From positions 62,001 through 126,000 of the forward strand of contig CANTEW010000001.1 of NCBI GenBank assembly GCA_947652925.1: a DNA stretch of 64,000 nt, given 5' to 3'. Source of the stretch: an uncultured Lachnospiraceae bacterium. GTDB taxonomy: Bacteria > Bacillota > Clostridia > Lachnospirales > Lachnospiraceae. This document shows, in pieces, positions 1-64,000 of the stretch. Positions within the stretch are counted from its first letter, which is position 1, and each line of letters opens with the position of its first letter. A model generated the notes under the pieces. That model saw only the letters and a program-made list of their open reading frames with translations. It made no database searches and was not told the origin of the DNA. The translations under genes and the position numbers were made by a program.

Positions 1-213
1 GTCCCACACCCACATCTTATCGGTCAACGCCAATGCCATTTTATCTGCCTGGGCGGGTTTGATCTTTTTGTTTGCGGCAGGAGCAGCTGCTGCACCTTTC
101 ACGGGCGTTTTTCCAGACACCTCCGCTATGCAGCTCCCGGGATAAAAGCTGGTGGCGATCATCACGACCGCCAGGATCATCACAAAACATCTTCTTTTAG
201 ATCTCAGATCCAT
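1..213 (-). CDS. secreted protein, N-terminal fragment
   Basis: Only the first 71 codons are in the window; the gene runs off the left edge. The product begins with a basic tip (MDLRSKRRC), a hydrophobic stretch (VMILAVVMIATS) and a probable signal peptidase site near SCIA, followed by an Ala/Pro/Lys-rich linker, so an exported protein is likely. The start is supported by an AAAGGGGG ribosome site about 9 bases upstream. The visible part carries no domain I can name. It is transcribed in the same direction as gdhA, 227 bases downstream of that gene's stop. Confidence 0.6.
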   Translation of the reverse strand, partial: MDLRSKRRCFVMILAVVMIATSFYPGSCIAEVSGKTPVKGAAAAPAANKKIKPAQADKMALALTDKMWVWD

Positions 214-440
214 GATCGGGATCCCCCTTTCTTATCATTTGTCTTTTGTATATATGATAGCAAAAAACAGATATGGTGTAAAGCTGTTTATCTCCTCCCC
301 GCAAGATAGATGCACCCTCCTGCGGCCAGGATCTGGACGAATATGGATCTGGCTGTCCTCTCTCAGCACAGTATCCTCCCTGTGAAAAAAGCGCCGAAAA
401 CTGCCATCCAGACAGCCTTCGACGCTTTCTATATCTATCC

Positions 441-1790
<1,350 letters not shown>

Positions 1791-1834
1791 TTATGATGAT
1801 CTGTTTTTCGATCGTTTGGTTTTTTATCGGGAAC

Positions 1835-1863
1835 ATTATATATGAGTTTATCAAAAAAGGCAA
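1835..1863 (-). promoter_or_regulatory. probable sigma-A promoter of gdhA
   Basis: On the minus strand TATAAT (1835-1840) lies 17 bases downstream of TTGCCT (1858-1863). The -10 box is perfect and the -35 box matches four of six positions. The gdhA start is about 60 bases further downstream. The rest of the 430-base gap up to aspS holds degenerate TGTAT/TGATC repeats near 1940-1985 and the aspS promoter; I see no gene in it. Confidence 0.5.
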
Positions 1864-2106
1864 GGGGATACTGTCCGATCTGTCAGTCCCTCCCGCTCTT
1901 GGATATGGAGGCTCCGGCGTCTGCCGAAGGGCATATCATTGTATATTTTGTATGATCCTCTGTATACTATGTATGATCTTTTGTACTTTTTATCCCACTT
2001 TAAACTGTCAAAGTATCCCTGACATGAAAAGCTGGATGATCAGGCGCTGTCATAGACTATTTTATTTTACATCCTCCAAGATCTAAGATCCCCTGAAAAA
2101 TGGACA

Positions 2107-2135
2107 TTGACAGGGAGTTTTTGCCAAGATATAAT
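2107..2135 (+). promoter_or_regulatory. sigma-A promoter of aspS
   Basis: Perfect consensus: TTGACA at 2107-2112, a 17-base spacer, and TATAAT at 2130-2135. Transcription should begin near 2142, leaving a leader of about 65 bases. That is too short for a T-box, so aspS does not appear to be controlled by tRNA-sensing antitermination. Confidence 0.88.
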
Positions 2136-2206
2136 ACTATGATCAGACATATTTAAAGTCTGCACAGAGCAGATTAAAATGAGCAGGAAAATCTTAGGAG
2201 GAACTT

Positions 2207-3958
2207 ATGAACACTGAAACGATCTACCGTACCCGGACTTTGGACCATATCATAGAGGAGGACGTGGGAACGACGATGAAGGTCGCCGGATGGGTTGAGA
2301 ATATCCGGGATCACGGCGGTGTATCTTTCATCGACTTGCGGGATATGTACGGCGTACTGCAGGTGGTGATCCGGAACACAGAACTCCTTGACGGCATCAA
2401 TAAAGAAGACTGTGTCTCCATCGAAGGTCCGATCGAACATCGGGACGAAGAGACTTATAACCCGAAGATCCCTACAGGCACCATTGAATTAGAAGCCCAT
2501 TCTATAGAAGTGCTGGGAAAGGTATATAAACAGCTCCCGTTCGAGATCATGACCTCCAAAGAGACCCGGGAAGACGTGCGTTTAAAATATAGATACCTGG
2601 ATCTTCGCAACAAGAAAGTGCGGGATAATATGATCTACCGCTCCCAGATCATCAGCTTTATCCGCGAAAAGATGACGGAGCTGGGTTTCCTGGAGATCCA
2701 GACCCCCATCCTCTGTGCCTCTTCCCCGGAAGGCGCCAGGGATTATATCGTCCCCTCCCGAAAATTCAAGGGGAGATTTTACGCCCTTCCCCAGGCTCCC
2801 CAGCAGTATAAACAGCTCCTGATGGTCAGCGGATTTGACAGATATTTCCAGATCGCACCCTGTTTCAGGGATGAAGACGCACGGGCCGACCGGTCGCCCG
2901 GTGAATTTTATCAGCTGGACTTTGAGATGAGCTTTGCCACCCAGGAAGACGTCTTCCGTGTGGGGGAAGAGATCCTCACATCCACGTTCCAGCGATTCGC
3001 CCCCAAGGGTTTTGCCGTTACACAGGCCCCCTACCCCATCTTCAGCTACAGACAGGCCATGCTGGAATTCGGTACGGATAAACCTGACCTGCGCAATCCC
3101 CTGCGGATCGTGGACGTGACAGAGTTCTTCCAGGGATGCACATTCAAGCCTTTCCACGGCAAGACTGTCCGGGCCATCCGCGTACACGCCCATATGTCCA
3201 AAGGTTTCCATGAGAAACTGTTAAAGTTCGCCACCTCCATCGGCATGGGCGGATTGGGCTATCTGGAAGTGCTGGACGATCTGTCCTATAAAGGACCCAT
3301 CGACAAGTTCATCCCCGCCGAGAAGAAGGGCGAGATTGCCAAGATCGCAGGTCTGGAGACAGGCGACACGATCTTCTTTATCGCCGATAAAGAACACCAG
3401 GCGGCGCTCTTGGCCGGACAGCTCCGGGATGAACTGGGAAAAAGGCTGGATATCTGCGAGAAGGATGCGTATCGCTTCTGCTATGTGAACGATTTCCCCA
3501 TGTACGAGTACGACAAGGACGAGAAAAAATACATTTTCACACACAATCCTTTCTCCATGCCCCAGGGCGGCCTCAGCGCATTGGAGCAAAAAGATCCGTC
3601 TGAGATACTGGCCTATCAGTACGATATCGTCTGCAATGGTATCGAATTATCTTCCGGCGCTGTCCGGAACCATAACCTGGAGATCATGGTGAAAGCATTT
3701 GGGATCGCCGGCTATACAGAGGACGATCTGCGTGAGAGATTCAGCGCCTTATACCACGCCTTCCAATACGGTGCGCCGCCTCACGCCGGCATGGCGCCGG
3801 GGATCGACCGTATCGTTATGCTGCTGCGGGGTGAAGAGAATATCCGGGAGGTCATCCCATTCCCCATGAACGGCAACGCCCAGGATCTGATGTGCGGGGC
3901 GCCCAGTGAAGTGAGCGAGATGCAGCTGCGGGAAGTCCATGTGAAGATCCGGCAGTAG
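2207..3958 (+). CDS. aspS: aspartyl-tRNA synthetase
   Basis: A 583-residue class IIb synthetase of bacterial length that charges tRNA-Asp (possibly also tRNA-Asn; discrimination cannot be judged by eye). An N-terminal OB-fold anticodon-binding domain occupies roughly residues 15-105. The class II motif 2 region follows (FRDEDARADRSPGEFYQLDF). A bacterial GAD insertion domain sits around residues 285-400. Motif 3 is near the C terminus (GMAPGIDRIVMLL). The start follows AGGAGG with 7-base spacing and lies about 65 bases below a perfect sigma-A promoter. It appears monocistronic; an inverted repeat follows the stop. Confidence 0.97.
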   Translation: MNTETIYRTRTLDHIIEEDVGTTMKVAGWVENIRDHGGVSFIDLRDMYGVLQVVIRNTELLDGINKEDCVSIEGPIEHRDEETYNPKIPTGTIELEAHSIEVLGKVYKQLPFEIMTSKETREDVRLKYRYLDLRNKKVRDNMIYRSQIISFIREKMTELGFLEIQTPILCASSPEGARDYIVPSRKFKGRFYALPQAPQQYKQLLMVSGFDRYFQIAPCFRDEDARADRSPGEFYQLDFEMSFATQEDVFRVGEEILTSTFQRFAPKGFAVTQAPYPIFSYRQAMLEFGTDKPDLRNPLRIVDVTEFFQGCTFKPFHGKTVRAIRVHAHMSKGFHEKLLKFATSIGMGGLGYLEVLDDLSYKGPIDKFIPAEKKGEIAKIAGLETGDTIFFIADKEHQAALLAGQLRDELGKRLDICEKDAYRFCYVNDFPMYEYDKDEKKYIFTHNPFSMPQGGLSALEQKDPSEILAYQYDIVCNGIELSSGAVRNHNLEIMVKAFGIAGYTEDDLRERFSALYHAFQYGAPPHAGMAPGIDRIVMLLRGEENIREVIPFPMNGNAQDLMCGAPSEVSEMQLREVHVKIRQ

Positions 3959-4000
3959 ACGGCTCAGATACCTGCAGCCGGACATCTGTGACCACCGCCA

Positions 4001-4076
4001 GGAGATAAAAGAAGACGCTCTGCCCTATTCCCTTCGGTATCACTAGGAATGAGGACAGGGCGTCTTCTTATCTCCC
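4001..4076. terminator. imperfect 30-bp inverted repeat, probable aspS terminator
   Basis: Arms at about 4001-4031 and 4047-4076 share the core AAGAAGACG..CGTCTTCTT plus CCCT/AGGG pairs, with a few mismatches around a short loop. The arms are AT-rich at the base, so the structure could work in either direction. There is no long clean T-run, and a small palindromic repeat is an alternative reading. Confidence 0.55.
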
Positions 4077-4121
4077 GGCGGTCCAAGCCCCAGCCATACC
4101 CCATCTGAAAGGAGACCCTAT

Positions 4122-4592
4122 ATGTTCCGGGAGATAAGGAGAAAAAAACAGACGCTGACAACAGGAGAATGCGAAAAGATCTTACAGGAAGGGACATCCG
4201 GCGTACTCGCCGTGAGCGGTGACGGCGGCTACCCTTATACCGTTCCCCTGAGTTATATATCCTCCGGTGATAAGATCTATTTCCACTGTGCCAGATCCGG
4301 ACACAAGATAGACGCCATCCAGAGAGATGAAAAAGCTTCTTTCTGCGTGATCGGCCAGGATCACGTGATGCCGGATAGATTTACCACCTACTATAAAAGC
4401 GTCATTATATTTGGAAGGATCAAGATCATAGACGACGAGGTGGAGAAAAGACGCGTCCTAAAAAAACTCTGCAGCAAATATGCCCCCTCGCTGCCTGACG
4501 GCCAGATACAAGGAGAGATCGACGCTCACTGGAGTTCCCTGTGCATCCTGGGACTATCTATAGAACATATGAGTGGGAAGTGCTACAGATGA
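4122..4592 (+). CDS. NimA-like pyridoxamine 5'-phosphate oxidase family protein
   Basis: A 156-residue single-domain protein of the split-barrel FMN-binding fold. The order of signatures fits the 5-nitroimidazole antibiotic resistance (Nim)-like branch: an N-terminal MFREIRRKKQ segment, the strand pair SGVLAVSGDGGYPYTVPLSY, FHCARSGHKIDAI, and a later SVIIFGRIKII strand. Members bind FMN or a related cofactor and are thought to reduce small molecules; the substrate here is unknown. The ribosome site AAAGGAGA precedes the ATG. Its 3' end lies 3 bases from the convergent LysR gene, and it probably forms a transcription unit of its own after the aspS repeat. Confidence 0.85.
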   Translation: MFREIRRKKQTLTTGECEKILQEGTSGVLAVSGDGGYPYTVPLSYISSGDKIYFHCARSGHKIDAIQRDEKASFCVIGQDHVMPDRFTTYYKSVIIFGRIKIIDDEVEKRRVLKKLCSKYAPSLPDGQIQGEIDAHWSSLCILGLSIEHMSGKCYR

Positions 4593-4595
4593 CGG

Positions 4596-5513
4596 TCAAT
4601 GTGCTGCCAAAGCCCCCTGGATATAGTGGATAAACTCCTCCGCCCATCTGCCCAGCTCCTCTTTCTCCCTTTTCAGATAACCAAAGACCACCTCATCATT
4701 TTCCTGCTCCAGAGGTATTCCTTTTGCCACGATCCGATGCTCATCATCCGTCAGATAATCTGTACTGATATTCGCCATCTGACTGTTCAAAAGGAGCCTC
4801 TCCATGATGTAGTCGCTGTTCGTCACCACCGCCACATCCCTGCGGGCCAGCCTCTCTCCTGTCTCCCCCCGGATCTTCCAGTCATCGCTCTGGCTGAACA
4901 CATCCTGGTATCCCTGGACAAAACGCAGCCCGCGCATCTCTTCCTCCCCAAGTGTGGCAGCGCCGAACAGGGGATGTCCCTTCCCCAGATAGATCATGGG
5001 TTCTGCTCTCGTCAGCGGTATGAACTCCAGATGGTGCCTGGAGAGCATGTATTGAAAAGACGCCCGCTTTCCTTCCATCACATATATGAGTCCCAGCTCA
5101 TCCTTATAATCCGCCATACGGCGCATGATATGCTCCACACTGGCCGTGAAGATCTGCCAGTGGAGATCCTCCTGGCGATGAAGATCATAGAAATCCACAA
5201 AACGATCCGCCACCCAGGAGCTGGGATTTGTGGCGATATGGATCCATTGCTCCTCACTGTTTTTCGTAAAGTCCCGCAGCGCCCCCATATCTTCCATGAT
5301 CCGGCTGGCATATTTATACACATGCTTTCCCTGGGGGGTCAGTGTGATCCCTTTTGCCTGTCGGACAAACAGCCGGTCGCCCACATACTCTTCCAGCAGT
5401 TTTATGCCTTTGCTGATGTTTGACTGGGTGGTATATAAGACAGCGGCCGCTTTACTGAAAGACCCCATATCTGCACTCACGATCAGATACTCCAGATATT
5501 TGATATTGAACAT
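4596..5513 (-). CDS. LysR-family transcriptional regulator
   Basis: A 305-residue LysR-type regulator. The winged helix-turn-helix fills about the first 65 residues (YLIVSADMGSFSKAAAVLY, TQSNISKGIKLLEE, LFVRQAKGITLTPQG). The remainder is an effector-binding domain of periplasmic-binding-protein fold. It starts 9 bases after the stop of the deacylase/methyltransferase fusion and is on the same strand, so the two are probably cotranscribed. Its likely targets, by position, are the fusion gene and the ABC transporter operon upstream; the effector is unknown. Confidence 0.9.
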   Translation of the reverse strand: MFNIKYLEYLIVSADMGSFSKAAAVLYTTQSNISKGIKLLEEYVGDRLFVRQAKGITLTPQGKHVYKYASRIMEDMGALRDFTKNSEEQWIHIATNPSSWVADRFVDFYDLHRQEDLHWQIFTASVEHIMRRMADYKDELGLIYVMEGKRASFQYMLSRHHLEFIPLTRAEPMIYLGKGHPLFGAATLGEEEMRGLRFVQGYQDVFSQSDDWKIRGETGERLARRDVAVVTNSDYIMERLLLNSQMANISTDYLTDDEHRIVAKGIPLEQENDEVVFGYLKREKEELGRWAEEFIHYIQGALAAH

Positions 5514-5522
5514 GTCTCAGAC

Positions 5523-7208
5523 TCACTGCCCCTTTTTTGCACAGATCATGAACAACGGCGTGGGATTATAAAACATGTCTTTTTTCACGTAGATCCGTTT
5601 ACCCATGTCAAGATCCACGTAAAATCCCCGCATCCCTTTTTGTCCCAGCGTCGAGATATCCCACGCCGGACGGTCATAACTGCTGATCGGGAGCTGCCGT
5701 TTGATCTCCTCGCACTCCCTCAGCATCTCATTTCCCAATGTATGATGGGCATGTTCTTTGGGCAATGTGGATGTATCTGTGAGATCGCTCAGACCATAGT
5801 TTGCATCAAAGTTCAAGATCACACCGCCCGGTCTCAATACCCGCGCCCATTCCCCATACGCCTGTTCCGGATGGGGCAGCGTCCATGTGAGATTCCTGGA
5901 TATGACCACATCGAACGTCTCATCTCCAAACCCCAGATCTTCTCCATCCATCACCAGGAACTGGCAGCTGACCCCCTCCTCTTTCGCCAGCGTGACAGAA
6001 TGCTCCTGCATCTCCGGGGTCAGATCCGTCCCGATAACGTCATGCCCTTCTTTCGCCAAAAGGATGGTAAAAAAGCCTGTCCCACAGCCCACATCCAGGA
6101 TCTTCAGCCTGCGTCCCTGGGGCAGCCGTTCGCAGATCACCTGGCGCCAACGCTCTGCAAGAGGACTGTGCAGTTCTGAACGCCTCTGCTCCAGAAAACT
6201 GTCGCTGCGTTTTCCCCAGTATTTTGTGATCCGCTCTTTGCGGCTGTCAGATCCCCTGGAGATACGCCCGTAGGCGATCATGGGACTGTCCTCCAAGACC
6301 TGCAGCGATGCCGCCTGATACAAGATCACACCGTCAAACTCCGCCCAGCAGCCTTCCACCGGATGTCCTTCGTAGTCACGCACCTCGCCCATGTATCCTC
6401 CCTGGGCGACCATATCACCCACTTTTTTTGCCGGATACCAGCAGCCGCTGTGGGATGCATGCTGATAGCGGATATCCACTACATCCAGGGGATAATACTC
6501 CCGATGGTCTTTCTCTTCCTGATAGACACCCAGGTCACACAGGATATTGCGCACATCCCGCTTTGTGGAACCTACCTCTTCCATGGTCCAGGCCCCCATC
6601 CCACCCCGTTCGATCAGGATACTGGGGATACCCAGGGACGCCGCATGATTGTAAGCCCCTCCGGAAGAAACTCCAGAGCGCACCATATAGGGCACGTCCA
6701 CTCCTTCCGCCATCTTGCGGGACTGGGCCGCTACCTCCTCACTGGCCACCCCTGCATAGTAGACATACGGGACCAGTTCTTCATAATCATCGCCACTGTG
6801 AAGATCTATATAATAGTCCGCCATGGGAAAGACTTCCTGGGAGATGGCGTACGCCAGCCGATCCATCTCCGTCCCCTGCGGATCCCCCGGAAATACACGG
6901 TTCAGGTTCTTCCCATCCGACAGCCCCATACTGCCCTTCCTCTGTTCAAATGCCGGACGGTTGATGACTTTCAAGATCACCACTTTCCCGGCTACTTTTT
7001 CCACATCCAGCGTCCGCGCCAGGTCGATCGCCGCCTGGATACCCACGTACTCCCCTCCGTGGATGCCTGCCGTGATCAGCACGGTCTTCCCCGGCTCTCC
7101 TCCATGGATGACCGTCGCCGGGAGCCGGAACTCCCCTCCGTTCAGGACTACTTCCCCGCTGACCTTCTCACCAAGATCCGCCGCCAGACCACCTATCTCA
7201 AATGCCAT
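5523..7208 (-). CDS. AstE/AspA-type zinc deacylase fused to SAM methyltransferase
   Basis: From the ATG at 7208 (GAGGAG ribosome site 10 bases upstream; an ATG 45 bases further out is possible) the product has 561 residues and two enzyme halves. Residues 1-310 resemble succinylglutamate desuccinylase/aspartoacylase (M14-like): zinc-ligand motifs TAGIHGGEY and YIDLHSGDD, a substrate-loop NLNRVFPG, and the candidate catalytic glutamate in ILIERGG. Residues 325-561 form a class I methyltransferase with the SAM loop ILDVGCGTGFFTILLAKEGH and the acidic strand end VIGTDLT. The join falls near YGRISRGSDSRKER. The order ABC transporter-fusion-LysR suggests it modifies an imported or exported small ligand, for example by deacylating and methylating it. 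That role is inference; the frame is uninterrupted. Confidence 0.85.
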   Translation of the reverse strand: MAFEIGGLAADLGEKVSGEVVLNGGEFRLPATVIHGGEPGKTVLITAGIHGGEYVGIQAAIDLARTLDVEKVAGKVVILKVINRPAFEQRKGSMGLSDGKNLNRVFPGDPQGTEMDRLAYAISQEVFPMADYYIDLHSGDDYEELVPYVYYAGVASEEVAAQSRKMAEGVDVPYMVRSGVSSGGAYNHAASLGIPSILIERGGMGAWTMEEVGSTKRDVRNILCDLGVYQEEKDHREYYPLDVVDIRYQHASHSGCWYPAKKVGDMVAQGGYMGEVRDYEGHPVEGCWAEFDGVILYQAASLQVLEDSPMIAYGRISRGSDSRKERITKYWGKRSDSFLEQRRSELHSPLAERWRQVICERLPQGRRLKILDVGCGTGFFTILLAKEGHDVIGTDLTPEMQEHSVTLAKEEGVSCQFLVMDGEDLGFGDETFDVVISRNLTWTLPHPEQAYGEWARVLRPGGVILNFDANYGLSDLTDTSTLPKEHAHHTLGNEMLRECEEIKRQLPISSYDRPAWDISTLGQKGMRGFYVDLDMGKRIYVKKDMFYNPTPLFMICAKKGQ

Positions 7209-7252
7209 ATCATGCACTCTCCTCTCTGTGTATAAAATACTCTTATCATCCA

Positions 7253-7270
7253 AACACGCTCTAGAGTGTT
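7253..7270. repeat. head-to-head repeat ends (MITE-1 footprint)
   Basis: AACACGCTCTAGAGTGTT is a near-perfect palindrome made of two copies of the terminal motif AGAGCGTGTT seen at both ends of the 12076-12311 element. It may be an excision scar or joined ends of that family. It lies between the terminator of the ABC operon and the fusion gene. Confidence 0.5.
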
Positions 7271-7278
7271 AATGTATC

Positions 7279-7326
7279 AAAAAAAGATCCGGCGCACAAG
7301 CCCCCAGGGGGGATGGTGCGCCGGAT
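7279..7326 (-). terminator. intrinsic terminator of the ABC operon
   Basis: On the minus strand a perfect 11-bp stem ATCCGGCGCAC/GTGCGCCGGAT (7316-7326 with 7287-7297) encloses a loop holding a second CCCCC/GGGGG hairpin, followed by seven T (7279-7285). It directly follows the lipoprotein gene and should uncouple it from the fusion gene downstream. Confidence 0.9.
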
Positions 7327-7342
7327 AGGATCCCGCTCGCAT

Positions 7343-8947
7343 TCACTCTGCATTTTTATCCAGATCCACTGTGATCTCATAGTAATCACAGGGATGGGCT
7401 TCCAGCCCCGTCACTCCTTTGCCGGATACAATGGACATCTTTAGATGGGAGGCAAAGATAAACGCATTGTCGTCTAAGATCATCTGTGTCATGTCTTCAG
7501 CTAATGCGGCCCTCTCCTCCGCATCAAAAGTCTTGCTCATCTGCTGCTCAAGCTCCTCCAGCTCATCACTGTGGTAACCGCCCCGATTGGCGGAGGAATC
7601 ATCCATACAATGTGTGGTAAAGAAATATTCCGGATCCCCTGTAGGCGCTGTCACAAACGCGCTGGCGTAGATATCCCACTCCCCATTATTGATGATATCC
7701 AGATGGTTGGCCGTACAATCCACTTCTACATCGATACCCACCTCTTTCAGCGTGGCCTGTACACTCTCTGCCAAAAGCGGGAGTTCCTGGCGGCTTGGAT
7801 AGGTCAGCCATCGGATCGTCAGTTTTTCACCGTTTTTATCCACATAGCCATCCTCATCGGTGTCCTTCCATCCAGCCTCTGCCAGGAGTTTCCTGGATGT
7901 CTCCGGGTCGTATCCCTGCGCCTCTACTTTGGTGTCGCCAAAGGTAAAACTGGCCGGGAACGGCCCTGCCGCAGGGCTCCCGTTCCCATCCAGGAGGATC
8001 TGGGTAAAACTCTCTTTGTCAATGGCCGCCGCGATCGCCCGGCGCACTCTCTCGTCCCTTAACGCTTCTGTCCCATAGTTCATTGTAGCAAAAAAGGAGC
8101 GGGAAGTCTCTACCGAAGAAATGGTGTAGGATCCGTTTTCAAACAGGGGGAGACTGGCGTAGGGAAGACCATATGCACCGTCCAGCTCCCCGGACTGGAG
8201 GGACATGGTGAGGGTATCGCCGTCTGTGATCGTCTTTACATAGATCGTATCCAGCTTGGGTGTGCCATCCCAGTAATCCTCATTTTTTACCAGTGTGAGC
8301 CCTTTATCTGTCTCCACCACAGTCGCCTTATACGGTCCGGTGCCGGATACATTGCCGTCCTCGGTGATGCCCGCTCCCATATCGATGATACATCCATAAG
8401 GATCGGAGAGATGGTTCATGAGCGCCGGGACCGGCTCCTGTGTGGTAATAGTGAGCGTCTGGCCTTCTGCAGTGATCTCCTTGATCTTCAGGTCGCCTTT
8501 TGCCCGTTCATGTTCTGTGACCAGATGCTCCAGGCATTCTTTTACCGCTGCCGCATCCATAGTGCGCCCGCTGGTAAAAGTGATCCCTTCTCTCAATGTC
8601 ACCGTCCATGTGTGCTCGTCCACATTCTCATATTTTTCTGCCAGCCATGGCTCCAGCTCCATCGAATCTGAATATCTGAACAGAGTCTCCCCGATCCCGT
8701 ACCGGATACAGGCCCAGCCCGCGTAACCATTGTGCGGGTTTACATCCGCTTCATCATTCTCCGCATTGAATGTAGTGTCCCCGTAATAAAAGACTTTTTC
8801 ACCTTTTTTCTCCTCAGCCGACCCTCCAGGAGTCCCATCAGGAGTCCCGCTGCCGGCCGTCCCTTGGCAGCCCGACAGGAGCCCGAAAGATAATGCCGCC
8901 GCCAAGAGGACTGCACCTGTCTTTTTCCACAAACCCTTTTTTATCAT
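7343..8947 (-). CDS. ABC transporter substrate-binding lipoprotein (SBP family 5)
   Basis: A 534-residue Dpp/Opp/Nik-type solute-binding protein. The ATG at 8947 is preferred because GGAGAAG sits 3 bases upstream of it; an ATG 12 bases earlier has no spaced ribosome site. The lipobox LLSGC at about residue 23-27 implies a diacylglyceryl-cysteine anchor outside the membrane. Family 5 signatures include the early ADVNPHNGYAGWACIRYGIG segment and WTVTLREGITFTSGRTMDA. The ligand class (peptide, nickel chelate or other) cannot be read from sequence. The gene follows two ATPase genes and ends in a strong terminator; no permease gene lies in the operon. Confidence 0.93.
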   Translation of the reverse strand: MIKKGLWKKTGAVLLAAALSFGLLSGCQGTAGSGTPDGTPGGSAEEKKGEKVFYYGDTTFNAENDEADVNPHNGYAGWACIRYGIGETLFRYSDSMELEPWLAEKYENVDEHTWTVTLREGITFTSGRTMDAAAVKECLEHLVTEHERAKGDLKIKEITAEGQTLTITTQEPVPALMNHLSDPYGCIIDMGAGITEDGNVSGTGPYKATVVETDKGLTLVKNEDYWDGTPKLDTIYVKTITDGDTLTMSLQSGELDGAYGLPYASLPLFENGSYTISSVETSRSFFATMNYGTEALRDERVRRAIAAAIDKESFTQILLDGNGSPAAGPFPASFTFGDTKVEAQGYDPETSRKLLAEAGWKDTDEDGYVDKNGEKLTIRWLTYPSRQELPLLAESVQATLKEVGIDVEVDCTANHLDIINNGEWDIYASAFVTAPTGDPEYFFTTHCMDDSSANRGGYHSDELEELEQQMSKTFDAEERAALAEDMTQMILDDNAFIFASHLKMSIVSGKGVTGLEAHPCDYYEITVDLDKNAE

Positions 8948-8963
8948 GAACTTCTCCATCCTT

Positions 8964-9719
8964 TCAAAATACCGAATCCACCAACTTCCTGGTATACGCC
9001 TCTCTGGGATGCCTGATCACCTCGTCAGGGGTGCCCTCCTCCACCACACGCCCTTTATACATGACCAGCACCCGGTCACAAAAGTCCTGCACCAACGCCA
9101 GATCATGGCAGATCAGCAGCATGGAAAGCCCCTGTCCTGCCCGCAGTCTCTTCAAGAGTTTTATGATCTGCCCCTGTACAGTCACGTCCAACGCGCTGGT
9201 GGCCTCATCGCAGATCACAAGCTGCGGATCAGGCGCCAGCGCCCGGGCAATGGCCGCCCGCTGGCACTGGCCCCCGCTGACCTCATGGGGATATCGGAAA
9301 GCCATCTCCGCGTCCAGCTCCACCATTTCCAGCAGTCTATACATCCGCTCCTTTGCCCGGGCCTTTTTCATCCCCTGGCTGCGCATCCCCTCCATGATCC
9401 CATCCCCTAATGTGCAGCGGGGATCAAAAGAATCCTGGGGATCCTGGAACACCATCTGTATATCCCGGTATAACGCCCGCTCTCTCTTCCCTTTTAAAAA
9501 AAGGGTCTCCTGTCCACCCAGGCGTACGCTCCCTGCGTCCGGGACTGTCAGATGGGTGATGATCTTCGCGATGGTACTCTTCCCGCATCCGCTCTCCCCC
9601 ACGAGTCCCAGACATTCTCCTTTTCCCACATCAAAACTGACGTCCTCCACTGCCGTGAGAGAGTTCTTGTCCCTATGATATGTTTTCTTCAGGCCTTTGA
9701 CCTCCAAGATCTTCTCCAT
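8964..9719 (-). CDS. oligopeptide/nickel-type ABC ATPase (OppF/DppF-like)
   Basis: A 251-residue ATP-binding subunit. The start MEKILEVKGLKKTYH at 9719, 4 bases after the stop of the upstream ATPase, is chosen over an open extension that would overlap that gene. Walker A is GLVGESGCGKSTIAK, the Q-loop region is QMVFQDPQDSFDP, the signature is SGGQCQRAAIARAL, and Walker B is LVICDEATSALD, then an H-loop (CHDLALV). It ends like the short DppF/NikE type, without the long C-terminal oligopeptide extension. It should pair with the neighbouring ATPase to form the motor of an importer whose channel subunits are not encoded nearby. Confidence 0.93.
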   Translation of the reverse strand: MEKILEVKGLKKTYHRDKNSLTAVEDVSFDVGKGECLGLVGESGCGKSTIAKIITHLTVPDAGSVRLGGQETLFLKGKRERALYRDIQMVFQDPQDSFDPRCTLGDGIMEGMRSQGMKKARAKERMYRLLEMVELDAEMAFRYPHEVSGGQCQRAAIARALAPDPQLVICDEATSALDVTVQGQIIKLLKRLRAGQGLSMLLICHDLALVQDFCDRVLVMYKGRVVEEGTPDEVIRHPREAYTRKLVDSVF

Positions 9720-9723
9720 ACCC

Positions 9724-10506
9724 TCAATCCCTGTGGATGCGCAGGACCGCACCCAGCAGCTCCTTTGTATATCCTTCCTGGGGATGGTGGATGATATCCT
9801 CTGTTTTTCCATATTCCACAAGATCACCCCGGTACATGACCGCGATCTTATCCGCCATGTATTCCACCACACCCATATTGTGGGTGACCAGTACGATCGC
9901 CGTACCGTACAGGTCGCGCATCTCCATCATCTCTTTCACCACCTGGGCCTGCACCGTCACATCCAGCGCACTGGTGGGCTCATCTGCAAACAACAGATCC
10001 GGGTGGAGGATCATAGCCATCATGATGCCCACTCTCTGGTTCATCCCGCCTGACAATTCAAAAGGATAGCTGTCTAAGATCCGCTCCCCATCTGCCAGGC
10101 TCATCTTATCAAAGAATCCCAGCGCACGCTCCCGCACCTCTTTCCGGCTGACCTTCTCATGTTGGGAAACACTCTCATACAACTGGTCCCCGACCGTGCG
10201 GATGGGACACAGGGATGCCTCTGTATTCTGGAAGATCATGCCCATGGACGGCCCCCGCATCTTCCGGAGCTTATCATCTCCTCCATCGACCACATTTTCA
10301 CCTTTATAATAAATGTCTCCTCTCGTCACAGCGCCGCTGTTCCCCAAAAGACCCATAGCCGCCTTCACCACAGTACTCTTCCCGCTCCCTGACTCCCCCA
10401 CGATACCCAAGATCTCTCCCGGGTCCATCTGAAAAGACACGTCATGCACCGCCGGCGTCCCATCATAACTCACTTCCACATGTCGTACATCCAATAATGG
10501 CGTCAT
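9724..10506 (-). CDS. oligopeptide/nickel-type ABC ATPase (OppD/DppD-like)
   Basis: A 260-residue ATPase and the first gene of the operon. Walker A is GIVGESGSGKSTVVK, the Q-loop segment is MIFQNTEASLCPIRTVGDQL, the signature is SGGMNQRVGIMMAM, and Walker B is LLFADEPTSALDVT. It lacks the cysteine-rich C-terminal tail common in OppD and is close to NikD/DppD in length. A -10-like TATAAT lies about 40 bases upstream of its ATG, so it really is promoter-proximal. That makes the absence of permease genes upstream a true feature of the operon rather than a window effect. Confidence 0.93.
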   Translation of the reverse strand: MTPLLDVRHVEVSYDGTPAVHDVSFQMDPGEILGIVGESGSGKSTVVKAAMGLLGNSGAVTRGDIYYKGENVVDGGDDKLRKMRGPSMGMIFQNTEASLCPIRTVGDQLYESVSQHEKVSRKEVRERALGFFDKMSLADGERILDSYPFELSGGMNQRVGIMMAMILHPDLLFADEPTSALDVTVQAQVVKEMMEMRDLYGTAIVLVTHNMGVVEYMADKIAVMYRGDLVEYGKTEDIIHHPQEGYTKELLGAVLRIHRD

Positions 10507-10543
10507 CTTCCGCTCCTTTACTCCCTCTTATTTTCTGTATTTT

Positions 10544-10571
10544 ATTATACATTAAACATAGGACACCACAA
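10544..10571 (-). promoter_or_regulatory. probable promoter of the ABC operon
   Basis: On the minus strand TATAAT (10544-10549) lies 16 bases below TTGTGG (10566-10571, weak). The first ATPase ATG is about 40 bases downstream. A small CCCC/GGGG hairpin (around 10571-10583) overlaps the -35 side. Confidence 0.5.
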
Positions 10572-10594
10572 CCCCCGTAGGGGGATATGGATAC

Positions 10595-10624
10595 ATTCCA
10601 TTTCGTCATGTCCCTATTCCATTT
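10595..10624. promoter_or_regulatory. paired direct repeats, candidate operator
   Basis: ATTCCATTT occurs at 10595-10603 and again at 10616-10624, 21 bases (two helical turns) apart, upstream of the ABC operon promoter and between two divergent promoters. Such phasing is typical of a dimeric regulator's sites. The nearby LysR protein is a candidate, but nothing shows it binds here. Confidence 0.35.
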
Positions 10625-10742
10625 ACCCATACCGTCTGACATGGTGAATTTTCTGAATATCCATATATTTTGTCACGATCATCAGCTATATATATCTTTA
10701 ACATCCTAGATACAAAAAAATACAATTTTTTTAAAAAAAGTG

Positions 10743-10771
10743 TTGACAACTGATCCGTCGGGTGTTATTAT
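10743..10771 (+). promoter_or_regulatory. strong sigma-A promoter
   Basis: TTGACA (10743-10748), a 17-base spacer, TATTAT (10766-10771), and a TG extension at 10763-10764. It is preceded by an A/T-rich run that may act as an UP element. It fires into a region without a convincing gene. Confidence 0.85.
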
Positions 10772-10777
10772 AGACCC

Positions 10778-11347
10778 ATCAACAAGAACAACCTACAGAA
10801 AGGAGGAAACAGTCCATTGGTAATAGCAGAAGATGATTTTTCAATATGAGAGTGGTATGATGAGCATTCCTGCAGAGAGCACTGGAGCAACGTAAGGCGA
10901 GGATAGCCGAGTGTATCAGATTTAGAGAGAAGAGCGCATCCGGTAATATAGAAAAGCTCATCCTTATATTGAACAGATACCACAGACCTGGTACAAAGAT
11001 TTCCTCCGTGTGTAAAGGAACACGGGCAGGAAAGGATGCGAGAGGGGCGCATTTCAGGATTCATATCGTTTCTGTAATAAGGCGTGGGATTTTTGGTGGA
11101 TGAATATGGATCATGGCTTTGCATTAGATGATATATACAGTATATATATGAAGCTTTCTAAGAGGAGGGCAGGCAATAGCGTGAGATTGTCTGATATCCA
11201 TGAGCAGGAAGAGATGTAAAATAAATAAAGGAGGTCAATATAGAGAACAGTATCGAGACTGTCTTAGAAAAAAGGAAAAATGAATATTGAAGATATTTAG
11301 AGCGGCCATCATTTTAGGTAAAGAAAATGATGGCTGCTTTGTGTTTT
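10778..11347 (+). ncRNA. long leader or untranslated transcript of unknown role
   Basis: About 570 bases between a near-consensus promoter and an intrinsic terminator. All three frames are broken. Good ribosome sites precede only tiny frames: AAAGGAGG before a 10-codon TTG frame (MVIAEDDFSI) and AAAGGAGG again near 11230. A 75-codon open stretch (ALEQRKARIAECIRF...) at about 10860-11100 lacks a start. The options are a decayed gene, a regulatory RNA, or an attenuator leader for the pseudouridine synthase that begins 31 bases after the terminator. I cannot decide between them. Confidence 0.4.
11301..11347 (+). terminator. intrinsic terminator before the pseudouridine synthase gene
   Basis: The 15-bp stem AGCGGCCATCATTTT/AAAATGATGGCTGCT (11301-11315 with 11324-11338) has one mismatch and an 8-base loop, and is followed by TTTGTGTTTT. 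No promoter is visible between it and the next start, so that gene may depend on readthrough. Confidence 0.8.
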
Positions 11348-11377
11348 GTCAAATACAGGAAAAGGAGCGATGACAGA

Positions 11378-12052
11378 ATGAAAGATCTTAGAGAATGTAT
11401 CGTTTACGAGGACGATCATCTGATCGTCTGCCATAAACCGCCGGGTATCCCCGTACAGAGCGCTGATGTGCGTGTCATGGACCTGGAATGCGCCTGTCTG
11501 GAATACCTGCATCAAACTTATATAGGCATCGTCCAACGGCTGGACCAGCCCGTGGAAGGCCTTCTGGTCCTGGCCAAGACGAAGAAAGCCGCCGGGGAAC
11601 TGAGCAGACAGGTGCAGGACGGACGTATGAAAAAAATATATCTGGCTGTCGTAGATGGATCTGTAGACCCATCCGAGGGCATGATGCAGGATCATCTGAT
11701 CAAAGACAGCAGAAACCGAATCGGCCACGTAGTCCCCCAGAAGATAAAAGGATCCAAAGAAGCCAAGCTGCATTACAGAGTATTGGGCCGCCAGGATGGA
11801 AAAAGCCTCCTGGAGATCCATCTGTATACAGGCCGGTTCCATCAGATACGCGTACAGCTGAGCAGCCGCGGCTACCCTCTGATCGGTGACCGAAAATACC
11901 ATCCCCAGGGAAATGCCCAGACCGACAGCCTGGCCTTGTGCGCATACAAGCTCAGCCTGATCCATCCTGTATCCAGACAGGAGATGTGCTGGGAGATCCA
12001 GCCCAGAGGATCTGCTTTTTCGGCTCTCAAAACAGAAGATCCACAGGTATAA
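11378..12052 (+). CDS. RluA-family pseudouridine synthase
   Basis: A 224-residue enzyme of the RluA/RluD family that isomerises uridine to pseudouridine in rRNA or tRNA. The ATG at 11378 follows GGAG by 10 bases; the upstream in-frame extension would run into the terminator. The catalytic aspartate lies in GIVQRLDQPVEGLLVLAKT, where the common HRLD histidine is replaced by Gln; the Asp and the following Gly-Leu remain. The C-terminal YTGRFHQIRVQLSSRGYPLIGD block is typical of the family. There is no S4 domain. The RNA target cannot be assigned. It sits directly after a terminator and in front of a repeat nest. Confidence 0.88.
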   Translation: MKDLRECIVYEDDHLIVCHKPPGIPVQSADVRVMDLECACLEYLHQTYIGIVQRLDQPVEGLLVLAKTKKAAGELSRQVQDGRMKKIYLAVVDGSVDPSEGMMQDHLIKDSRNRIGHVVPQKIKGSKEAKLHYRVLGRQDGKSLLEIHLYTGRFHQIRVQLSSRGYPLIGDRKYHPQGNAQTDSLALCAYKLSLIHPVSRQEMCWEIQPRGSAFSALKTEDPQV

Positions 12053-12075
12053 GATCCCTGAACTTAGCCACACTA

Positions 12076-12311
12076 AGAGCGTGTTTGAAAACCTCAAATA
12101 TCGTTAGATCACAGCGGATCTGCAGATAATAGATGAGTATATTCCCAAAAAGCGTTTTAAGGGGTCCGGGGAAAATACGTAATCCCCGGCGCTTTTGGCA
12201 CTTTTCTCGTAGAAAAGTACACATCCAAAGGCCTGAGCGGTCGTGGATCGTACCAAGTGTTTATATTATTTAATTTATTTACAGGATTTATAGGGTTTTA
12301 AAACACGCTCT
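12076..12311. repeat. MITE-1: 236-bp element with 18-bp terminal inverted repeats
   Basis: The ends AGAGCGTGTTTGAAAACC (12076-12093) and GGTTTTAAAACACGCTCT (12294-12311) are inverted repeats differing at one position. The interior (12148-12225) contains AAGGGGTCCGGGG, a CCCCGGCGCTTTT block and an ACTTTTCTCGTAGAAAAGT hairpin, and is shared with a second, decayed copy at 36417-36541. It codes for nothing recognisable, so it is likely a non-autonomous transposable element; its transposase is not in the window. Confidence 0.75.
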
Positions 12312-12440
12312 AGTACTCCATCCAGCCAGAGATCGTAGTCTGACTTTGCCTGGTCTGCACCAGTGCTAGGCAAAATTTTGACAGCGCAATGGTGCGGAGC
12401 AGACGGAGTCAAACTATGATCTCTGGCCGGATGGAGTACT
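12312..12440. repeat. 129-bp palindromic element
   Basis: The sequence starts AGTACTCCATCCAGCCAGAG and ends CTCTGGCCGGATGGAGTACT. The inner parts also pair (TAGTCTGACT with AGTCAAACTA, and TGCACC with GGTGCG), so almost the whole unit can fold into one long hairpin. Its flanks are halves of the MITE-1 end-to-end motif, AACACGCTCT on the left and AGAGCATGTT on the right. It therefore looks inserted exactly at such a junction. It encodes nothing. Confidence 0.7.
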
Positions 12441-12480
12441 AGAGCATGTTCTAAAAATATCTGAAAGGTGTGGTGCTTTC

Positions 12481-13512
12481 GTGGATCTTGAGTGGAAAAG
12501 AAGACTCAGTATCGTAGGGATCGTGGCGGGGGTCTACCTGGGATTCCGTTATCTCCTGCCAGTGTCCATCCCCTTTTTGATCGGGTGGGGACTGGCCGTC
12601 TGGCTCCATCCCCTGGCCGTACGGGTGAGCAAAAAGATACATGTGAAAAAAAGTGTAGCCGGAGGTTTTTTCATGCTCCTGCTGCTAGCTGCCGCCGGGG
12701 TCTTGCTCTGGGTGGGTGTGGATACGCTGATCGGACAGCTGAAAGCATGGCTGACTAATTTCCCCGCATTAGAGGCGAGATTTTACCAATATGTAGACCA
12801 GTGCTGCTGTGCCATCGAGGATACGTTCGGCATTTCCCAGGTGGACAGCCGCAGGTTCATACTGGACAATCTGGAAAAAATGCAGAAAAGTTTCATCCAG
12901 GGGATCAGCCCCAAAACGATCTTCCAGGCCACCGACTATCTGAAAGGCTTGATCTCTGTTGTCAGCGCGGTCATCATCGCTTTTATCTCCGGCGTACTCT
13001 TTTTGAAGGATCTGGAAGATATCCGGCGCACCCTGCGCACATACCGTTTCTACCAACCCTGGAAACGGGTCCTCAAGCGTCTGCGGCAGACCTGTGTGAC
13101 ATACCTGAAAGCCCAATTGCTGATCATGGTATCTGTAGCCTTCACCTCCACCCTGATGCTGTGGCTGATGAAAAGTCCTTATTTCCTGCTATTCGGCATA
13201 GGACTGGGGATCCTGGATGCGCTGCCGATCATCGGTACCGGACTTTTCCTCTATCCCGCTATGCTGATATTTTTTCTGCGGGGGCAGACCGGGCTGGCCG
13301 TGTGGTGCCTGTCCATTGAACTGGTCACCACACTCGTCCGTGAATTTATGGAGCCGCGGCTCCTTGGGGATAAACTGGGCGTATATCCGATCATCATCAT
13401 GGCCGCGATCTACCTGGGCTTTTTTGTCTTTGGGGTTGCAGGCTTTATCTTAGGGCCCATCGCCCTATCCCTGATCTACGGCATTGGAAAAGAATGGGAT
13501 ATCTGGGACTGA
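12481..13512 (+). CDS. AI-2E family transporter-like membrane protein
   Basis: A 343-residue polytopic protein of the AI-2E/PerM/YtvI exporter family. The order fits: N-terminal hydrophobic pairs (about residues 10-30 and 55-80), an extracytoplasmic amphipathic region (85-145), then several C-terminal membrane segments including the family motif around PIIGTGLFLYPAMLIFFL and FMEPRLLGDKLGVYPIIIM. The start is GTG, 10 bases after a GAAAGGTG ribosome site. In Bacillus the YtvI branch is linked to sporulation-era expression, but the substrate is unknown. It follows the repeat nest and converges on the polysaccharide deacetylase gene, 3 bases away. Confidence 0.88.
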   Translation: MDLEWKRRLSIVGIVAGVYLGFRYLLPVSIPFLIGWGLAVWLHPLAVRVSKKIHVKKSVAGGFFMLLLLAAAGVLLWVGVDTLIGQLKAWLTNFPALEARFYQYVDQCCCAIEDTFGISQVDSRRFILDNLEKMQKSFIQGISPKTIFQATDYLKGLISVVSAVIIAFISGVLFLKDLEDIRRTLRTYRFYQPWKRVLKRLRQTCVTYLKAQLLIMVSVAFTSTLMLWLMKSPYFLLFGIGLGILDALPIIGTGLFLYPAMLIFFLRGQTGLAVWCLSIELVTTLVREFMEPRLLGDKLGVYPIIIMAAIYLGFFVFGVAGFILGPIALSLIYGIGKEWDIWD

Positions 13513-13515
13513 CCC

Positions 13516-15177
13516 TCATCGATACCAGGCACTGTATACACCGCCTTTGACCATAGCCCCCCGGCAGTCCGCCAGCTCACTGACCGTCACAAGCTGATAC
13601 CCCCTGTCCACCAACTCTGGTATGATGGTCTTTGATGCTTCCGCTGTGGGCCCGTGGAGATCATGCATCAGGACTACATCCCCATCCCTCACCTGGCCCA
13701 GCACAGCTGCATGTGTGGCAGGGGCGCTCCTCGTCTTCCAGTCAAGTGTATCGATCGACCACATGATCAGAGGCATCCCCACAGCGCTCCTCACACTGTC
13801 ATTATATCCGCCTCCAGGCGGACGCATAACGACAGGCGATGCCCCGGTTATATTCTTGACCACCGTATCCGTCATAGAGATCTGGCTCTGGATCGTGGGG
13901 ATCCCTACTGTGGTCAGTATCGTATGGCTATATGTATGATCCCCGATCTCACATCCAATCTTATATGTACGCGCCACTGTAGAAGCAAAACCAGGCACCC
14001 GGTCCCCGACCACAAAGAATGTGGCCACGCTTTTGTATCTCTCCAGTACATCCAGGATCACTGGTGTATACTGGGATGGTCCGTCATCATAGGTCAGTGC
14101 GACCAATTTCTTATTCAAGTTGATCTTCCTTTTCAGGGTGCCTTTCCCATCGTAATAACACATATAATGAGAATCTTTCACCCGGCTGGCCGTGACCTTT
14201 CCTTTTGTCCTCACATAGTCCTGCACCTGGCCGGATATCTGTTTGACCACCTGTCCATTGGCCCGCACATAGACAAGCTTCTTTGAGGACAGCAGATACA
14301 GGCCCGCCTCACTCGCCTTCACCCCATCCGGCCTGAAATAACAGAGCTTCCTGCCGATCTTTCGCGTCGCGTTCTTAACGAGGATCAGCCTGCCTTTTTT
14401 ACAATCATAACATTTCCTGGCCGCTGTGTTATACATGCGGACACATTTGCCCGCTGCGTTCAGATAATACCTTTTCTTATTGACCGTCTTCCAGGTTTTT
14501 TTCTGTTTCTTCCATTTCCCTGTATGATAGTCGTATGTATGGATCCTCCAGTATCCATTTTTCTTCTCCATCCTGGAGACCACAGGACCGCTCTTGGCTG
14601 TCTGTACGAGTTTATCCGGAGTCAAATGCTGCCATCCGGCCTGTGTCACCCGTATACCTTTCCCGTCAAAAAAATACATCTTCCCGCTGCGGAGTGTACA
14701 TACATCCTTTTTCACAGATACCATTTTGCCTTTATCATACCGCACACACTTTCCTGTGACCGGATCATAGATCTTCGTGCATATCCCTTTTTTGTCAAAA
14801 TAGTATTCTCTCCCGTCCGCATGTATACCGCGCAGCACCTCCCAGGTATCTTTTTGCAGTTCCCAGTGCATCGTCTGGGTCTCTAACTCATAAAATCTAC
14901 AGATCCCGCCCACGGCCTCCATCTTAGCTGTCACATACCCCTCTTGACTGATCCGGAAGCTCTCCCTGTTAGATCCCCACCAGCCGGTCTCTGTCACCTG
15001 TCTTCCTTCCATATATAGTACATAGTGTCCGTCCTGCAGGACCAGCCCGTCCGATACAGTCTCTCCTGTCCCTCCCGGATCTGCCGCTGCCGCTTTTGCC
15101 TGCAGCGGTATCATCGCACACAGCACAGCAGACAATAGTACCAATACCAGTTCTCTCCTCCATTTTATGGATCTCAT
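13516..15177 (-). CDS. secreted polysaccharide deacetylase with N-terminal repeats
   Basis: A 553-residue exported protein. The signal peptide spans about residues 1-31. Residues 45-350 carry degenerate tyrosine/glycine-rich units resembling cell-wall-binding or portal-type repeats (KMYFFDGKGIRVTQAGW, KRYYLNAAGKCVRMYN, KLCYFRPDGVKASEAGLY). Residues 358-540 are a NodB domain: TYDDGPS (362-368), metal ligands H414 and H418 in GDHTYSH, RPPGGGY (452-458), WSIDTLDW (473-480) and the histidine motif LMHDLHG (503-509). All catalytic motifs are intact, so it probably removes N- or O-acetyl groups from a cell-surface glycan such as peptidoglycan. Confidence 0.92.
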   Translation of the reverse strand: MRSIKWRRELVLVLLSAVLCAMIPLQAKAAAADPGGTGETVSDGLVLQDGHYVLYMEGRQVTETGWWGSNRESFRISQEGYVTAKMEAVGGICRFYELETQTMHWELQKDTWEVLRGIHADGREYYFDKKGICTKIYDPVTGKCVRYDKGKMVSVKKDVCTLRSGKMYFFDGKGIRVTQAGWQHLTPDKLVQTAKSGPVVSRMEKKNGYWRIHTYDYHTGKWKKQKKTWKTVNKKRYYLNAAGKCVRMYNTAARKCYDCKKGRLILVKNATRKIGRKLCYFRPDGVKASEAGLYLLSSKKLVYVRANGQVVKQISGQVQDYVRTKGKVTASRVKDSHYMCYYDGKGTLKRKINLNKKLVALTYDDGPSQYTPVILDVLERYKSVATFFVVGDRVPGFASTVARTYKIGCEIGDHTYSHTILTTVGIPTIQSQISMTDTVVKNITGASPVVMRPPGGGYNDSVRSAVGMPLIMWSIDTLDWKTRSAPATHAAVLGQVRDGDVVLMHDLHGPTAEASKTIIPELVDRGYQLVTVSELADCRGAMVKGGVYSAWYR

Positions 15178-15245
15178 AAAGTCCCCTCCTCGTACATTTA
15201 TCTATCTCTATAAAGATACCACATCCCGGAAAAATATAACAGCCC

Positions 15246-15450
15246 CAATGTAGTGACAGGCTGACTTCTATAAATAAAGTGTGCCGGATATTTTGTCACT
15301 CTGCAAGGCGGAGGAATGAGGCGTAACGGTGGCACATGTTCAGCACGGACCGGAACGAAGTGCAGACTAACATGGCAGATGTCAAAATAGTCGGTACAAT
15401 TGACTTCTGTAATAAAGTGTGCCGGATATTTTGCCATCTGCCGCGTTGGC
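15246..15450. repeat. MITE-2, composite copy
   Basis: It begins near AATGTAGTGACAGGCTGACT and contains the family core AGTGTGCCGGATATTTTGTCA, the segment GCGGAGGAATGAGGCGTA, and a GGTACAATTGACTTCTGT end. A second partial unit (TGACTTCTGTAATAAAGTGTG..., from 15401) follows immediately, so the locus is tandem or nested. Related copies lie at 36542-36665 and 60538-60704. It separates the deacetylase gene from the ior promoter; the rest of the 430-base gap holds only that promoter and leader. Confidence 0.7.
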
Positions 15451-15501
15451 TTCGATCGACGATGCCATATATCCCGGATACCTCACGGATGACACAATAC
15501 A

Positions 15502-15530
15502 TTGACAAGGCATATAAACGATCATATAAT
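15502..15530 (+). promoter_or_regulatory. sigma-A promoter of the iorAB operon
   Basis: Perfect consensus: TTGACA at 15502-15507, a 17-base spacer, TATAAT at 15525-15530. The leader to the iorA ATG is about 75 bases. Confidence 0.9.
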
Positions 15531-15611
15531 GAATCTACATATTTATCGACGAATATATCAATACAGCGATCCATACATATCTATCAGCAAAAAGGAGGCA
15601 TAGATCATATC

Positions 15612-17393
15612 ATGAAACAATTGATGACCGGCAATGAAGCCGTAGCGAGAGGGGCTTACGAGGCGGGTGTCCGTCATGCGTCCGCCTATCCGGGAACGCC
15701 CAGCACGGAGATTCTGGAAAACCTATCCACGTATGAGGAGATCGAGACTGAGTGGGCGCCCAATGAAAAAGTCGCCCTGGAATCAGCCATAGGCGCCGCC
15801 ATCGCAGGCGTGCGCAGCATGGTCTCCATGAAACATGTGGGCGTCAATGTAGCCGCCGACCCGCTCTTTACCTGGGCCTATATGGGCGTGAACACGGGAA
15901 ATGTCCTGATCACCGCGGACGAGCCCGGGATGTATTCTTCCCAGAATGAACAGGACAACCGCAATTATGCCAAAGCCGCGAGATGGGCCATGTTCGAACC
16001 GTCAGACTCCCAGGAATGCCTGGATATGGTAAAGGCCGCCTATGACTTGAGCGAGGAGTACGATACCCCCGTCATGATCCGCATGACCACCCGGGTCTGC
16101 CACTCCAAATCCATCGTAAAATTAGGCGAGCGCGCAGATGTTCCCGTGAGAGAATGGGTGAAAGACCCGGCAAAATATGTCTGTCTCCCCGCCATCGCCA
16201 GGAACCTGCGGGTGAAGCTGGAAGACCGGATGCAGCGGCTGGCAGCGTACAGCGAGACATCCCCGTTCAATCAGGCGGAATATAGAGAAGGAAAGATCGG
16301 TGTCATCGCATCAGGGATCTGCTATTATCATGGAAAAGAAGTCTTCGGCGAAGATGTCCCCTATCTGAAACTTGGCTTTACCAACCCCCTCCCTGCGAAA
16401 CTGATCCGGGATTTCTGCGCGCGGCTGGAGACTGTCTACATACTGGAGGAAAACGATCCGTATATCCAGGAATTTGTGGAAAGGCTGGGTGTCTCCTGCA
16501 AGATCGTGGGAAAAGATACCTTCCCGCCTTATGGGGAGATGACTCCGGATGTGATCCGTACATGTATCCACGGACAAGGACACAAGACCATCGACTTTGA
16601 CAGGAGCAAGCTGATCGCGCGGGCGCCCGCTTTCTGCGCCGGCTGTCCCCACAGAGGGCTGTTTTACCGCCTGGGCAAACGCAAGGATATCATGATCAGC
16701 GGGGATATCGGCTGCTATACACTGGCTGCGGGCAAGCCTTTCTCAGCCATGGACTCCACCGTCTGCATGGGCGCCAGCTTCTCCATCGGGCACGGCGCAC
16801 AGAAAGCCTTTGACCTGACGGGCTCCAATAAGAGAGTCGTAGCCGTCCTGGGCGATTCCACTTTCTTCCACACAGGGATCAACTCTCTGATCAACACCGT
16901 GTATAACAAGAGCAATACAGTCAATATCATACTGGATAACCGAATCACAGGCATGACCGGGCACCAGGACAATCCGGGCACCGGATTTACCGCTAAGGGA
17001 AGACCCACCACCCTGATCAAGATCGAGGAACTGGTACGTGCCATCGGTATCCGCCATATCCGCGTGATCGACCCCAACCACCTGCAGGAAGTGGACGAGG
17101 CGCTGGACGCGTTCCTGGCCCTGGATGAGCCTTCCGTGATCATCACCCGATGGCCCTGCGCCCTGAAAAAGTTCTCCCAGGCAGACCAGGATGAGTTTAC
17201 AGATCTTTTTATCACGAAAAATAAAATATCCGAAGACAAATGCACCGGCTGCCGCCTCTGTATGAAAGCCGGCTGCCCGGCCATGTCTTTTGACACAGAG
17301 AGAAAGAAAGCTGTGATCCACCATGCACAGTGCGTAGGCTGTGACGTATGTACGCAGATCTGTAAACATGATGCCATCGTAAAGGAGGTATGA
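15612..17393 (+). CDS. iorA: indolepyruvate ferredoxin oxidoreductase, alpha subunit
   Basis: A 593-residue alpha subunit that, with IorB, oxidatively decarboxylates aryl-2-oxoacids (indole-, phenyl- and hydroxyphenyl-pyruvate) to aryl-acetyl-CoA, reducing ferredoxin. The ATG at 15612 follows AAGGAGG. The pyrimidine domain opens with MTGNEAVARGAYEAGVRHAS; a thiamine-diphosphate core appears as ISGDIGCYTLAAGKPFSAMD and AVLGDSTFFHTGI. The last 50 residues hold two ferredoxin-like cysteine clusters (CTGCRLCMKAGCP and CVGCDVCTQICKHD). The first cluster spacing is atypical at its third-to-fourth cysteine, as is common in IorA. It is the first gene of a probable seven-gene operon. Confidence 0.96.
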   Translation: MKQLMTGNEAVARGAYEAGVRHASAYPGTPSTEILENLSTYEEIETEWAPNEKVALESAIGAAIAGVRSMVSMKHVGVNVAADPLFTWAYMGVNTGNVLITADEPGMYSSQNEQDNRNYAKAARWAMFEPSDSQECLDMVKAAYDLSEEYDTPVMIRMTTRVCHSKSIVKLGERADVPVREWVKDPAKYVCLPAIARNLRVKLEDRMQRLAAYSETSPFNQAEYREGKIGVIASGICYYHGKEVFGEDVPYLKLGFTNPLPAKLIRDFCARLETVYILEENDPYIQEFVERLGVSCKIVGKDTFPPYGEMTPDVIRTCIHGQGHKTIDFDRSKLIARAPAFCAGCPHRGLFYRLGKRKDIMISGDIGCYTLAAGKPFSAMDSTVCMGASFSIGHGAQKAFDLTGSNKRVVAVLGDSTFFHTGINSLINTVYNKSNTVNIILDNRITGMTGHQDNPGTGFTAKGRPTTLIKIEELVRAIGIRHIRVIDPNHLQEVDEALDAFLALDEPSVIITRWPCALKKFSQADQDEFTDLFITKNKISEDKCTGCRLCMKAGCPAMSFDTERKKAVIHHAQCVGCDVCTQICKHDAIVKEV

Positions 17394-17396
17394 TCC

Positions 17397-17975
17397 ATGA
17401 CAAAGAGTATCTTATTAGTAGGCGTAGGCGGCCAGGGAACGATCCTGGCCAGCAAGATATTGACGACAGGACTGATGGAAGCCGGATATGACGTGAAGAT
17501 GAGCGAGATCCACGGTATGTCCCAGAGGGGCGGGAGCGTGTCCTCCCAGGTACGCTATGGTGAAAAGGTCTATTCACCTGTGATCGAAAAGGGCGCCGCA
17601 GACATTATCGTGGCATTTGAGAAAATGGAAGCCCTCCGGAACCTGGACTATCTGAAAGAAAGCGGCACCCTGGTCGTAAATGATGAAGAGATCCCTTCCC
17701 AGTCTGTGTTGATCGGTGATGAGACATATCCGCCAGATGCGCTGGAAGAGATCCAAAAACATACAGAGAATGTAAAAGTCGTGGATGCCAGCGGCATGGC
17801 ACGGGGACTGGGAAATGAAAAAGCCGCCAACATGGTACTTCTGGGAACGATCATCCATGCCATGGGTCTGGAAGAGATCCACTGGGACGCCATCCTGGAG
17901 GGCAATATCAAGCCAAGATTCCTGGATCTCAATAAAAAAGCCATCCAGATGGGTATGGGCGCCGTAGCCGGATGA
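17397..17975 (+). CDS. iorB: indolepyruvate ferredoxin oxidoreductase, beta subunit
   Basis: The 192-residue gamma/beta-type partner of IorA. It begins with the characteristic VGVGGQGTILASKIL nucleotide/CoA-binding turn and the SEIHGMSQRGGSVSSQVRYG motif shared by the 2-oxoacid oxidoreductase gamma domain. It starts 3 bases after the iorA stop, with AGGAGG inside the end of iorA, so the two are translationally close and should be made in equal amounts. The product acts in the cytosol as part of an alpha2-beta2 complex. Confidence 0.96.
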   Translation: MTKSILLVGVGGQGTILASKILTTGLMEAGYDVKMSEIHGMSQRGGSVSSQVRYGEKVYSPVIEKGAADIIVAFEKMEALRNLDYLKESGTLVVNDEEIPSQSVLIGDETYPPDALEEIQKHTENVKVVDASGMARGLGNEKAANMVLLGTIIHAMGLEEIHWDAILEGNIKPRFLDLNKKAIQMGMGAVAG

Positions 17976-17991
17976 TCAAGGAGGTATCGAC

Positions 17992-19485
17992 ATGCAAGAA
18001 CGAGAAAAATTTGGATCCAGACTGGGATTCATCCTGGTATCCGCCGGATGCGCCGTAGGCCTGGGGAATGTCTGGAAATTCCCCTATATGTGCGGAAAAT
18101 ACGGCGGCGCTGCTTTCATCCTCATCTATCTGATCTTCCTGGTCCTCCTGGGTTTTCCGATCATGGTCTGCGAATTCTCTGTAGGCCGGAGCAGCCAGAA
18201 AAGCTGCGCAGCCTCCTTCAGGGAACTGGAACCGCCGGGGAGCAGATGGCACAATTACAGTTACCTGGGGATCGCGGGAAATTATCTCCTGATGATGTTC
18301 TACACGGTGGTGGCCGGATGGATGCTCTATTACTGCTGCCGCAGCCTCACCGGGGAGTTTACCGGACAGTCCCTGACTGTGGATCAGGTCGCAGCAAAAT
18401 TCGGGGAGATGACCGGCTCGCCGGGGACCCTTATTTTCTGGATGGTCCTTGCCGTGGTGATCTCTTTCGGCATCTGCTCCCTGGGCGTACAGAAAGGGGT
18501 GGAGAAGATCACTAAGATCATGATGATCTGCCTGCTGGCTCTGATCGCGGTGCTGGCCGTCCACTCTGTGACCCTGCCCGGCGCAGGCGAAGGGCTCCGC
18601 TTCTATCTGATACCGGATTTCGAACGCATGATGGAACAGGGACTGGGCAACGTGGTCTTCGGCGCCATGTCCCAGGCGTTTTTCACACTGAGCATCGGTA
18701 TCGGGGCCCTGGCTATCTTCGGGAGTTATCTGGACAAAGACCGCTCTCTGTCCGGAGAAGCTGTGAGCATCGCATTGCTGGATACTCTCGTGGCGCTGCT
18801 GGCCGGCCTGATCATCATACCCGCATGTTTTTCCTATGGTATCGAACCTGGCTCCGGCCCCTCCCTGATATTCATCACTCTGCCCAATATCTTCAACCAG
18901 ATGGCCGGAGGGCGCGTCTGGGGGACTCTTTTCTTCCTGTTCCTTTCCTTCGCCGCCCTGTCAACGGTGGTGGCCGTGTTTGAGAATATCATCTCTTTCG
19001 CCATCGACCTATGGGGCTGGGAGAGAAAGAAAGCGGTCCTGGTCAACATCCTGCTGCTGATCCTGCTCTCCATGCCCTGTGCGCTGGGATTCAATATCCT
19101 GTCCGGCATACAGCCGCTGGGACCAGGGAGCGGGATCATGGATCTGGAGGATTTTCTCGTATCCAACAACATCCTCCCCATCGGATCTTTGATCTACCTG
19201 ATGTTCTGCACCACCCGCTACGGCTGGGGATGGGAAGATTTCATCCAGGAGGCGAACACCGGAAAGGGCATGCGGTTCCCGGCGGCAATGAAAGGTTATA
19301 TGACTTTCATCCTGCCGGCGATCGTACTCCTGATCTATCTGAAAGGCTATTGGGACATGTTCGCGGGACAGGGGACGGGATACCTTCTCCCATGGATGGC
19401 TGCCGCCGTCCTGTTCCTGGCCTTTACAGGCTGGTCCATCCTGGGCAGGGACCGCGACCAAAAAAAGAAAGGAAGTACAAAATGA
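17992..19485 (+). CDS. sodium-dependent amino-acid transporter (NSS family)
   Basis: A 497-residue neurotransmitter:sodium symporter homologue (LeuT fold) with about 11-12 membrane helices. TM1 carries the family hallmark SAGCAVGLGNVWKFPYMCGK with the unwound glycine region, and TM6/TM7 regions follow (AMSQAFFTLSIGIGALAIFG). Bacterial members import hydrophobic or aromatic amino acids, for example tryptophan by TnaT, with sodium. Its position directly after iorAB and before an aminotransferase suggests the imported amino acid feeds that enzyme pair. The start follows AAGGAGG by 7 bases. The stop overlaps the next start (ATGA). Confidence 0.94.
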   Translation: MQEREKFGSRLGFILVSAGCAVGLGNVWKFPYMCGKYGGAAFILIYLIFLVLLGFPIMVCEFSVGRSSQKSCAASFRELEPPGSRWHNYSYLGIAGNYLLMMFYTVVAGWMLYYCCRSLTGEFTGQSLTVDQVAAKFGEMTGSPGTLIFWMVLAVVISFGICSLGVQKGVEKITKIMMICLLALIAVLAVHSVTLPGAGEGLRFYLIPDFERMMEQGLGNVVFGAMSQAFFTLSIGIGALAIFGSYLDKDRSLSGEAVSIALLDTLVALLAGLIIIPACFSYGIEPGSGPSLIFITLPNIFNQMAGGRVWGTLFFLFLSFAALSTVVAVFENIISFAIDLWGWERKKAVLVNILLLILLSMPCALGFNILSGIQPLGPGSGIMDLEDFLVSNNILPIGSLIYLMFCTTRYGWGWEDFIQEANTGKGMRFPAAMKGYMTFILPAIVLLIYLKGYWDMFAGQGTGYLLPWMAAAVLFLAFTGWSILGRDRDQKKKGSTK

Positions 19486-19925
19486 TCTTACCTTATATCA
19501 TGTTCAATGGCGTATGCCGGGAAGCCCTGGACTATTATCAGAAGATCTTCGGCTGCCCTGTAAAGATGGTACAAACTTATGGAGACTACGTACCGGAAGG
19601 ACTGGAAGACATCCCGCCCGGCCTGGACCGATGGATCCTGCATGCCGAGATGGATCTATATGGGACCACAGCCTGGTTTGCCGACGAGGCCGCAGATCCG
19701 ATACACAACGGCGACAATATACGGCTGACCGTCACTGTACCCGCCAGGGAGGATGCGCAGAAAATATACGACCGTTTTAATACCAGCGGGGCTTTGCGCA
19801 TCGTCCTGCCGCCCACAGAAACTTTCTACAGCACCTTCCATGCTGAGATATTTGATAAATATGGGATCGGATGGAACATCGTAGCAGAAGAGGCACCCTG
19901 CTGCTCTTCATCTATGATGATATAA
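19482..19925 (+). CDS. VOC-family (PhnB/glyoxalase-like) protein
   Basis: A 147-residue vicinal-oxygen-chelate protein of the PhnB/DUF1338-like type. It has paired beta-alpha-beta-beta-beta units: LPYIMFNGVCREALDYYQKI opens the first and NIRLTVTVPAREDAQKIYDRF the second, ending with DKYGIGWNIV. The ATG overlaps the transporter stop by ATGA, indicating translational coupling. Such proteins are often of unknown function (isomerase, lyase or sequestration); no catalytic assignment is possible from sequence. Position in the operon hints at handling an aromatic-acid-related metabolite, but this is speculation. Confidence 0.85.
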   Translation: MILPYIMFNGVCREALDYYQKIFGCPVKMVQTYGDYVPEGLEDIPPGLDRWILHAEMDLYGTTAWFADEAADPIHNGDNIRLTVTVPAREDAQKIYDRFNTSGALRIVLPPTETFYSTFHAEIFDKYGIGWNIVAEEAPCCSSSMMI

Positions 19926-19956
19926 ATGACACCGGTCTGATCAAGGAGGAAGATCT

Positions 19957-21156
19957 ATGATATCAGATAAAATGAAATACTTTGTCCAGAACAATTCCGC
20001 CCTCCGTGTGATGTTTGAGGAGGGGAACAGGCTCCGTGCAAAATACGGCGCGGACAAAGTATATGATTTCAGCCTGGGGAACCCCAATGTCCCCGCACCC
20101 CGAGAAGTAAAACAGGCCATCATCGACGTGGTAAATGAAGAAGATCCAGTGATCTTGCACGGCTATATGAACAACGCAGGTTTCGAGGATGTCCGTCAGA
20201 CCATCGCAGAGTCTTTAAACCGGCGTTTCGGTACAAATTTCCAGTTCAAGAATCTGATCATGACCGTAGGAGCCGCCAGCGGCCTGAACGTGATCTTAAA
20301 GACGCTCCTCAACCCAGGCGATGAAGTGATCGTATTCGCCCCCTATTTTCTGGAATACGGTTCCTATGTGAACAATTTTGACGGAAAACTGGTGGAGATC
20401 CCACCGGACACTTCCACTTTCCAGCCAGATCTGGAAAAACTTGAAAAGAAGATCACACCCGGCACAAAAGCCGTGATCGTCAACACCCCCCACAACCCCA
20501 CCGGCGTTGTCTACTCGGAAGAGACGATCAAAAAACTGGCGGCTATCCTGGAAGCCAAACAGAGAGAATACCAGACGGCGATCTACCTGATCTCCGACGA
20601 GCCTTACCGCGAACTGGTCTATGACGGCGTGGAAGTCCCCTTCCTGACAAAATATTATGCCAACACGGTCGTGGCTTATTCCTACAGCAAATCCCTCTCC
20701 CTCCCAGGAGAACGCATCGGCTATCTGGTGATCCCTGACGAGGCGGACGGCAGCGAAGAGATGGTCGTAGCGGCGGGTATCGCAAACCGCATCACCGGAT
20801 CTGTGAACGCTCCCTCCCTCCAGCAGAAAGTGATCGCGCGCTGTGTGGACGCGCGCTCAGACATTTCCTATTACGATAAGAACCGGACGACTCTCTATGA
20901 GGGACTGAAAGAATGCGGCCTGGAATGCATCAAACCCCAGGGAGCCTTCTACCTGTTTGTCAAGTCCCCCGTCGAAGACGAGAAGAGCTTCTGTGAAGCG
21001 GCACGGGAATACAATATACTCATGGTGCCGGGCAGCTCCTTCGCCTGCCCCGGGTATGTACGCCTCTCCTACTGCGTATCCTATGAGACGATCGTCAATT
21101 CCCTTCCTGTGTTCCGGGAACTGATGAAAGGATACCAGACAGATGCAGACATATGA
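19957..21156 (+). CDS. class I/II PLP-dependent aminotransferase
   Basis: A 399-residue fold-type I aminotransferase. The pyridoxal-phosphate lysine lies in AYSYSKSLSLPGERIGYL. Supporting motifs are NTPHNPTGVVYSEE (the Asn/Pro substrate region) and YLISDEPYRELVYDG (the Asp that holds the pyridine nitrogen), and a C-terminal VRLSYCVSYETI with the carboxylate-binding Arg. Its neighbours IorAB and an NSS transporter make an aromatic amino acid the most economical substrate: it would yield the aryl-pyruvate that IorAB oxidises. An aspartate or alanine role cannot be excluded. AAGGAGG precedes the ATG; its end overlaps the next gene by 14 bases. Confidence 0.93.
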   Translation: MISDKMKYFVQNNSALRVMFEEGNRLRAKYGADKVYDFSLGNPNVPAPREVKQAIIDVVNEEDPVILHGYMNNAGFEDVRQTIAESLNRRFGTNFQFKNLIMTVGAASGLNVILKTLLNPGDEVIVFAPYFLEYGSYVNNFDGKLVEIPPDTSTFQPDLEKLEKKITPGTKAVIVNTPHNPTGVVYSEETIKKLAAILEAKQREYQTAIYLISDEPYRELVYDGVEVPFLTKYYANTVVAYSYSKSLSLPGERIGYLVIPDEADGSEEMVVAAGIANRITGSVNAPSLQQKVIARCVDARSDISYYDKNRTTLYEGLKECGLECIKPQGAFYLFVKSPVEDEKSFCEAAREYNILMVPGSSFACPGYVRLSYCVSYETIVNSLPVFRELMKGYQTDADI

Positions 21157-21655
21157 ACAAAATATCGCCGCGCTCTCCATAGCCATGATAAGATATTTTA
21201 AGGACGATCCCCGCCGTATCCAGCATTTCCTCAAAGTACACACCCTGGCCCGACTGATCGGCCAGGGTGAACACCTGGATACGGAGACACAGTTCACACT
21301 GGAAGCTGCCGCTCTGGTCCACGACATCGGGATCAAACGGGCAGAAGAAAAATACGGAAGATGCGACGGAAGACTACAGGAACAGGAAGGCCCGCCCGAA
21401 GCAGAAAAGCTGCTGAAAGCTCTGGGGCTTGACGATAGGATCACGGAAAGGATCCGTTATCTGGTAGGGCATCACCACACATATAGAGAGATACACGGGG
21501 ATGACTACAGGATACTGGTAGAGGCAGACTTCCTGGTCAATCTATATGAAGACCAGTCCGACGCTCCTGCGATAAGATCCGTTTACCAGAAGATCTTTGT
21601 CACAGAGACAGGAAAAGAGCTTTTTCAGATGATGTACGGAGGCAGACTGTTATGA
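21143..21655 (+). CDS. HD-domain hydrolase-like protein
   Basis: A 170-residue HD-superfamily protein. Metal ligands are visible: an early histidine (IQHFLKVHTLARLIG), the HD pair (LVHDIGIKRAEEKYG), later LVGHHHTYREIHGDDYRILVE and the closing aspartate in ADFLVNLYE. Members hydrolyse phosphomonoesters or phosphodiesters, often of nucleotides; the substrate is unknown. The start overlaps the aminotransferase end by 14 bases, and its stop overlaps the next gene's start (TATGA), so it belongs to the same operon. No signal peptide or membrane segment is present, so it is cytosolic. Confidence 0.88.
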   Translation: MQTYEQNIAALSIAMIRYFKDDPRRIQHFLKVHTLARLIGQGEHLDTETQFTLEAAALVHDIGIKRAEEKYGRCDGRLQEQEGPPEAEKLLKALGLDDRITERIRYLVGHHHTYREIHGDDYRILVEADFLVNLYEDQSDAPAIRSVYQKIFVTETGKELFQMMYGGRLL

Positions 21656-22167
21656 AAGTATTGATCGTGGTAGATATGCAGAATGACTTTATCGACGGAG
21701 CATTGGGAACACGGGAAGCGCAGGCGGCTCTCCCCCGTGTGATCGATAAGGTAAAAGGATATGACGGACGGATCGTATTCACCAGGGATACACATGGAGA
21801 GGATTACCTGAAGACCCAGGAAGGACGGAGACTCCCGGTAAAACATTGTATACGCGGCACCGACGGTTGGCAGATCCATGCGGCGCTCCGCCCATACTGC
21901 ACAGAACCCCCTGTGGATAAAGGTTCCTTCGGCAGCATAGCGTTGGGAGAGCAGATGATACAATGGGATGAGAAGGAGAAGATCCACTCTATCGAATTGA
22001 TCGGGCTGTGTACCGATATCTGCGTGATCTCCAATGCCATGATATTAAAAGCCGCTCTCCCGGAAGCCGAGATCCGCGTGGACAGCACATGCTGCGCAGG
22101 TGTGACCCCAGAGAGCCATCTACGGGCGTTAAAGGCTATGGAGGCGTGCCAGATCGCCGTCAGATAG
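21652..22167 (+). CDS. isochorismatase-family cysteine hydrolase (nicotinamidase-like)
   Basis: A 171-residue hydrolase of the PncA/isochorismatase fold. The catalytic triad can be read as Asp in VVDMQNDFIDGALG, Lys in PVDKGSFGS and Cys in LCTDICVISNAM. The DMQNDF opening and cis-peptide region TDICV are typical of nicotinamidases, which convert nicotinamide to nicotinate. If so, it would feed PncB at 58.7-60.2 kb. Other amidases in the family look the same at this level. It is the last gene of the ior operon, overlapping the HD gene by 4 bases. Confidence 0.85.
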   Translation: MKVLIVVDMQNDFIDGALGTREAQAALPRVIDKVKGYDGRIVFTRDTHGEDYLKTQEGRRLPVKHCIRGTDGWQIHAALRPYCTEPPVDKGSFGSIALGEQMIQWDEKEKIHSIELIGLCTDICVISNAMILKAALPEAEIRVDSTCCAGVTPESHLRALKAMEACQIAVR

Positions 22168-22237
22168 ATCTGTGGGGGAAATATCCGGGATCTTACGCCT
22201 AAAAATCAAAAATTTACCTTTTATTAAGACTAGGATA

Positions 22238-22246
22238 TGGTATAAT
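22238..22246 (+). promoter_or_regulatory. extended -10 promoter of fba
   Basis: TGG immediately precedes TATAAT (22241-22246), the TGn extended -10 form. The -35 region 17 bases upstream is only CTTTTA. The aldolase ATG lies about 70 bases downstream. Confidence 0.7.
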
Positions 22247-22316
22247 ATTAAAGTATCTTGGACGCAACGCGATAAAGTAACATACAGTATTTTTTAAGGA
22301 AAGGAAGTTGAAGATC

Positions 22317-23252
22317 ATGCCATTAGTCACAACTACTGAAATGTTTAAGAAAGCTTATGAAGGCGGTTACGCCATCGGCGCTTTCAATGTAAACAATATG
22401 GAGATCGTACAGGGGATCACCGAAGCCGCCGGCGAACTGAACGCCCCCCTGATCCTGCAGGTCTCCAAAGGAGCCAGAGCTTATGCCAACCACACATATC
22501 TGGTCAAACTCGTAGAGGCCGCGCTCATCGAAAATGATATCCCCATCGCCCTGCATCTGGATCACGGCCCTGACTTTGCCACCTGTAAATCCTGCATCGA
22601 CGGCGGATTTACATCTGTCATGATCGACGGTTCCCACTATGACTTTGAAAAAAATATAGAAGTGACCAAGGAAGTTGTGGAATATGCCCACTCTAAAGGC
22701 GTTGTGGTAGAGGCTGAACTTGGACAGCTGGCCGGTATTGAAGACGATGTAAATGTATCTGCCGACGACGCGCAGTACACACAGCCCGACCAGGTAGAAG
22801 AATTTGTGGATAAGACAGGTGTGGACTCCCTGGCGATCGCCATCGGTACAAGCCATGGCGCGTTCAAATTCAAACCAGGCCAGAAGCCCCAGCTGCGTTT
22901 TGATATCTTAGATGAGATCAGCAAACGTATCCCTAACTTCCCCATCGTCCTGCACGGTGCGTCTTCTGTATCCCAGGAATACGTGAAGATCATCCAGGAA
23001 CACGGCGGGAACCTGGCCGACGCCATCGGCATCCCAGAAGATATGCTCCGTCAGGCCGCCCGTTCTGCCGTGTGCAAGATCAACATCGACTCTGACCTGC
23101 GTCTGGCTATGACCGCCGGTATCCGTGAAGTGATGTGGACAAACCCGGCCGCATTTGACCCAAGGGAATACCTGAAAGTGGGCCGTGCCAACGTGAAAGC
23201 AGTCGTTGCCCATAAGATCAAAGAAGTACTTGGATGTGACGGAAAAGCCTGA
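22317..23252 (+). CDS. fba: class II fructose-bisphosphate aldolase
   Basis: A 311-residue zinc-dependent aldolase (GatY/KbaY/Fba family) that cleaves fructose 1,6-bisphosphate to two triose phosphates in glycolysis. The zinc-binding motif HLDHGPDF follows the substrate-side block YAIGAFNVNNMEIVQGI. VVEAELGQLAG and the glycine-rich IGTSHGAFKF and VLHGASSVSQEY loops complete the active site. The ATG at 22317 is preferred over an in-frame TTG at 22308 that overlaps the GGAAG ribosome site. It is monocistronic, with its own extended -10 promoter and a strong terminator. Related tagatose-bisphosphate aldolases look similar, but this size and context favour Fba. Confidence 0.94.
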   Translation: MPLVTTTEMFKKAYEGGYAIGAFNVNNMEIVQGITEAAGELNAPLILQVSKGARAYANHTYLVKLVEAALIENDIPIALHLDHGPDFATCKSCIDGGFTSVMIDGSHYDFEKNIEVTKEVVEYAHSKGVVVEAELGQLAGIEDDVNVSADDAQYTQPDQVEEFVDKTGVDSLAIAIGTSHGAFKFKPGQKPQLRFDILDEISKRIPNFPIVLHGASSVSQEYVKIIQEHGGNLADAIGIPEDMLRQAARSAVCKINIDSDLRLAMTAGIREVMWTNPAAFDPREYLKVGRANVKAVVAHKIKEVLGCDGKA

Positions 23253-23266
23253 TCTTCCACCCATAG

Positions 23267-23314
23267 ATACCCCGTACATATGTGATCTTGACATATGTAC
23301 GGGGGTATTTTTTT
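23267..23314. terminator. bidirectional intrinsic terminator between fba and ptsI
   Basis: A stem of about 17 bp, ATACCCCGTACATATGT with ACATATGTACGGGG(G)TAT, has a 7-base loop and is followed by seven T on the plus strand. On the minus strand the same hairpin lies past the end of the convergent ptsI gene. Confidence 0.92.
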
Positions 23315-23334
23315 CATCGCAAAAGAAAACTCCG

Positions 23335-24957
23335 TCAGATCTTCATCCCCCTGACAGCCCTGCGTATCTCCAGCACCATAGAAGGCGCCACGGAGAGACC
23401 ATCCACACCCATCCGGATAAACCTTTCTGTCAGTGCCAGATCTGCCCCTGCTTCTCCACAGATGTCTACCCATATCCCATGTTCATGGGCATTTTCCACC
23501 ACCATCCGGATCATCCGCAGGACCGCCTCGTGATGGGGATCATAGAGATCCTCCAATCTTTCATTTTGTCTGTCTATGGCCAGCGTGTATTGGGTAAGAT
23601 CGTTTGTGCCGATACTGAAGAAATCCACCATCTCCGCCAATCGATCGCTGATCATAGCAGCGGCCGGTGTCTCGATCATGATGCCCTGCTCTGGATCTTT
23701 ATAGGGGATCCCCGCCTTATCCAACCCCTCCTGTACCTCTTTTAGGATCCTCTGGATCTGCCTGACCTCTCCTGCAGAGATGATCATGGGATACAGCACA
23801 GAGATATTTCCATATACTGCCGCCCTGCACAGTGCCCGCAGCTGTGTCTTGAAGATATCCGGCTGTTTTAAGCAGATACGGATCGCGCGGTATCCCATGG
23901 CGGGATTGGCTTCCTTTCCCAGATCGAGATAGTCCGCCTGTTTATCCGCCCCCAGATCCAGCGTGCGGATGATCACCTTTTTTCCCCCCATCGCCTGCGC
24001 CACTTTTTTATATACCTGGAACTGTTCTTCTTCCGTTGGGAAGGTATCCCGTCCCAGATATAAGGATTCACTGCGGAACAGGCCGATGCCTCCTGCATCA
24101 CTGTCGAGGACAGCCCCCACATCGCTCAAACTGCCGATATTTGCATAGATATGGATCTTTTTCCCGTCTAAGGTCACATTCTCTTTTCCTTTGAGAGATC
24201 CCAAGAGCTGCGTCCTCTCCTGCTCCTCTTTGATCTTCTCCTTCGCCCTCTCGCAAATTTTCTCATCCGGTCCAAAGACTACAGTCCCCTCAAGACCATC
24301 CACCACCGCCAGCATCCCCGTATGGATCTCTTCCAGGTCCACAGGCACCTGGACCAATGCAGGGATACCCATCATACGGGCCAGGATGGATGTATGGGAG
24401 TTGGCGGAACCATGCACGGTCACAAGAGCAAGCACTTTCTCCCTGTCCATCTGTACCGTCTCACTGGGGCTCAGGTCATCCGCCACAAGGATCACTGGTG
24501 TCCTGGGGGACAGCTCCCCTCCTGCCCTGCCCTCCAAGATCCTGATCAGTACGTTTGCGATATCTTCTATATCCGCCGCTCTCGCCCTCATGTGCGGGTC
24601 ATCCATCTGGGCAAACATCTCTGAGAGTTTGTCTCTGGTCACAGCGACAGCATATCCTGCATTGACCTTCTGCGTCCGGATCATATCCAGGACCGGATCG
24701 AGAAATCCCTCATCCTCCAGGATCAACTGGTACACGTTAAATACAGCGGCACTCTCCTCCCCCGCCTCTTTCCGCGCCGTCTCATAAGACCTCTGCATCT
24801 GTCCTCTTGCCTGTATGACAGCCATCCTGACCTTCCCTATCTCTGCATCCACATCAGAGATCTTCTTGCGGCTTACCTGATCGTCATGCTTTCTGTATAC
24901 CTCTATGCGCCCCAATGCAATGCCTTTATATACAGATCTCCCTGGATACTGCATCAT
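23335..24957 (-). CDS. ptsI: PTS enzyme I (phosphoenolpyruvate-protein phosphotransferase)
   Basis: A 540-residue enzyme I that takes phosphate from PEP and passes it to HPr, the general start of PTS sugar uptake. The swivelling domain histidine is in TVHGSANSHTSILARMMG; the usual GGxTSH is here GSANSH. The PEP-binding TIM barrel shows IGLFRSESLYLGRD, IIRTLDLGADKQADYL, LYPMIISAGEV and the active-site cysteine in VDICGEAGADLAL, where family members have CGEMAGD. There is no GAF domain, so this is PtsI rather than the nitrogen-PTS PtsP. GGAGGAGA precedes the ATG pair. HPr is not encoded nearby. Confidence 0.93.
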   Translation of the reverse strand: MMQYPGRSVYKGIALGRIEVYRKHDDQVSRKKISDVDAEIGKVRMAVIQARGQMQRSYETARKEAGEESAAVFNVYQLILEDEGFLDPVLDMIRTQKVNAGYAVAVTRDKLSEMFAQMDDPHMRARAADIEDIANVLIRILEGRAGGELSPRTPVILVADDLSPSETVQMDREKVLALVTVHGSANSHTSILARMMGIPALVQVPVDLEEIHTGMLAVVDGLEGTVVFGPDEKICERAKEKIKEEQERTQLLGSLKGKENVTLDGKKIHIYANIGSLSDVGAVLDSDAGGIGLFRSESLYLGRDTFPTEEEQFQVYKKVAQAMGGKKVIIRTLDLGADKQADYLDLGKEANPAMGYRAIRICLKQPDIFKTQLRALCRAAVYGNISVLYPMIISAGEVRQIQRILKEVQEGLDKAGIPYKDPEQGIMIETPAAAMISDRLAEMVDFFSIGTNDLTQYTLAIDRQNERLEDLYDPHHEAVLRMIRMVVENAHEHGIWVDICGEAGADLALTERFIRMGVDGLSVAPSMVLEIRRAVRGMKI

Positions 24958-25048
24958 ATCTCTCCTCCACCTCCCTGTCCTGATACTGATTTCTTCCCAT
25001 TATAGCACAACAGACGCCAAACATCTTACAAAATCTTTTCTCAGATCA

Positions 25049-25077
25049 TTGACTTTACAGCAAAAACCAGTTATAAT
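25049..25077 (+). promoter_or_regulatory. sigma-A promoter of the SRP RNA gene
   Basis: TTGACT (25049-25054), a 17-base spacer and TATAAT (25072-25077). Predicted transcription starts at about 25084, where the RNA's 5' pairing arm begins. Confidence 0.88.
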
Positions 25078-25083
25078 AAAAGT

Positions 25084-25344
25084 CCGTGCAGCCGGGGAGT
25101 TAGCGGTGCCCTCTACCTGCGATCCGCTACAGCAGGGGTGATGCCAATCTGAGGACTTCTATTGTGGAGCTGCCTTCTATAAGCGGCGTTGACGTCTGGG
25201 TCTTACGCAACAGGACTTTGTGAACCGTGTCAGGCCAGGAATGGAGCAGCACTAAGCAAAACCTCCTGTGTGCCGTAAGGGTGCCTGGGCTGAGTTGGCT
25301 GTAGGAGTAACGTCTGTGATAGTCTTTCGAGGTGCGGCGCACGG
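25084..25344 (+). ncRNA. ffs: signal recognition particle RNA, large Gram-positive type
   Basis: About 261 bases. The 5' arm CCGTGC pairs with GCACGG at the 3' end, closing the molecule. The Alu-like 5' domain is present (GCCGGGGAGTTAGCGGTGCC and the pairing CTGCGATCCGC/GCAGGGG region). The conserved apical domain IV is GTGTCAGGCCAGGAATGG followed by AGCAGCACTAAGC, close to the universal GTCAGG..GGAAGG..AGCAGC pattern bound by Ffh. It guides ribosomes making membrane and secreted proteins to the translocon. A weak CCCGC/GCGGG hairpin near 25381-25410 may end the transcript. Confidence 0.93.
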
Positions 25345-25437
25345 GATAAAAGAAAAATCCATACATTGATACAAGACCGGCCCGCAGAGGAAATGTTCCC
25401 TTTTAGCGGGCTTATCATATACTATCATAAATACGAT

Positions 25438-25475
25438 CGACTTTTGTTCATGGTGATGTCTGCATACGCAGACGT
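25438..25475 (-). repeat. partial copy (head) of the hairpin-rich element
   Basis: Read on the minus strand: the hairpin ACGTCTGC-gtat-GCAGACAT, then CACCATGAACAAAAGTC. This matches the first hairpin and the following ACCATGAATGAAAGTC of the element at 61197-61368. The rest has decayed. It lies between the SRP RNA gene and the C39-like peptidase gene. Confidence 0.55.
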
Positions 25476-25509
25476 TTCAGTCACTTAACACCGACAGGAG
25501 AGATGATCC

Positions 25510-26637
25510 ATGGAAAACAAAAAAAGATTTATCATGAAATCTGCAGTGACTGTCTGTCTCTTAGCCGTTCTATCCATGGAAGGGCTTTATTTGTATTGCC
25601 ACTATGTAGAGCATACCAGCGTACTCCAGTTTGCATCAAAGAAGCTGGACGCGGCACAGGAATGGTTCGCCCACAGCGGCACACAGATGGCCAATGCCCA
25701 GCCGCCCTCCCGCAAAGGGGATCTGACATCATCCTCTGCCGCACCAGCACCGATCATACACCAGACAGCTGGATATGCGGTCCAACAGATGATAGAGGAG
25801 AACGGCTTTATGATCCCAGAGACCAGTCCCGCATCTCTCTCATCCAATGTCCCAGCGGCCCAAGACACGACAACCACCCCCACACCGCTGGAAGAGAGTA
25901 CAGAAAAAATAAAAAAAGCCAAAACAAAAAAGGTCAAAAAAACGAAAACCTCTCCCACCCCCACAGAGACAGACGCACCCCTGGCGGAAGACACAGCAAC
26001 GATCCAGGACCTGATCAAACGCCAGGAAAAGGATGGGTATTCCCAGAATACCGACCCCCATATCCAATTGGCGGCCGAATCCATCCTCCAGTATCCGGAA
26101 CTGCCCACAGGCTGTGAAGTCACTTCCCTGACCATGGCCCTGCGCTTCGCCGGATACGATGTATCCAAGGAAGAACTGGCCGATCAGTATCTGGAAAAGA
26201 CCTCCCCCGGGACCGTCAGCTATAAGACCGCTTTCTGGGGCGATCCGCGGCAGGCTGAGTCTTTCGGCTGCTACGCCCCTGTGATCGTCAATGCCGCCAA
26301 CAGATACCTGACCGCCCAGGGGAGCGGCCAACGGGCCTATGATCTGACAGGGACCCCCTTAGACGATATCCTGATGGAGATCCGCATGGGTTTCCCTGTG
26401 ATCGTATGGGGATCCATGTACATCAATGAAGAGATCATCTTCTCCTACGGCTGGGAGATCGAAGGGGAGACCGTGACCTGGCCCTCCAACGAACACTGTA
26501 TGCTGCTGATCGGATTCGACACTGAAAACAACAGCGTCATTGTATGCGATCCCCTGGAAGGGATCGTCAGCTATGACAAAAACGCTTTCCAGCATCACTA
26601 TGATACCCTGGAACAGCAGGCGATCTTGATCTATTAA
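25510..26637 (+). CDS. membrane-anchored C39-like peptidase
   Basis: A 375-residue protein of the C39_2 papain-like family. One N-terminal hydrophobic segment (about residues 12-30) serves as signal or anchor. A long Pro/Thr/Lys-rich linker spans 60-160, including a lysine-rich patch near 133-148. The catalytic domain is 180-375: Cys202 in LPTGCEVTSLTM, His329 in NEHCMLLIGFD and Asp347 in VCDPLEG, the expected triad. It probably acts outside the cell on wall-associated or secreted peptides. GGAGAGATGATCC precedes the ATG. It is monocistronic, ending in a bidirectional terminator. Confidence 0.9.
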   Translation: MENKKRFIMKSAVTVCLLAVLSMEGLYLYCHYVEHTSVLQFASKKLDAAQEWFAHSGTQMANAQPPSRKGDLTSSSAAPAPIIHQTAGYAVQQMIEENGFMIPETSPASLSSNVPAAQDTTTTPTPLEESTEKIKKAKTKKVKKTKTSPTPTETDAPLAEDTATIQDLIKRQEKDGYSQNTDPHIQLAAESILQYPELPTGCEVTSLTMALRFAGYDVSKEELADQYLEKTSPGTVSYKTAFWGDPRQAESFGCYAPVIVNAANRYLTAQGSGQRAYDLTGTPLDDILMEIRMGFPVIVWGSMYINEEIIFSYGWEIEGETVTWPSNEHCMLLIGFDTENNSVIVCDPLEGIVSYDKNAFQHHYDTLEQQAILIY

Positions 26638-26638
26638 A

Positions 26639-26686
26639 AGAGAGCAGGCACCCGTTTTAACGCGGATGCCTGCTCTCTTTTCTCCT
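26639..26686. terminator. bidirectional intrinsic terminator
   Basis: AAGAGAGCAGGCACCCG pairs with CGGATGCCTGCTCTCTT (one bulge) around the loop TTTTAACG. A-rich on the left and T-rich on the right, it can end both the C39-like peptidase transcript and the convergent yfhO transcript. The yfhO stop codon lies inside the loop. Confidence 0.92.
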
Positions 26687-29425
26687 TTTGATACAGCCAC
26701 ACAAAAACAATAAGACCCCGGCACCGCTGATACACAGTCCAGCCCTCAGCCCATACGTCTCATAATACAATCCGATCGTATGCTCTCCCGCCGTGAGCGG
26801 CAATGCCATATACATCTCATTCGCTTTATACAGAGGTTTTTCCACACCATCCACATAGGCTGTCCACCCTTTACAGTATGGCACTGTGAGACAGAGTATC
26901 TTATCTTTTTTCAGAGTGACCGACCCCTTGATATAGTCCACCCCGATCTCCTCGTCCTCGAGGACATCTTCTCTCAACGCATTTACCTGTTCGGCATAAT
27001 GTCCCATAGGCTGGCAGATCACTTTAAGATCTTCCAGCTGATAACGCCCCGGTATGGGAAATGTGACCGTTATCTCCGTCCGCGTCTCCTCCTGATACCC
27101 CAGATTGACCAGAAAATCCTCCTGCCCGCAGTAAGATCTATTACACGGTGTCTTATAGGCGATCGTCCCGCTCCCCTCTCCAGAACACACTGTGATCATA
27201 AAGTCCGTATGCTCAAGATCGTTATAGATAGAGTCCAGCCCCCTCTCCGTCTCTGCCCTGGCTCTGACACCCGTCGCAAAGAGATACAGCTCACAGCCCT
27301 CCGTCTTGTCGATCGTCAATGTGATCTTGCTGTTCTTTCTGGAAGAACGGTATCCCCCTTCCCCCTCCTGCCTGACCCCTTTCCCGCATTTTACTCGATA
27401 TGGTATCCCATACCCTGTGAAGACCGGCTCAGCCTCACCGATCGTATCCGGAAGCTCCGCCGTATCCTCCTCTTCCAGCAGGATACCCTGGAGCAGAGCT
27501 TCTTGTTTTTGGACTGGATCTAAAGGATCAAAGACCTCATGGGTCAGATAGGAAGGATATGTATAGCCCAGGGGCAGCACATAGCGGTTTTTAAATATCT
27601 CATAGGGATCCTCATGCTTTTTCGCCCCCCCCCGCATTTTTTCAAAACCATAGGGGATCAGTCCGCCATCCTGTGCTTCCCTGATATAATACTTGACACT
27701 CCCCAACGCTTCTAAAGCTGTCCTCTGTTCCAGACCATCATAACAGAAAGTCGTCCTCATGCCCGCCATACACATATCCAGCAGATACTTAGACACATTC
27801 CCGTTCTCCAGACTCCAGAAAAACTGCGTGGTAGGCACCTTCGTTATGATCGATGCATTTCGCAGATATCTCTTACTCAGGTCCACTCTGCCAAATGATG
27901 CCCTGTCCATCATCCTGGCCGCCAGGGAGGTGGCATCCCCCTTTACCAATGTCAGAGCTTTTCCTCTATCCATAAAAGACGAAAGAGCATGGCTCTCATT
28001 ATGGCCATAACGGAAAAACCCGATCACACATACATGGATGACCGTTGCCCCTAGGATGAGATACGGCGTCAATGGAAAGACTCTCCCATACCTTTTTATC
28101 TTCGGCTCTACAAGGATCACCCCCAAGACCAGCAGCAGCATCCCCATCCCCGCCATAGCAGCCTCTGACGGTCCCTGCTCAGGGAGCAGCAATATGAGAT
28201 AATAGATCCCGCTGAAGATGGCTACAGATATCTTACGGCTGCTCTCCAATGCCACCATATCCGGCCATACATCCACAAATATATAACAGACCAACGCGGC
28301 AAAAATAAAGCACCAGCGGTTGCTGACATAGGAAAACCCGTTCATAGCCCTCCCGATCTCAGGTATACAGAGCATCAAGACCATGATGGCAAATGAGATC
28401 TTCAGAACGCCCCTCTTTTTCTTCCGGCTGAACATAACAAACAGCCCCAGCAACACCGGCGCCGCAAACCCTAAGACCGTCCAGGTATCCGAACTCTCCG
28501 GCGTGAGGAATCTGGTCAACAGCCTCTGATAAAACTCCCTACTATAAAAGAGAGGATAGATGATCTCAATATCACCACGCATCCCTTGTGTCAATAATAG
28601 AAAGGTGGGAAATAAGATAAGCGCACTCATCATAACACCCAGCAGGCCATACCAGGAAAAATACAGCAGATACATAAGAAGATCTTTCCATCTATGTCCA
28701 CACTCCAATGTAAAAAACCTGGCGACAACGTAAAAAACAACTGCAAAGACCAACATGTAAAAAAAATAAATGTTGGATACAGCTGATACAAACACCATCC
28801 ATATGAACACAGTCGCCTTTTTCCTGCGGTAGATATCCTCAACTCCGATCAATAACAGCGGCAGATAGATCATAGGACCCACAAAAAACGGATGCCTGGT
28901 AGCTGCATAGATCATATACCCGCAAAATGTATAAGCAATGCTCCCGGCCAATACAGCCATACGGTCTTTTTTCATCCGCAGACAGAACAGCGAGAAGACC
29001 GCCCCCGCCAGATACATCCTCAGTATGACCAATGCATTATACAGATACTCCGTATACCTGGAGGGGACAAAGACCGTCAGCAGATCCAACGGATCCCCTA
29101 TGACATAATAATGCAGTGTGGTGATGATGTCTGATCCATACCCAATGTTGTGATCCCACAGAGGGATCGACAATGTATGGTCAAACAAAAGGCTTCTGAT
29201 GATACCGCGTACCCAGATCCCCAGATAGACCAGTGCGTTATAATGCTGCACCAATCCGTCAACTTTCATCCTCTGATGCCCCCATATGAAACTCTTCCCA
29301 TGCCACAAAAAGGGGAAGAACACGCACGCCGCCGTGACAGCGAACAACACAGTATAGATCAGATAATGATCCCGGAGCCTATCTCTCTTATCTTTCTGCC
29401 CCCCCCCCCTAGAAATTTTGATCAT
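26657..29425 (-). CDS. YfhO-family polytopic membrane glycosylation protein
   Basis: A 922-residue membrane protein with about a dozen N-terminal hydrophobic helices (residues 20-480), a large extracytoplasmic region (about 490-885) and a last helix (about 890-910), the architecture of YfhO/GT-C-like proteins. In Bacillus and Listeria, YfhO homologues work with a CsbB/GtcA-type flippase system to glycosylate lipoteichoic or wall polymers. The glycosyltransferase upstream (21-base gap) is the matching partner. Two homopolymer tracts lie in the coding strand: eleven G at 29399-29409 (codons 6-9, R-G-G-G) and nine G at 27625-27633 (R-G-G-A). The frame is open as sequenced. AAGGAGG precedes the ATG. 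Confidence 0.88.
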   Translation of the reverse strand: MIKISRGGGQKDKRDRLRDHYLIYTVLFAVTAACVFFPFLWHGKSFIWGHQRMKVDGLVQHYNALVYLGIWVRGIIRSLLFDHTLSIPLWDHNIGYGSDIITTLHYYVIGDPLDLLTVFVPSRYTEYLYNALVILRMYLAGAVFSLFCLRMKKDRMAVLAGSIAYTFCGYMIYAATRHPFFVGPMIYLPLLLIGVEDIYRRKKATVFIWMVFVSAVSNIYFFYMLVFAVVFYVVARFFTLECGHRWKDLLMYLLYFSWYGLLGVMMSALILFPTFLLLTQGMRGDIEIIYPLFYSREFYQRLLTRFLTPESSDTWTVLGFAAPVLLGLFVMFSRKKKRGVLKISFAIMVLMLCIPEIGRAMNGFSYVSNRWCFIFAALVCYIFVDVWPDMVALESSRKISVAIFSGIYYLILLLPEQGPSEAAMAGMGMLLLVLGVILVEPKIKRYGRVFPLTPYLILGATVIHVCVIGFFRYGHNESHALSSFMDRGKALTLVKGDATSLAARMMDRASFGRVDLSKRYLRNASIITKVPTTQFFWSLENGNVSKYLLDMCMAGMRTTFCYDGLEQRTALEALGSVKYYIREAQDGGLIPYGFEKMRGGAKKHEDPYEIFKNRYVLPLGYTYPSYLTHEVFDPLDPVQKQEALLQGILLEEEDTAELPDTIGEAEPVFTGYGIPYRVKCGKGVRQEGEGGYRSSRKNSKITLTIDKTEGCELYLFATGVRARAETERGLDSIYNDLEHTDFMITVCSGEGSGTIAYKTPCNRSYCGQEDFLVNLGYQEETRTEITVTFPIPGRYQLEDLKVICQPMGHYAEQVNALREDVLEDEEIGVDYIKGSVTLKKDKILCLTVPYCKGWTAYVDGVEKPLYKANEMYMALPLTAGEHTIGLYYETYGLRAGLCISGAGVLLFLCGCIKRRKESRHPR

Positions 29426-29446
29426 TTGATATCTCCTCCTTTGTAT

Positions 29447-30403
29447 CTACTCTATGACCTTGATATTTTCCTTATTTGACTCAGAAATGATATAATGCGG
29501 ACGCCTTTTTGTCTCCATATATGTTTTCGCGATATACTGCCCCATGATACCCAGACAGAATAGCTGGACGCCCCCGATAAATATGATCACGCACATGGTA
29601 GAAGCCCATCCCGCCACCGGATCGCCCATCAATAATTTGCGGATGATGATCACCAGAAGGATGACAAATGAACACATGGTCATCAACACGCCAAACCAGG
29701 ACGCTATACTGAGAGGGACCTGGGAGAAATTGATGATCCCATCCACAGCGTACTTAAATAATCTCCAAAAGCTCCATTTAGTCTCCCCGGCGATACGTTC
29801 CACATTATCATACTGCAGCCAGTATGTCCTGAATCCGATCCACCCGAAGATCCCTTTTGAAAAACGGTTATACTCGCCCATGGAGACGATCACCTGGACC
29901 ATCTCTCTTCTCATCAGCCGGAAATCCCTGGCTCCGTCCACGATATCCGCATCGGAGATCTTATTGATGATCCGGTAGAATCTCTTCGCGAACCAGCTCC
30001 GGATCTTGGGCTCGCCCTGTCTCGTACTGCGACAGGTGGCCACACTGTCGTACCCGCCGCCCCGCAAGATCTCCAGCATCTGTGGGAGCAGGGAAGGGGG
30101 GTCTTGCATATCCGCATCCATCACAGCCACATAATCCCCAGACGCATTGGAAAATCCCGCGTACATAGCCGCCTCTTTTCCAAAATTCCTGGAAAACGAG
30201 AGATATATGACCTGCTCGTTCTCTCCGCCGAATCCCCTCAAGATCGACAGAGTGTCATCTGTCGAACCGTCATCTACAAAGATAAATTCATAGGCGCAGT
30301 CCATCCCTTCCAGGACTTTCATCGTTTCCCGGTAAAAGACAGGCAGCGCCGCCTGCTCATTATAACAGGGCACGATCAGTGACACTTTCACTGTCCCGGT
30401 CAT
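29447..30403 (-). CDS. GT2 polyprenyl-phosphate glycosyltransferase (CsbB/GtrB-like)
   Basis: A 318-residue inner-leaflet glycosyltransferase. The GT-A domain (residues 1-235) starts VSLIVPCYNEQAALPVFY, has FVDDGSTDDTL and the metal site VAVMDADMQDPP (DxD). Two C-terminal membrane helices lie at about 228-255 and 262-290. Such enzymes load a sugar onto undecaprenyl phosphate for later transfer outside the cell. The ATG overlaps the asnB stop by 4 bases and the next gene is yfhO, so the pair is likely one glycosylation module. The sugar cannot be deduced. Confidence 0.93.
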   Translation of the reverse strand: MTGTVKVSLIVPCYNEQAALPVFYRETMKVLEGMDCAYEFIFVDDGSTDDTLSILRGFGGENEQVIYLSFSRNFGKEAAMYAGFSNASGDYVAVMDADMQDPPSLLPQMLEILRGGGYDSVATCRSTRQGEPKIRSWFAKRFYRIINKISDADIVDGARDFRLMRREMVQVIVSMGEYNRFSKGIFGWIGFRTYWLQYDNVERIAGETKWSFWRLFKYAVDGIINFSQVPLSIASWFGVLMTMCSFVILLVIIIRKLLMGDPVAGWASTMCVIIFIGGVQLFCLGIMGQYIAKTYMETKRRPHYIISESNKENIKVIE

Positions 30404-32238
30404 GATGTCCCACCAAAATTCATCTCATACCACAGGAGGAACATATAGACCGTCCAGATCTTCCTGCTGTAATTTTTCTTGCCGCTCTTGTGTACTTTCA
30501 GGAGGCGCAAAAGCTCTGACGTATTAAAATATCTCTCTGCGGCGTTCGATGTAAATGCCTTATAGACTTTCTGGTAATAAGTATCCTCTTTCAGCCACTT
30601 CGCAATGGGTACAGGGAAACCCAGCTTCTTCCGTTTCGCATTTTTCTCCGGCAGATAGCCCCTGGACACTTTTCGGAATAAGATCTTCGTGTTTTCGTCT
30701 GTCACGCGCATCTCCGGGGGCAGGGACAGCGCGACCTTGGCAACCTCCATATCAAGGAAAGGAACACGGACTTCCAGGGAATGAGCCATACTCATATGGT
30801 CTGATTTGCGCAGGATATCCCCCCGCAGCCAGAAGCTCAGATCGATATACTGCATCTTCGTCACATCATCCAGATCTGACACTTCCTCGTAATACGGTCT
30901 TGTCAGCTGCTGGGGCGTCACATAACCGCGGCTTTTCTTCAGCAGTCTGCGCACCTGGCTGGGATAGAAGATATAGGCATTTCCGATAAAACGCTCTTCG
31001 ATATCCTGTCCGGCCCGGATCATATACTGTTTTCCTTTGAAGTCAAAGGGACATTTCAAGAATATCTTACTGATCAGACGCCGGATCCCCCTGGGGATGA
31101 TCCTCACCGGGCGCAGGGACAGGGGCGTATGGTAGATCGTGTACCCGCCGAACAGCTCATCCGAGCCCTCCCCGGATACCACCACCTTCACATGTCCGGA
31201 AGCCAGCTGGCACAGATAATACAGCGGGATGATCGATGGGTCTGCCACCGGCTCGTCCAGATATTTCTGGACCTTGGGCACTGCGTCCCAGTATTCCTCG
31301 GTGGTGATGATCTTATCATGGTTCTCGATCCCCAGCTCGGCACTCAGCTCTTTTGCCAGGTTGACTTCATTCCATTCGTCCCACTCAAAACCCACGCTGA
31401 AGCTTTTCTTAAATCCGCTGGCAGCTGTCAGGAAAGAAGAATCGATGCCGCCGGACAGGAAGGAGGCCATCTCCACATCGCTGATCTTGTGGGCTTCCAC
31501 AGAATCTTCCAGGGCAGCCTTGAGCCGGGACATGGCCTCCGCCTCTGTCAGATCCTCCTGGATATGGAAGCGGGGTTTCCAGTAACAGCGCACTGTGATC
31601 TCCCCATCCTTCCAGTACATGTAATGTCCGGGCAGAAGCTGGTAAACGCCTTTGAAAAAAGTCTCCTCCATAGCATTGTATTGAAAAGAGAGATAATTTC
31701 CCAGCGCCGCCTCGTTAAATCTTTTCTCCATATCCGGATGGGCAAAGATCGCTTTTATCTCGGAAGCGTAAAAAAGATCCCGCCCCTTTTTCCCGTAAAA
31801 CAGCGGCTTGATCCCGAACATATCCCGCGCCAGGAACATGGTCTTCTTCTCTTTATTCCATATGGAAAAGGCGAACATCCCCCTGAGCCGTTCCAAAAGC
31901 CCCGGCCCGTACTCTTCATATCCATGCAGGATGACCTCCGAATCCGTATCTGTCGTAAAGACATGTCCTTTTTCCGTCAGCTCTTTTTTCAGATCCGGAT
32001 AATTGTAGATCTCCCCGTTATATACCAGCACCAGCGTATGGTCCTCATTCTCAATGGGCTGCTTCCCATTCTCCAGACCGATGATCGAAAGCCGCCTCAT
32101 CCCCAGGCAGGCCATATCATCACAATAAAACCCCGCCTCGTCGGGGCCTCTGGAATAGATGCACTGCATCATATCATTGATCACTGCTTCTCTGTCATAC
32201 GCATCGCTTTTTGAGATAAAACCTGTAATTCCGCACAT
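30400..32238 (-). CDS. asnB: glutamine-hydrolysing asparagine synthase
   Basis: A 612-residue AsnB. Cys2 of the N-terminal MCGITGF is the glutaminase nucleophile (Ntn fold), with RLSIIGLENGKQPI and VYNGEIYNY following. The synthetase domain has the ATP pyrophosphatase loop FLSGGIDSSFLTA and VVVSGEGSDELFGGY. It makes asparagine from aspartate, ATP and glutamine. Close relatives amidate cell-wall or capsule precursors. Its translational overlap with the glycosyltransferase, inside an envelope cluster, raises that alternative. The start follows AGGGGGA at a rather long distance (about 14 bases). Confidence 0.93.
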   Translation of the reverse strand: MCGITGFISKSDAYDREAVINDMMQCIYSRGPDEAGFYCDDMACLGMRRLSIIGLENGKQPIENEDHTLVLVYNGEIYNYPDLKKELTEKGHVFTTDTDSEVILHGYEEYGPGLLERLRGMFAFSIWNKEKKTMFLARDMFGIKPLFYGKKGRDLFYASEIKAIFAHPDMEKRFNEAALGNYLSFQYNAMEETFFKGVYQLLPGHYMYWKDGEITVRCYWKPRFHIQEDLTEAEAMSRLKAALEDSVEAHKISDVEMASFLSGGIDSSFLTAASGFKKSFSVGFEWDEWNEVNLAKELSAELGIENHDKIITTEEYWDAVPKVQKYLDEPVADPSIIPLYYLCQLASGHVKVVVSGEGSDELFGGYTIYHTPLSLRPVRIIPRGIRRLISKIFLKCPFDFKGKQYMIRAGQDIEERFIGNAYIFYPSQVRRLLKKSRGYVTPQQLTRPYYEEVSDLDDVTKMQYIDLSFWLRGDILRKSDHMSMAHSLEVRVPFLDMEVAKVALSLPPEMRVTDENTKILFRKVSRGYLPEKNAKRKKLGFPVPIAKWLKEDTYYQKVYKAFTSNAAERYFNTSELLRLLKVHKSGKKNYSRKIWTVYMFLLWYEMNFGGTS

Positions 32239-32274
32239 TTTTCTAAAAGTATCCCCCTGACTTTTTCATTGTGA

Positions 32275-33153
32275 TCACGGCAATGTATAGACCACATTCC
32301 CTTTTGGATCATATACCTGGTACCCAGGCTTACACGCGCTCTTTGCATTTTCCAGTACGCTGAACGCCCCCAGCTGGTCATCCAGGTCTGTCCAGCTTTT
32401 GCGCACACGGTAATAACCGTCCCGGTAAGACAGTTTGACATCATCGGAAGATCTCTTTTTCTCTTTCTTGTCCTCTTCCTCCACTCCCACATCCTCGATA
32501 TCATCGAACCGCGTCAGATCGTGCCGCTCGATGATGGCGCATACCTTATCCACATACGAGCTGTCAGTGGCATATCCGCCGTCCTTGATGATCTGTATGG
32601 CTTTTTTATAGTCTTCCTCACCTTCCAGCCCCTCATACCGGGACCCGGTGCCAGACTTTGCTCCCAGGAGATACGCTGAATGATCCGCCAGAGAATCCTC
32701 TATACTGCTGTACTGACGGAAATCCGCCTCAATGGTCACCACCTGACCACTATATTCTTCCCTGGTCTCCTTGCGGTAAACAGAACTGCCGTCCCAGGCG
32801 CTGTCCTCCCAGTCATTGTTGGATAATCTCGCTTTCATGCCGAAACAATTGTTTGCCTGGGACGCCAGCTCCGAAGTCAGATACCCTGATTCCAGGATAC
32901 ACTGGGCCGCCGTCACACTGGCTAAGACCCCGCTCTTTGCATAATCCAGCCGGCACATCTCTCCGATCCTCTCGACTCTCTCCTCCTGCGCCAGATCTAT
33001 CAGCTCCAAAGCCTGTGTCGTACCCCCAAAGACAGCTGCAGCTGGTCTATTCTGGGATACCGAGGGCTTTGGTATCTGGGCGCCATACACAGGCACACTG
33101 CCTGCTGCCAGCGCTGCGCAGCACATGAAAAGGAGTAGTTTGCTTTTCTTCAT
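32275..33153 (-). CDS. secreted N-acetylglucosaminidase (LytG/FlgJ-like)
   Basis: A 292-residue exported wall hydrolase. The signal peptide is residues 1-24 (LLLFMCCAALAAGSVPVYG). The GH73 glucosaminidase domain covers about 55-225: the catalytic glutamate is in AAQCILESGYLTSELA, then NNCFGMKA and a YSSIEDSLADHSAYL motif. A charged linker and a short C-terminal module (SYRDGYYRVRKSWTDLDDQLG) that resembles an SPOR-like or wall-binding unit end the protein. It hydrolyses the glycan strands of peptidoglycan. It is the first gene of the minus-strand cluster leading to asnB, the glycosyltransferase and yfhO. Confidence 0.9.
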   Translation of the reverse strand: MKKSKLLLFMCCAALAAGSVPVYGAQIPKPSVSQNRPAAAVFGGTTQALELIDLAQEERVERIGEMCRLDYAKSGVLASVTAAQCILESGYLTSELASQANNCFGMKARLSNNDWEDSAWDGSSVYRKETREEYSGQVVTIEADFRQYSSIEDSLADHSAYLLGAKSGTGSRYEGLEGEEDYKKAIQIIKDGGYATDSSYVDKVCAIIERHDLTRFDDIEDVGVEEEDKKEKKRSSDDVKLSYRDGYYRVRKSWTDLDDQLGAFSVLENAKSACKPGYQVYDPKGNVVYTLP

Positions 33154-33200
33154 ACTATTTTCACCTCTTGCTCATTTATCCTCTCAATGCTAATATTCCC

Positions 33201-33229
33201 ATTATACAAAAAAATTTTCATGAAAACAA
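33201..33229 (-). promoter_or_regulatory. sigma-A promoter of the glucosaminidase cluster
   Basis: On the minus strand TTGTTT (33224-33229), a 17-base spacer and a perfect TATAAT (33201-33206). The first gene of the cluster begins about 48 bases downstream. Confidence 0.75.
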
Positions 33230-33265
33230 GTGCTTGATCTTCTTGTTTTATATTCTGGATCTTTA

Positions 33266-33274
33266 TGTTATAAT
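33266..33274 (+). promoter_or_regulatory. extended -10 promoter of the phosphoribosyltransferase gene
   Basis: TGT precedes TATAAT (33269-33274). The -35 position has only TTTTAT or an offset TTGTTT. The leader to the ATG at 33330 is about 50 bases and ends in AAGGAGG. Confidence 0.65.
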
Positions 33275-33329
33275 CTGAATTAAGAGATAGCATGACTCTT
33301 ACATAAAGATCTTTAAGGAGGCTCCATAA

Positions 33330-33968
33330 ATGGAAAGAAAAATGTACAAGATCCACTCCCGCTACGACAAGGATATCGCTCTGAAAGTGATCCCCGGGCA
33401 TTTCGCCACCACCCAGTCCCACATCACCCATCATCTGGACATCGCCACCATGACCTCCCGTTATGCAGAAGCTGAACGGATCGCGCATGCACTGGCGCAA
33501 AAATATGAGTCTTCGACCCCGGTGGACACCATCGTGTGTCTGGACGGCCTGGAGGTCGTGGGGACTCTGTTGGCCGGTTCATTGACGAAAGCGGGGATCC
33601 TCTCCATGAACGCCCACAAGACCATGTACGTGATCAGCCCGGAATTCAAGAACGGCATGCTGGTATTCCGGGACAATATCCAGCACATGATCCAGAACAA
33701 AAATGTGATCGTCCTGATCGGCACCATCACCACAGGCACCACCCTGGGCAGCTGTATCCAGTGTATCCGCTATTACGATGGTATCCTCCAGGGCGTCTCC
33801 GCTATCTTCAGTGAGATCTCCAAGGTAGGCTCCATCACCGTAAATGCCCTTTTCACCGGCAAAGACCTGCCGGGATATGAAAGCCACAGACCCAATGAAT
33901 GCCCCTACTGCCAGCAGGGACAGAAGATCGACGCCATGGTGAACTGCTATGGATACTCAAAGATATAG
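33330..33968 (+). CDS. orotate phosphoribosyltransferase-like protein with altered PRPP loop
   Basis: A 212-residue protein with the type I phosphoribosyltransferase fold: a hood-like N terminus, TIVCLDGLEVVGTLLAGSL (68-86), then a PRPP-loop region VIVLIGTITTGTTLGS (126-141). In active enzymes the two residues before the loop are acidic (xxVDDxxTTGxT). Here they are I-G, so metal-PRPP chemistry is doubtful and a regulatory or sensing role is possible. A C-terminal CPYCQQGQ motif adds a CxxC pair. AAGGAGG precedes the ATG. It stands alone between divergent clusters. Confidence 0.8.
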   Translation: MERKMYKIHSRYDKDIALKVIPGHFATTQSHITHHLDIATMTSRYAEAERIAHALAQKYESSTPVDTIVCLDGLEVVGTLLAGSLTKAGILSMNAHKTMYVISPEFKNGMLVFRDNIQHMIQNKNVIVLIGTITTGTTLGSCIQCIRYYDGILQGVSAIFSEISKVGSITVNALFTGKDLPGYESHRPNECPYCQQGQKIDAMVNCYGYSKI

Positions 33969-34101
33969 AGATACAGATACCCCTTTCGTCATTTTGCCAA
34001 GAAACTTTGAAAAACTTTGTCTGATCCACCTATGGTATCTCCTTCCCGCTCCATCTATACTGATAGGCAGATAAGATAAACTCTAAAACGGAGGAGATAA
34101 A

Positions 34102-35214
34102 ATGGCAAGTCTATCATTACAGCATATCAATAAAACTTACAGCAATGGATTTGAAGCAGTCAAAGACTTCAACCTTGAGATCGAAGATAAAGAATTCATC
34201 ATCTTCGTAGGACCGTCCGGATGTGGAAAGTCCACCACACTGCGTATGGTGGCAGGCCTGGAAGATATCAGCAGCGGGACACTGAAGATCGACGGCAAGG
34301 TCGTCAACGACGTAGAACCCAAAGACAGGGATATCGCCATGGTCTTCCAGAACTATGCTCTGTATCCCCATATGACCGTATACGACAACATGGCATTCGG
34401 GTTGAAACTGCGCAAAGTGCCCAAAGACCAGATCGACAAGATGGTACGGGAAGCCGCCCGCATCCTGGATCTGGAAAAATTATTAGACCGTAAACCGAAG
34501 GCTCTTTCCGGTGGTCAGAGACAGCGTGTCGCCATGGGCCGCGCCATCGTGCGCGAACCCAAAGTATTCCTCATGGACGAGCCGCTGTCCAACCTGGACG
34601 CCAAATTGCGTGTGCAGATGCGTATCGAGATCTCTAAGCTGCACCAGAGATTAGGCTCCACGATCATCTACGTGACCCATGACCAGACCGAAGCCATGAC
34701 CTTGGGGACCAGGATCGTCGTCATGAAAGACGGCATCGTGCAGCAGGTAGATTCTCCTTCCAAACTGTACTCAGAGCCGGCCAATAAGTTCGTAGCCGGA
34801 TTCATCGGCTCACCCCAGATGAACTTCTTAGACGGGGAGATCGTCCAGGAGGGTGAAGGACTGAGATTCAAGATAGATAAATACAGCCTGACCATCCCGG
34901 CTTCCAAAGCCAAAGTATTAAAGGACAAAGGCTATGTGGGCAAAAAAGTATGCTTGGGCATACGTCCGGAAGATATCTATGATTCCCAGGCCTTCATCGA
35001 ATCTTCACCAGGGAGCGTTATGGACTCTACGATCAAGGTCTATGAATTGCTGGGAGCAGAGGTCTATCTGTATTTCGACTTAGGGAACACACAGATCACA
35101 GCCCGTGTAGACCCCAGAACGACCGTAAGGTCCGGCGACCCGATCAAATTCGCTCTGGATATGGAAAAAACACATTTCTTCGACGTGGAAACAGAGATAA
35201 CGATCGTAAACTAA
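34102..35214 (+). CDS. sugar ABC transporter ATPase (MsmK/UgpC/MalK type)
   Basis: A 370-residue CUT1-type ATPase. Walker A is VGPSGCGKSTTLRMVAG, the Q-loop is MVFQNYALYPHMTVYDNMAF, the signature is LSGGQRQRVAMGRAI, and Walker B is VFLMDEPLSNLDAKLR. A C-terminal MalK-like TOBE regulatory domain spans about 240-370 (GIRPEDIYDS). No permease or binding protein is adjacent, so it is probably a shared ATPase that energises several sugar importers encoded elsewhere, as MsmK does in streptococci. An intrinsic terminator follows, and a CdaR-type regulator gene comes next. Confidence 0.93.
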   Translation: MASLSLQHINKTYSNGFEAVKDFNLEIEDKEFIIFVGPSGCGKSTTLRMVAGLEDISSGTLKIDGKVVNDVEPKDRDIAMVFQNYALYPHMTVYDNMAFGLKLRKVPKDQIDKMVREAARILDLEKLLDRKPKALSGGQRQRVAMGRAIVREPKVFLMDEPLSNLDAKLRVQMRIEISKLHQRLGSTIIYVTHDQTEAMTLGTRIVVMKDGIVQQVDSPSKLYSEPANKFVAGFIGSPQMNFLDGEIVQEGEGLRFKIDKYSLTIPASKAKVLKDKGYVGKKVCLGIRPEDIYDSQAFIESSPGSVMDSTIKVYELLGAEVYLYFDLGNTQITARVDPRTTVRSGDPIKFALDMEKTHFFDVETEITIVN

Positions 35215-35217
35215 ACC

Positions 35218-35263
35218 AAAAGGCAAGGCTTGGCAAAGAGATATCGCCAGGTCTTGCCCTTTG
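35218..35263 (+). terminator. intrinsic terminator after the sugar ABC ATPase gene
   Basis: AAAAGGCAAGGC pairs with GTCTTGCCCTTT (one or two mismatches), with inner GGC/GCC pairs. The 3' side ends in CTTTG, a short T-run. Confidence 0.7.
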
Positions 35264-35290
35264 TCACATAAAAAAGGGGGACATGGACTC

Positions 35291-36394
35291 TTGACTATAG
35301 ACCATATTTTAAGCCATACATTGAACAATACCTTAGAAAGATCCCTATATCGATGGAAAGACATCAGCGGACTGGATTTCGCACTGCTGACCCCTGAGGG
35401 AAAAGGATACATGAACACCGGTCCCAGAAAACTCCCAGCCGACAAAAAACTGGAAGAGTTCCTGGAACAAGCGGCCATCTCCAAAGCCGTGGGGGATCTC
35501 CATTATTTTAAAGTATTTTACCAGGAAGAGATCATCTATCTCCTCCTTGTCTGGGGAAAAGGCGTCTCCTCCCACACGATCGGGGAGATGGCAGTCTGCC
35601 AGATCGAGGAACTGGCCGAAGTCAGCCGCCGCCGTCTGGACAAGAACACTTATATGCAGAACCTGCTCCTGGGCCGCTACACTCCCATAGATGCTTCTGA
35701 CCATGCGAAGAAACTGAAGATCACCCCTCAATGTCCCCGCACAGTCTTCCTGGTCCAGACCAAACAGCCAAAAGATGAACATGCCCTGGCGATGATCAAA
35801 AACTTGTTCACCGCCAAGACCGGGCATTACGTCACTTCCATAGACGAGGGCCAGATCATCGTCATCAAAGAATCCTCCCCCGGTGAGACTCCCGATCCTA
35901 TGGAGGCCACAGCCAAAACCCTGGTGGACATGCTGAACACCGAAGCCATGACCCAGGCGTGGGTGGGATACAGTGCCATCGCAGATGATCTAGATCAGCT
36001 GGCAAACGCATATAGAGAAGCACAGACCGCCCTCACAGTGGGAAAGATCTTCTATAGCACCCAAAACATCTTTGGTCACGACCGCCTCGGCATCGGCAAC
36101 CTGATCTACCAACTCCCTCTGTCCATCTGTGAAAAATTCATGGAAGAGACTTTTCACGGAAACTCACTGGACCCATTGGACGAAGAGACGTTCAACACCA
36201 TCCGCACCTTCTTTGATAACAACCTGAATCTGTCTGAGACCGCCCGTAAGCTATATGTACACAGGAATACCCTGGTCTACCGCTTCGAAAAGCTCCAGAG
36301 AAGATACGGGCTGGATCTGAGGACCTTCCGGGACGCCCTCACATTCCAACTGGCTATCTTAGTCAATGAATATATCAGATATAAAAAAGCTTAG
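35291..36394 (+). CDS. CdaR/PucR-type helix-turn-helix regulator
   Basis: A 367-residue regulator of the sugar-diacid (CdaR)/PucR group. The start is TTG at 35291, 10 bases after AAAAGGGGG; the ATG at 35284 is out of frame. The N-terminal sensory region spans about 1-140, a GGDEF-like middle domain follows, and the C-terminal PucR HTH is clear: TFFDNNLNLSETARKLYVHR then NTLVYRFEKLQRRYGLDLR. The final part reads FRDALTFQLAILVNEY. Position after a multi-purpose sugar ATPase suggests control of carbohydrate uptake. The ligand is unknown. No terminator is seen before the repeat cluster downstream. Confidence 0.88.
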   Translation: MTIDHILSHTLNNTLERSLYRWKDISGLDFALLTPEGKGYMNTGPRKLPADKKLEEFLEQAAISKAVGDLHYFKVFYQEEIIYLLLVWGKGVSSHTIGEMAVCQIEELAEVSRRRLDKNTYMQNLLLGRYTPIDASDHAKKLKITPQCPRTVFLVQTKQPKDEHALAMIKNLFTAKTGHYVTSIDEGQIIVIKESSPGETPDPMEATAKTLVDMLNTEAMTQAWVGYSAIADDLDQLANAYREAQTALTVGKIFYSTQNIFGHDRLGIGNLIYQLPLSICEKFMEETFHGNSLDPLDEETFNTIRTFFDNNLNLSETARKLYVHRNTLVYRFEKLQRRYGLDLRTFRDALTFQLAILVNEYIRYKKA

Positions 36395-36416
36395 ATCATT
36401 CTCAAAGGGACATCGC

Positions 36417-36541
36417 TGGAACGTGTCTGAAAACCTCAAATATCCTTAAATAGTACGTCCCAAAAACAGCGTTTTAAGGGGTCCGGGGTGAGGTCCGCGA
36501 TCCCCCGGCGCTTTTTGGTACTTTTCTCGCAGAAAAGTACA
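36417..36541. repeat. decayed MITE-1 copy
   Basis: It starts GGAACGTGTCTGAAAACCTC and AAATATCCTTAAATAG, the degenerate left end, and then has the conserved interior GCGTTTTAAGGGGTCCGGGG, CCCCCGGCGCTTTTTGGTAC and the TTTTCTCGCAGAAAA hairpin. The right half is replaced by a MITE-2 fragment, so one element has landed in or beside another. Confidence 0.7.
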
Positions 36542-36665
36542 TAGTGTAGTGACAAGCTGGCTTCTATAACGATCGTACCGCCTATTTTGCCATCTGCCGC
36601 ATTGATCTACACTTCGTTCCGGTCCGTGCTGAACATGTGCCACTGGCACATAGCACCGTGGATCG
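36542..36665. repeat. MITE-2 partial copy
   Basis: It opens TAGTGTAGTGACAAGCTGGC and contains GTACCGCCTATTTTGCCATC, CACTTCGTTCCGGTCCGTGC and TGAACATGTGCCACTGGCAC. These match, in inverse orientation, the right half of the copies at 15.3 and 60.6 kb. Together with the MITE-1 fragment it fills the 313-base gap between the CdaR-type regulator and the coiled-coil protein gene. Confidence 0.7.
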
Positions 36666-36707
36666 CATCAAATATCTAGGAAATTTAAACTATTTAAAGA
36701 TCCCTCT

Positions 36708-37472
36708 CTACTCTTCTTCCTGCACCCCTGTCCCTTTATCTTCTTTTTCCTCTGCTCCCTCCTCATCCTCTAACTCATGACGATGGGAGGCTTCTTCGAC
36801 AGCCTCTTGCAACGAGACACTCAGATCCGCGTACCCCTCCATCGTCTCTGTGTAGAGCCCATCCATCTCCTGTTTCAGCTCATTGAGCCGCTCCTGCTTT
36901 CCTCCCGTCGCGCCTCCCCGGCCGCCGTCCATCTCGATCTCCTGCGCCAGGACATTGGCTTCGCCCCTTTTATGCACATAGGCGCTGTAGATCTGCCCCG
37001 TACGTTCATGTTCCATAGAGGCATTGCTGATCTCAGTCATCTGTCGTCTCTGCTGCTCTTCTTTTGTCAGAGGCTCTTCCTCTTTCTTCTCCTCTTCCTC
37101 CTTCTCATCCAGACTCCCTTCCATCATCTCTTTCATCGTCTGGGAGATCTGTGTCTCGATATTGGTGATCTGCTCTTCATAAAGAGAGATCATCGATTGT
37201 ATGGACTTTATATCCCCGCCCGCATCCAGCGTGTCTGCGATCAGCTGGTTCTTCTGTTCTATGATGCTCTGCTTCTGGGACATGAGGTTTTCCAAGCGGC
37301 TCTGCAGCTGGCCCATAGGGTTTATGCTGACCCTGTCCTGCCTGCGCTCTTCTTCTGCCCTGCGCTCCCTGGCCCGCCCACTCTGCCGGGCTGCACTCCG
37401 TTCCGCGGACTGGACAGCCATCTGCACTTTATTCCAGGGACTGTCCATCGTTGACTGTATCCGTATGTTCAT
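36708..37472 (-). CDS. acidic coiled-coil protein, unknown function
   Basis: A 254-residue hydrophilic protein with no signal peptide. Residues 30-60 are Arg/Glu-rich. Two probable coiled coils follow, about 50-125 (QLQSRLENLMSQKQSIIEQK) and 185-235 (QERLNELKQEMDGLYTETME). The middle has a run of acidic and lysine residues (EKEEEEKKEEEPLTKEE) and the tail is again highly acidic. I do not recognise the family. It lies 42 bases upstream, on the same strand, of the BIG2/transglutaminase-like gene's stop and is probably expressed after it. A cytoplasmic scaffold or secretion partner is possible; that is speculation. Confidence 0.75.
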   Translation of the reverse strand: MNIRIQSTMDSPWNKVQMAVQSAERSAARQSGRARERRAEEERRQDRVSINPMGQLQSRLENLMSQKQSIIEQKNQLIADTLDAGGDIKSIQSMISLYEEQITNIETQISQTMKEMMEGSLDEKEEEEKKEEEPLTKEEQQRRQMTEISNASMEHERTGQIYSAYVHKRGEANVLAQEIEMDGGRGGATGGKQERLNELKQEMDGLYTETMEGYADLSVSLQEAVEEASHRHELEDEEGAEEKEDKGTGVQEEE

Positions 37473-37514
37473 ATATGCACCTTCCTTTCTTTGGCCTCCG
37501 ACTTAAAAAATATC

Positions 37515-39731
37515 TCATTCGTACAATATAGGCATATCCAATGATACGATATTTTCTCTGCACCCATGCGTTTCGCAAGATGCCTGGTCCCCGTAGAGGA
37601 TCAAGCCTTGGGCGTCTATAAATACCTTATTCTCATCGACATCTTTGTAAATAAGGGACATATGACCCGGATTCCATGGATTGCTGCTATGGGAACCCGT
37701 CGCTACCCAGACCCCTTCTCCATCGGCGATCGTTTCTGTATCTGTGTCAGGATCGTATGTATAGAGATACGGCAGCCCCAGGTCTTCTTCTGCCGCGCGT
37801 TGCAGTATCTGCGCCGCATAACAAGTCACGATACCTCCCTGCAGACACATGACACGGTTTAAAATGACATCCTGATACATGTCATAAAACAGCCCGATGC
37901 CGTCTACAGACCAATCCGCCCAAAAAGTTGGATTATATTCTTTTTTAGTGACATCTGTAGTTGGATAATGAGTGGTCCTACTGATATAATTCGCCAGGGC
38001 TTGCAATTTCTCAAGACCCGACATCTGCTCTGTCCAGATCTGTGCCTCTACACGCTCTCTTACCCGTTTGTACAGATCAAGATCAAAGGCGGAATATCCG
38101 CCGTTCCTACGGTCGCCAGATCCAAGATACATCTCGTCCAGGAATACGCCGTTTCGCTTGGCCGTCAATCTTACCACTCTCACGCCCGCTCCCGCCTTTA
38201 TCTGGATCTGCTTACTGCTGCATGCAAGCTCATCGTCACTTCCCGTATAGTCCGCGGCGACCGACCCTGAAACATTGCTATTGTAGATGAACGCATCCGG
38301 TATCGACTGGACAGTGACTGTGGGTGTACGGCGATCCACCCCCATATCTTGGAACATTTTCTTATACGCCGCCGGCGTCGCATCTTCTGCCTCGAAAGTG
38401 ACAGCATCCAGCCAGTCTATATCCGCGTTACAGTCAAATCTAGCTATGAATGAGATCGACCCATCCGTATCCACACATCCTGCCGTTGCGCTCTTATATC
38501 TCCTGCCGTCTGCAGAACTAGCCCTGCCGCAAAAACCATACGCCGTTGCCTCTTCATACCAGATCCGCACCGATCCATAGCATCTCGCCTCGCATCCATG
38601 ATGGTTTTCATCGCCGCCCACCGTTATATTGATATCGATACTACCCGGTTTTAGTCCAGTGATCGTTCCGTCACTATCGATCTGTGCGATCCCCTCTTGT
38701 GACGCCTCAAATCCCAGATCGCCATATGCACCAGAAACGACGATCTTCCCTGTTTTTCCCACATATACCTTATCGGGCAGCCCTACTTCAATATACTGGT
38801 CTGCCTTTAAGATCTCAAATCCCCTTATGACCTCCCCTGTAAATCCCCCTATCCCGGATATCGTGACCTTCGCGTTCCCTGCGTTCACATTATCCGTATA
38901 GCTTACCTTGTAATCTACACCTTCCTCCAAATATATATTATCATCATATACCCTTATACTAGGCTCGATCGCTCTTCCAGTGTATATAAACTGCTCGGTC
39001 ATATAAACATCCAGATCGAGTCCCGCCAGATCTTTTCGCTGGCTTTCATCCTCGGAAGGCTTTTCCTCTTCGGCATCGTCCCCAGGAGGTCTTTCCTCTT
39101 CGGCATCATCCCCAGGAGGTGTTCCCCCTTCGGGTTTGTCCCCAGAAGGTTTTTCCTCTTCGGATCCGTCCCCGGATGGTCTTTTGCTCGGAGTGTTTCC
39201 TCTCTTCACTGTGATAGAACATCTGTATACTTTCCCATTGGAAGCTTTCACAGATATCTTAGCTTTTCCCGCCTTCACAGCTGTGACCTTTCCTTTTTTT
39301 GTCACTGTTGCGATCTTTTTATCACCGGATGTGCATCGTTCGATCCCTGCGCCGGTGAGTTTCAGCTGAAATCTTTCATTAAGATCCAATGTCTTTTTCT
39401 TTGCATTCAGATACGGCTCCTTTACAGTGACCGCACATTTTACGGACTTTTTATCTACCTTAGCCTTAATGATCGTCTTACCGGCTTTTTTTCCAGTGAC
39501 CTTGCCGGACCTGCTGACTGCTGCGATCTTTTTATCCTTTGTACTCCACACAACTTTGCCGGACGCGCCCTTTATCTTAAGAGCGGTTTTTTTCCCCACA
39601 TAGACGACCACCTTCGTTTTATTGAGCCTGGGCCCAGACGCCGCCTGCACCCTGGACGGGAACAACGCACAGGCAGACATGAACACAAGGATGGATGCCA
39701 TCAATACCGATCTAAAATTGATACGTTCCAT
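37515..39731 (-). CDS. secreted BIG2-domain protein with transglutaminase-like domain
   Basis: A 738-residue exported protein. The signal peptide ends near residue 31 (SRVQAA). Two BIG2 (bacterial Ig-like) domains span about 35-105 and 108-178, each with the KVTGKKAGKTIIKAK or KVTAVKAGKAKISVK strand. An acidic linker of 10-residue repeats (about 184-233) follows, then an MBG-like strand region (240-310) and another BIG2-like unit (315-385). The C-terminal 580-738 part looks like a transglutaminase-like cysteine protease fold: Cys in GGIVTCYAAQ, His in NPGHMSLIY, Asp in FIDAQG. Probably a surface protein; whether the last domain is enzymatically active is not shown. Confidence 0.82.
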   Translation of the reverse strand: MERINFRSVLMASILVFMSACALFPSRVQAASGPRLNKTKVVVYVGKKTALKIKGASGKVVWSTKDKKIAAVSRSGKVTGKKAGKTIIKAKVDKKSVKCAVTVKEPYLNAKKKTLDLNERFQLKLTGAGIERCTSGDKKIATVTKKGKVTAVKAGKAKISVKASNGKVYRCSITVKRGNTPSKRPSGDGSEEEKPSGDKPEGGTPPGDDAEEERPPGDDAEEEKPSEDESQRKDLAGLDLDVYMTEQFIYTGRAIEPSIRVYDDNIYLEEGVDYKVSYTDNVNAGNAKVTISGIGGFTGEVIRGFEILKADQYIEVGLPDKVYVGKTGKIVVSGAYGDLGFEASQEGIAQIDSDGTITGLKPGSIDINITVGGDENHHGCEARCYGSVRIWYEEATAYGFCGRASSADGRRYKSATAGCVDTDGSISFIARFDCNADIDWLDAVTFEAEDATPAAYKKMFQDMGVDRRTPTVTVQSIPDAFIYNSNVSGSVAADYTGSDDELACSSKQIQIKAGAGVRVVRLTAKRNGVFLDEMYLGSGDRRNGGYSAFDLDLYKRVRERVEAQIWTEQMSGLEKLQALANYISRTTHYPTTDVTKKEYNPTFWADWSVDGIGLFYDMYQDVILNRVMCLQGGIVTCYAAQILQRAAEEDLGLPYLYTYDPDTDTETIADGEGVWVATGSHSSNPWNPGHMSLIYKDVDENKVFIDAQGLILYGDQASCETHGCRENIVSLDMPILYE
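39065..39184. repeat. four 30-bp tandem repeats inside the BIG2 protein gene
   Basis: Units start at 39065, 39095, 39125 and 39155. They encode 10-residue blocks of the type PSGD/PPGD followed by acidic residues (for example KPSGDGSEEE, RPPGDDAEEE). The period preserves frame, so copy number could vary between strains without disrupting the protein. Confidence 0.85.
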
Positions 39732-39796
39732 GAAAACACCCCTTTCTTTCTGCTATCCTTTTATCGTAAGACTGTCACACTGCAAGATACATAGGA

Positions 39797-41092
39797 TCAA
39801 GACAGCTTTTTATACACGGCTCCCTTGACCACGCCTCTCTTTTTTAATATCTTCTTATATGCACGGACTCTGCTCTTTGGGACTTTTATGACCGCTTTCT
39901 TATGGATGCCTTTGAAGGCATTGGCGCCAACTTTTGAGGAAGTGAGCTTTGTGGTCTTTATCGTCACATTTTTCAGACTCTTGCAGTTATAAAATGCTTG
40001 TTTTCCGATGCTCTTCACATTTGCAGGGATCGTAACGCTTTTCAGATTGGCGCATTTTGAAAATGTATTTGCTCCAATGGAAGTCACATTCTTTCCAATG
40101 GTGACTTTTCTTATCCCACTGTCCCCTTTGTATGCGTTGGCTGCGATACCTGTCACTTTATACGTGATGCCGTCGATCCTGACTGTTGACGGGATAACGA
40201 TCGAGGCTCTCCCGCCCGCTCCGGAGCTTTGGTAAGTGACTGTGCCGCCTTCTCTGCCTGCTTTCGTGACTTTATAACGCACCTGGCCTCTATCATCTGT
40301 CAGGATATCCCCTTGTACAGGTATGATCTCCTTTATCCCACAGCTGTAAGTCCCACCGGCTTCTCCACCCTCGATCTTCATATAATAGATCCCTGGCGCC
40401 AGCATGATCTCTTTTGCGTTTTCAGGAGCATCAGACCGCATAGCACATAATTCCCTCAGATCTTGATCATACAAGAAGCACGTCGCCCCATTGCAGCCGG
40501 ACCATCGGGAAAAACATCTATAATATCCAGCAGAAGCGATCCTCGATCTATACCAGTCATCCTTGTTGGAATAGGTCAATACGCCAGATACTTGACCGTT
40601 TACCTGCATATCCTGTGGATGATCGTATGAATCTTTGTCTGCCGCAGTGATACCGCTGGATCTAAGATCTGCTTTCAGCTTGTAAGCTCCGCTTTTCTCA
40701 ACTCTTGATGAAACAGCCACATAAAAGGTCCCCTGGGGGAGCCACCATTCGATCGTTACTGTCCTTGGGGATGTCTCACTTCCTACGTTGGCACATTTCT
40801 CTTTGATGCCATTTAATCCTCCGTCATATAGAGTACAGACCAGATCAGGCGCATACGCCATCATCTTAAGGTCTATCTTCCCGGCTTTTTGGATCGTAAA
40901 TCTGTAGTAGTCTGTAGTCCCCTCTTCTAATCCGTATCTCTCACTCCACTCACCATTTATAGATAATGCGGCTGCGTCCGTAGAATCACCAGCGTATACG
41001 GGGACTGCCCTTGACACTATAAATATCATCGCCGCTACTACAATGTATGTGATCTTTCTTTTACATTTTTCATAAGATCTCATTTCTTCCAC
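39797..41092 (-). CDS. secreted leucine-rich-repeat (BspA-type) protein
   Basis: A 431-residue exported protein. The GTG at 41092 is favoured (AAAGGAG 5 bases upstream); an ATG three codons later has poorer spacing. The signal peptide covers roughly residues 10-34. Two beta-rich domains with pre-peptidase-C-like features follow (EGTTDYYRFTIQKAGKIDLK and NKDDWYRSRIASAGYYRC). LRR_5/BspA repeats come next (about 295-395: VTGIAANAYKGDSGIRKVTI, VTSIGANTFSKCANLKSVTI, VKSIGKQAFYNCKSLKNVTI). A basic tail follows (KVPKSRVRAYKKILKKRG). Such proteins are surface or secreted adhesin-like; there is no anchor motif. Confidence 0.87.
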   Translation of the reverse strand: MEEMRSYEKCKRKITYIVVAAMIFIVSRAVPVYAGDSTDAAALSINGEWSERYGLEEGTTDYYRFTIQKAGKIDLKMMAYAPDLVCTLYDGGLNGIKEKCANVGSETSPRTVTIEWWLPQGTFYVAVSSRVEKSGAYKLKADLRSSGITAADKDSYDHPQDMQVNGQVSGVLTYSNKDDWYRSRIASAGYYRCFSRWSGCNGATCFLYDQDLRELCAMRSDAPENAKEIMLAPGIYYMKIEGGEAGGTYSCGIKEIIPVQGDILTDDRGQVRYKVTKAGREGGTVTYQSSGAGGRASIVIPSTVRIDGITYKVTGIAANAYKGDSGIRKVTIGKNVTSIGANTFSKCANLKSVTIPANVKSIGKQAFYNCKSLKNVTIKTTKLTSSKVGANAFKGIHKKAVIKVPKSRVRAYKKILKKRGVVKGAVYKKLS

Positions 41093-41354
41093 AAAAACTC
41101 CTTTCTTTAGTATACGTTCTGATCCAGCCCGCTCTCTGCCTGGACTGTCCGGCCCCTTAGATCATACACTTTATCATCACGGCCAGGATCTGTTTTGACT
41201 TTTTTATCCTGGTATCGTACATACTGTATCCATCTCCTTTCATATGAAACGCATGTCCAGGGACGGTGCCTTTTGTCCCATCATTTTTATGGATCATCTA
41301 CTATAATGGTTATCGTCCAAAAAAAATTTAAGATAAGCAGCGTGCCCCTATCTC
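41093..41354. other. intergenic region, possible gene remnant
   Basis: No intact gene. On the minus strand a 46-codon ATG frame (41157-41297) and an overlapping start-less frame ending at 41107 read like parts of one protein, with GDGYSMYDTRI in the first and KVYDLRGRTV in the second. A frameshifted remnant is possible. There is no ribosome site, so I do not call a gene. Confidence 0.3.
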
Positions 41355-41383
41355 TTGTCGCTTTCTAAGATCCATGCTAAAAT
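41355..41383 (+). promoter_or_regulatory. promoter of the 85-residue protein gene
   Basis: TTGTCG (41355-41360), a 17-base spacer, TAAAAT (41378-41383) with a TGC extension. The leader is about 115 bases and ends in AAGGAGG. Confidence 0.65.
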
Positions 41384-41505
41384 AAACGCACGCAAGATCT
41401 TATCGAGACAAGATCCTTCCCGTTGATCCGGGACCTGGAAGATCTTCAGCCGGATATAAGACCACATGTTTATAGAGAGAACGCATGAACAAGGAGGTAA
41501 CACAG

Positions 41506-41763
41506 ATGATCGTAGAAGGCGCCACGATGACCATAGGTCAGACAAGATTTTCGATCGTAAAAGTAAAGCCCGCCGTTCTGATAAGCCCCGAGATCGAACT
41601 GACCCGCCAGAGTTTCCAAATGGTCTTCGGCAAAATGCCGATCATACTTTCAGCACCCGACTCCCGCGGCAACATCCAGTATCATGGACGCAGTGATATC
41701 GTAAATTTCCTGGCATCCTACCCGCCGTCCAAGATCCCCTGGAAAAGGTATTCTGTCGTTTGA
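41506..41763 (+). CDS. small conserved-looking protein, unknown function
   Basis: An 85-residue cytosolic protein from the ATG at 41506, which has a textbook AAGGAGGTAACACAG ribosome site; the upstream in-frame ATG would place that site inside the gene. It contains alternating strand-like segments (MTIGQTRFSIVKVKPAVLIS) and ends in a Pro/Lys-rich tail (PPSKIPWKRYSVV). I do not recognise a family. Base composition and the own promoter argue that it is real. It lies between secreted-protein genes but has no signal peptide. Confidence 0.7.
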   Translation: MIVEGATMTIGQTRFSIVKVKPAVLISPEIELTRQSFQMVFGKMPIILSAPDSRGNIQYHGRSDIVNFLASYPPSKIPWKRYSVV

Positions 41764-41847
41764 TGATCTTTTATATATGTATACGCAATGCTGTTTTTAT
41801 GATACAATAAGGATAAAATGTATGATAAAGGAAAGGGATCTCCTAAA

Positions 41848-43491
41848 ATGAAAAAAAAATATTTATTTATGTTGCTGTCGTTTCTACTGATCATATTCCC
41901 GATATATCAGAAGGCAGCTACGGCAGAAGTATCGGCAACATCTACTGGAGCATCAGGCTTTGAGAACCCGACGTATACGCTCCGCTCCGTAGACGGCACA
42001 GCCGTCTCCACAAAGACCAACCCCGGACAGACGACTGTCCTTGTATTCGGAAAGACAACCTGTACAAAGACTACCACAACACTCAGCAACATCGCGGCCA
42101 GCGAATGGATCGCTGACGATACCATCCGTGTAGTCTTTGCAGAATGTAACTTTGCCTCCCAAGACGAGACCCTGTCTTATTCGCAAAAGATCGACTGTGA
42201 GAAGATCGCTTTTTGTTATGATGAATCCAACATCATCTCTCAGGTCATGTACGATTATGCCACTTTATTCGAGGATACGGCAAGGATAACCCTTACCACG
42301 CCATTTATCGTCTTCATCGATGGAGATAACAGAGTACAGAGTTCCTTAAAAGGGACACAGACCGCCGAACAGATCAAAGCGGAGATCGATCGGCTCACAG
42401 ACCCGATGACCCCAGGAGACACAACATCACCCTCTCCGACTCCCCCAGAAGATCTGACGGGGCTTGAAAACCCGGAATACATATTCCGCTCTATCGACGA
42501 AGAAAATATCTCTACAAGAGCCGTCCCCACGCAGACGACCCTCCTTGTCTTCGGCCGGCCAGCCTGCAGCAAGACTACTTCGACCCTCCAAGACATCGCG
42601 GGCAGCGGATGGATCAGCCGGGAGGATATCCGTGTGATCTTCGGAGAATACGACTTTGCATCAAAAGACACTGTCTCCCAGTACAGCCAGCAGATCGGAT
42701 GCGATAAGATCACCTTCTGTTATGACGAGGAGAACAACGCCGGCGGCATCAGGAGCGCCATGTTCAAATATCTCAGCCTCTTCCAGGAAGAGACCACTGT
42801 AAATACCCCGCTCATCGTCTTGATCGATAAAAATGACCGGGTACAAGCAAGCTGGCAGGGCGCACAGACCGCAGACGTATTACTTGAAGGTCTGCTCCAA
42901 TATGCCGGACCATCAGAGACACCGTCAACGACGCCCCAACCCCCGACCCTCTCAAACGTTTCCGGGCTCAAAGCGTCTTCCGGCGAAAAAAAAATAAAAC
43001 TGAGCTGGAAAAAGACCCCGAAAGCCGAAGGCTACATCTTATACCAGTACAAAAGCCAAAAATGGGTCCGCACAGCAGCTATCCCCTCCAAGGATAACTC
43101 CTACACCGTAAAAAAACTAAGACCAGGTTCAGACTATCGTTTTGCGGTAAAAGCTTATCTCACCCATAACGGCAGCCAGGTACTCAGCAGATCTTATACC
43201 TCTGTATATACTGCGACAAGACCAGCCAAGGTGACCTTCAAAGTGACCGCCGGACGCAAGAAAGCCACTCTGAAATGGAACAAAGTAAAAGGCGCCGCCG
43301 GATACACGATCTATTACAAGACCAGCAGCAAAGCCTCCTGGAAAACAGTGAAAAAAGTGAAAGGCACAAGTTTCACCAAGAAAAAACTAAGATCCGGCAA
43401 AACATATTTCTTTACTGTAAAGGCGTATAAAACATATAAAGGTAAAACCTACACCAGCGACTCCAAAGCAAAAAAAGTGACCATAAAATGA
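41848..43491 (+). CDS. secreted protein: tandem thioredoxin-like domains plus Fn3 repeats
   Basis: A 547-residue exported protein. The ATG at 41848 opens a clean signal peptide (MKKKYLFMLLSFLLIIFPIY) and follows GGAAAGGG; an earlier ATG adds ten charged residues. Two homologous domains of about 150 residues follow (GFENPTYTLRSVDGTAVSTK and GLENPEYIFRSIDEENISTR), each resembling a thioredoxin/TlpA fold. The expected CxxC is replaced by CTKT in VFGKTTCTKTT and CSKT in VFGRPACSKTT, leaving single cysteines. The C-terminal half has two fibronectin-III-like repeats (VSGLKASSGEKKIKLSWKKT and VTAGRKKATLKWNKV). There is no anchor signal. A redox role is doubtful without CxxC. Confidence 0.82.
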   Translation: MKKKYLFMLLSFLLIIFPIYQKAATAEVSATSTGASGFENPTYTLRSVDGTAVSTKTNPGQTTVLVFGKTTCTKTTTTLSNIAASEWIADDTIRVVFAECNFASQDETLSYSQKIDCEKIAFCYDESNIISQVMYDYATLFEDTARITLTTPFIVFIDGDNRVQSSLKGTQTAEQIKAEIDRLTDPMTPGDTTSPSPTPPEDLTGLENPEYIFRSIDEENISTRAVPTQTTLLVFGRPACSKTTSTLQDIAGSGWISREDIRVIFGEYDFASKDTVSQYSQQIGCDKITFCYDEENNAGGIRSAMFKYLSLFQEETTVNTPLIVLIDKNDRVQASWQGAQTADVLLEGLLQYAGPSETPSTTPQPPTLSNVSGLKASSGEKKIKLSWKKTPKAEGYILYQYKSQKWVRTAAIPSKDNSYTVKKLRPGSDYRFAVKAYLTHNGSQVLSRSYTSVYTATRPAKVTFKVTAGRKKATLKWNKVKGAAGYTIYYKTSSKASWKTVKKVKGTSFTKKKLRSGKTYFFTVKAYKTYKGKTYTSDSKAKKVTIK

Positions 43492-43499
43492 TCCATCCA

Positions 43500-43534
43500 C
43501 AAAAAGGGGCGGCCTCGCGGGCCACCCCTTTTCT
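43500..43534. terminator. bidirectional intrinsic terminator
   Basis: AAAAAGGGGCGGCC pairs with GGGCCACCCCTTTT around a short TCGC loop; the plus strand then has TTTTCTC. It sits between the convergent thioredoxin-like protein gene and nrdD. Confidence 0.88.
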
Positions 43535-43547
43535 CTGCTCCCTATAT

Positions 43548-45683
43548 TCACATAGATCTCCGTTCTGCGATCTCCGCCATCTTCGCCGCATTCAAACGGG
43601 TATCCCCATGGACACGGCTGTAAGACAGATATCCATTCATCCGATCGATCTTCGTCAGATCCTTGGAACCGCACACAGGGCATACGTCCATGTCCAATTC
43701 CTCATGCCCGCAGTCATCGCAATATGCCAATGACAGATTGACCCCCTCATAATATCCCAATGCCATAGCCCTGCGGATGAGCGTCCGTATCGCTTCTTTG
43801 TTGTAATCAATAGGGTAACGCACATATTGGATCTTCCCGCCATTGCAAAGCTCCCAGAACCGTCCTTCCAGGTCCTGCTTCTGTATGGGTGTGATATCCT
43901 CCGTCACATGACAGTGGAAACTATTGCTCACATAGGGCCTGTCGGAGACATTCTCCACGATCCCGTACATCTTCCGGAACTGTTCCACCTGCAGGCCGCA
44001 GAGACTCTCCGCCGGCGTCCCGTAGATCGCATAGAGGTTCCCGTCTTCCTCTTTATACTGTGCCACTTTCTGATTGATATACTGGAGTACTTCCAGGGCA
44101 AATCTCCCATCCTCCGCGATAGATCTACCATTATACAGTTCCTGCAGTTCATTGAGCGCCGTGATGCCAAAAGAGGCCGTCATGGGCTTCAGGAGTTTCC
44201 GTATCCGCTCATGGGGCTGCAGATCCCCTCCATAAAATCCCCCTTCGCAGTAGGCCAGCGGATTGGTGGACGCTTTCATCTGTCCCAGATACTCATACGT
44301 CCGTTTATGGAGGTCACGGATCATCTCCAGATAAAAATCAAGAACCTCGTAGAAATCCCTGCTGTCCGCTCTCGCTTTCGCCAGGATCATAGGAAGGTGC
44401 AGGCTCACCGCGCCGATATTGAACCGCCCCACAAAGACAGGCACATCATCATCATCTGCCGGGTTCATCCCGCCCCGTTCATACCAGGGACTTAGAAATG
44501 CTCTGCACCCCATGGGGCTGATCACTTTCCCATACCGCTTATACATGCTGGCAATGTATCCCTTCCCAGTCATGGACAGCCAATCCGGATACATCGTCTT
44601 TGCCGAGCAGTCCACTCCGGCTTCAAACACATCCTCACAGGGCTTCCCCGGTCCATGGAGCCCCTCGTCATAGAGGAATACGATCTTAGGGAACAGCACT
44701 GGCTTCTTATGCCCGGACTTTCCCTGTCCACCCATATGGACTGTCAGGAGGGACAGGTTGCACATCTTTTCAAAAGGATCCGTCCCCAGCCCCATCGTCA
44801 TTGTCACAAAAGGATAATCCCCCCGGGAGGATCCCACCGTGTTCAACTTATATTCAATGCCCTGCCAGCCCTGGTCATAATCCCGGCGTACCTTATCCTG
44901 CGCATAGGCGGCCGCCTTTTCTTCTCTCCCCTTCCAATCTCCATCTGTATACCTCAGAAATTCACTGTGATACTTATCATAACTTTTTTTCGCATAAGGT
45001 CCCAGGATCTTGTCCACCTCCGGCACAGTGAACCCCCCATACTGCTGGGCTGCCGTGCTGAGGATGATATCCCCCATCACATCGAACGCTGTATCCAGGG
45101 TCTTCGGTTCATTATACCAGACATTCCCCATCTCAAAACCGCCCTTTAACACATTCGCCACGTTAAACAGACAGCAATTCATCGTATCCAGCCTGGCCGA
45201 TTGGTCATGGATATAGATGTAACCGTCCTTGCACGCCTGCAGTTCATTCCTGTTCATGAAAAACTTCCGGTACAGCTCTTTATTCAGTTCATTGAAGATC
45301 AGGCTGCGTTTTGTAGCCACTAATGCACTGTCTGTATTTGCATTACTCTTATCACCGATATAACGGATAGCCTGGCTCTTGGTGTACACATCATCCATCA
45401 TGTGGATAAAATCCAGTTTATAATTCCGATAATCCCGGTAACTCTTGGCCACTGCAGGATTGACTTTCTCAAGCGCACCCTCCACGATATTGTGCATATC
45501 CTGGATCAAGATCTCATCTTTCCCCAGAGACGCTGCGCGCTCTGTGGCAAATCGACAGATAAACTCCGTCTCCTGCGGCGTAAATGTATAGAGGATACGG
45601 GCTGCTGATTTATTGACAGCAGCCACGATCTTGTCTGCATTGAACTCTTCCCGGGTACCATCTTTTTTGATAATACAGATCAT
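43548..45683 (-). CDS. nrdD: anaerobic ribonucleoside-triphosphate reductase
   Basis: A 711-residue class III ribonucleotide reductase that makes dNTPs without oxygen. An N-terminal ATP-cone (residues 1-90: IIKKDGTREEFNADKIVAAV) senses ATP/dATP. The glycyl-radical barrel follows. A C-terminal zinc-finger-like pair of CxxC motifs (YCDDCGHEELDMDVCPVCG) precedes the radical-bearing loop RMNGYLSYSRV, with G684 the expected glycyl radical. The activase NrdG, often directly downstream, is not encoded in this window. Expression is probably NrdR-controlled: two matched boxes lie just upstream. GGGAGAG precedes the ATG. Confidence 0.96.
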   Translation of the reverse strand: MICIIKKDGTREEFNADKIVAAVNKSAARILYTFTPQETEFICRFATERAASLGKDEILIQDMHNIVEGALEKVNPAVAKSYRDYRNYKLDFIHMMDDVYTKSQAIRYIGDKSNANTDSALVATKRSLIFNELNKELYRKFFMNRNELQACKDGYIYIHDQSARLDTMNCCLFNVANVLKGGFEMGNVWYNEPKTLDTAFDVMGDIILSTAAQQYGGFTVPEVDKILGPYAKKSYDKYHSEFLRYTDGDWKGREEKAAAYAQDKVRRDYDQGWQGIEYKLNTVGSSRGDYPFVTMTMGLGTDPFEKMCNLSLLTVHMGGQGKSGHKKPVLFPKIVFLYDEGLHGPGKPCEDVFEAGVDCSAKTMYPDWLSMTGKGYIASMYKRYGKVISPMGCRAFLSPWYERGGMNPADDDDVPVFVGRFNIGAVSLHLPMILAKARADSRDFYEVLDFYLEMIRDLHKRTYEYLGQMKASTNPLAYCEGGFYGGDLQPHERIRKLLKPMTASFGITALNELQELYNGRSIAEDGRFALEVLQYINQKVAQYKEEDGNLYAIYGTPAESLCGLQVEQFRKMYGIVENVSDRPYVSNSFHCHVTEDITPIQKQDLEGRFWELCNGGKIQYVRYPIDYNKEAIRTLIRRAMALGYYEGVNLSLAYCDDCGHEELDMDVCPVCGSKDLTKIDRMNGYLSYSRVHGDTRLNAAKMAEIAERRSM

Positions 45684-45699
45684 CTTTGCACTCTCCCGT

Positions 45700-45746
45700 C
45701 ACCATATCTTGTATTTGAGGTTTGACCTCTTTCACAATATCTTGTA
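45700..45746 (-). promoter_or_regulatory. paired NrdR boxes upstream of nrdD
   Basis: The 14-base sites TACAAGATATTGTG (45733-45746) and TACAAGATATGGTG (45700-45713) on the minus strand differ at one position and are exactly 33 bases apart. They resemble the known NrdR box (about acaCwATATwtwGtg) and its habit of pairing at three helical turns. They lie between the nrdD -10 box and the start codon, fitting repression. Confidence 0.8.
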
Positions 45747-45752
45747 TCCGAA

Positions 45753-45781
45753 AGTATAGCACAAACCTCTCCCCCTGGCAA
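45753..45781 (-). promoter_or_regulatory. sigma-A promoter of nrdD
   Basis: On the minus strand TTGCCA (45776-45781), a 17-base spacer and TATACT (45753-45758). The NrdR-type boxes follow immediately. Confidence 0.75.
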
Positions 45782-45886
45782 CCTAAATATGGCCTCAGAT
45801 CCAAACGAGAAGAAAAGTGGAAAGAGGATGACAAGGCTCTGGCGTCCGCCATGATCAATGCAACGGATAGTCAGGGCTTGTTATCC

Positions 45887-47464
45887 TCACATCAATGGGG
45901 CGACCACTTTCATCAGATATCCCAGAAGCTTCACCCCCAGATCCTCATTGCGCACCGTCTCCATGGTGACACGCCTGCTTTTTGCAAGAGCCGCCTGGAT
46001 ATCATCCTCGATATCTGAGATATGGTCCGTACCATACAGATACGTGGCACATTCAAAATGATGGTACAGGCTGCGGTAATCCAGATTGATCGTCCCCACC
46101 ACCGCTTCCCGTGAATCGCTGACAAACACCTTTGCATGGACAAAGCCCGGCGTATATTCATAGATCTTCACCCCGGACTTGAGCAGCGGCGCATAATGTG
46201 TCTTTGCCAGGGCATAGGGGATCTTCTTATCCGGGACTCCCGGGAGCAGTAAGATCACTTCCACCCCTCTCTCCGCGGCGAATCTGAGAGCCGTCTCAAG
46301 CTCACCATCCAAGATCAGATAGGGGGACATGATATGCACATACACAAGAGAACGGTTCAAGATATCCATATACACCCGTTCCCCCAATTTATCATCATCC
46401 AGCGGACAATCCCCATAAGGGATCACATAACCCTCTGCCTGTACTGCGGGCCTGGAAGGGTAGGAAAGAAAACGCTCCGTCTCATCCTCTTTTTCATCGA
46501 TCCCCCACATCTGCAGGAACATCAGGGTAAAACTCCTGACCGCCTCCCCCTTTAACATGACCGCCGTATCCTTCCAATGCCCGAACCGCTCTTTCTGGTT
46601 GATATATTCATCCGCCAGGTTCACCCCTCCGTTAAAAGCTGTATGTCCGTCGATCACCAGAATCTTCCTGTGATCCCGATAATTATAATGTGTGGAAGCA
46701 AAAGGCGTCACAGGGGCAAACACCTTGCACCTGATACCCAGAGCCTTCAAACGTTTCGGATAATCATGGGGGAGCAGTGAAAACTCACAGGTCCCGTCAT
46801 ACATAACGCGCACATCCACACCCTGCGCCGCCTTTTTTGCCAGGATCTCCAAGATCCGCCCCCACATAAGACCCTCATCCACGATAAAATATTCCAGAAA
46901 GATAAAATGTTCTGCCGCCTCCAGCTGTCTGAGCATCTCCTCGAATTTGTCTTCCCCCAGCGGAAAATACGTGACGTCTGTCTTGTCATATACCGGATGG
47001 CAGCCGCTCCGCGCCATATACCGGGCCAGGGACGCCGCCCCCGGATCCTCCCTGGAAAAACGTTCCATCACCTCATCCGACTGGAGGATACGCTCTTTCG
47101 TATCCCCGATGATCTGATCCACGCGTTTTTTCAAAGCCCTGTGCCCAATATCGCTCTGGATATATATGAAAAGAAACACTCCGAACACAGGCAGCAGCAT
47201 GATCACGATCAGCCATGTGATCTTCGCCGTGGGATCGATCTGGCTGTTCAAAAGACAGATCACCATGATGACTGTGAAGAGTACAGTCCCGCCAAAAACA
47301 TGGGGCAGGAATTCCTCGAACCATTGAAAGATACTGAACAGGATAAAAAACTGGACCGCAAGCAGGAGCAAGATCAGCCCAAAACGGCTGAACACCGCAT
47401 GTATGACACCCTTTTGGCCTTTTTTCAAAAGGATGATGCCTTTATTCTTAGGGTCTATCTGCAT
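45887..47464 (-). CDS. cls: cardiolipin synthase
   Basis: A 525-residue phospholipase D-superfamily enzyme joining two phosphatidylglycerols into cardiolipin. The ATG at 47464 follows GAGGGAGG; an earlier in-frame GTG/ATG lacks this. Two or three N-terminal membrane helices (about 25-110) anchor it. Two HKD motifs are present: HYNYRDHRKILVIDG with the following FNGGVNLAD, and FVHAKVFVSD with GTINLDYRS. A -10 box TATAAT (47496-47501, minus strand) with TTGACT 19 bases further up is a plausible promoter. It faces nrdD in tandem, 128 bases before the nrdD promoter region. Confidence 0.93.
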   Translation of the reverse strand: MQIDPKNKGIILLKKGQKGVIHAVFSRFGLILLLLAVQFFILFSIFQWFEEFLPHVFGGTVLFTVIMVICLLNSQIDPTAKITWLIVIMLLPVFGVFLFIYIQSDIGHRALKKRVDQIIGDTKERILQSDEVMERFSREDPGAASLARYMARSGCHPVYDKTDVTYFPLGEDKFEEMLRQLEAAEHFIFLEYFIVDEGLMWGRILEILAKKAAQGVDVRVMYDGTCEFSLLPHDYPKRLKALGIRCKVFAPVTPFASTHYNYRDHRKILVIDGHTAFNGGVNLADEYINQKERFGHWKDTAVMLKGEAVRSFTLMFLQMWGIDEKEDETERFLSYPSRPAVQAEGYVIPYGDCPLDDDKLGERVYMDILNRSLVYVHIMSPYLILDGELETALRFAAERGVEVILLLPGVPDKKIPYALAKTHYAPLLKSGVKIYEYTPGFVHAKVFVSDSREAVVGTINLDYRSLYHHFECATYLYGTDHISDIEDDIQAALAKSRRVTMETVRNEDLGVKLLGYLMKVVAPLM

Positions 47465-47560
47465 GACCGCCCTCCCTCGTAATGTATTTTCTACCATTAT
47501 AGACCATACAGCGGCTGTACAGTCAAGACAAAAGCAGACTTTTTGTCAGAAAACAAAGAG

Positions 47561-47589
47561 AGGCCTGTTGGTCACGCTCCAACAGGCCC
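47561..47589. terminator. stem-loop without clear partner gene
   Basis: AGGCCTGTTGG (47561-47571) pairs with CCAACAGGCCCT (47579-47590) around TCACGCT. Read on the minus strand it is followed by CTCTTTGTTTT, so it could be a terminator for an unrecognised minus-strand transcript, but no gene precedes it. Confidence 0.4.
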
Positions 47590-47590
47590 T

Positions 47591-47882
47591 TCTTGGCAGA
47601 AGATCCGGGACAGGTCATAGTCCTTGAGATATCGCGAGCGGCGTAAATGTTCCTGACACACATCCCGCTCCCCGCTTTATATGGATTCTAGAAAATTACA
47701 AATGATCCCACTCTATACATAGATGAGACTCAACAAAAAATCAGAAAGCCTTGTTGCCAGACCAGTATATGATCCTTCTCTTCCCTCTTCTTGTCACATT
47801 TACACCGCATAAATAATACGACTGCAAAATAGAAATATAACGGTCTAATGAAAAATATATCCTAAAACCTTTACATCTCCAC
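47591..47882. other. intergenic region upstream of murG
   Basis: AT-rich, with no gene I can support. An 85-codon minus-strand frame (47741-47998) lacks a ribosome site and overlaps the start of murG, so I take it as chance. No hairpins other than the one at 47561-47589 stand out. Confidence 0.5.
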
Positions 47883-47913
47883 TTGACAATCCACTCCAAA
47901 AAGTCCATATTAT
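47883..47913 (+). promoter_or_regulatory. probable promoter of murG
   Basis: A perfect TTGACA (47883-47888) lies upstream of TATTAT (47908-47913) with a 19-base spacer, or CATATT with 17. The ATG is about 30 bases downstream, with AAGGAGG between. Confidence 0.6.
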
Positions 47914-47942
47914 GATCAGTAAAATAAGGAGGGACCCCATTT

Positions 47943-49022
47943 ATGAAACATATAGTACTCACTGGCGGCGGTACTGCCGGCCATGTAACTCCCAACATAG
48001 CCCTGATCCCCCGGCTGACCGAGCTGGGCTACCGTATCTCATACATCGGCTCCGTAGACGGGATCGAGAAAAGACTGATCGAAGAATTGAAGATCCCCTA
48101 CTACGGCATCGCCTCTGGAAAATTAAGGCGTTATTTTGACTGGAAGAACTTCTCCGACCCCTTTCGCGTGCTGAAAGGATACGGACAGGCGAAAAAACTA
48201 TTAAAAAACTTAGCCCCGGATCTGGTCTTTTCCAAAGGCGGCTTCGTGACCGTCCCCGTGGTGATCGCCGCAAAACACCAGCACATACCCGCGATCATAC
48301 ATGAATCCGACATGACACCCGGACTGGCCAACAGACTGGCCATCCCTTCAGCCGCAAAAGTATGCTGCAACTTCCCAGAGACCGTCCAACACCTGCCCGC
48401 GGATAAGGCCTTGCTCACCGGCAGCCCGATCCGTCAGGAACTGCTGCAGGGCGATGCAGAAAAGGCTCAGAGGTTCTGCGGCTTTACATCCCGCAAACCT
48501 GTGGTCATGATCATCGGAGGGAGTCTGGGCGCAGCTTCTATCAACGAGAACATCCGCCGGATCCTGCCCAGCCTGCTCCCCGATCTTAACGTGATCCATC
48601 TGTGCGGAGCCGGAAAGCTCGACCCTTCTCTTGAGAACACAGAAGGGTATGTGCAATTTGAGTATATCAAAAAAGAACTGGCCGACCTTTTTGCCCTGGC
48701 CGACCTGGTCATATCCAGAGCCGGTGCAAACGCGATCTGCGAGATCCTAGCCCTGCAGAAGCCCAATCTGCTCATCCCCCTGTCCGCCAGAGCCAGCCGC
48801 GGCGACCAGATACTCAACGCCCGCTCCTTCGAACGCCAGGGATTCAGCATGGTATTGGAAGAAGAAGAGATCACTGGGAAAACTTTATCGTCCGCTATAC
48901 GGGAATTGTATCACCGCAGAGAAACTTACATCGACGCTATGAAAAAAAATAACACCCTGGATTCCATCACACGCATCACCGACTTATTTGAAGAAATGGC
49001 AAACGCTCACAGTTCCCGATAG
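47943..49022 (+). CDS. murG: MurG-type UDP-GlcNAc:lipid I N-acetylglucosaminyltransferase
   Basis: A 359-residue GT28 enzyme that adds GlcNAc to lipid I to make lipid II on the inner face of the membrane. The N-terminal glycine loop VLTGGGTAGHVTPN and the acceptor-side FSKGGFVTVPVVIAA are intact. The C-domain has IIGGSLGAASINENIR and the donor-binding ISRAGANAICEILAL. It is away from a division/cell-wall (dcw) cluster, so it may be a second, stand-alone copy of the kind many Clostridia carry. Its last 16 bases overlap the convergent sigma-like gene. Confidence 0.92.
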   Translation: MKHIVLTGGGTAGHVTPNIALIPRLTELGYRISYIGSVDGIEKRLIEELKIPYYGIASGKLRRYFDWKNFSDPFRVLKGYGQAKKLLKNLAPDLVFSKGGFVTVPVVIAAKHQHIPAIIHESDMTPGLANRLAIPSAAKVCCNFPETVQHLPADKALLTGSPIRQELLQGDAEKAQRFCGFTSRKPVVMIIGGSLGAASINENIRRILPSLLPDLNVIHLCGAGKLDPSLENTEGYVQFEYIKKELADLFALADLVISRAGANAICEILALQKPNLLIPLSARASRGDQILNARSFERQGFSMVLEEEEITGKTLSSAIRELYHRRETYIDAMKKNNTLDSITRITDLFEEMANAHSSR

Positions 49023-49528
49023 ACCTGATAATAATTATTATACAACCAACGGCGGGCGCGGCTGATCTTCATCCGCAGGTTCACCACAGTCATGCCATAG
49101 TCCTGCGCCACCGCCTTGGTTGATTCCTTCCCCACTACCACCCTCATCATCAGGTCATACCACACCAGATTCTTTTCCTTTAATTTCTCAAACATATGGG
49201 CACGGAACTCTTTTCTGCGGCATTCATCCTCCTCTTCTACCAGATACTCCACCACGACTGCCTGCTGCATATCCTCTTCGATCTCCGAGAACACCTCATT
49301 TTTCAGGTAAGCCCTCCGCAGAAAATCAATGGTCTTTCTCTGGGCATTCTTCACGATCCAGCCTTTGATCAGTCCCTCGTCCAGAAGATCTATCTTCTCA
49401 TGGAGCTTGCAGAAAACCTCCTGACAGACATCCTGCGCCAGATCGTAGTCCTGCAGACCATCAAATGCTATGTGTAAGACCAGCTTATGGTAATCTTCAT
49501 AGACCCGATCGAAGACCTCTCTTTTCAT
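49007..49528 (-). CDS. sigma-70-like (ECF-type) RNA polymerase sigma factor
   Basis: A 173-residue protein with the two-domain plan of small sigma factors. Region 2 lies at about 5-75 (YEDYHKLVLHIAFDGLQDYD, LAQDVCQEVFCKLHEKIDLL, IKGWIVKNAQRKTIDFLRR) and region 4 at about 115-170 (LVWYDLMMRVVVGKESTKAV, AQDYGMTVVNLRMKISRARR). The ATG at 49528 follows GGAGGGGG. There is no anti-sigma gene next to it; the downstream neighbour is convergent murG, overlapping by 16 bases. It starts 28 bases after the HIT-protein stop and may be cotranscribed with it. Target promoters are unknown. Confidence 0.85.
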   Translation of the reverse strand: MKREVFDRVYEDYHKLVLHIAFDGLQDYDLAQDVCQEVFCKLHEKIDLLDEGLIKGWIVKNAQRKTIDFLRRAYLKNEVFSEIEEDMQQAVVVEYLVEEEDECRRKEFRAHMFEKLKEKNLVWYDLMMRVVVGKESTKAVAQDYGMTVVNLRMKISRARRWLYNNYYQVYREL

Positions 49529-49556
49529 CTTTTGTATACCCCCTCCCAAAGACTGC

Positions 49557-49955
49557 CTATCTCAGCAAAGACAGCAACTCGTTCTTATCCTTCTCTGACA
49601 ATCTTCCCGGTCTCCATCCTATCTTTACATCATCCCCTTTGTAACGGGGGATCAGATGCATGTGAAAATGAAAGACTGTCTGTCCTGCGATCTCTCCATT
49701 ATTCTGCACCAGGTTCAATCCGTCGCACCCCAGTGCCTCTGACATTTTCGACGCCATCTTTTTTGCCAGGACCAAGACCTTCGATGCCGTCTCCTCAGAC
49801 AAGCTGTAAAGGTCTTTAGCATGTTCCTTCGGCAGGATCAGCGCGTGGCCCCTGCTCGCCGGACCCACATCCAGGATCACCCGGAACGCATCATCTTCAT
49901 ACAATGTCGCTGATGGTATCTCCCCATGAGCGATCTTACAAAAAATACAATCCAT
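49557..49955 (-). CDS. HIT (histidine triad) family protein
   Basis: A 132-residue HINT-like nucleotide hydrolase or transferase. The N-terminal MDCIFCKIAHGEIPS and the triad FHFHMHLIPRY (HxHxH) are canonical. The protein hydrolyses adenosine phosphoramidates and similar adducts. The promoter reads TTGCGT-18 bases-TATAAT with a TG extension (49996-50025). It is the first gene of a likely two-gene unit with the sigma-like factor. Confidence 0.94.
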   Translation of the reverse strand: MDCIFCKIAHGEIPSATLYEDDAFRVILDVGPASRGHALILPKEHAKDLYSLSEETASKVLVLAKKMASKMSEALGCDGLNLVQNNGEIAGQTVFHFHMHLIPRYKGDDVKIGWRPGRLSEKDKNELLSLLR

Positions 49956-49995
49956 GATCTGTCACCTCCATTTTATCCCATCTACAGATAGTTTG

Positions 49996-50025
49996 ATTAT
50001 AACACCTCCTGTGAGCGAAACGCAA
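49996..50025 (-). promoter_or_regulatory. promoter of the HIT-protein gene
   Basis: On the minus strand TTGCGT (50020-50025), an 18-base spacer, TATAAT (49996-50001) with TGT directly before it. Confidence 0.65.
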
Positions 50026-50066
50026 CTGTAAATGTCCTTTCTGCCAACTGCCCCTGCCCTGCGGTA

Positions 50067-50095
50067 GAATAGTCGGACAGGAAACTTCATATATT
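50067..50095 (+). promoter_or_regulatory. sigma-E-type sporulation promoter of spoIID
   Basis: GAATA (50067-50071), 16 bases, then CATATATT (50088-50095). This fits the mother-cell sigma-E pattern (ATA, about 16 bases, CATAnnnT) better than sigma-A. In Bacillus subtilis spoIID is a sigma-E gene, which agrees. Confidence 0.65.
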
Positions 50096-50124
50096 AAAGG
50101 TGAGCATCTATCCAGGTGGTATCC

Positions 50125-50949
50125 ATGAAAGAATATCTGTTGACCTGCCTCACTCTGCTGTTTGTCATCCTGCTCTCACCTTTTCTCCTGACATATCTCC
50201 TCTCCGGTGAGGATTCCTGCCCTCTATACAAGCCCCCAGACATAGAGCGATACCTGCCCGCCATCGTCTACCTGCAGATCCCCTACACCCACCATCTGGA
50301 AAATATCAAAGCCCAGACCATCCTTGCCCGTACCAATATCAAACTGCAGATGGAAAACGGCACGACCTTCTCTACTCTCATGAAAAAACCCTTGGATCAT
50401 CTGGCTCATGAACAGGGGGTCACCGATCTTCTCCATACATATGAACGCTTCATCCGGGCCGCCCGGGATACCCGCGGGCAGGTCCTTACTTATCAGGACC
50501 AGAAAGTGATCCTCCCCTATTGCTATGCGACCACCGGGAGTACCCGGGACGGGGCCGACCTGCTGCACAGTGAGGGATATGGATACCTGGTCCCCGTAGA
50601 AAGCCCCCAGGATCGGCAGGCAGATAACTATATGTCCAGTATATATTCCCCCAGCGCCGACCACTACCAGGAGATCCAGATCCTGTCCCGGGATGGATCC
50701 GACTATGTCCTCACCCTCAGAGCCGGAGGGGAACTCATGTCCGGAGAAGAGTTCCGCCGGATGCTGGGACTCCCCTCCAGCGCGTTCACCCTCCAGGAAG
50801 TCAATGGACAGACGCGCATCTTATGCCAGGGCCACGGCCACGGCCTGGGCTTTTCCCAGTATGGCGGCAACGTCCTGGCCGCACAGGGCAAGACCTGCGC
50901 CCAGATCCTCCAACACTATTTCCCGCGTCTCTCCCTGGATCTGGAATGA
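50125..50949 (+). CDS. spoIID: stage II sporulation protein D (SpoIID)
   Basis: A 274-residue SpoIID/LytB-domain protein with one N-terminal membrane helix (about residues 4-24). It is a lytic transglycosylase of the engulfment machinery, trimming septal peptidoglycan from the mother-cell side. The domain starts near VYLQIPYTHHLENIKAQTIL and ends with GHGHGLGFSQYGGNVLAAQG and CAQILQHYFPR. The catalytic glutamate usually found in the PxExxxAQAVAAR motif is not evident (HHLENIKAQTILART here, where E57 may fill the role). The ATG at 50125 follows AGGTGG. The sigma-E-like promoter upstream and the SpoIIQ-like gene downstream support the identity. Confidence 0.9.
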   Translation: MKEYLLTCLTLLFVILLSPFLLTYLLSGEDSCPLYKPPDIERYLPAIVYLQIPYTHHLENIKAQTILARTNIKLQMENGTTFSTLMKKPLDHLAHEQGVTDLLHTYERFIRAARDTRGQVLTYQDQKVILPYCYATTGSTRDGADLLHSEGYGYLVPVESPQDRQADNYMSSIYSPSADHYQEIQILSRDGSDYVLTLRAGGELMSGEEFRRMLGLPSSAFTLQEVNGQTRILCQGHGHGLGFSQYGGNVLAAQGKTCAQILQHYFPRLSLDLE

Positions 50950-50953
50950 ACAG

Positions 50954-51193
50954 GCTCGCCCATCGTCCTGCCGCTTGCCGGGACTTTCATAGTGAGCGGA
51001 CATGTCTGCACACGCAGACATCAACATAAATGAAAGTCAGCTGCTCCGTGCTCCCGCACTCCCACAGCTTCCGCCTATATGGATGATCCGGGCTATCGCC
51101 CTACTCATCCATACAGGTCAGCCCGTCAAATGTCAGAACGCATGTGCGAGCAAGCTCGCCCATCGTCCTGCCGCTTGCCGGGACTTTCATAGT
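50954..51193. repeat. hairpin-rich element, copy A, flanked by 40-bp direct repeats
   Basis: An exact 40-base direct repeat (GCTCGCCCATCGTCC...CTTTCATAGT) occurs at 50954-50993 and 51154-51193. Between them are stem-loops: ATGTCTGC/GCAGACAT (51002-51021), AGCTG-GTGC/GCAC-CAGCT, a long stem CCTATATGGATGA/TCATCCATACAGG around GGGCTATCGCCC, and GCGAG/CTCGC. The same layout occurs at 61197-61368 with compensatory differences. It fills most of the 326-base gap between spoIID and the SpoIIQ-like gene. Confidence 0.75.
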
Positions 51194-51209
51194 AAATTTC
51201 TAAAAAAAA

Positions 51210-51239
51210 TGCATAGAGTTTCATATTTTGGAAATCCTA
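51210..51239 (+). promoter_or_regulatory. sigma-F-type forespore promoter of the spoIIQ-like gene
   Basis: TGCATA (51210-51215), 14 bases, GGAAATCCTA (51230-51239). The known sigma-F consensus is WGCATA-N14/15-GGNRANAMTW; one position in the -10 element differs. Forespore transcription is what a spoIIQ gene should have. Confidence 0.6.
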
Positions 51240-51275
51240 TGGCTATAAGAAATTGAAAAACAGAGGTGAAAGAGT

Positions 51276-52046
51276 ATGACAAAGAAAACGAGATTGATCC
51301 GGATCATTGTGAACAGCGTGCTCGTCGTAGCGATCATCGCACTCGCTGTAACAGTATATCAGGCCGGAACACAGCGCAACGACGATGGAGCCACGTTACC
51401 CCAGATCGCCGCGGAAGATGATGGAAAGGCTCTTGGCAGTACGACAGCCCCCATGGTAGACGCCGGGACTTCTGATGTGGAAGCAGACGTAGAACCGACC
51501 CTGGCAGCAGAAACAGAAGAAGGAACTGCCGCTGAGGAGGAGGTCGCCCAAGCAGAGACACCTGAAGAAGAGACAGAGAGTACCGATGCCGCTGCCGAGG
51601 CAGAAGCCTCCGCTCCTGTCATCGACGTGAACTTTACAGAAGAGAGTCTGATGGATTGGCCACTGGAAGGCCAGGTCCTCCTGGACTACAGCATGGACCA
51701 CACCATCTACCACCCAACACTGGATCTCTACAAATACAGCAAAGGGATCGCGATCCAGTCATCCGTGGGTTCTCCAGTCATGGCAGCTTCAAACGGCACT
51801 GTACTGTCCATCGAAGAGATGTCTGAAACAGGCACCACAGTCGTTCTGGATCTGGGTAACGGTTATCAGAGCACTTAGGGCCAGCTGAGAGACCTAAACG
51901 TAGTCGTGGGCCAGACCATCCCGAAGGGGACCATCCTGGGTTATGTCAATGAACCCACAAAATATTACACAGAAGAAGGATGCAATCTCTACTTTGCCAT
52001 GAGCAAGGACGAGACCCCGATCGATCCCATCCAATACCTGCCATAA
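51276..52046 (+). pseudogene. spoIIQ: SpoIIQ-like M23/LytM protein interrupted by an in-frame TAG
   Basis: The first 200 codons encode a short cytoplasmic tip, one membrane helix (about 10-29), an Ala/Glu-rich linker and the start of a LytM domain. Codon 201 is TAG (51876-51878), and the same frame then continues for 55 codons with plainly homologous sequence (GQLRDLNVVVGQTIPKG, GYVNEPTKYYTEEGCNLYFA, PIDPIQYLP) to TAA at 52046. The context GYQST-stop-GQL matches GYxxTYGQL in relatives, so TAC or TAT to TAG is the simplest history. The zinc ligands of active M23 enzymes are absent even upstream, as in scaffold-type SpoIIQ. Without readthrough the domain is truncated and the channel with SpoIIIAH should fail. 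Confidence 0.85.
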
Positions 52047-52051
52047 GATCA

Positions 52052-52080
52052 TTCACAGATCTTGATAAAAGGCGTATAAT
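52052..52080 (+). promoter_or_regulatory. sigma-A promoter upstream of the GIY-YIG gene
   Basis: TTCACA (52052-52057), 17 bases, TATAAT (52075-52080). The leader of about 185 bases contains an inverted pair CCATATTGAA/TTCAATATGG (52095-52104, 52171-52180) and a GC-rich hairpin GGGCG..CGCCC near 52217-52249. Confidence 0.7.
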
Positions 52081-52272
52081 AAGAAAGTAACATGCCATAT
52101 TGAAAATCCGCAATCGCATCCGTACAAAAAGCCATCCATGGCCCAAAATACGACAGCACAAAAGTTTTTCTTCAATATGGTGATCTACTTTCGCCGATTG
52201 CTTGACATAAATGACCGGGCGGCCAGGCCAGTGAATGGCCGGGCGCCCTGTACATATATAAAGGACACAGAT

Positions 52273-52512
52273 ATGGATTATACATATATCGTAAAGTGCC
52301 GGGACGGTACTCTATATACTGGATGGACCAATGACCTGGAAAAAAGGATCCGCGACCACAACCGTAAAAAAGGCGCCAAATACACCAGAAGCCGCACACC
52401 CGTAGAACTCCTGTACTATGAAGCATTTTTTACAAAGAGCGAGGCGATGAAAAGAGAATATGAGATCAAACAACTCTCGGCCAGGGATAAGTGGCGGATG
52501 ATCCTTGGATAG
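52273..52512 (+). CDS. GIY-YIG nuclease-family protein (UPF0213-like)
   Basis: A 79-residue single-domain protein of the GIY-YIG/URI family. TYIVKCRDGTLYTGWTNDLE holds the two-tyrosine strand pair (YIV and YTG), RIRDHN the arginine, and YYEAF the usual metal-ligand glutamate. Small stand-alone members such as YhbQ/YazA act on nucleic acid, with unclear roles. AAAGGA precedes the ATG. It is transcribed from a promoter at 52052-52080 and followed by the DUF4317 gene. Confidence 0.9.
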   Translation: MDYTYIVKCRDGTLYTGWTNDLEKRIRDHNRKKGAKYTRSRTPVELLYYEAFFTKSEAMKREYEIKQLSARDKWRMILG

Positions 52513-52533
52513 ATACAAGATCTGTGATATACT
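52505..52533 (+). promoter_or_regulatory. promoter of the DUF4317 gene
   Basis: TTGGAT (52505-52510), 17 bases, TATACT (52528-52533) with a TGA extension. It overlaps the last codons of the GIY-YIG gene. Confidence 0.65.
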
Positions 52534-52575
52534 GTATCAAAGGTCAATCTAAGATGAAAAGAGGATCTATACATA

Positions 52576-53727
52576 ATGAACAAAAAAGAGATTGCGGAGA
52601 TCCGCAAACAATTCAAACCAGAAAATGCCGTGATCGGCAGCATCTGCGGATGCTATGTGGACGCCGAAAAAGAAAAGAAACTCACTTTCCGGCAGGCTTT
52701 TTTGTCCTTATCCGAAGAGGAAGTCTTCAAATACTGCGATATCTTCCGGCGCACCCTGTCCGGGACCTTTGGCAAAAATCTGTGGAACATGGATTTTCCC
52801 CTGGAACAGGAGCAGCCTGAAGGGACGCAGCACTTCCTGCTCAAGCTGCGGGACAGCGGTCTTTCCGATGACGATCTTCTGGACGGATTCTATGATAAGA
52901 TCATCACGAGCTATATCTATCCGGAGAATTATCTGATCTTGCTGATCGACGCCACCTATGACATACCGGGCAGAGCCTCAGACAACCTGGAGATGTTCGA
53001 CGCCTCGGACAGCGTGTACCATTTCCTCCTGTGCAGCATCTGTCCGGTGAACTTATCAAAAGCCGGGCTGTGCTATAACCCTGCATCCAACGCCATAGAA
53101 GAACGCCTCCGGGACTGGGTGGTGGACGTCCCGGTAAAGGGCTTTCTCTTCCCGGCCATGACAGACCGGCAGACGGACATACACAGCGCCGTATATTTTT
53201 CAAAAAAACCGGACGAACTCCAGGAAGAGATGATCGAGATAGTCCTTGGATGCCCCCTTCCCATGTCTGCCGCAGACCAGCGGGAGACATTTAATACTTT
53301 ATTGTCCGATACGCTGGGCGACCAGTGCGGCTACGAGGTCGTCAAAAACATCCACGAAGAACTGAACGGTATGCTGGACGAACACAACATGACCGAAGAC
53401 CCGGAACCCTTAAAGCTGGAAAAACAGGATATACGCCGTCTGATGGAACAGAGCGGCGCACCGGAAGGCTCCCTGGAATCCTTCGAGGAGACCTTCGACG
53501 CTGTATCCGGTGACCAGTCCGCCCTGTTAGCGGCAAATATCGCCAACCCCAAAAAATTCAGCATCCAGACCCCGGATATCGTCGTCACCGTAAACCCCGA
53601 ACGGGCAGACCTGGTAGAGACCCGTATGATCGACGGCCGACAATGCCTGCTGATCACCGTGGACGACCATATCGAAGTCAATGGGGTCAATGTACGCACC
53701 GTACCTTTCCAGGGATCGGAAGGATAA
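52576..53727 (+). CDS. DUF4317 domain-containing protein
   Basis: A 383-residue cytosolic protein matching in length and opening (MNKKEIAEIRKQFKPENAVI, GSICGCYVDAEKEKKL) the DUF4317 family, which is widespread in Lachnospiraceae and relatives and has no known function. The interior reads LLIDATYDIPGRASDNLEMF and VYHFLLCSICPVNLSKAGL, followed by an acidic region. There is no signal peptide or membrane segment. It stands alone with its own promoter, directly upstream of the trk potassium uptake genes. A functional link to potassium is not supported. Confidence 0.88.
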   Translation: MNKKEIAEIRKQFKPENAVIGSICGCYVDAEKEKKLTFRQAFLSLSEEEVFKYCDIFRRTLSGTFGKNLWNMDFPLEQEQPEGTQHFLLKLRDSGLSDDDLLDGFYDKIITSYIYPENYLILLIDATYDIPGRASDNLEMFDASDSVYHFLLCSICPVNLSKAGLCYNPASNAIEERLRDWVVDVPVKGFLFPAMTDRQTDIHSAVYFSKKPDELQEEMIEIVLGCPLPMSAADQRETFNTLLSDTLGDQCGYEVVKNIHEELNGMLDEHNMTEDPEPLKLEKQDIRRLMEQSGAPEGSLESFEETFDAVSGDQSALLAANIANPKKFSIQTPDIVVTVNPERADLVETRMIDGRQCLLITVDDHIEVNGVNVRTVPFQGSEG

Positions 53728-53742
53728 CGCCAGATCCAATGG

Positions 53743-53770
53743 TTGCGCATTTAACAGAACGTGCTATAAT
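53743..53770 (+). promoter_or_regulatory. promoter of trkA-trkH
   Basis: TTGCGC (53743-53748), 16 bases, a perfect TATAAT (53765-53770) with a TGC extension. Start of trkA is about 75 bases downstream. Confidence 0.65.
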
Positions 53771-53846
53771 GATAGACGACCATACAAAACGGCGACAAAA
53801 AACGCCAGCATTAACATAAGTTGACTACGAGGTGAAAAAAGAAGAT

Positions 53847-55205
53847 ATGCAGATCATTATTGTGGGGTGCGGGAAGGTCGGCACAGCCCTGGCAGCAAAA
53901 TTAAGTGTGGAAGACCATAACATCACGGTCATCGACACAGACAGCAATGTCGTACAGACCGTAGCAAACACTTACGACGTGCGGGGCGTCGTGGGCAACG
54001 GCGCCAGCTACAGTGTGCTGACCGAGGCAGAGCTGGAAGATACAGATCTGATCATCGCCGTGACAGAATCAGATGAGATGAACCTGCTCTGCTGTGTCAT
54101 CGCCAAGAAAGCCGTAAAATGCCATACGATCGCCCGGGTGCGCGATCCCATCTACCTCCATGAACGTGTATTTTTGAAAGAAGAACTTGGCCTGTCCATG
54201 ATCATCAACCCGGAATTTGCAGCGGCTATGGAGATCTCCAAGCTCCTGTGTTTCCCCAGCGCCATCGAGATCGATACTTTTGCCAAAGGCCGGGTGGAGA
54301 TGCTCCGGCTGCGGATCGGCAGCGGCTGTATCCTGGATGGGGTCGCCCTGAAGAACATCCCTTCCACCCTGGGCTGCGATGTCCTGATCTGCGCCGTAGA
54401 GAGGGGTGCTGACGTCACCATACCATCCGGGGATTTTATCCTGCGCGAAGGGGATACGCTGTCCATGGCCGCCTCACATAAGAACGCCGCCGCTTTCTTC
54501 AAGAAGATCGGACTGAACACCCATCAGGTAAAAAACACCATGATCATCGGCGGGGGGCAGATCGCCGTCTATCTGGCTAATATCCTGCAAAAAATGGGCA
54601 TCATGGTAAAGATCATCGAGATCAACGAAAAACGGTGCGAAGTCTTATGCGATCTGCTGCCCAAAGCCGTTGTGATCTGTGCGGACGGCAGCGACGAGGA
54701 AGTACTGAGCGAAGAGCGAATCGACCAGATGGATTCTGTGGTGACCCTGACCGGGATCGATGAAGAGAATATCATCCTCTCTCTTTATGCAAAGACCAAG
54801 GTAAAAGTAAAATCTGTCACGAAGATCAACCGTCTCCAGCTCAATGACGTGATCCGCTCCCTGGATCTAGACAGCGTGATCTACCCGAAACATCTGACTG
54901 CCGAAATGATCTTGCAGTATGTAAGGGCCACACAGAATTCCATCGGGAGCAATGTGGAGACATTATACAAACTGGTCAATGATAACGTAGAAGCACTGGA
55001 ATTCCACATACAGCAAAACTCTAAAGTCACAAATATCAGCCTGCAGGAACTGAAGATCCGCAAAAACGTGCTGGTCGCCTGTATCAGCAGGAACGACCAG
55101 GTGATCATCCCCAGAGGGCAGGACCGTATCCTCCCCGGGGACAGCGTGATCGTGGTCACCACCTGCAGTGGTCTGACTGACGTAGAAGACATACTCTGTC
55201 CGTAG
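53847..55205 (+). CDS. trkA: Trk potassium uptake regulatory subunit TrkA
   Basis: A 452-residue cytosolic gating subunit with two RCK units in tandem. The first is a Rossmann fold from MQIIIVGCGKVGTALAAKLS with the acidic VIDTD turn, then a TrkA-C domain near 135-220. The second begins NTMIIGGGQIAVYLANILQK with IIEINEKRCEVLCD and ends with another TrkA-C domain. NAD/NADH or nucleotide binding to these folds controls the TrkH channel. The ATG at 53847 is preferred; an in-frame GTG at 53832 overlaps the GAGGTG ribosome site. trkH follows after 16 bases. Confidence 0.94.
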   Translation: MQIIIVGCGKVGTALAAKLSVEDHNITVIDTDSNVVQTVANTYDVRGVVGNGASYSVLTEAELEDTDLIIAVTESDEMNLLCCVIAKKAVKCHTIARVRDPIYLHERVFLKEELGLSMIINPEFAAAMEISKLLCFPSAIEIDTFAKGRVEMLRLRIGSGCILDGVALKNIPSTLGCDVLICAVERGADVTIPSGDFILREGDTLSMAASHKNAAAFFKKIGLNTHQVKNTMIIGGGQIAVYLANILQKMGIMVKIIEINEKRCEVLCDLLPKAVVICADGSDEEVLSEERIDQMDSVVTLTGIDEENIILSLYAKTKVKVKSVTKINRLQLNDVIRSLDLDSVIYPKHLTAEMILQYVRATQNSIGSNVETLYKLVNDNVEALEFHIQQNSKVTNISLQELKIRKNVLVACISRNDQVIIPRGQDRILPGDSVIVVTTCSGLTDVEDILCP

Positions 55206-55221
55206 AGGTATACATAAGATC

Positions 55222-56661
55222 ATGAATTATTCAATGCTCATTTATATTCTCGGATCCGTCCTCAAGATCGAGGGGATCTTCCTGGCGCTCCCCAGCATGG
55301 TGGCTCTCTATTACCAGGAGAAGAGCCTGGGGGCGTTTTTGGCGACCATGGCCTTCTGCCTGGCCGTCGGCTTCGGATGCACCTGGAAAAAACCAGACAA
55401 CACCGTGTTTTACTCAAAAGAGGGATTCCTGGCCGTCTCTCTGAGCTGGGTACTGCTCAGCCTCACCGGCTGCATCCCATTCGTTGTCAGCGGGGACATC
55501 CCCTCCTTTACAGACGCGCTCTTTGAGACAGTCTCCGGTTTCACCACCACCGGAGCCAGTATACTGAGCGACGTGGAAGCTCTGTCAAAAAGCGGGCTCT
55601 TCTGGCGCAGTTTTACCCATTGGCTAGGCGGCATGGGAGTCCTTGTGTTCATCCTGGCTGTCCTGCCCATGGCGGGCGGGCGGCACATGTACCTGATGAA
55701 AGCGGAAAGCCCCGGGCCTTCCGTCAGCAAACTGGTCCCCAGGGTGAACCAGACAGCCCGTATCCTCTATGCCATATATTTCGTCATGACCATGGCAGAG
55801 ATCATCCTGCTCCTCATCGGAGGGATGCCCCTCTTCGATGCGGTCACACTCTCCATGGGCACCGCAGGGACCGGCGGATTCGGGATACGCAACGACAGCA
55901 TGGGGTCTTACACTCCCTATATGCAGAATGTGGCCACGATCTTCATGCTCCTCTTTGGTGTAAACTTTAATATTTATTATCTTTATCTGTGCAAAAAATG
56001 GAAACAGGCCCTGCGCTCCGAAGAGGTGAAGATGTATTTTGGCATCATCGCGGCCGCTGTCCTGCTGATCACCTACAATGTGCGAGATCTCTTCCCCAGC
56101 ATCCTGAACGCTTTCCAGCAGGCCGCTTTCCAGGTCGCCTCGATCATGACCAGCACCGGCTATTCCACAACGGATTTCGGCAAATGGCCGGTCTTCTCTC
56201 AGACCATCCTCACAGTGCTGATGTTCATCGGCGCCTGCGCAGGGAGTACGGGCGGCGGTATCAAGGTATCCAGGGTCCTAATCATGATCAAGAACGTAAA
56301 GAAAGAACTCCACACGATCGTCCACCCCAGAGCGCGGATGAAGATCAAGATGGACGATCACATGGTAGAAGAAGATACCCTCCGCTCCGTCAACGTATTC
56401 ATCGGATGTTACCTCCTGATCTACGCCGTATCCATGCTGTGCATCAGCCTGGATGACTTTGACTTTACCACGAATTTCACCGCCATCGCCGCCCTGATCA
56501 ACAACATCGGGCCGGGTCTGGGCGAGGTGGGTCCAGCGGGGAACTTCGGCGGCTATTCGATCTTTTCAAAATACGTCATGATGTTCGATATGCTGGTGGG
56601 GAGACTTGAGATCTTCCCCATGATGGCGCTGTTCCTGCCGGCAACATGGCGCAGACGATAA
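55222..56661 (+). CDS. trkH: Trk potassium uptake channel subunit TrkH
   Basis: A 479-residue membrane channel of the SKT family with four repeated M1-P-M2 units. Selectivity-loop segments are visible: TVSGFTTTGASILSD, MGTAGTGGFGIRND, VASIMTSTGYSTTDFGKWP, and a last ALINNIGPGLGEVGPAGNF. These supply the glycine residues that line the pore. Together with TrkA it forms a potassium importer coupled to membrane potential. A strong terminator follows the stop. Length and loops are normal. Confidence 0.95.
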   Translation: MNYSMLIYILGSVLKIEGIFLALPSMVALYYQEKSLGAFLATMAFCLAVGFGCTWKKPDNTVFYSKEGFLAVSLSWVLLSLTGCIPFVVSGDIPSFTDALFETVSGFTTTGASILSDVEALSKSGLFWRSFTHWLGGMGVLVFILAVLPMAGGRHMYLMKAESPGPSVSKLVPRVNQTARILYAIYFVMTMAEIILLLIGGMPLFDAVTLSMGTAGTGGFGIRNDSMGSYTPYMQNVATIFMLLFGVNFNIYYLYLCKKWKQALRSEEVKMYFGIIAAAVLLITYNVRDLFPSILNAFQQAAFQVASIMTSTGYSTTDFGKWPVFSQTILTVLMFIGACAGSTGGGIKVSRVLIMIKNVKKELHTIVHPRARMKIKMDDHMVEEDTLRSVNVFIGCYLLIYAVSMLCISLDDFDFTTNFTAIAALINNIGPGLGEVGPAGNFGGYSIFSKYVMMFDMLVGRLEIFPMMALFLPATWRRR

Positions 56662-56713
56662 AAAAACACGGTATTGTCCACAAGGATAAGATGGGCAGTA
56701 CCGTGTTTTTATC
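56661..56713. terminator. bidirectional intrinsic terminator after trkH
   Basis: AAAAAAACACGGTATTGTCC pairs with GGGCAGTACCGTGTTTTT (one or two mismatches) around ACAAGGATAAGAT; T5 follows on the plus strand. It also faces the convergent trhA gene. Confidence 0.92.
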
Positions 56714-56734
56714 GTCCCGTACAGATCCGACGCG

Positions 56735-57397
56735 TCAGACAGGCATGGGACATACGAAGAAATACATGACCACAAAATGGCAGGCGCTGCCCAGCATGAC
56801 AAAAACATGGAAGATCTCATGGGACCCAAAATATTTATGACGCTGGTCAAAGATAGGGAGTTTCAGCCCATAGATCACACCGCCGACGGTATAGATCACA
56901 CCGCCGGCCAAAAGCCAGACGAACCCCGCCGCGGGCAATGCATGGATGATGGGGACAAAAGCCAGCACACACAGCCATCCCATCCCGATATAGAGTACGC
57001 TGGATACCCATTTTGGACAGGTAATCCACAACGCTTTCAGCAAGATCCCGAACAGCGCGATCCCCCAGACCAACGCGCACAGCGCGTACCCAAGACGGCC
57101 GTGCAGGACGATCAGGCAGACGGGCGTATAACTCCCCGCGATCATCACACTGATCATCATATGATCCATCTTCCGCAGACGGCGGTTGACCTTTTCTGTG
57201 GAATCAACTGAATGATAGACCGCACTGGAGAAATAAAGCAAGATCATCGTCAAGATAAAAACAGCCAGCGCAAAAACATGGATGACGCCCGGCTCCCGCG
57301 CCGCCTTCAACAGCAGAGGTACGGCGCCCACGATCGCCAGCAGCATAGCCACGCCATGCGTGAGCGCGCTCACAGGGTCTTTTAATCTTAAAGTCAT
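56735..57397 (-). CDS. trhA: hemolysin III / PAQR-family membrane protein
   Basis: A 220-residue seven-helix membrane protein of the TrhA/YqfA/hemolysin III family, linked to membrane lipid homeostasis. The ATG at 57397 follows GGAGGTG with 8-base spacing. Family histidine/serine metal motifs are present: ALTHGVAMLLAIVG near the N terminus, YFSSAVYHSV, and HEIFHVFVMLGSACHFVVMY at the C terminus. Despite the name, pore formation is not established for most members. It is divergent from spoVT, with a palindrome in the shared region. Confidence 0.93.
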   Translation of the reverse strand: MTLRLKDPVSALTHGVAMLLAIVGAVPLLLKAAREPGVIHVFALAVFILTMILLYFSSAVYHSVDSTEKVNRRLRKMDHMMISVMIAGSYTPVCLIVLHGRLGYALCALVWGIALFGILLKALWITCPKWVSSVLYIGMGWLCVLAFVPIIHALPAAGFVWLLAGGVIYTVGGVIYGLKLPIFDQRHKYFGSHEIFHVFVMLGSACHFVVMYFFVCPMPV

Positions 57398-57423
57398 AAT
57401 ACACACCTCCCAAGATTGTGTCA

Positions 57424-57443
57424 TATAGTTTTTAATACTATAT
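57424..57443. promoter_or_regulatory. palindrome in the trhA-spoVT divergent region
   Basis: A perfect 7-bp inverted repeat, ATATAGT-N6-ACTATAT, lies 27 bases upstream of trhA, within its expected promoter. It could be an operator for a homodimeric regulator, or simply AT-rich promoter sequence. Confidence 0.35.
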
Positions 57444-57574
57444 GTGATATATATGATCACTATACCACATTTTTCGCAAAATGCAACCCTTTTTGCCGTA
57501 TTTTTTTTACTCCATTTACCAATACTATTCCCACAAGATCCAATTGTTTTTTTAACCAAAGGAGGAAAGTTAAG

Positions 57575-58120
57575 ATGAAGGCAACAGGAATCGTCCGCAG
57601 GATCGACGACCTGGGACGCGTGGTCATCCCGAAAGAGATCCGCAGGACATTGCGCATCAAAGAAGGTACACCTCTTGAGATCTTCACAGACAGAGAGGGT
57701 GAGATTATATTAAAAAAATATTCCCCGATCGGGGAATTGAGCATTTTTGCAAAAGAATATGCAGAAGCACTGAGCCAGACGACAGGATGTCTGGCTTGTA
57801 TCACGGATCACGACCAGGTGGTCTCCGCCGCCGGCCCGGCCCACAAAGAATACACCGGAAGGGCGATCAGCCGGGATCTGGAGGAACTGATCAGCAACCG
57901 CACGATCCATAAAGGCAACGATGAGAAAGAAAGATCCATCCCTCTCACCGAAGGCCAGGGAGAACTCCCCAACCTGCAGGTGATCTGGCCCATCATATGC
58001 GCAGGCGACACCATCGGCTCCGTGATCTTAGTGGGCGAAGCGGGACAGGTCATGGGTGAAGCCGAGCAGAAGCTGGTACAGACAGCGGCAGGTTTCCTGG
58101 GGAGACAGATGGAACAATGA
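57575..58120 (+). CDS. spoVT: stage V sporulation regulator SpoVT
   Basis: A 181-residue AbrB-type regulator. The N-terminal swapped-hairpin DNA-binding domain reads MKATGIVRRIDDLGRVVIPK then EIRRTLRIKEGTPLEI, and a GAF-like C-terminal domain follows (TTGCLACITDHDQVVSAAG; IGSVILVGEAG). SpoVT controls late forespore genes and spore coat and germination properties. The ATG at 57575 follows AAAGGAGG. I see no clear sigma-G promoter in the AT-rich upstream region. Its stop abuts the convergent carboxypeptidase gene with no gap. Confidence 0.95.
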   Translation: MKATGIVRRIDDLGRVVIPKEIRRTLRIKEGTPLEIFTDREGEIILKKYSPIGELSIFAKEYAEALSQTTGCLACITDHDQVVSAAGPAHKEYTGRAISRDLEELISNRTIHKGNDEKERSIPLTEGQGELPNLQVIWPIICAGDTIGSVILVGEAGQVMGEAEQKLVQTAAGFLGRQMEQ

Positions 58121-58663
58121 TCAGAGACTGTGGTACTCTTCCAGAGTCAGGTCCGTCAAAGACAGATACAGCGCCAATGTTTTGGTAACATACCGGATAT
58201 GCCAGGGCTCCCAGGCATATCCGGTCATCTTTTCTTTTCCTTTCGGATAGCGCAGGATAAATCCGTACATAGGACCGTAACTTGCCAGGAACCTGCCCTC
58301 TTCTGTCTCGGCAAAAGACTCCTCAAGCTCAAACTTAAGATCCGGGCAGGAGACATCCAGCGCCAGCCCCGTCTGATGCTCGCTGCACCCGGGCGGAGCC
58401 ACATAGCCGCTGCTGCTCTGGCTGCAGATCTCAGCCTGGCGTTCATAGGAACGATACCCGGATACACCGTAAAGGCACAGTCCCGCATGCTGCGCCCGGT
58501 CGAATAACTCTTCCGCCGCCCGGGCAGCCCGGGCGCGGAGAAGACGTTTCGGGTCACCGGGAGGCGCACAGAAAGGGATCTGCGGTGTCTCAAGATCTGT
58601 GGGGACAAACCCCGGCTCAAGGGGATATTCACAGTTGACCAGTCGGATATACGATGATAGCAA
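58121..58663 (-). CDS. D-alanyl-D-alanine carboxypeptidase, M15 (VanY-like)
   Basis: A 180-residue LAS-fold zinc peptidase. SGYRSYERQ, CSEHQTGLALDVS (the SxHxxGxAxD zinc motif) and YAWEPWHIRYV (catalytic Glu and third zinc-ligand His) are all present. It removes the terminal D-Ala from peptidoglycan stems. There is no signal peptide in the TTG-started form, so it is either intracellular, acting on precursors, or exported by an unrecognised route. The TTG start at 58663 is supported by AGGAGG 7 bases upstream. It is convergent with and contiguous to spoVT. Confidence 0.9.
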   Translation of the reverse strand: MLSSYIRLVNCEYPLEPGFVPTDLETPQIPFCAPPGDPKRLLRARAARAAEELFDRAQHAGLCLYGVSGYRSYERQAEICSQSSSGYVAPPGCSEHQTGLALDVSCPDLKFELEESFAETEEGRFLASYGPMYGFILRYPKGKEKMTGYAWEPWHIRYVTKTLALYLSLTDLTLEEYHSL

Positions 58664-58728
58664 AGAAAAACCTCCTGCAGATGATATGACGCTTTCATCT
58701 TATGACGATCCGGCTGGTTTTATGCCTT

Positions 58729-60201
58729 CTATACGCTCCGCTCTTCCTGCTCTGCTCCCATCTCATCCAACAGACGTTTTTTGATATCGTAGAGCTTCTG
58801 GGACAGATCCACGTACACTTCCTGGGGGTTCACCAGACGGCGGGACTCATCCCACAGGGTATCCAGCTCCTTCTTGCAGATCTTTTGGAGTTCCATGACG
58901 GAAGGCGACGTGTAGACACAGACCCCTTTTTTGAATACTGGGACCAGGAGTTCCCGCAGGATATAATCCCCGCCCCGTATCTTCGTCCGTTTCCAGGTGT
59001 CGATGGGGTCGAAGATCGTCATCGGCTCATCCGGATCGAACTGCTCATCTGCCAGACAGATCAGATCGGCCTTGATCTTCCCGTTATTTTTATTATAGAT
59101 CCTGTAGACCGTCTTGTCTCCCGGGTTGGTGACCTTCTCCGTATTCTCAGACAGCTTGATCTTCGGTGTGAGACCATCCCCGCCCTTCTCCCGGATAGCC
59201 GCCAGCTTATAGACACCGCCGAACGCCGGGTTTCCCTTGGATGTGATCAGGTTCGTACCCACTCCCCAGGAATTGATCTTCGCCTGCTGGGTCTTCAGAC
59301 TGTAGATCAGATCCTCATCCAGATCGCTGGAAGCGGAGATCACCGCATCCGGAAAGCCCGCGTCGCAGAGCATCTGATACGCCTGCTTCGAGAGATACGC
59401 CAGATCACCGCTGTCCAGCCGTATACCATATCTCCTCAGACGGATCCCCTGCTCCCGCATCTCCTGGAAGACACGGATGGCGTTCGGGACACCCGACCTT
59501 AACGTATCATACGTGTCCACCAGAAGGATACAGGCGTTCGGATACAACTTTGCATAGGCTTTAAAAGCCGTATACTCATCAGGAAAACTCATGATCCAGC
59601 TGTGGGCATGGGTGCCCAGTACAGGAATGTCAAACATTTTTCCGGCCAGTACGTTGGATGTGCCGATACATCCCCCGATCACTGCTGCCCTGGCCCCATA
59701 GATCCCCGCATCCGGCCCCTGCGCCCGTCTCAGGCCAAATTCCATCACACCGTCTCCCCTGGCGGCGTACACGATCCGTGAAGCCTTCGTAGCGATCAGG
59801 CTCTGGTGGTTGATGATATTGAGTATCGCCGTCTCTATGAGCTGCGCCTCTATCACCGGCGCGATAATCTTCAGCATGGGCTCCCTGGGGAATATGACCG
59901 TCCCCTCCGGGATGGCGTAGATATCCCCGCTGAAATGAAGATCACCCAGATACTCCAGGAAATCCTCCTCGAACATATCCAGGGACCGCAGATAACTGAT
60001 ATCTTCCGAAGTAAAGGTGAGTCTTTCTATATAATGGATCACCTGCTCCAGACCTGCCATGATCGCATAACTCCCATGGAACGGGTTGTCCCGGTAGAAC
60101 ACATCGAAGATGACTGTCTGGTCCGTTGGCTCTTTAAAATATCCCTGCATCATGGTCAGTTCATACAGATCCGTAAGCAGGGTCAGATTGTTGGCTCTCA
60201 T
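58729..60201 (-). CDS. pncB: nicotinate phosphoribosyltransferase
   Basis: A 490-residue enzyme of NAD salvage that makes nicotinate mononucleotide from nicotinate, PRPP and ATP. The N terminus NLTLLTDLYELTMMQGYF is typical. The catalytic histidine is in VLGTHAHSWIMSFPDE, with GLRRAQGPDAG before it and the phosphate-binding IRLDSGDLAYLS and SSDLDEDLIYSL after it. The sequence length fits the long bacterial PncB2-like form. AAGGAG precedes the ATG. A promoter and a small open frame lie upstream. The isochorismatase-family hydrolase at 21.7-22.2 kb could supply its substrate. Confidence 0.95.
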   Translation of the reverse strand: MRANNLTLLTDLYELTMMQGYFKEPTDQTVIFDVFYRDNPFHGSYAIMAGLEQVIHYIERLTFTSEDISYLRSLDMFEEDFLEYLGDLHFSGDIYAIPEGTVIFPREPMLKIIAPVIEAQLIETAILNIINHQSLIATKASRIVYAARGDGVMEFGLRRAQGPDAGIYGARAAVIGGCIGTSNVLAGKMFDIPVLGTHAHSWIMSFPDEYTAFKAYAKLYPNACILLVDTYDTLRSGVPNAIRVFQEMREQGIRLRRYGIRLDSGDLAYLSKQAYQMLCDAGFPDAVISASSDLDEDLIYSLKTQQAKINSWGVGTNLITSKGNPAFGGVYKLAAIREKGGDGLTPKIKLSENTEKVTNPGDKTVYRIYNKNNGKIKADLICLADEQFDPDEPMTIFDPIDTWKRTKIRGGDYILRELLVPVFKKGVCVYTSPSVMELQKICKKELDTLWDESRRLVNPQEVYVDLSQKLYDIKKRLLDEMGAEQEERSV

Positions 60202-60273
60202 AAATATGCTCCTTTTTTATAACAGTTTGGCCGTGTTTGACCGTATCATACAAAAAGGCACCGAAAATACTGC

Positions 60274-60363
60274 TCATCCTTTCATATGATCGATCTTTGT
60301 GAGATCTGCGCCTGAAATATCCAACAATGCTTTTAAAGACGCATCCCTTTTTTCAGTCTGCAC
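60274..60363 (-). CDS. 29-residue small protein or leader peptide upstream of pncB
   Basis: A GTG-started frame of 30 codons (MQTEKRDASLKALLDISG... ending DHMKG) lies between a good promoter (60408-60436) and pncB (72 bases downstream). GGAGG sits 7 bases before the GTG. An overlapping 10-codon ATG frame uses the same ribosome site. The peptide is charged and helix-prone, with no membrane segment. It may be a real small protein, a translated leader controlling pncB, or a chance frame. Confidence 0.45.
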   Translation of the reverse strand: MQTEKRDASLKALLDISGADLTKIDHMKG

Positions 60364-60407
60364 ATGACCACCTCCATCATAAGTATCTGCCTTTATCAGT
60401 TATCTAC

Positions 60408-60436
60408 ATTATAGCGGCGATCGCAGAGTGTGTAAA
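60408..60436 (-). promoter_or_regulatory. sigma-A promoter of the pncB unit
   Basis: On the minus strand TTTACA (60431-60436), 17 bases, a perfect TATAAT (60408-60413). Confidence 0.8.
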
Positions 60437-60537
60437 GCCGCATTTTCTTATCCAAATGCTGATCATAGGGCTATAGATCCTCTTGTGATCCCACATGGAT
60501 CCCATTATGATATGATCTGTAAAATATTACGATCGAC

Positions 60538-60704
60538 CTAGTGTATCGACAAGCTGATTTCTGTGATAAAGTGTGCCGGATATTTCGTCACTCTGCAAAG
60601 CGGAGGAATGAGGCGTAGCGGTGGCTACGGCGATCAAGGACAACGCGGCAGATGGCAAAATAGGCGGTACAATTGATACAGAAGTCAACTTGTCGATACA
60701 CTAG
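60538..60704. repeat. MITE-2, intact 167-bp copy
   Basis: The ends CTAGTGTATCGACAAGCTGA and TCAACTTGTCGATACACTAG are inverted repeats; the match extends, with gaps, to about 27-40 bases. The core carries AGTGTGCCGGATATTTCGTCA and GCGGAGGAATGAGGCGTA, shared with the 15.3-kb copy. It encodes nothing. It sits just upstream of the DUF2115-like gene, whose extended -10 box begins 12 bases after its right end. Confidence 0.8.
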
Positions 60705-60715
60705 TCATGCCTTTG

Positions 60716-60724
60716 TGCTATAAT
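60716..60724 (+). promoter_or_regulatory. extended -10 promoter of the DUF2115-like gene
   Basis: TGC then TATAAT (60719-60724). Any -35 function would fall inside the MITE-2 right end (ATACAC at 17 bases, or TTGTCG too far away), so the repeat insertion may have altered the promoter. Confidence 0.6.
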
Positions 60725-60762
60725 AAAAACAGATCCTATAAAGAAAGGAGGTCTCTCTTACA

Positions 60763-61194
60763 ATGACACGCTCCCATCTTCTGGGGGCCCTACAGGCTGC
60801 CATCTCCACGGATGAATGGGATGCCATCACAAATGACACCTCATACCCGATCAGCAACTTTAACCGCAGCGTATTGTCAGAACTGCAGCACGCAGTCAGC
60901 GACGATAAAGCATTGCCGGAGGATAGCGTCTCCGGTCTCCATATGGTACTGAAAAAATTCCTTGGAGAACACTTGACAGACAAGCCTGCGAGCTGGAAAT
61001 GGATACTCATTTCCTGTATCTATCTCACGTTTATAGCCGAACGCCCCATGCACCCCCTGGACGTGGCAGGTATCAAGGTCACCACGGAAAACGGTAAGAC
61101 CGTGTATAAATGCCCCTTAAAGTCCGCCGGGAATGATACCACCTGCCACTACTGCGTCTGTGTGCGTATGTCCGATCACGAGATCACAAAATAA
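60763..61194 (+). CDS. DUF2115-like protein
   Basis: A 143-residue cytosolic protein. The C-terminal part PMHPLDVAGIKVTTENGKTV followed by CPLKSAGNDTTCHYCVC, with three clustered cysteines, resembles the DUF2115/UPF0305 family best known from methanogens; I hold this assignment loosely. The cysteines may bind metal. The N-terminal half is helical and unremarkable. AAAGGAGG precedes the ATG. It is flanked by the MITE-2 element on the left and by hairpin-element copy B, which begins right at its stop codon, on the right. Confidence 0.65.
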   Translation: MTRSHLLGALQAAISTDEWDAITNDTSYPISNFNRSVLSELQHAVSDDKALPEDSVSGLHMVLKKFLGEHLTDKPASWKWILISCIYLTFIAERPMHPLDVAGIKVTTENGKTVYKCPLKSAGNDTTCHYCVCVRMSDHEITK

Positions 61195-61196
61195 AC

Positions 61197-61368
61197 GGAC
61201 ATGTCGCCTGACGGCGACATCACCATGAATGAAAGTCAGCTGCTCCGTGCCTTCGGCACTCCCACAGCTGCCAGGTGTATTCATGATCCGGGCTATCGCC
61301 CTACTCATTCATACACCTTAGCCCGTCAAACGTCTGAATGTCTGGCCAAGCAAGCTTGCCCATCCACT
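61197..61368. repeat. hairpin-rich element, copy B
   Basis: Hairpins in the same order as copy A: ATGTCGCC/GGCGACAT (61201-61220), AGCTG with GTGCC/GGCAC and CAGCT (61239-61269), AGGTGTAT/ATACACCT with ATGA/TCAT around GGGCTATCGCCC, and CAAG/CTTG (61348-61358). The segments GAATGAAAGTCAGCTGCTCC and CCGGGCTATCGCCCTACTCA are identical or nearly so to copy A, while stem residues change in pairs. It spans the whole gap between the DUF2115-like stop and the mnmM stop. Confidence 0.75.
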
Positions 61369-61931
61369 CACCCTTTAAAAATAAACACAGGCGTAGGCGG
61401 GTGGTTTCCCCGGTTATGATACTCCTGTACGATAACAGTATAAAGACAGGCGTCCAATCTCTGCAGATATGCAAGGACGCTCTCTTTTTCTCCAGATCCC
61501 GTATCACCCCCACTGTAGAGACAGATCCCCATCACACCGCCCGTCTTGAGAAGGTCGAGCCCCACTCCAATGGCTTTTATCGTAGTATCCGGCCGGGTTG
61601 CCAGGCTGTGGTCCCCACCTGGCAGATAACCACAGTTGAACATGATCCCGTCCACCGTCTCCCGGTCCAGATACTCTCCCATATCCACATGGCTGCCCAA
61701 GATCAGGCTATATCCGCTCTCTATCCCTTCCCCTTTCAAAAGCTGCCGGGTATGTTCCAGCGCCTCTCTCTGTATATCAAAGGCGTATACATGGCCCGTC
61801 CCCTCTGCCAGCCGGCAGAAAAATAATGTATCATGACCGTTCCCCATCGTAGCATCCACATACACCCCCTGTCTGGGAAGATGCAGTTTCATGATCTCAT
61901 GGCACCATGCAGTCGTCGGTATCCTCTCCAT
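61368..61931 (-). CDS. mnmM: tRNA-modifying class I methyltransferase (MnmM/YtqB type)
   Basis: A 187-residue SAM-dependent methyltransferase of the YtqB group, shown in other Firmicutes to methylate the wobble 5-aminomethyl-2-thiouridine of tRNA. The SAM loop is VDATMGNGHDTLFFCRLA, the acidic end is VYAFDIQ, and the substrate-side motif FNCGYLPGGDHSLATRPDTT is characteristic of this group. The ATG at 61931 follows GGAGGTGG and lies 1 base from the stop of the upstream glycosylase gene (TGAGATG), so the two are translationally coupled. Its 3' end abuts hairpin element B. Confidence 0.9.
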   Translation of the reverse strand: MERIPTTAWCHEIMKLHLPRQGVYVDATMGNGHDTLFFCRLAEGTGHVYAFDIQREALEHTRQLLKGEGIESGYSLILGSHVDMGEYLDRETVDGIMFNCGYLPGGDHSLATRPDTTIKAIGVGLDLLKTGGVMGICLYSGGDTGSGEKESVLAYLQRLDACLYTVIVQEYHNRGNHPPTPVFIFKG

Positions 61932-61932
61932 C

Positions 61933-62427
61933 TCAGACCACCTCCAAGATCTGCGACCAGCTCTGTGCCAATCTCTCCAGGGAATAAGCGGCATTGGCCG
62001 GACTGGTGGAAGGCAGTCCCATGACCTCCATCCCGGTCTGATCTTTTACATATTTATTATAGAGTTTTTCCGCCGTCTTCCCGTTGGCATAGATCCGCGT
62101 GACAGAACTGCCCGCCAACACTTGTGACAGATCGTTAGAGACAACATTCCGGATGCTGCTGTCACTCGATCCGATGATCTCGCAGCTCTGGATCACATCC
62201 CAGACAGCGATCCCGTTTTTCAAGAGCATCTCTTTCTTCTCCGGGATCGTTCCCGGTACGGGCCACCCTGTCAGCATAGCCAGGAGTTTCCAGAAACGGT
62301 TCTGCGGATGTCCGTAATAGAACTGCATCTCTCTGGACTTTACTGAGGGGAACGTCCCCAAGATCAGGACTTTAGAATTTTTGTCATAAACGGGGGCAAA
62401 TTCATGTTTCTCAAATGTATTCTGCAT
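61933..62427 (-). CDS. DNA-deoxyinosine glycosylase (UDG superfamily)
   Basis: A 164-residue uracil-DNA-glycosylase-fold protein. The motif KVLILGTFPSVKSREMQFYY then GHPQNRFWKLL is typical of the hypoxanthine-specific branch (DNA-deoxyinosine glycosylase) and differs from classical Ung or Mug active sites. VMGLPSTSPANA is the C-terminal DNA-contact loop. It excises deaminated adenine (hypoxanthine) from DNA. It is probably cotranscribed with mnmM, and lies downstream of the rpsR terminator. Confidence 0.88.
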   Translation of the reverse strand: MQNTFEKHEFAPVYDKNSKVLILGTFPSVKSREMQFYYGHPQNRFWKLLAMLTGWPVPGTIPEKKEMLLKNGIAVWDVIQSCEIIGSSDSSIRNVVSNDLSQVLAGSSVTRIYANGKTAEKLYNKYVKDQTGMEVMGLPSTSPANAAYSLERLAQSWSQILEVV

Positions 62428-62451
62428 TTAGGACTCCTTTTTACACACAGG

Positions 62452-62486
62452 AAAAAGCCGCTATCGTCCCCCGATAACGGCTCCTT
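62452..62486 (-). terminator. intrinsic terminator of rpsF-ssb-rpsR
   Basis: An 11-bp stem with one mismatch, AGCCGTTATCG/CGATAGCGGCT (minus strand, 62472-62482 with 62456-62466), and a GGGGA-type loop, then TTTTTCC. The A/T flanks on both sides would also let it work on the plus strand. Confidence 0.88.
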
Positions 62487-62498
62487 TTTATCTTCTCA

Positions 62499-62762
62499 TC
62501 AATCCTGGATATACGGCATGATCGCCACATGGCGGGCACGTTTGATCGCTACAGTCAAAGCCCTCTGATGTTTTGCACAGTTCCCTGTGATCCTTCTGGG
62601 GAGGATCTTCCCTCTCTCAGATACATATCTCTTTAACTTGTTCGCATCTTTGTAGCTGATCCCGTTATTTTCCTTGCCGCAGAATACGCAGACTTTTCTC
62701 CTCCTGCGGCCGCCCCTCTTCTTGTATGGGGAATCTGATCTGTTTCCTCTATCGTAAGCCAT
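62499..62762 (-). CDS. rpsR: ribosomal protein S18
   Basis: An 87-residue S18 of the small subunit, binding next to S6. The N-terminal basic region has a [15 protein letters not shown] segment (CxxC, the zinc-type form) and the core [20 protein letters not shown] then [16 protein letters not shown] is canonical. The ATG at 62762 is preferred over an upstream extension; AAAGGAGG lies 6-7 bases before it. It is the last gene of the rpsF-ssb-rpsR operon and is followed by a strong terminator; rplI is not in the operon. Confidence 0.97.
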
Positions 62763-62775
62763 TGGTTTACCTCCT

Positions 62776-63234
62776 TTAACTAAATGGCAGCTCCTCGTCA
62801 ATCCCGTCAGGGATGTTCATGAATCCATCTGCAGACGCCGCACTTGGCGTGGGCATGTCCGCAGCAGACATAGGCTGCGGTATCGCGTTTGCTGCCGCAT
62901 ATCCCTGGCTGGCCGCCTTACTCTCTGCAAATTCCTGTTCTTCTACTACCACTTCTGTCGTATATACTTTCACGCCTTCCCGGTTGGTATAACTCCCGGT
63001 CTGGATCCGTCCGCATACAGTGATACGGATCCCTTTGTGGTAATATTTTTCAGCAAACTCCGCTGTCCGTCCGAAAGACACACAGTTGATAAAATCTGCC
63101 GTAGCCTCGCCGTCTCTCCGAAAACGCCGATCCACCGCCAGGGTATATCTGGCGATCGCCAGCGCATTCTCTCCCGCCGAGTACCTTACTTCCGGATCTC
63201 TGGTCAAACGCCCCATGAGTATCACTTTATTCAT
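62776..63234 (-). CDS. ssb: single-stranded DNA-binding protein
   Basis: A 152-residue SSB. The OB-fold covers residues 1-105 ([60 protein letters not shown]), a flexible Gln/Ala/Met/Pro-rich linker follows, and the acidic tip ends IDEELPFS, close to the DDDIPF-type partner-binding tail. It coats single-stranded DNA in replication and repair. Its place between rpsF and rpsR is the standard Firmicutes arrangement. Confidence 0.97.
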
Positions 63235-63262
63235 ATGATCACCTCTGAAAATATCTAAAATA

Positions 63263-63634
63263 TCATTCTAATGGCGCTTTTTCTCCTACATCTCCTACAG
63301 CAGCGGCTTCTTCATCCTGTCCGGCTTCCGCACCTTCTATCTCAGGCTCGTCCGTAACGTTGACGATCAGATACCTGAGGACATTGTCCATAATGTGCAT
63401 ATGGCTCTCCAGCTCTACAGGGCAGGTAGGTGCAGCTTCAAAGTGGATAAAATAATAATAACCTTCGTGCATCTTCTGGATCTCATACGCAAGTCTCTTC
63501 TTGCCCCATTCTTCCACATCTGTGATCACACCGTCATAGCGTGTGATGTAGCCCTTTGCTTTCTCCAGAGCAGCCAGACGCACTTCATCCTCCACCTTGG
63601 CATTCAATACCAATGCTAACTCATACTTGTTCAT
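63263..63634 (-). CDS. rpsF: ribosomal protein S6
   Basis: A 123-residue S6. The ferredoxin-like core MNKYELALVLNAKVEDEVR, VEEWGKKRLAYEIQKMHEGY, YYFIHFEAAPTCPVELESHM is canonical; an acidic C-terminal tail (EGAEAGQDEEAAAVGDVGEK) extends it. The ATG at 63634 follows GAAGGAGGAA; an upstream in-frame ATG would extend into the leader. It is the first gene of the operon, with S6:S18 feedback through the leader RNA possible, as in other bacteria. Confidence 0.97.
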   Translation of the reverse strand: MNKYELALVLNAKVEDEVRLAALEKAKGYITRYDGVITDVEEWGKKRLAYEIQKMHEGYYYFIHFEAAPTCPVELESHMHIMDNVLRYLIVNVTDEPEIEGAEAGQDEEAAAVGDVGEKAPLE

Positions 63635-63740
63635 GTATTTCCTCCTTCTGGTCAATTGGCCCCTTATCCTCGTAAGGAACAAGGATCTCGTTCTGACAGG
63701 TCTTTGTCAAAGCCTGCAAAACGGGTATTCACGGATATAT

Positions 63741-63769
63741 ATTCTAACACAAGATGCCCGTCTTGTAAA
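63741..63769 (-). promoter_or_regulatory. sigma-A promoter of rpsF-ssb-rpsR, with structured leader
   Basis: On the minus strand TTTACA (63764-63769), 17 bases, TAGAAT (63741-63746). The leader of about 100 bases can form a CGTT..CAGG/CCTG..AACG hairpin and an ATCCT/AGGAT hairpin. It may be the S6:S18-binding leader known from many bacteria, but I could not place its conserved CCG bulge with confidence. Confidence 0.7.
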
Positions 63770-63795
63770 GAGGGATCTTACCTGCTCACAACAGC

Positions 63796-64000
63796 CTACT
63801 CAAAATATCCCGCATCAAACCCAGGCACCAGCTGTCCCCAATCCTGGATACCCAGATATTGCCGACAAACTCCCGTATACGCCTCGCCTTCCTGCGTATC
63901 CATATATTTGAACACATCATGGGACGCTTTCATCCTGCCCATCCCTTCCGTCCACAGTCCCATATAGAGCCCGTCGCCCCCGATCTCGACCGGGTTATCT
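63796..64000 (-). CDS. unknown protein, C-terminal fragment
   Basis: An open frame of 67 codons plus stop runs in from the right edge. The product ends DAGYFE and contains GLWTEGMGRMKASHDVF and VCRQYLGIQDWGQLVPG. I do not recognise it. Its stop is about 27 bases upstream of the rpsF promoter -35 box. Composition and codon choice match the neighbours, so it is probably a real gene whose start lies outside the window. Confidence 0.6.
   Translation of the reverse strand, partial: DNPVEIGGDGLYMGLWTEGMGRMKASHDVFKYMDTQEGEAYTGVCRQYLGIQDWGQLVPGFDAGYFE

What the first reader, a model, noticed from the sequence alone, without database searches (positions are those of the whole stretch)
51276..52046. 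Amber codon splits a SpoIIQ-like forespore gene
The frame stays open and homologous for 55 codons after TAG at 51876-51878, and the broken position is a conserved tyrosine in GYxxTYGQL. SpoIID upstream looks intact. Loss of SpoIIQ blocks engulfment-stage signalling in known spore formers, so this strain may be recently asporogenous, may suppress TAG, or the base may be a sequencing error.
Basis: partly seen in the sequence, partly recalled or inferred. Interest (0 to 1): 0.75.

Follow-up and report, generated by a model that had tools for sequence, protein, structure and literature searches.

The report
Nonsense codon in gut bacterium's spoIIQ
In this draft genome of a gut bacterium, a gene probably needed to wrap the developing spore carries one apparently recent stop codon; it is an ordinary broken gene, or possibly an assembly error, and not a sign of a new way of reading the genetic code.

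Summary
In window 51276-52046 an in-frame TAG (51876-51878) splits a reading frame into 200 and 55 codons. The gene is very probably the SpoIIQ orthologue: it follows spoIID, as in C. difficile, and its family profile matches SpoIIQ first among solved structures. Three same-genus genomes have it intact (81-84% identity). Codons after the stop remain under strong constraint (dN/dS 0.06-0.07), so the stop is recent. No second spoIIQ was recognised; the partner SpoIIIAH is intact. TAG suppression is disfavoured: TAG ends 108 of 465 long ORFs sampled, RF1 is intact, PylS is absent, and no CUA tRNA was seen, though the tRNA list is incomplete. Among 104 orthologue pairs only spoIIQ is interrupted; outside them ygeW carries one TGA. 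Best reading: a real, recent loss-of-function allele (0.6). Main rival: a base error or minority allele in what looks like a metagenome bin (0.3). Side result: SpoIIQ lacks both zinc motifs in 30 of 30 aligned sequences, and the adjacent SpoIID lacks its catalytic glutamate in 14 of 19.

The parts
50116..50949 (+). spoIID (GTG 50116 or ATG 50125); open reading frame, but the catalytic Glu position is Gln (YLQIP)
   Evidence: best solved match C. difficile SpoIID 5i1t, E 2.3e-22, Q aligned with the E of GVLAGEMSS
51031..51189 (-). Clostridiales-1 RNA (RF01699), part of a dispersed repeat, between spoIID and spoIIQ here and not in the G001, G002 or G004 orthologous loci
   Evidence: 86.6 bits, gathering 48; repeat copies; intergenic comparison
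51204..51275 (+). leader of spoIIQ, nearly invariant in four species, with AGAGGTG as likely ribosome-binding site (recalled motif); a sigma-F-type promoter is plausible but was not tested
   Evidence: Alignment
51276..51878 (+). 5' part of spoIIQ: hydrophobic N terminus, linker and first half of the LytM domain, ending at the stop
51876..51878 (+). in-frame TAG at a column that is Tyr in 25 of 29 relatives
51879..52046 (+). 3' remnant of spoIIQ, 55 codons plus TAA: second half of the LytM domain, still under purifying selection

Best explanation
This is the spoIIQ gene of a Lachnospiraceae-type gut bacterium. It has recently taken a single nonsense mutation inside the LytM domain. Shown: the stop, intact orthologues in three congeners, continued constraint after the stop, and no second recognisable spoIIQ. 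Well supported: that the gene is SpoIIQ. Inferred: translation ends at residue 200, the half-domain does not fold, SpoIIQ cannot dock with the still intact SpoIIIAH across the forespore septum, and engulfment and late forespore signalling fail in most cells. The strain would then sporulate poorly.
For: Stop and open downstream frame. Both halves match M23. Intact orthologues at 81-84%. dN/dS after the stop 0.063 and 0.071; 0.012-0.033 for the M23 part before it. One residue unique to G000 after the stop, where about 12 replacement changes would be expected had the branch been unconstrained throughout (P about 7e-5; rough parsimony). Profile of 16 intact relatives: SpoIIQ entries 3uz0 and 3tuf are the first two of 37 (E 3.3e-16, 1.2e-15). 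SpoIID-like gene upstream in 22 of 29 relatives' loci. Three M23 matches in G000 at E <= 0.001; the other two have a different architecture and closer non-SpoIIQ relatives. Four other sporulation families uninterrupted. Against pure sequencing error: no frameshift and only this interruption among 104 orthologue pairs, while ygeW shows another isolated stop.
Against: One genome only; no second strain and no reads. The smallest of 100 contigs is 2,565 bases and many tRNA genes sit at contig ends, which suggests a metagenome bin, where a single base can be a consensus error. At 1e-5 errors per base about one false stop per genome is expected. Uninterrupted partner genes and a conserved leader fit an error as well as a very recent mutation. 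On identity: with the single intact orthologue G002 as query, ordinary M23 peptidases come first in the PDB and SpoIIQ is seventh (33.2 bits against 40.7), and the NCBIfam SpoIIQ model gives it only 46.5 bits against a cut-off of 250, less than the 51.2 bits of the C50 M23 gene.
Confidence: 0.6

Rival explanations
1. The stop is a base error or a minority allele picked up in the assembly; the population's spoIIQ is intact.
For: Single lesion in an otherwise constrained gene with a conserved leader; the assembly looks like a metagenome bin; about one false stop per genome is expected at 1e-5 errors per base; the four other sporulation families checked are uninterrupted.
Against: Two clear nonsense interruptions (spoIIQ, ygeW) and one possible (a weakly ParB-like gene) in 465 ORFs would need roughly 1e-4 errors per base if all were errors (from the figures), yet no frameshift appeared in 104 orthologue pairs.
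Confidence: 0.3
2. TAG is read through by a suppressor tRNA or as a reassigned codon, so full-length SpoIIQ is made.
For: Strong constraint after the stop. The tRNA list is incomplete, with no Tyr, Ser, His, Cys or Ile tRNA in it. A second gene, weakly ParB-like, may also be split by TAG.
Against: TAG ends 108 of 465 ORFs (23%) against 125 of 722 (17%) in G004, so it is not avoided. Open tails of 30 or more codons follow TAG in 32 of 148 cases (22%), in proportion to its use. RF1 intact. PylS best hits 22.6 and 20.6 bits against a cut-off of 178. No CUA anticodon in the tRNAs seen. ygeW is interrupted by TGA, not TAG.
Confidence: 0.04
3. SpoIIQ is dispensable in this lineage, so the truncation is neutral and long-standing.
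For: The LytM zinc site is degenerate in all 30 sequences aligned and the neighbouring SpoIID lacks the catalytic Glu, so engulfment here may work differently.
Against: M23-domain dN/dS between 0.012 and 0.073 in the 11 of 12 segment comparisons where it could be computed among the four congeners; no relaxation on the G000 branch.
Confidence: 0.06

Closest known systems
SpoIIQ of Bacillus subtilis (3uz0, 3tuf; the organism is recalled)
   Same: Degenerate LytM domain; best match of the family profile
   Different: Here the frame is cut by a stop in the LytM domain; 3tuf_B beyond residue 182 has no counterpart in the alignment.
SpoIIQ (CD0125) of Clostridioides difficile
   Same: Gene order spoIID-spoIIQ (PMC4982068, figure legend seen)
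   Different: C. difficile SpoIIQ has intact LytM zinc residues (start of the abstract; PMC6934232 passages); none of the 30 sequences aligned here has a complete motif.
Former-spore-formers of gut Firmicutes (PMC8340488)
   Same: Sporulation loss is known in Lachnospiraceae: 18% are former spore formers (passages)
   Different: [quoted passage not shown] here the four other sporulation families checked and the spoIID frame are uninterrupted.

Membership tests
SpoIIQ | N-terminal TM helix followed by a LytM/M23 domain | tested here: met
   M23 matches in both halves; hydrophobic stretch near the N terminus seen by eye, no TM predictor run
SpoIIQ | Closer to SpoIIQ than to other LytM proteins | tested here: inconclusive
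   Family profile: the two SpoIIQ entries are first of 37. Single orthologue G002: SpoIIQ is 7th and 8th of 24, behind five M23 peptidase sequences and one membrane metallopeptidase
SpoIIQ | NCBIfam SpoIIQ equivalog cut-off (NF053738, apparently Bacillus-type) | tested here: not met
   Intact orthologue G002 scores 46.5 bits against 250; I therefore call it a SpoIIQ orthologue by profile and synteny, not a member of that equivalog
SpoIIQ | Clostridial gene order spoIID-spoIIQ | tested here: met
   Window, and 22 of 29 relatives' loci; 7 had no hit, two of them starting close to a contig end
SpoIIQ | Partner SpoIIIAH encoded in the genome | tested here: met
   G000:C39, 185.9 bits, no stop
SpoIIQ | Forespore expression and binding to SpoIIIAH | not testable with these tools
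   Needs experiment
Functional, unbroken spoIIQ | Uninterrupted reading frame | tested here: not met
   TAG 51876-51878
TAG-recoding genome | PylS present, or TAG avoided as terminator | tested here: not met
   PylS absent, TAG in normal use
TAG-recoding genome | tRNA with CUA anticodon | tested here: inconclusive
   None seen, but the list of 30 may be capped and lacks five amino acids
Clostridiales-1 RNA | Match over the Rfam gathering score, full model | tested here: met
   86.6 bits against 48, model 1-166 of 166

The most novel reading that the evidence does not exclude
A spore-forming gut lineage caught at the first step of sporulation loss: one nonsense mutation in spoIIQ while the other sporulation genes checked stay intact, so the order of loss can be read (a stage II forespore gene first). 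A bolder side reading: in this order engulfment runs with a zinc-free SpoIIQ and often a SpoIID without its catalytic glutamate, so SpoIIP alone or an unknown enzyme cuts the septal wall.
Probability: 0.35. Interest if true: 0.45.

Novelty: new member of a known kind. Interest (0 to 1): 0.25.

Why it matters
If real, it is a recent natural knock-out of an engulfment gene in a gut commensal, useful for asking how sporulation is lost and how transmission changes. If it is an error, it warns against calling gut bacteria non-sporulating from one draft genome. The wider pattern of eroded catalytic sites in SpoIIQ and SpoIID may matter more for the study of engulfment.

Tried and rejected
Second spoIIQ. 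The other two M23 matches of G000 are a protein with cell-wall-binding repeats (C50) and a membrane LytM endopeptidase closest to 3nyy (C53). C50's M23 part is closest to ordinary M23 peptidases (80.3 bits; SpoIIQ 37.8), although on the NCBIfam SpoIIQ model it scores 51.2 bits, slightly above the orthologue's 46.5. No SpoIID-like ORF was seen by eye among ORFs of 150 or more residues in the 1.5-kb flanks of either. Rejected, but not by a functional test.

Pyrrolysine and suppression: see rivals; rejected as main reading, with the tRNA inventory incomplete.

Widespread decay or a frameshift-prone assembly. Of 723 G004 ORFs, 191 had a hit in the G000 stretches and 104 of these had 60% identity or more; the other 87 were dropped for identity, none for coverage. 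Three of 104 were flagged; by eye two are stops in out-of-frame or upstream sequence and only spoIIQ is real. The reverse control flagged 5 of 103 in G004 (164 of 465 had a hit): four with stops upstream of the likely start and one at the C-terminal end. In an earlier comparison of contig C1 with one contig each of G002 and G004, 27 matches passed and five were flagged: spoIIQ twice, a 5' extension of murG, one frame antisense to spoIIQ, and one unresolved 51-residue match at C1 136572-136724. A cruder run without overlap filtering flagged more frames, which I did not resolve one by one.

Reference-free screen: 148 tails, the top 40 printed; besides spoIIQ I looked at five. Two are ordinary neighbouring genes, ygeW and the ParB-like gene are candidates, and a 34-codon tail after TAG at C5 52077 stayed undecided.

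Other strains of the same species: none available. The genome-contig scan returned only the three congeners (the window's own record may be left out there); a plasmid search found nothing.

A pair count with an empty structure was pointless and returned an error.

Full report
What is there. TAG at 51876-51878 interrupts a reading frame that starts at ATG 51276 and would otherwise run to TAA 52044-52046. The part before the stop has 200 residues, the part after it 55. Pfam M23 covers the two halves separately, profile positions 2-47 and 51-96, so a product ending at the stop has half a LytM domain.

What gene it is. A search of 61 genomes (G000 and 60 relatives) found a match in 58; many of these are weak hits to other M23 genes. 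No listed match except that of G000 has a stop inside. The first record is titled 'Clostridia bacterium isolate B62_62_CS_H'; the other two are uncultured Lachnospiraceae metagenome bins. G003 (61% complete) has only a weak hit. A profile of 16 intact relatives finds SpoIIQ first among solved structures (3uz0 E 3.3e-16, 3tuf 1.2e-15). Two results go against a simple naming: the single orthologue G002 finds ordinary M23 peptidases first and SpoIIQ seventh, and the NCBIfam SpoIIQ model gives it 46.5 bits, far below its cut-off of 250. Identity therefore rests on the family profile and on gene order: a SpoIID-like gene lies upstream in 22 of 29 relatives' loci, as in the spoIID-spoIIQ operon of C. 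difficile (PMC4982068, figure legend seen).

How old the stop is. The stop column is Tyr in 25 of 29 relatives. Post-stop codons have dN/dS 0.063 against G002 and 0.071 against G001; against G004 dS is saturated. The M23 part before the stop has 0.012-0.033 for G000; the part after the stop is the less constrained one in the three pairs not involving G000 too (0.036-0.048 before, 0.047-0.073 after), so this difference does not point to relaxation in G000. By a strict four-species count the G000 branch has one unique residue change and four unique synonymous changes after the stop; the other three branches have 1-3 and 1-7. If constraint had been lost over the whole branch, about 12 replacement changes would be expected (P about 7e-5, rough). 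The stop is therefore young, read through, or false. About 70 bases upstream are nearly invariant in the four species.

Is TAG suppressed? TAG ends 108 of 465 ORFs of 100 residues or more in 557,893 bases of this genome, and 125 of 722 in G004. Open tails of 30 or more codons follow TAG in 32 of 148 cases, in proportion. RF1 is intact at 537 bits. PylS has only weak cross-hits, 22.6 and 20.6 bits against a cut-off of 178. The Rfam tRNA search returned exactly 30 matches, which may be a cap; ARAGORN on those loci found no CUA anticodon, nor did it in the C1-C5 stretches or C81-C100. The list lacks Tyr, Ser, His, Cys and Ile tRNAs, so it cannot be taken as complete.

How unusual is it here? Among 104 orthologue pairs with G004 at 60% identity or more, three were flagged and by eye only spoIIQ was a real interruption; the reverse control gave 5 of 103 flagged and none real. 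A reference-free screen of the 465 ORFs, of which I inspected five further tails, gave two more candidates: ygeW with a single TGA, intact in G003 and over the matched part in G001, and a gene split by TAG whose first half is only weakly ParB-like (17.7 bits, cut-off 58.45) and whose second half has no NCBIfam match. Isolated nonsense alleles thus occur in this genome or assembly, with TGA as well as TAG. The smallest of 100 contigs is 2,565 bases, which suggests a metagenome bin (inference). At 1e-5 errors per base about one false stop per genome is expected, so a single stop cannot be certified without reads.

What it should do. [quoted passage not shown] C. difficile spoIIQ mutants were mostly blocked in engulfment but gave heat-resistant spores at about 0.5% of wild type (passages of PMC4605598). 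SpoIIIAH, SpoIVA, Spo0A and SpoVAC/EB matches are uninterrupted in G000. A strain with this stop should sporulate very poorly; no phenotype was or could be tested.

Side results. None of 30 aligned SpoIIQ sequences has a complete HxxxD or HxH motif; at HxxxD no sequence has the H or the D, and four keep the first His of HxH. In 14 of 19 SpoIID proteins whose N-terminal region could be aligned (the window and 18 of the 22 loci with a hit; four partial hits were left out), the catalytic Glu column is another residue: Q in 8, S in 2, V in 2, R in 1, Y in 1; five keep E. The column was tied to C. difficile SpoIID by alignment with 5i1t; passages of PMC6934232 give the motif GVVxxEMP/S with E101 catalytic. 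That review calls the Glu highly conserved in clostridial species and the SpoIIQ motifs highly conserved across Clostridia, and its main text has no occurrence of 'Lachnospiraceae'. Galperin and colleagues (PMC3533761, passages) have a supplementary figure on LytM substitutions that I did not see, so I make no priority claim. Searches for SpoIID with Lachnospiraceae, engulfment and catalytic and for spoIIQ with nonsense mutation listed one review and nothing. A Clostridiales-1 RNA (RF01699) within a dispersed repeat sits between spoIID and spoIIQ only in G000 among the four congeners compared.

Verdict. A well-observed, probably real and recent nonsense allele of a known gene, with sequence error as a live alternative. 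Ordinary in kind; interest is modest unless confirmed in reads or other strains.

Noticed in passing
window 50116-50946 and 18 relatives' SpoIID: Catalytic Glu of SpoIID replaced in 14 of 19 aligned proteins, Gln in all four congeners compared.
   Followed up: partly
window 51735-52043 and 29 relatives' SpoIIQ: No complete LytM zinc motif in any of 30 SpoIIQ sequences, unlike the published statement for Clostridia (PMC6934232 passages).
   Followed up: partly
window 51031-51189 (-): Clostridiales-1 RNA (RF01699) inside a dispersed repeat with 12 matches in G000 and 28 in G002, present between spoIID and spoIIQ only here among the congeners compared; a 46-base copy of one end lies at 50948-50993.
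   Followed up: partly
G000:C2:28227-29417 (L119): ygeW (knotted carbamoyltransferase) interrupted by one in-frame TGA; intact in G003 and over the matched part in G001.
   Followed up: partly
G000:C3:1904-2842 (L100): Weakly ParB-like gene possibly split by an in-frame TAG.
   Followed up: no
window 52138-52512: GIY-YIG nuclease-like gene (recalled name, no family search) follows spoIIQ here and in the G001, G002 and G004 loci, where I recall C. difficile having spoIIID.
   Followed up: no
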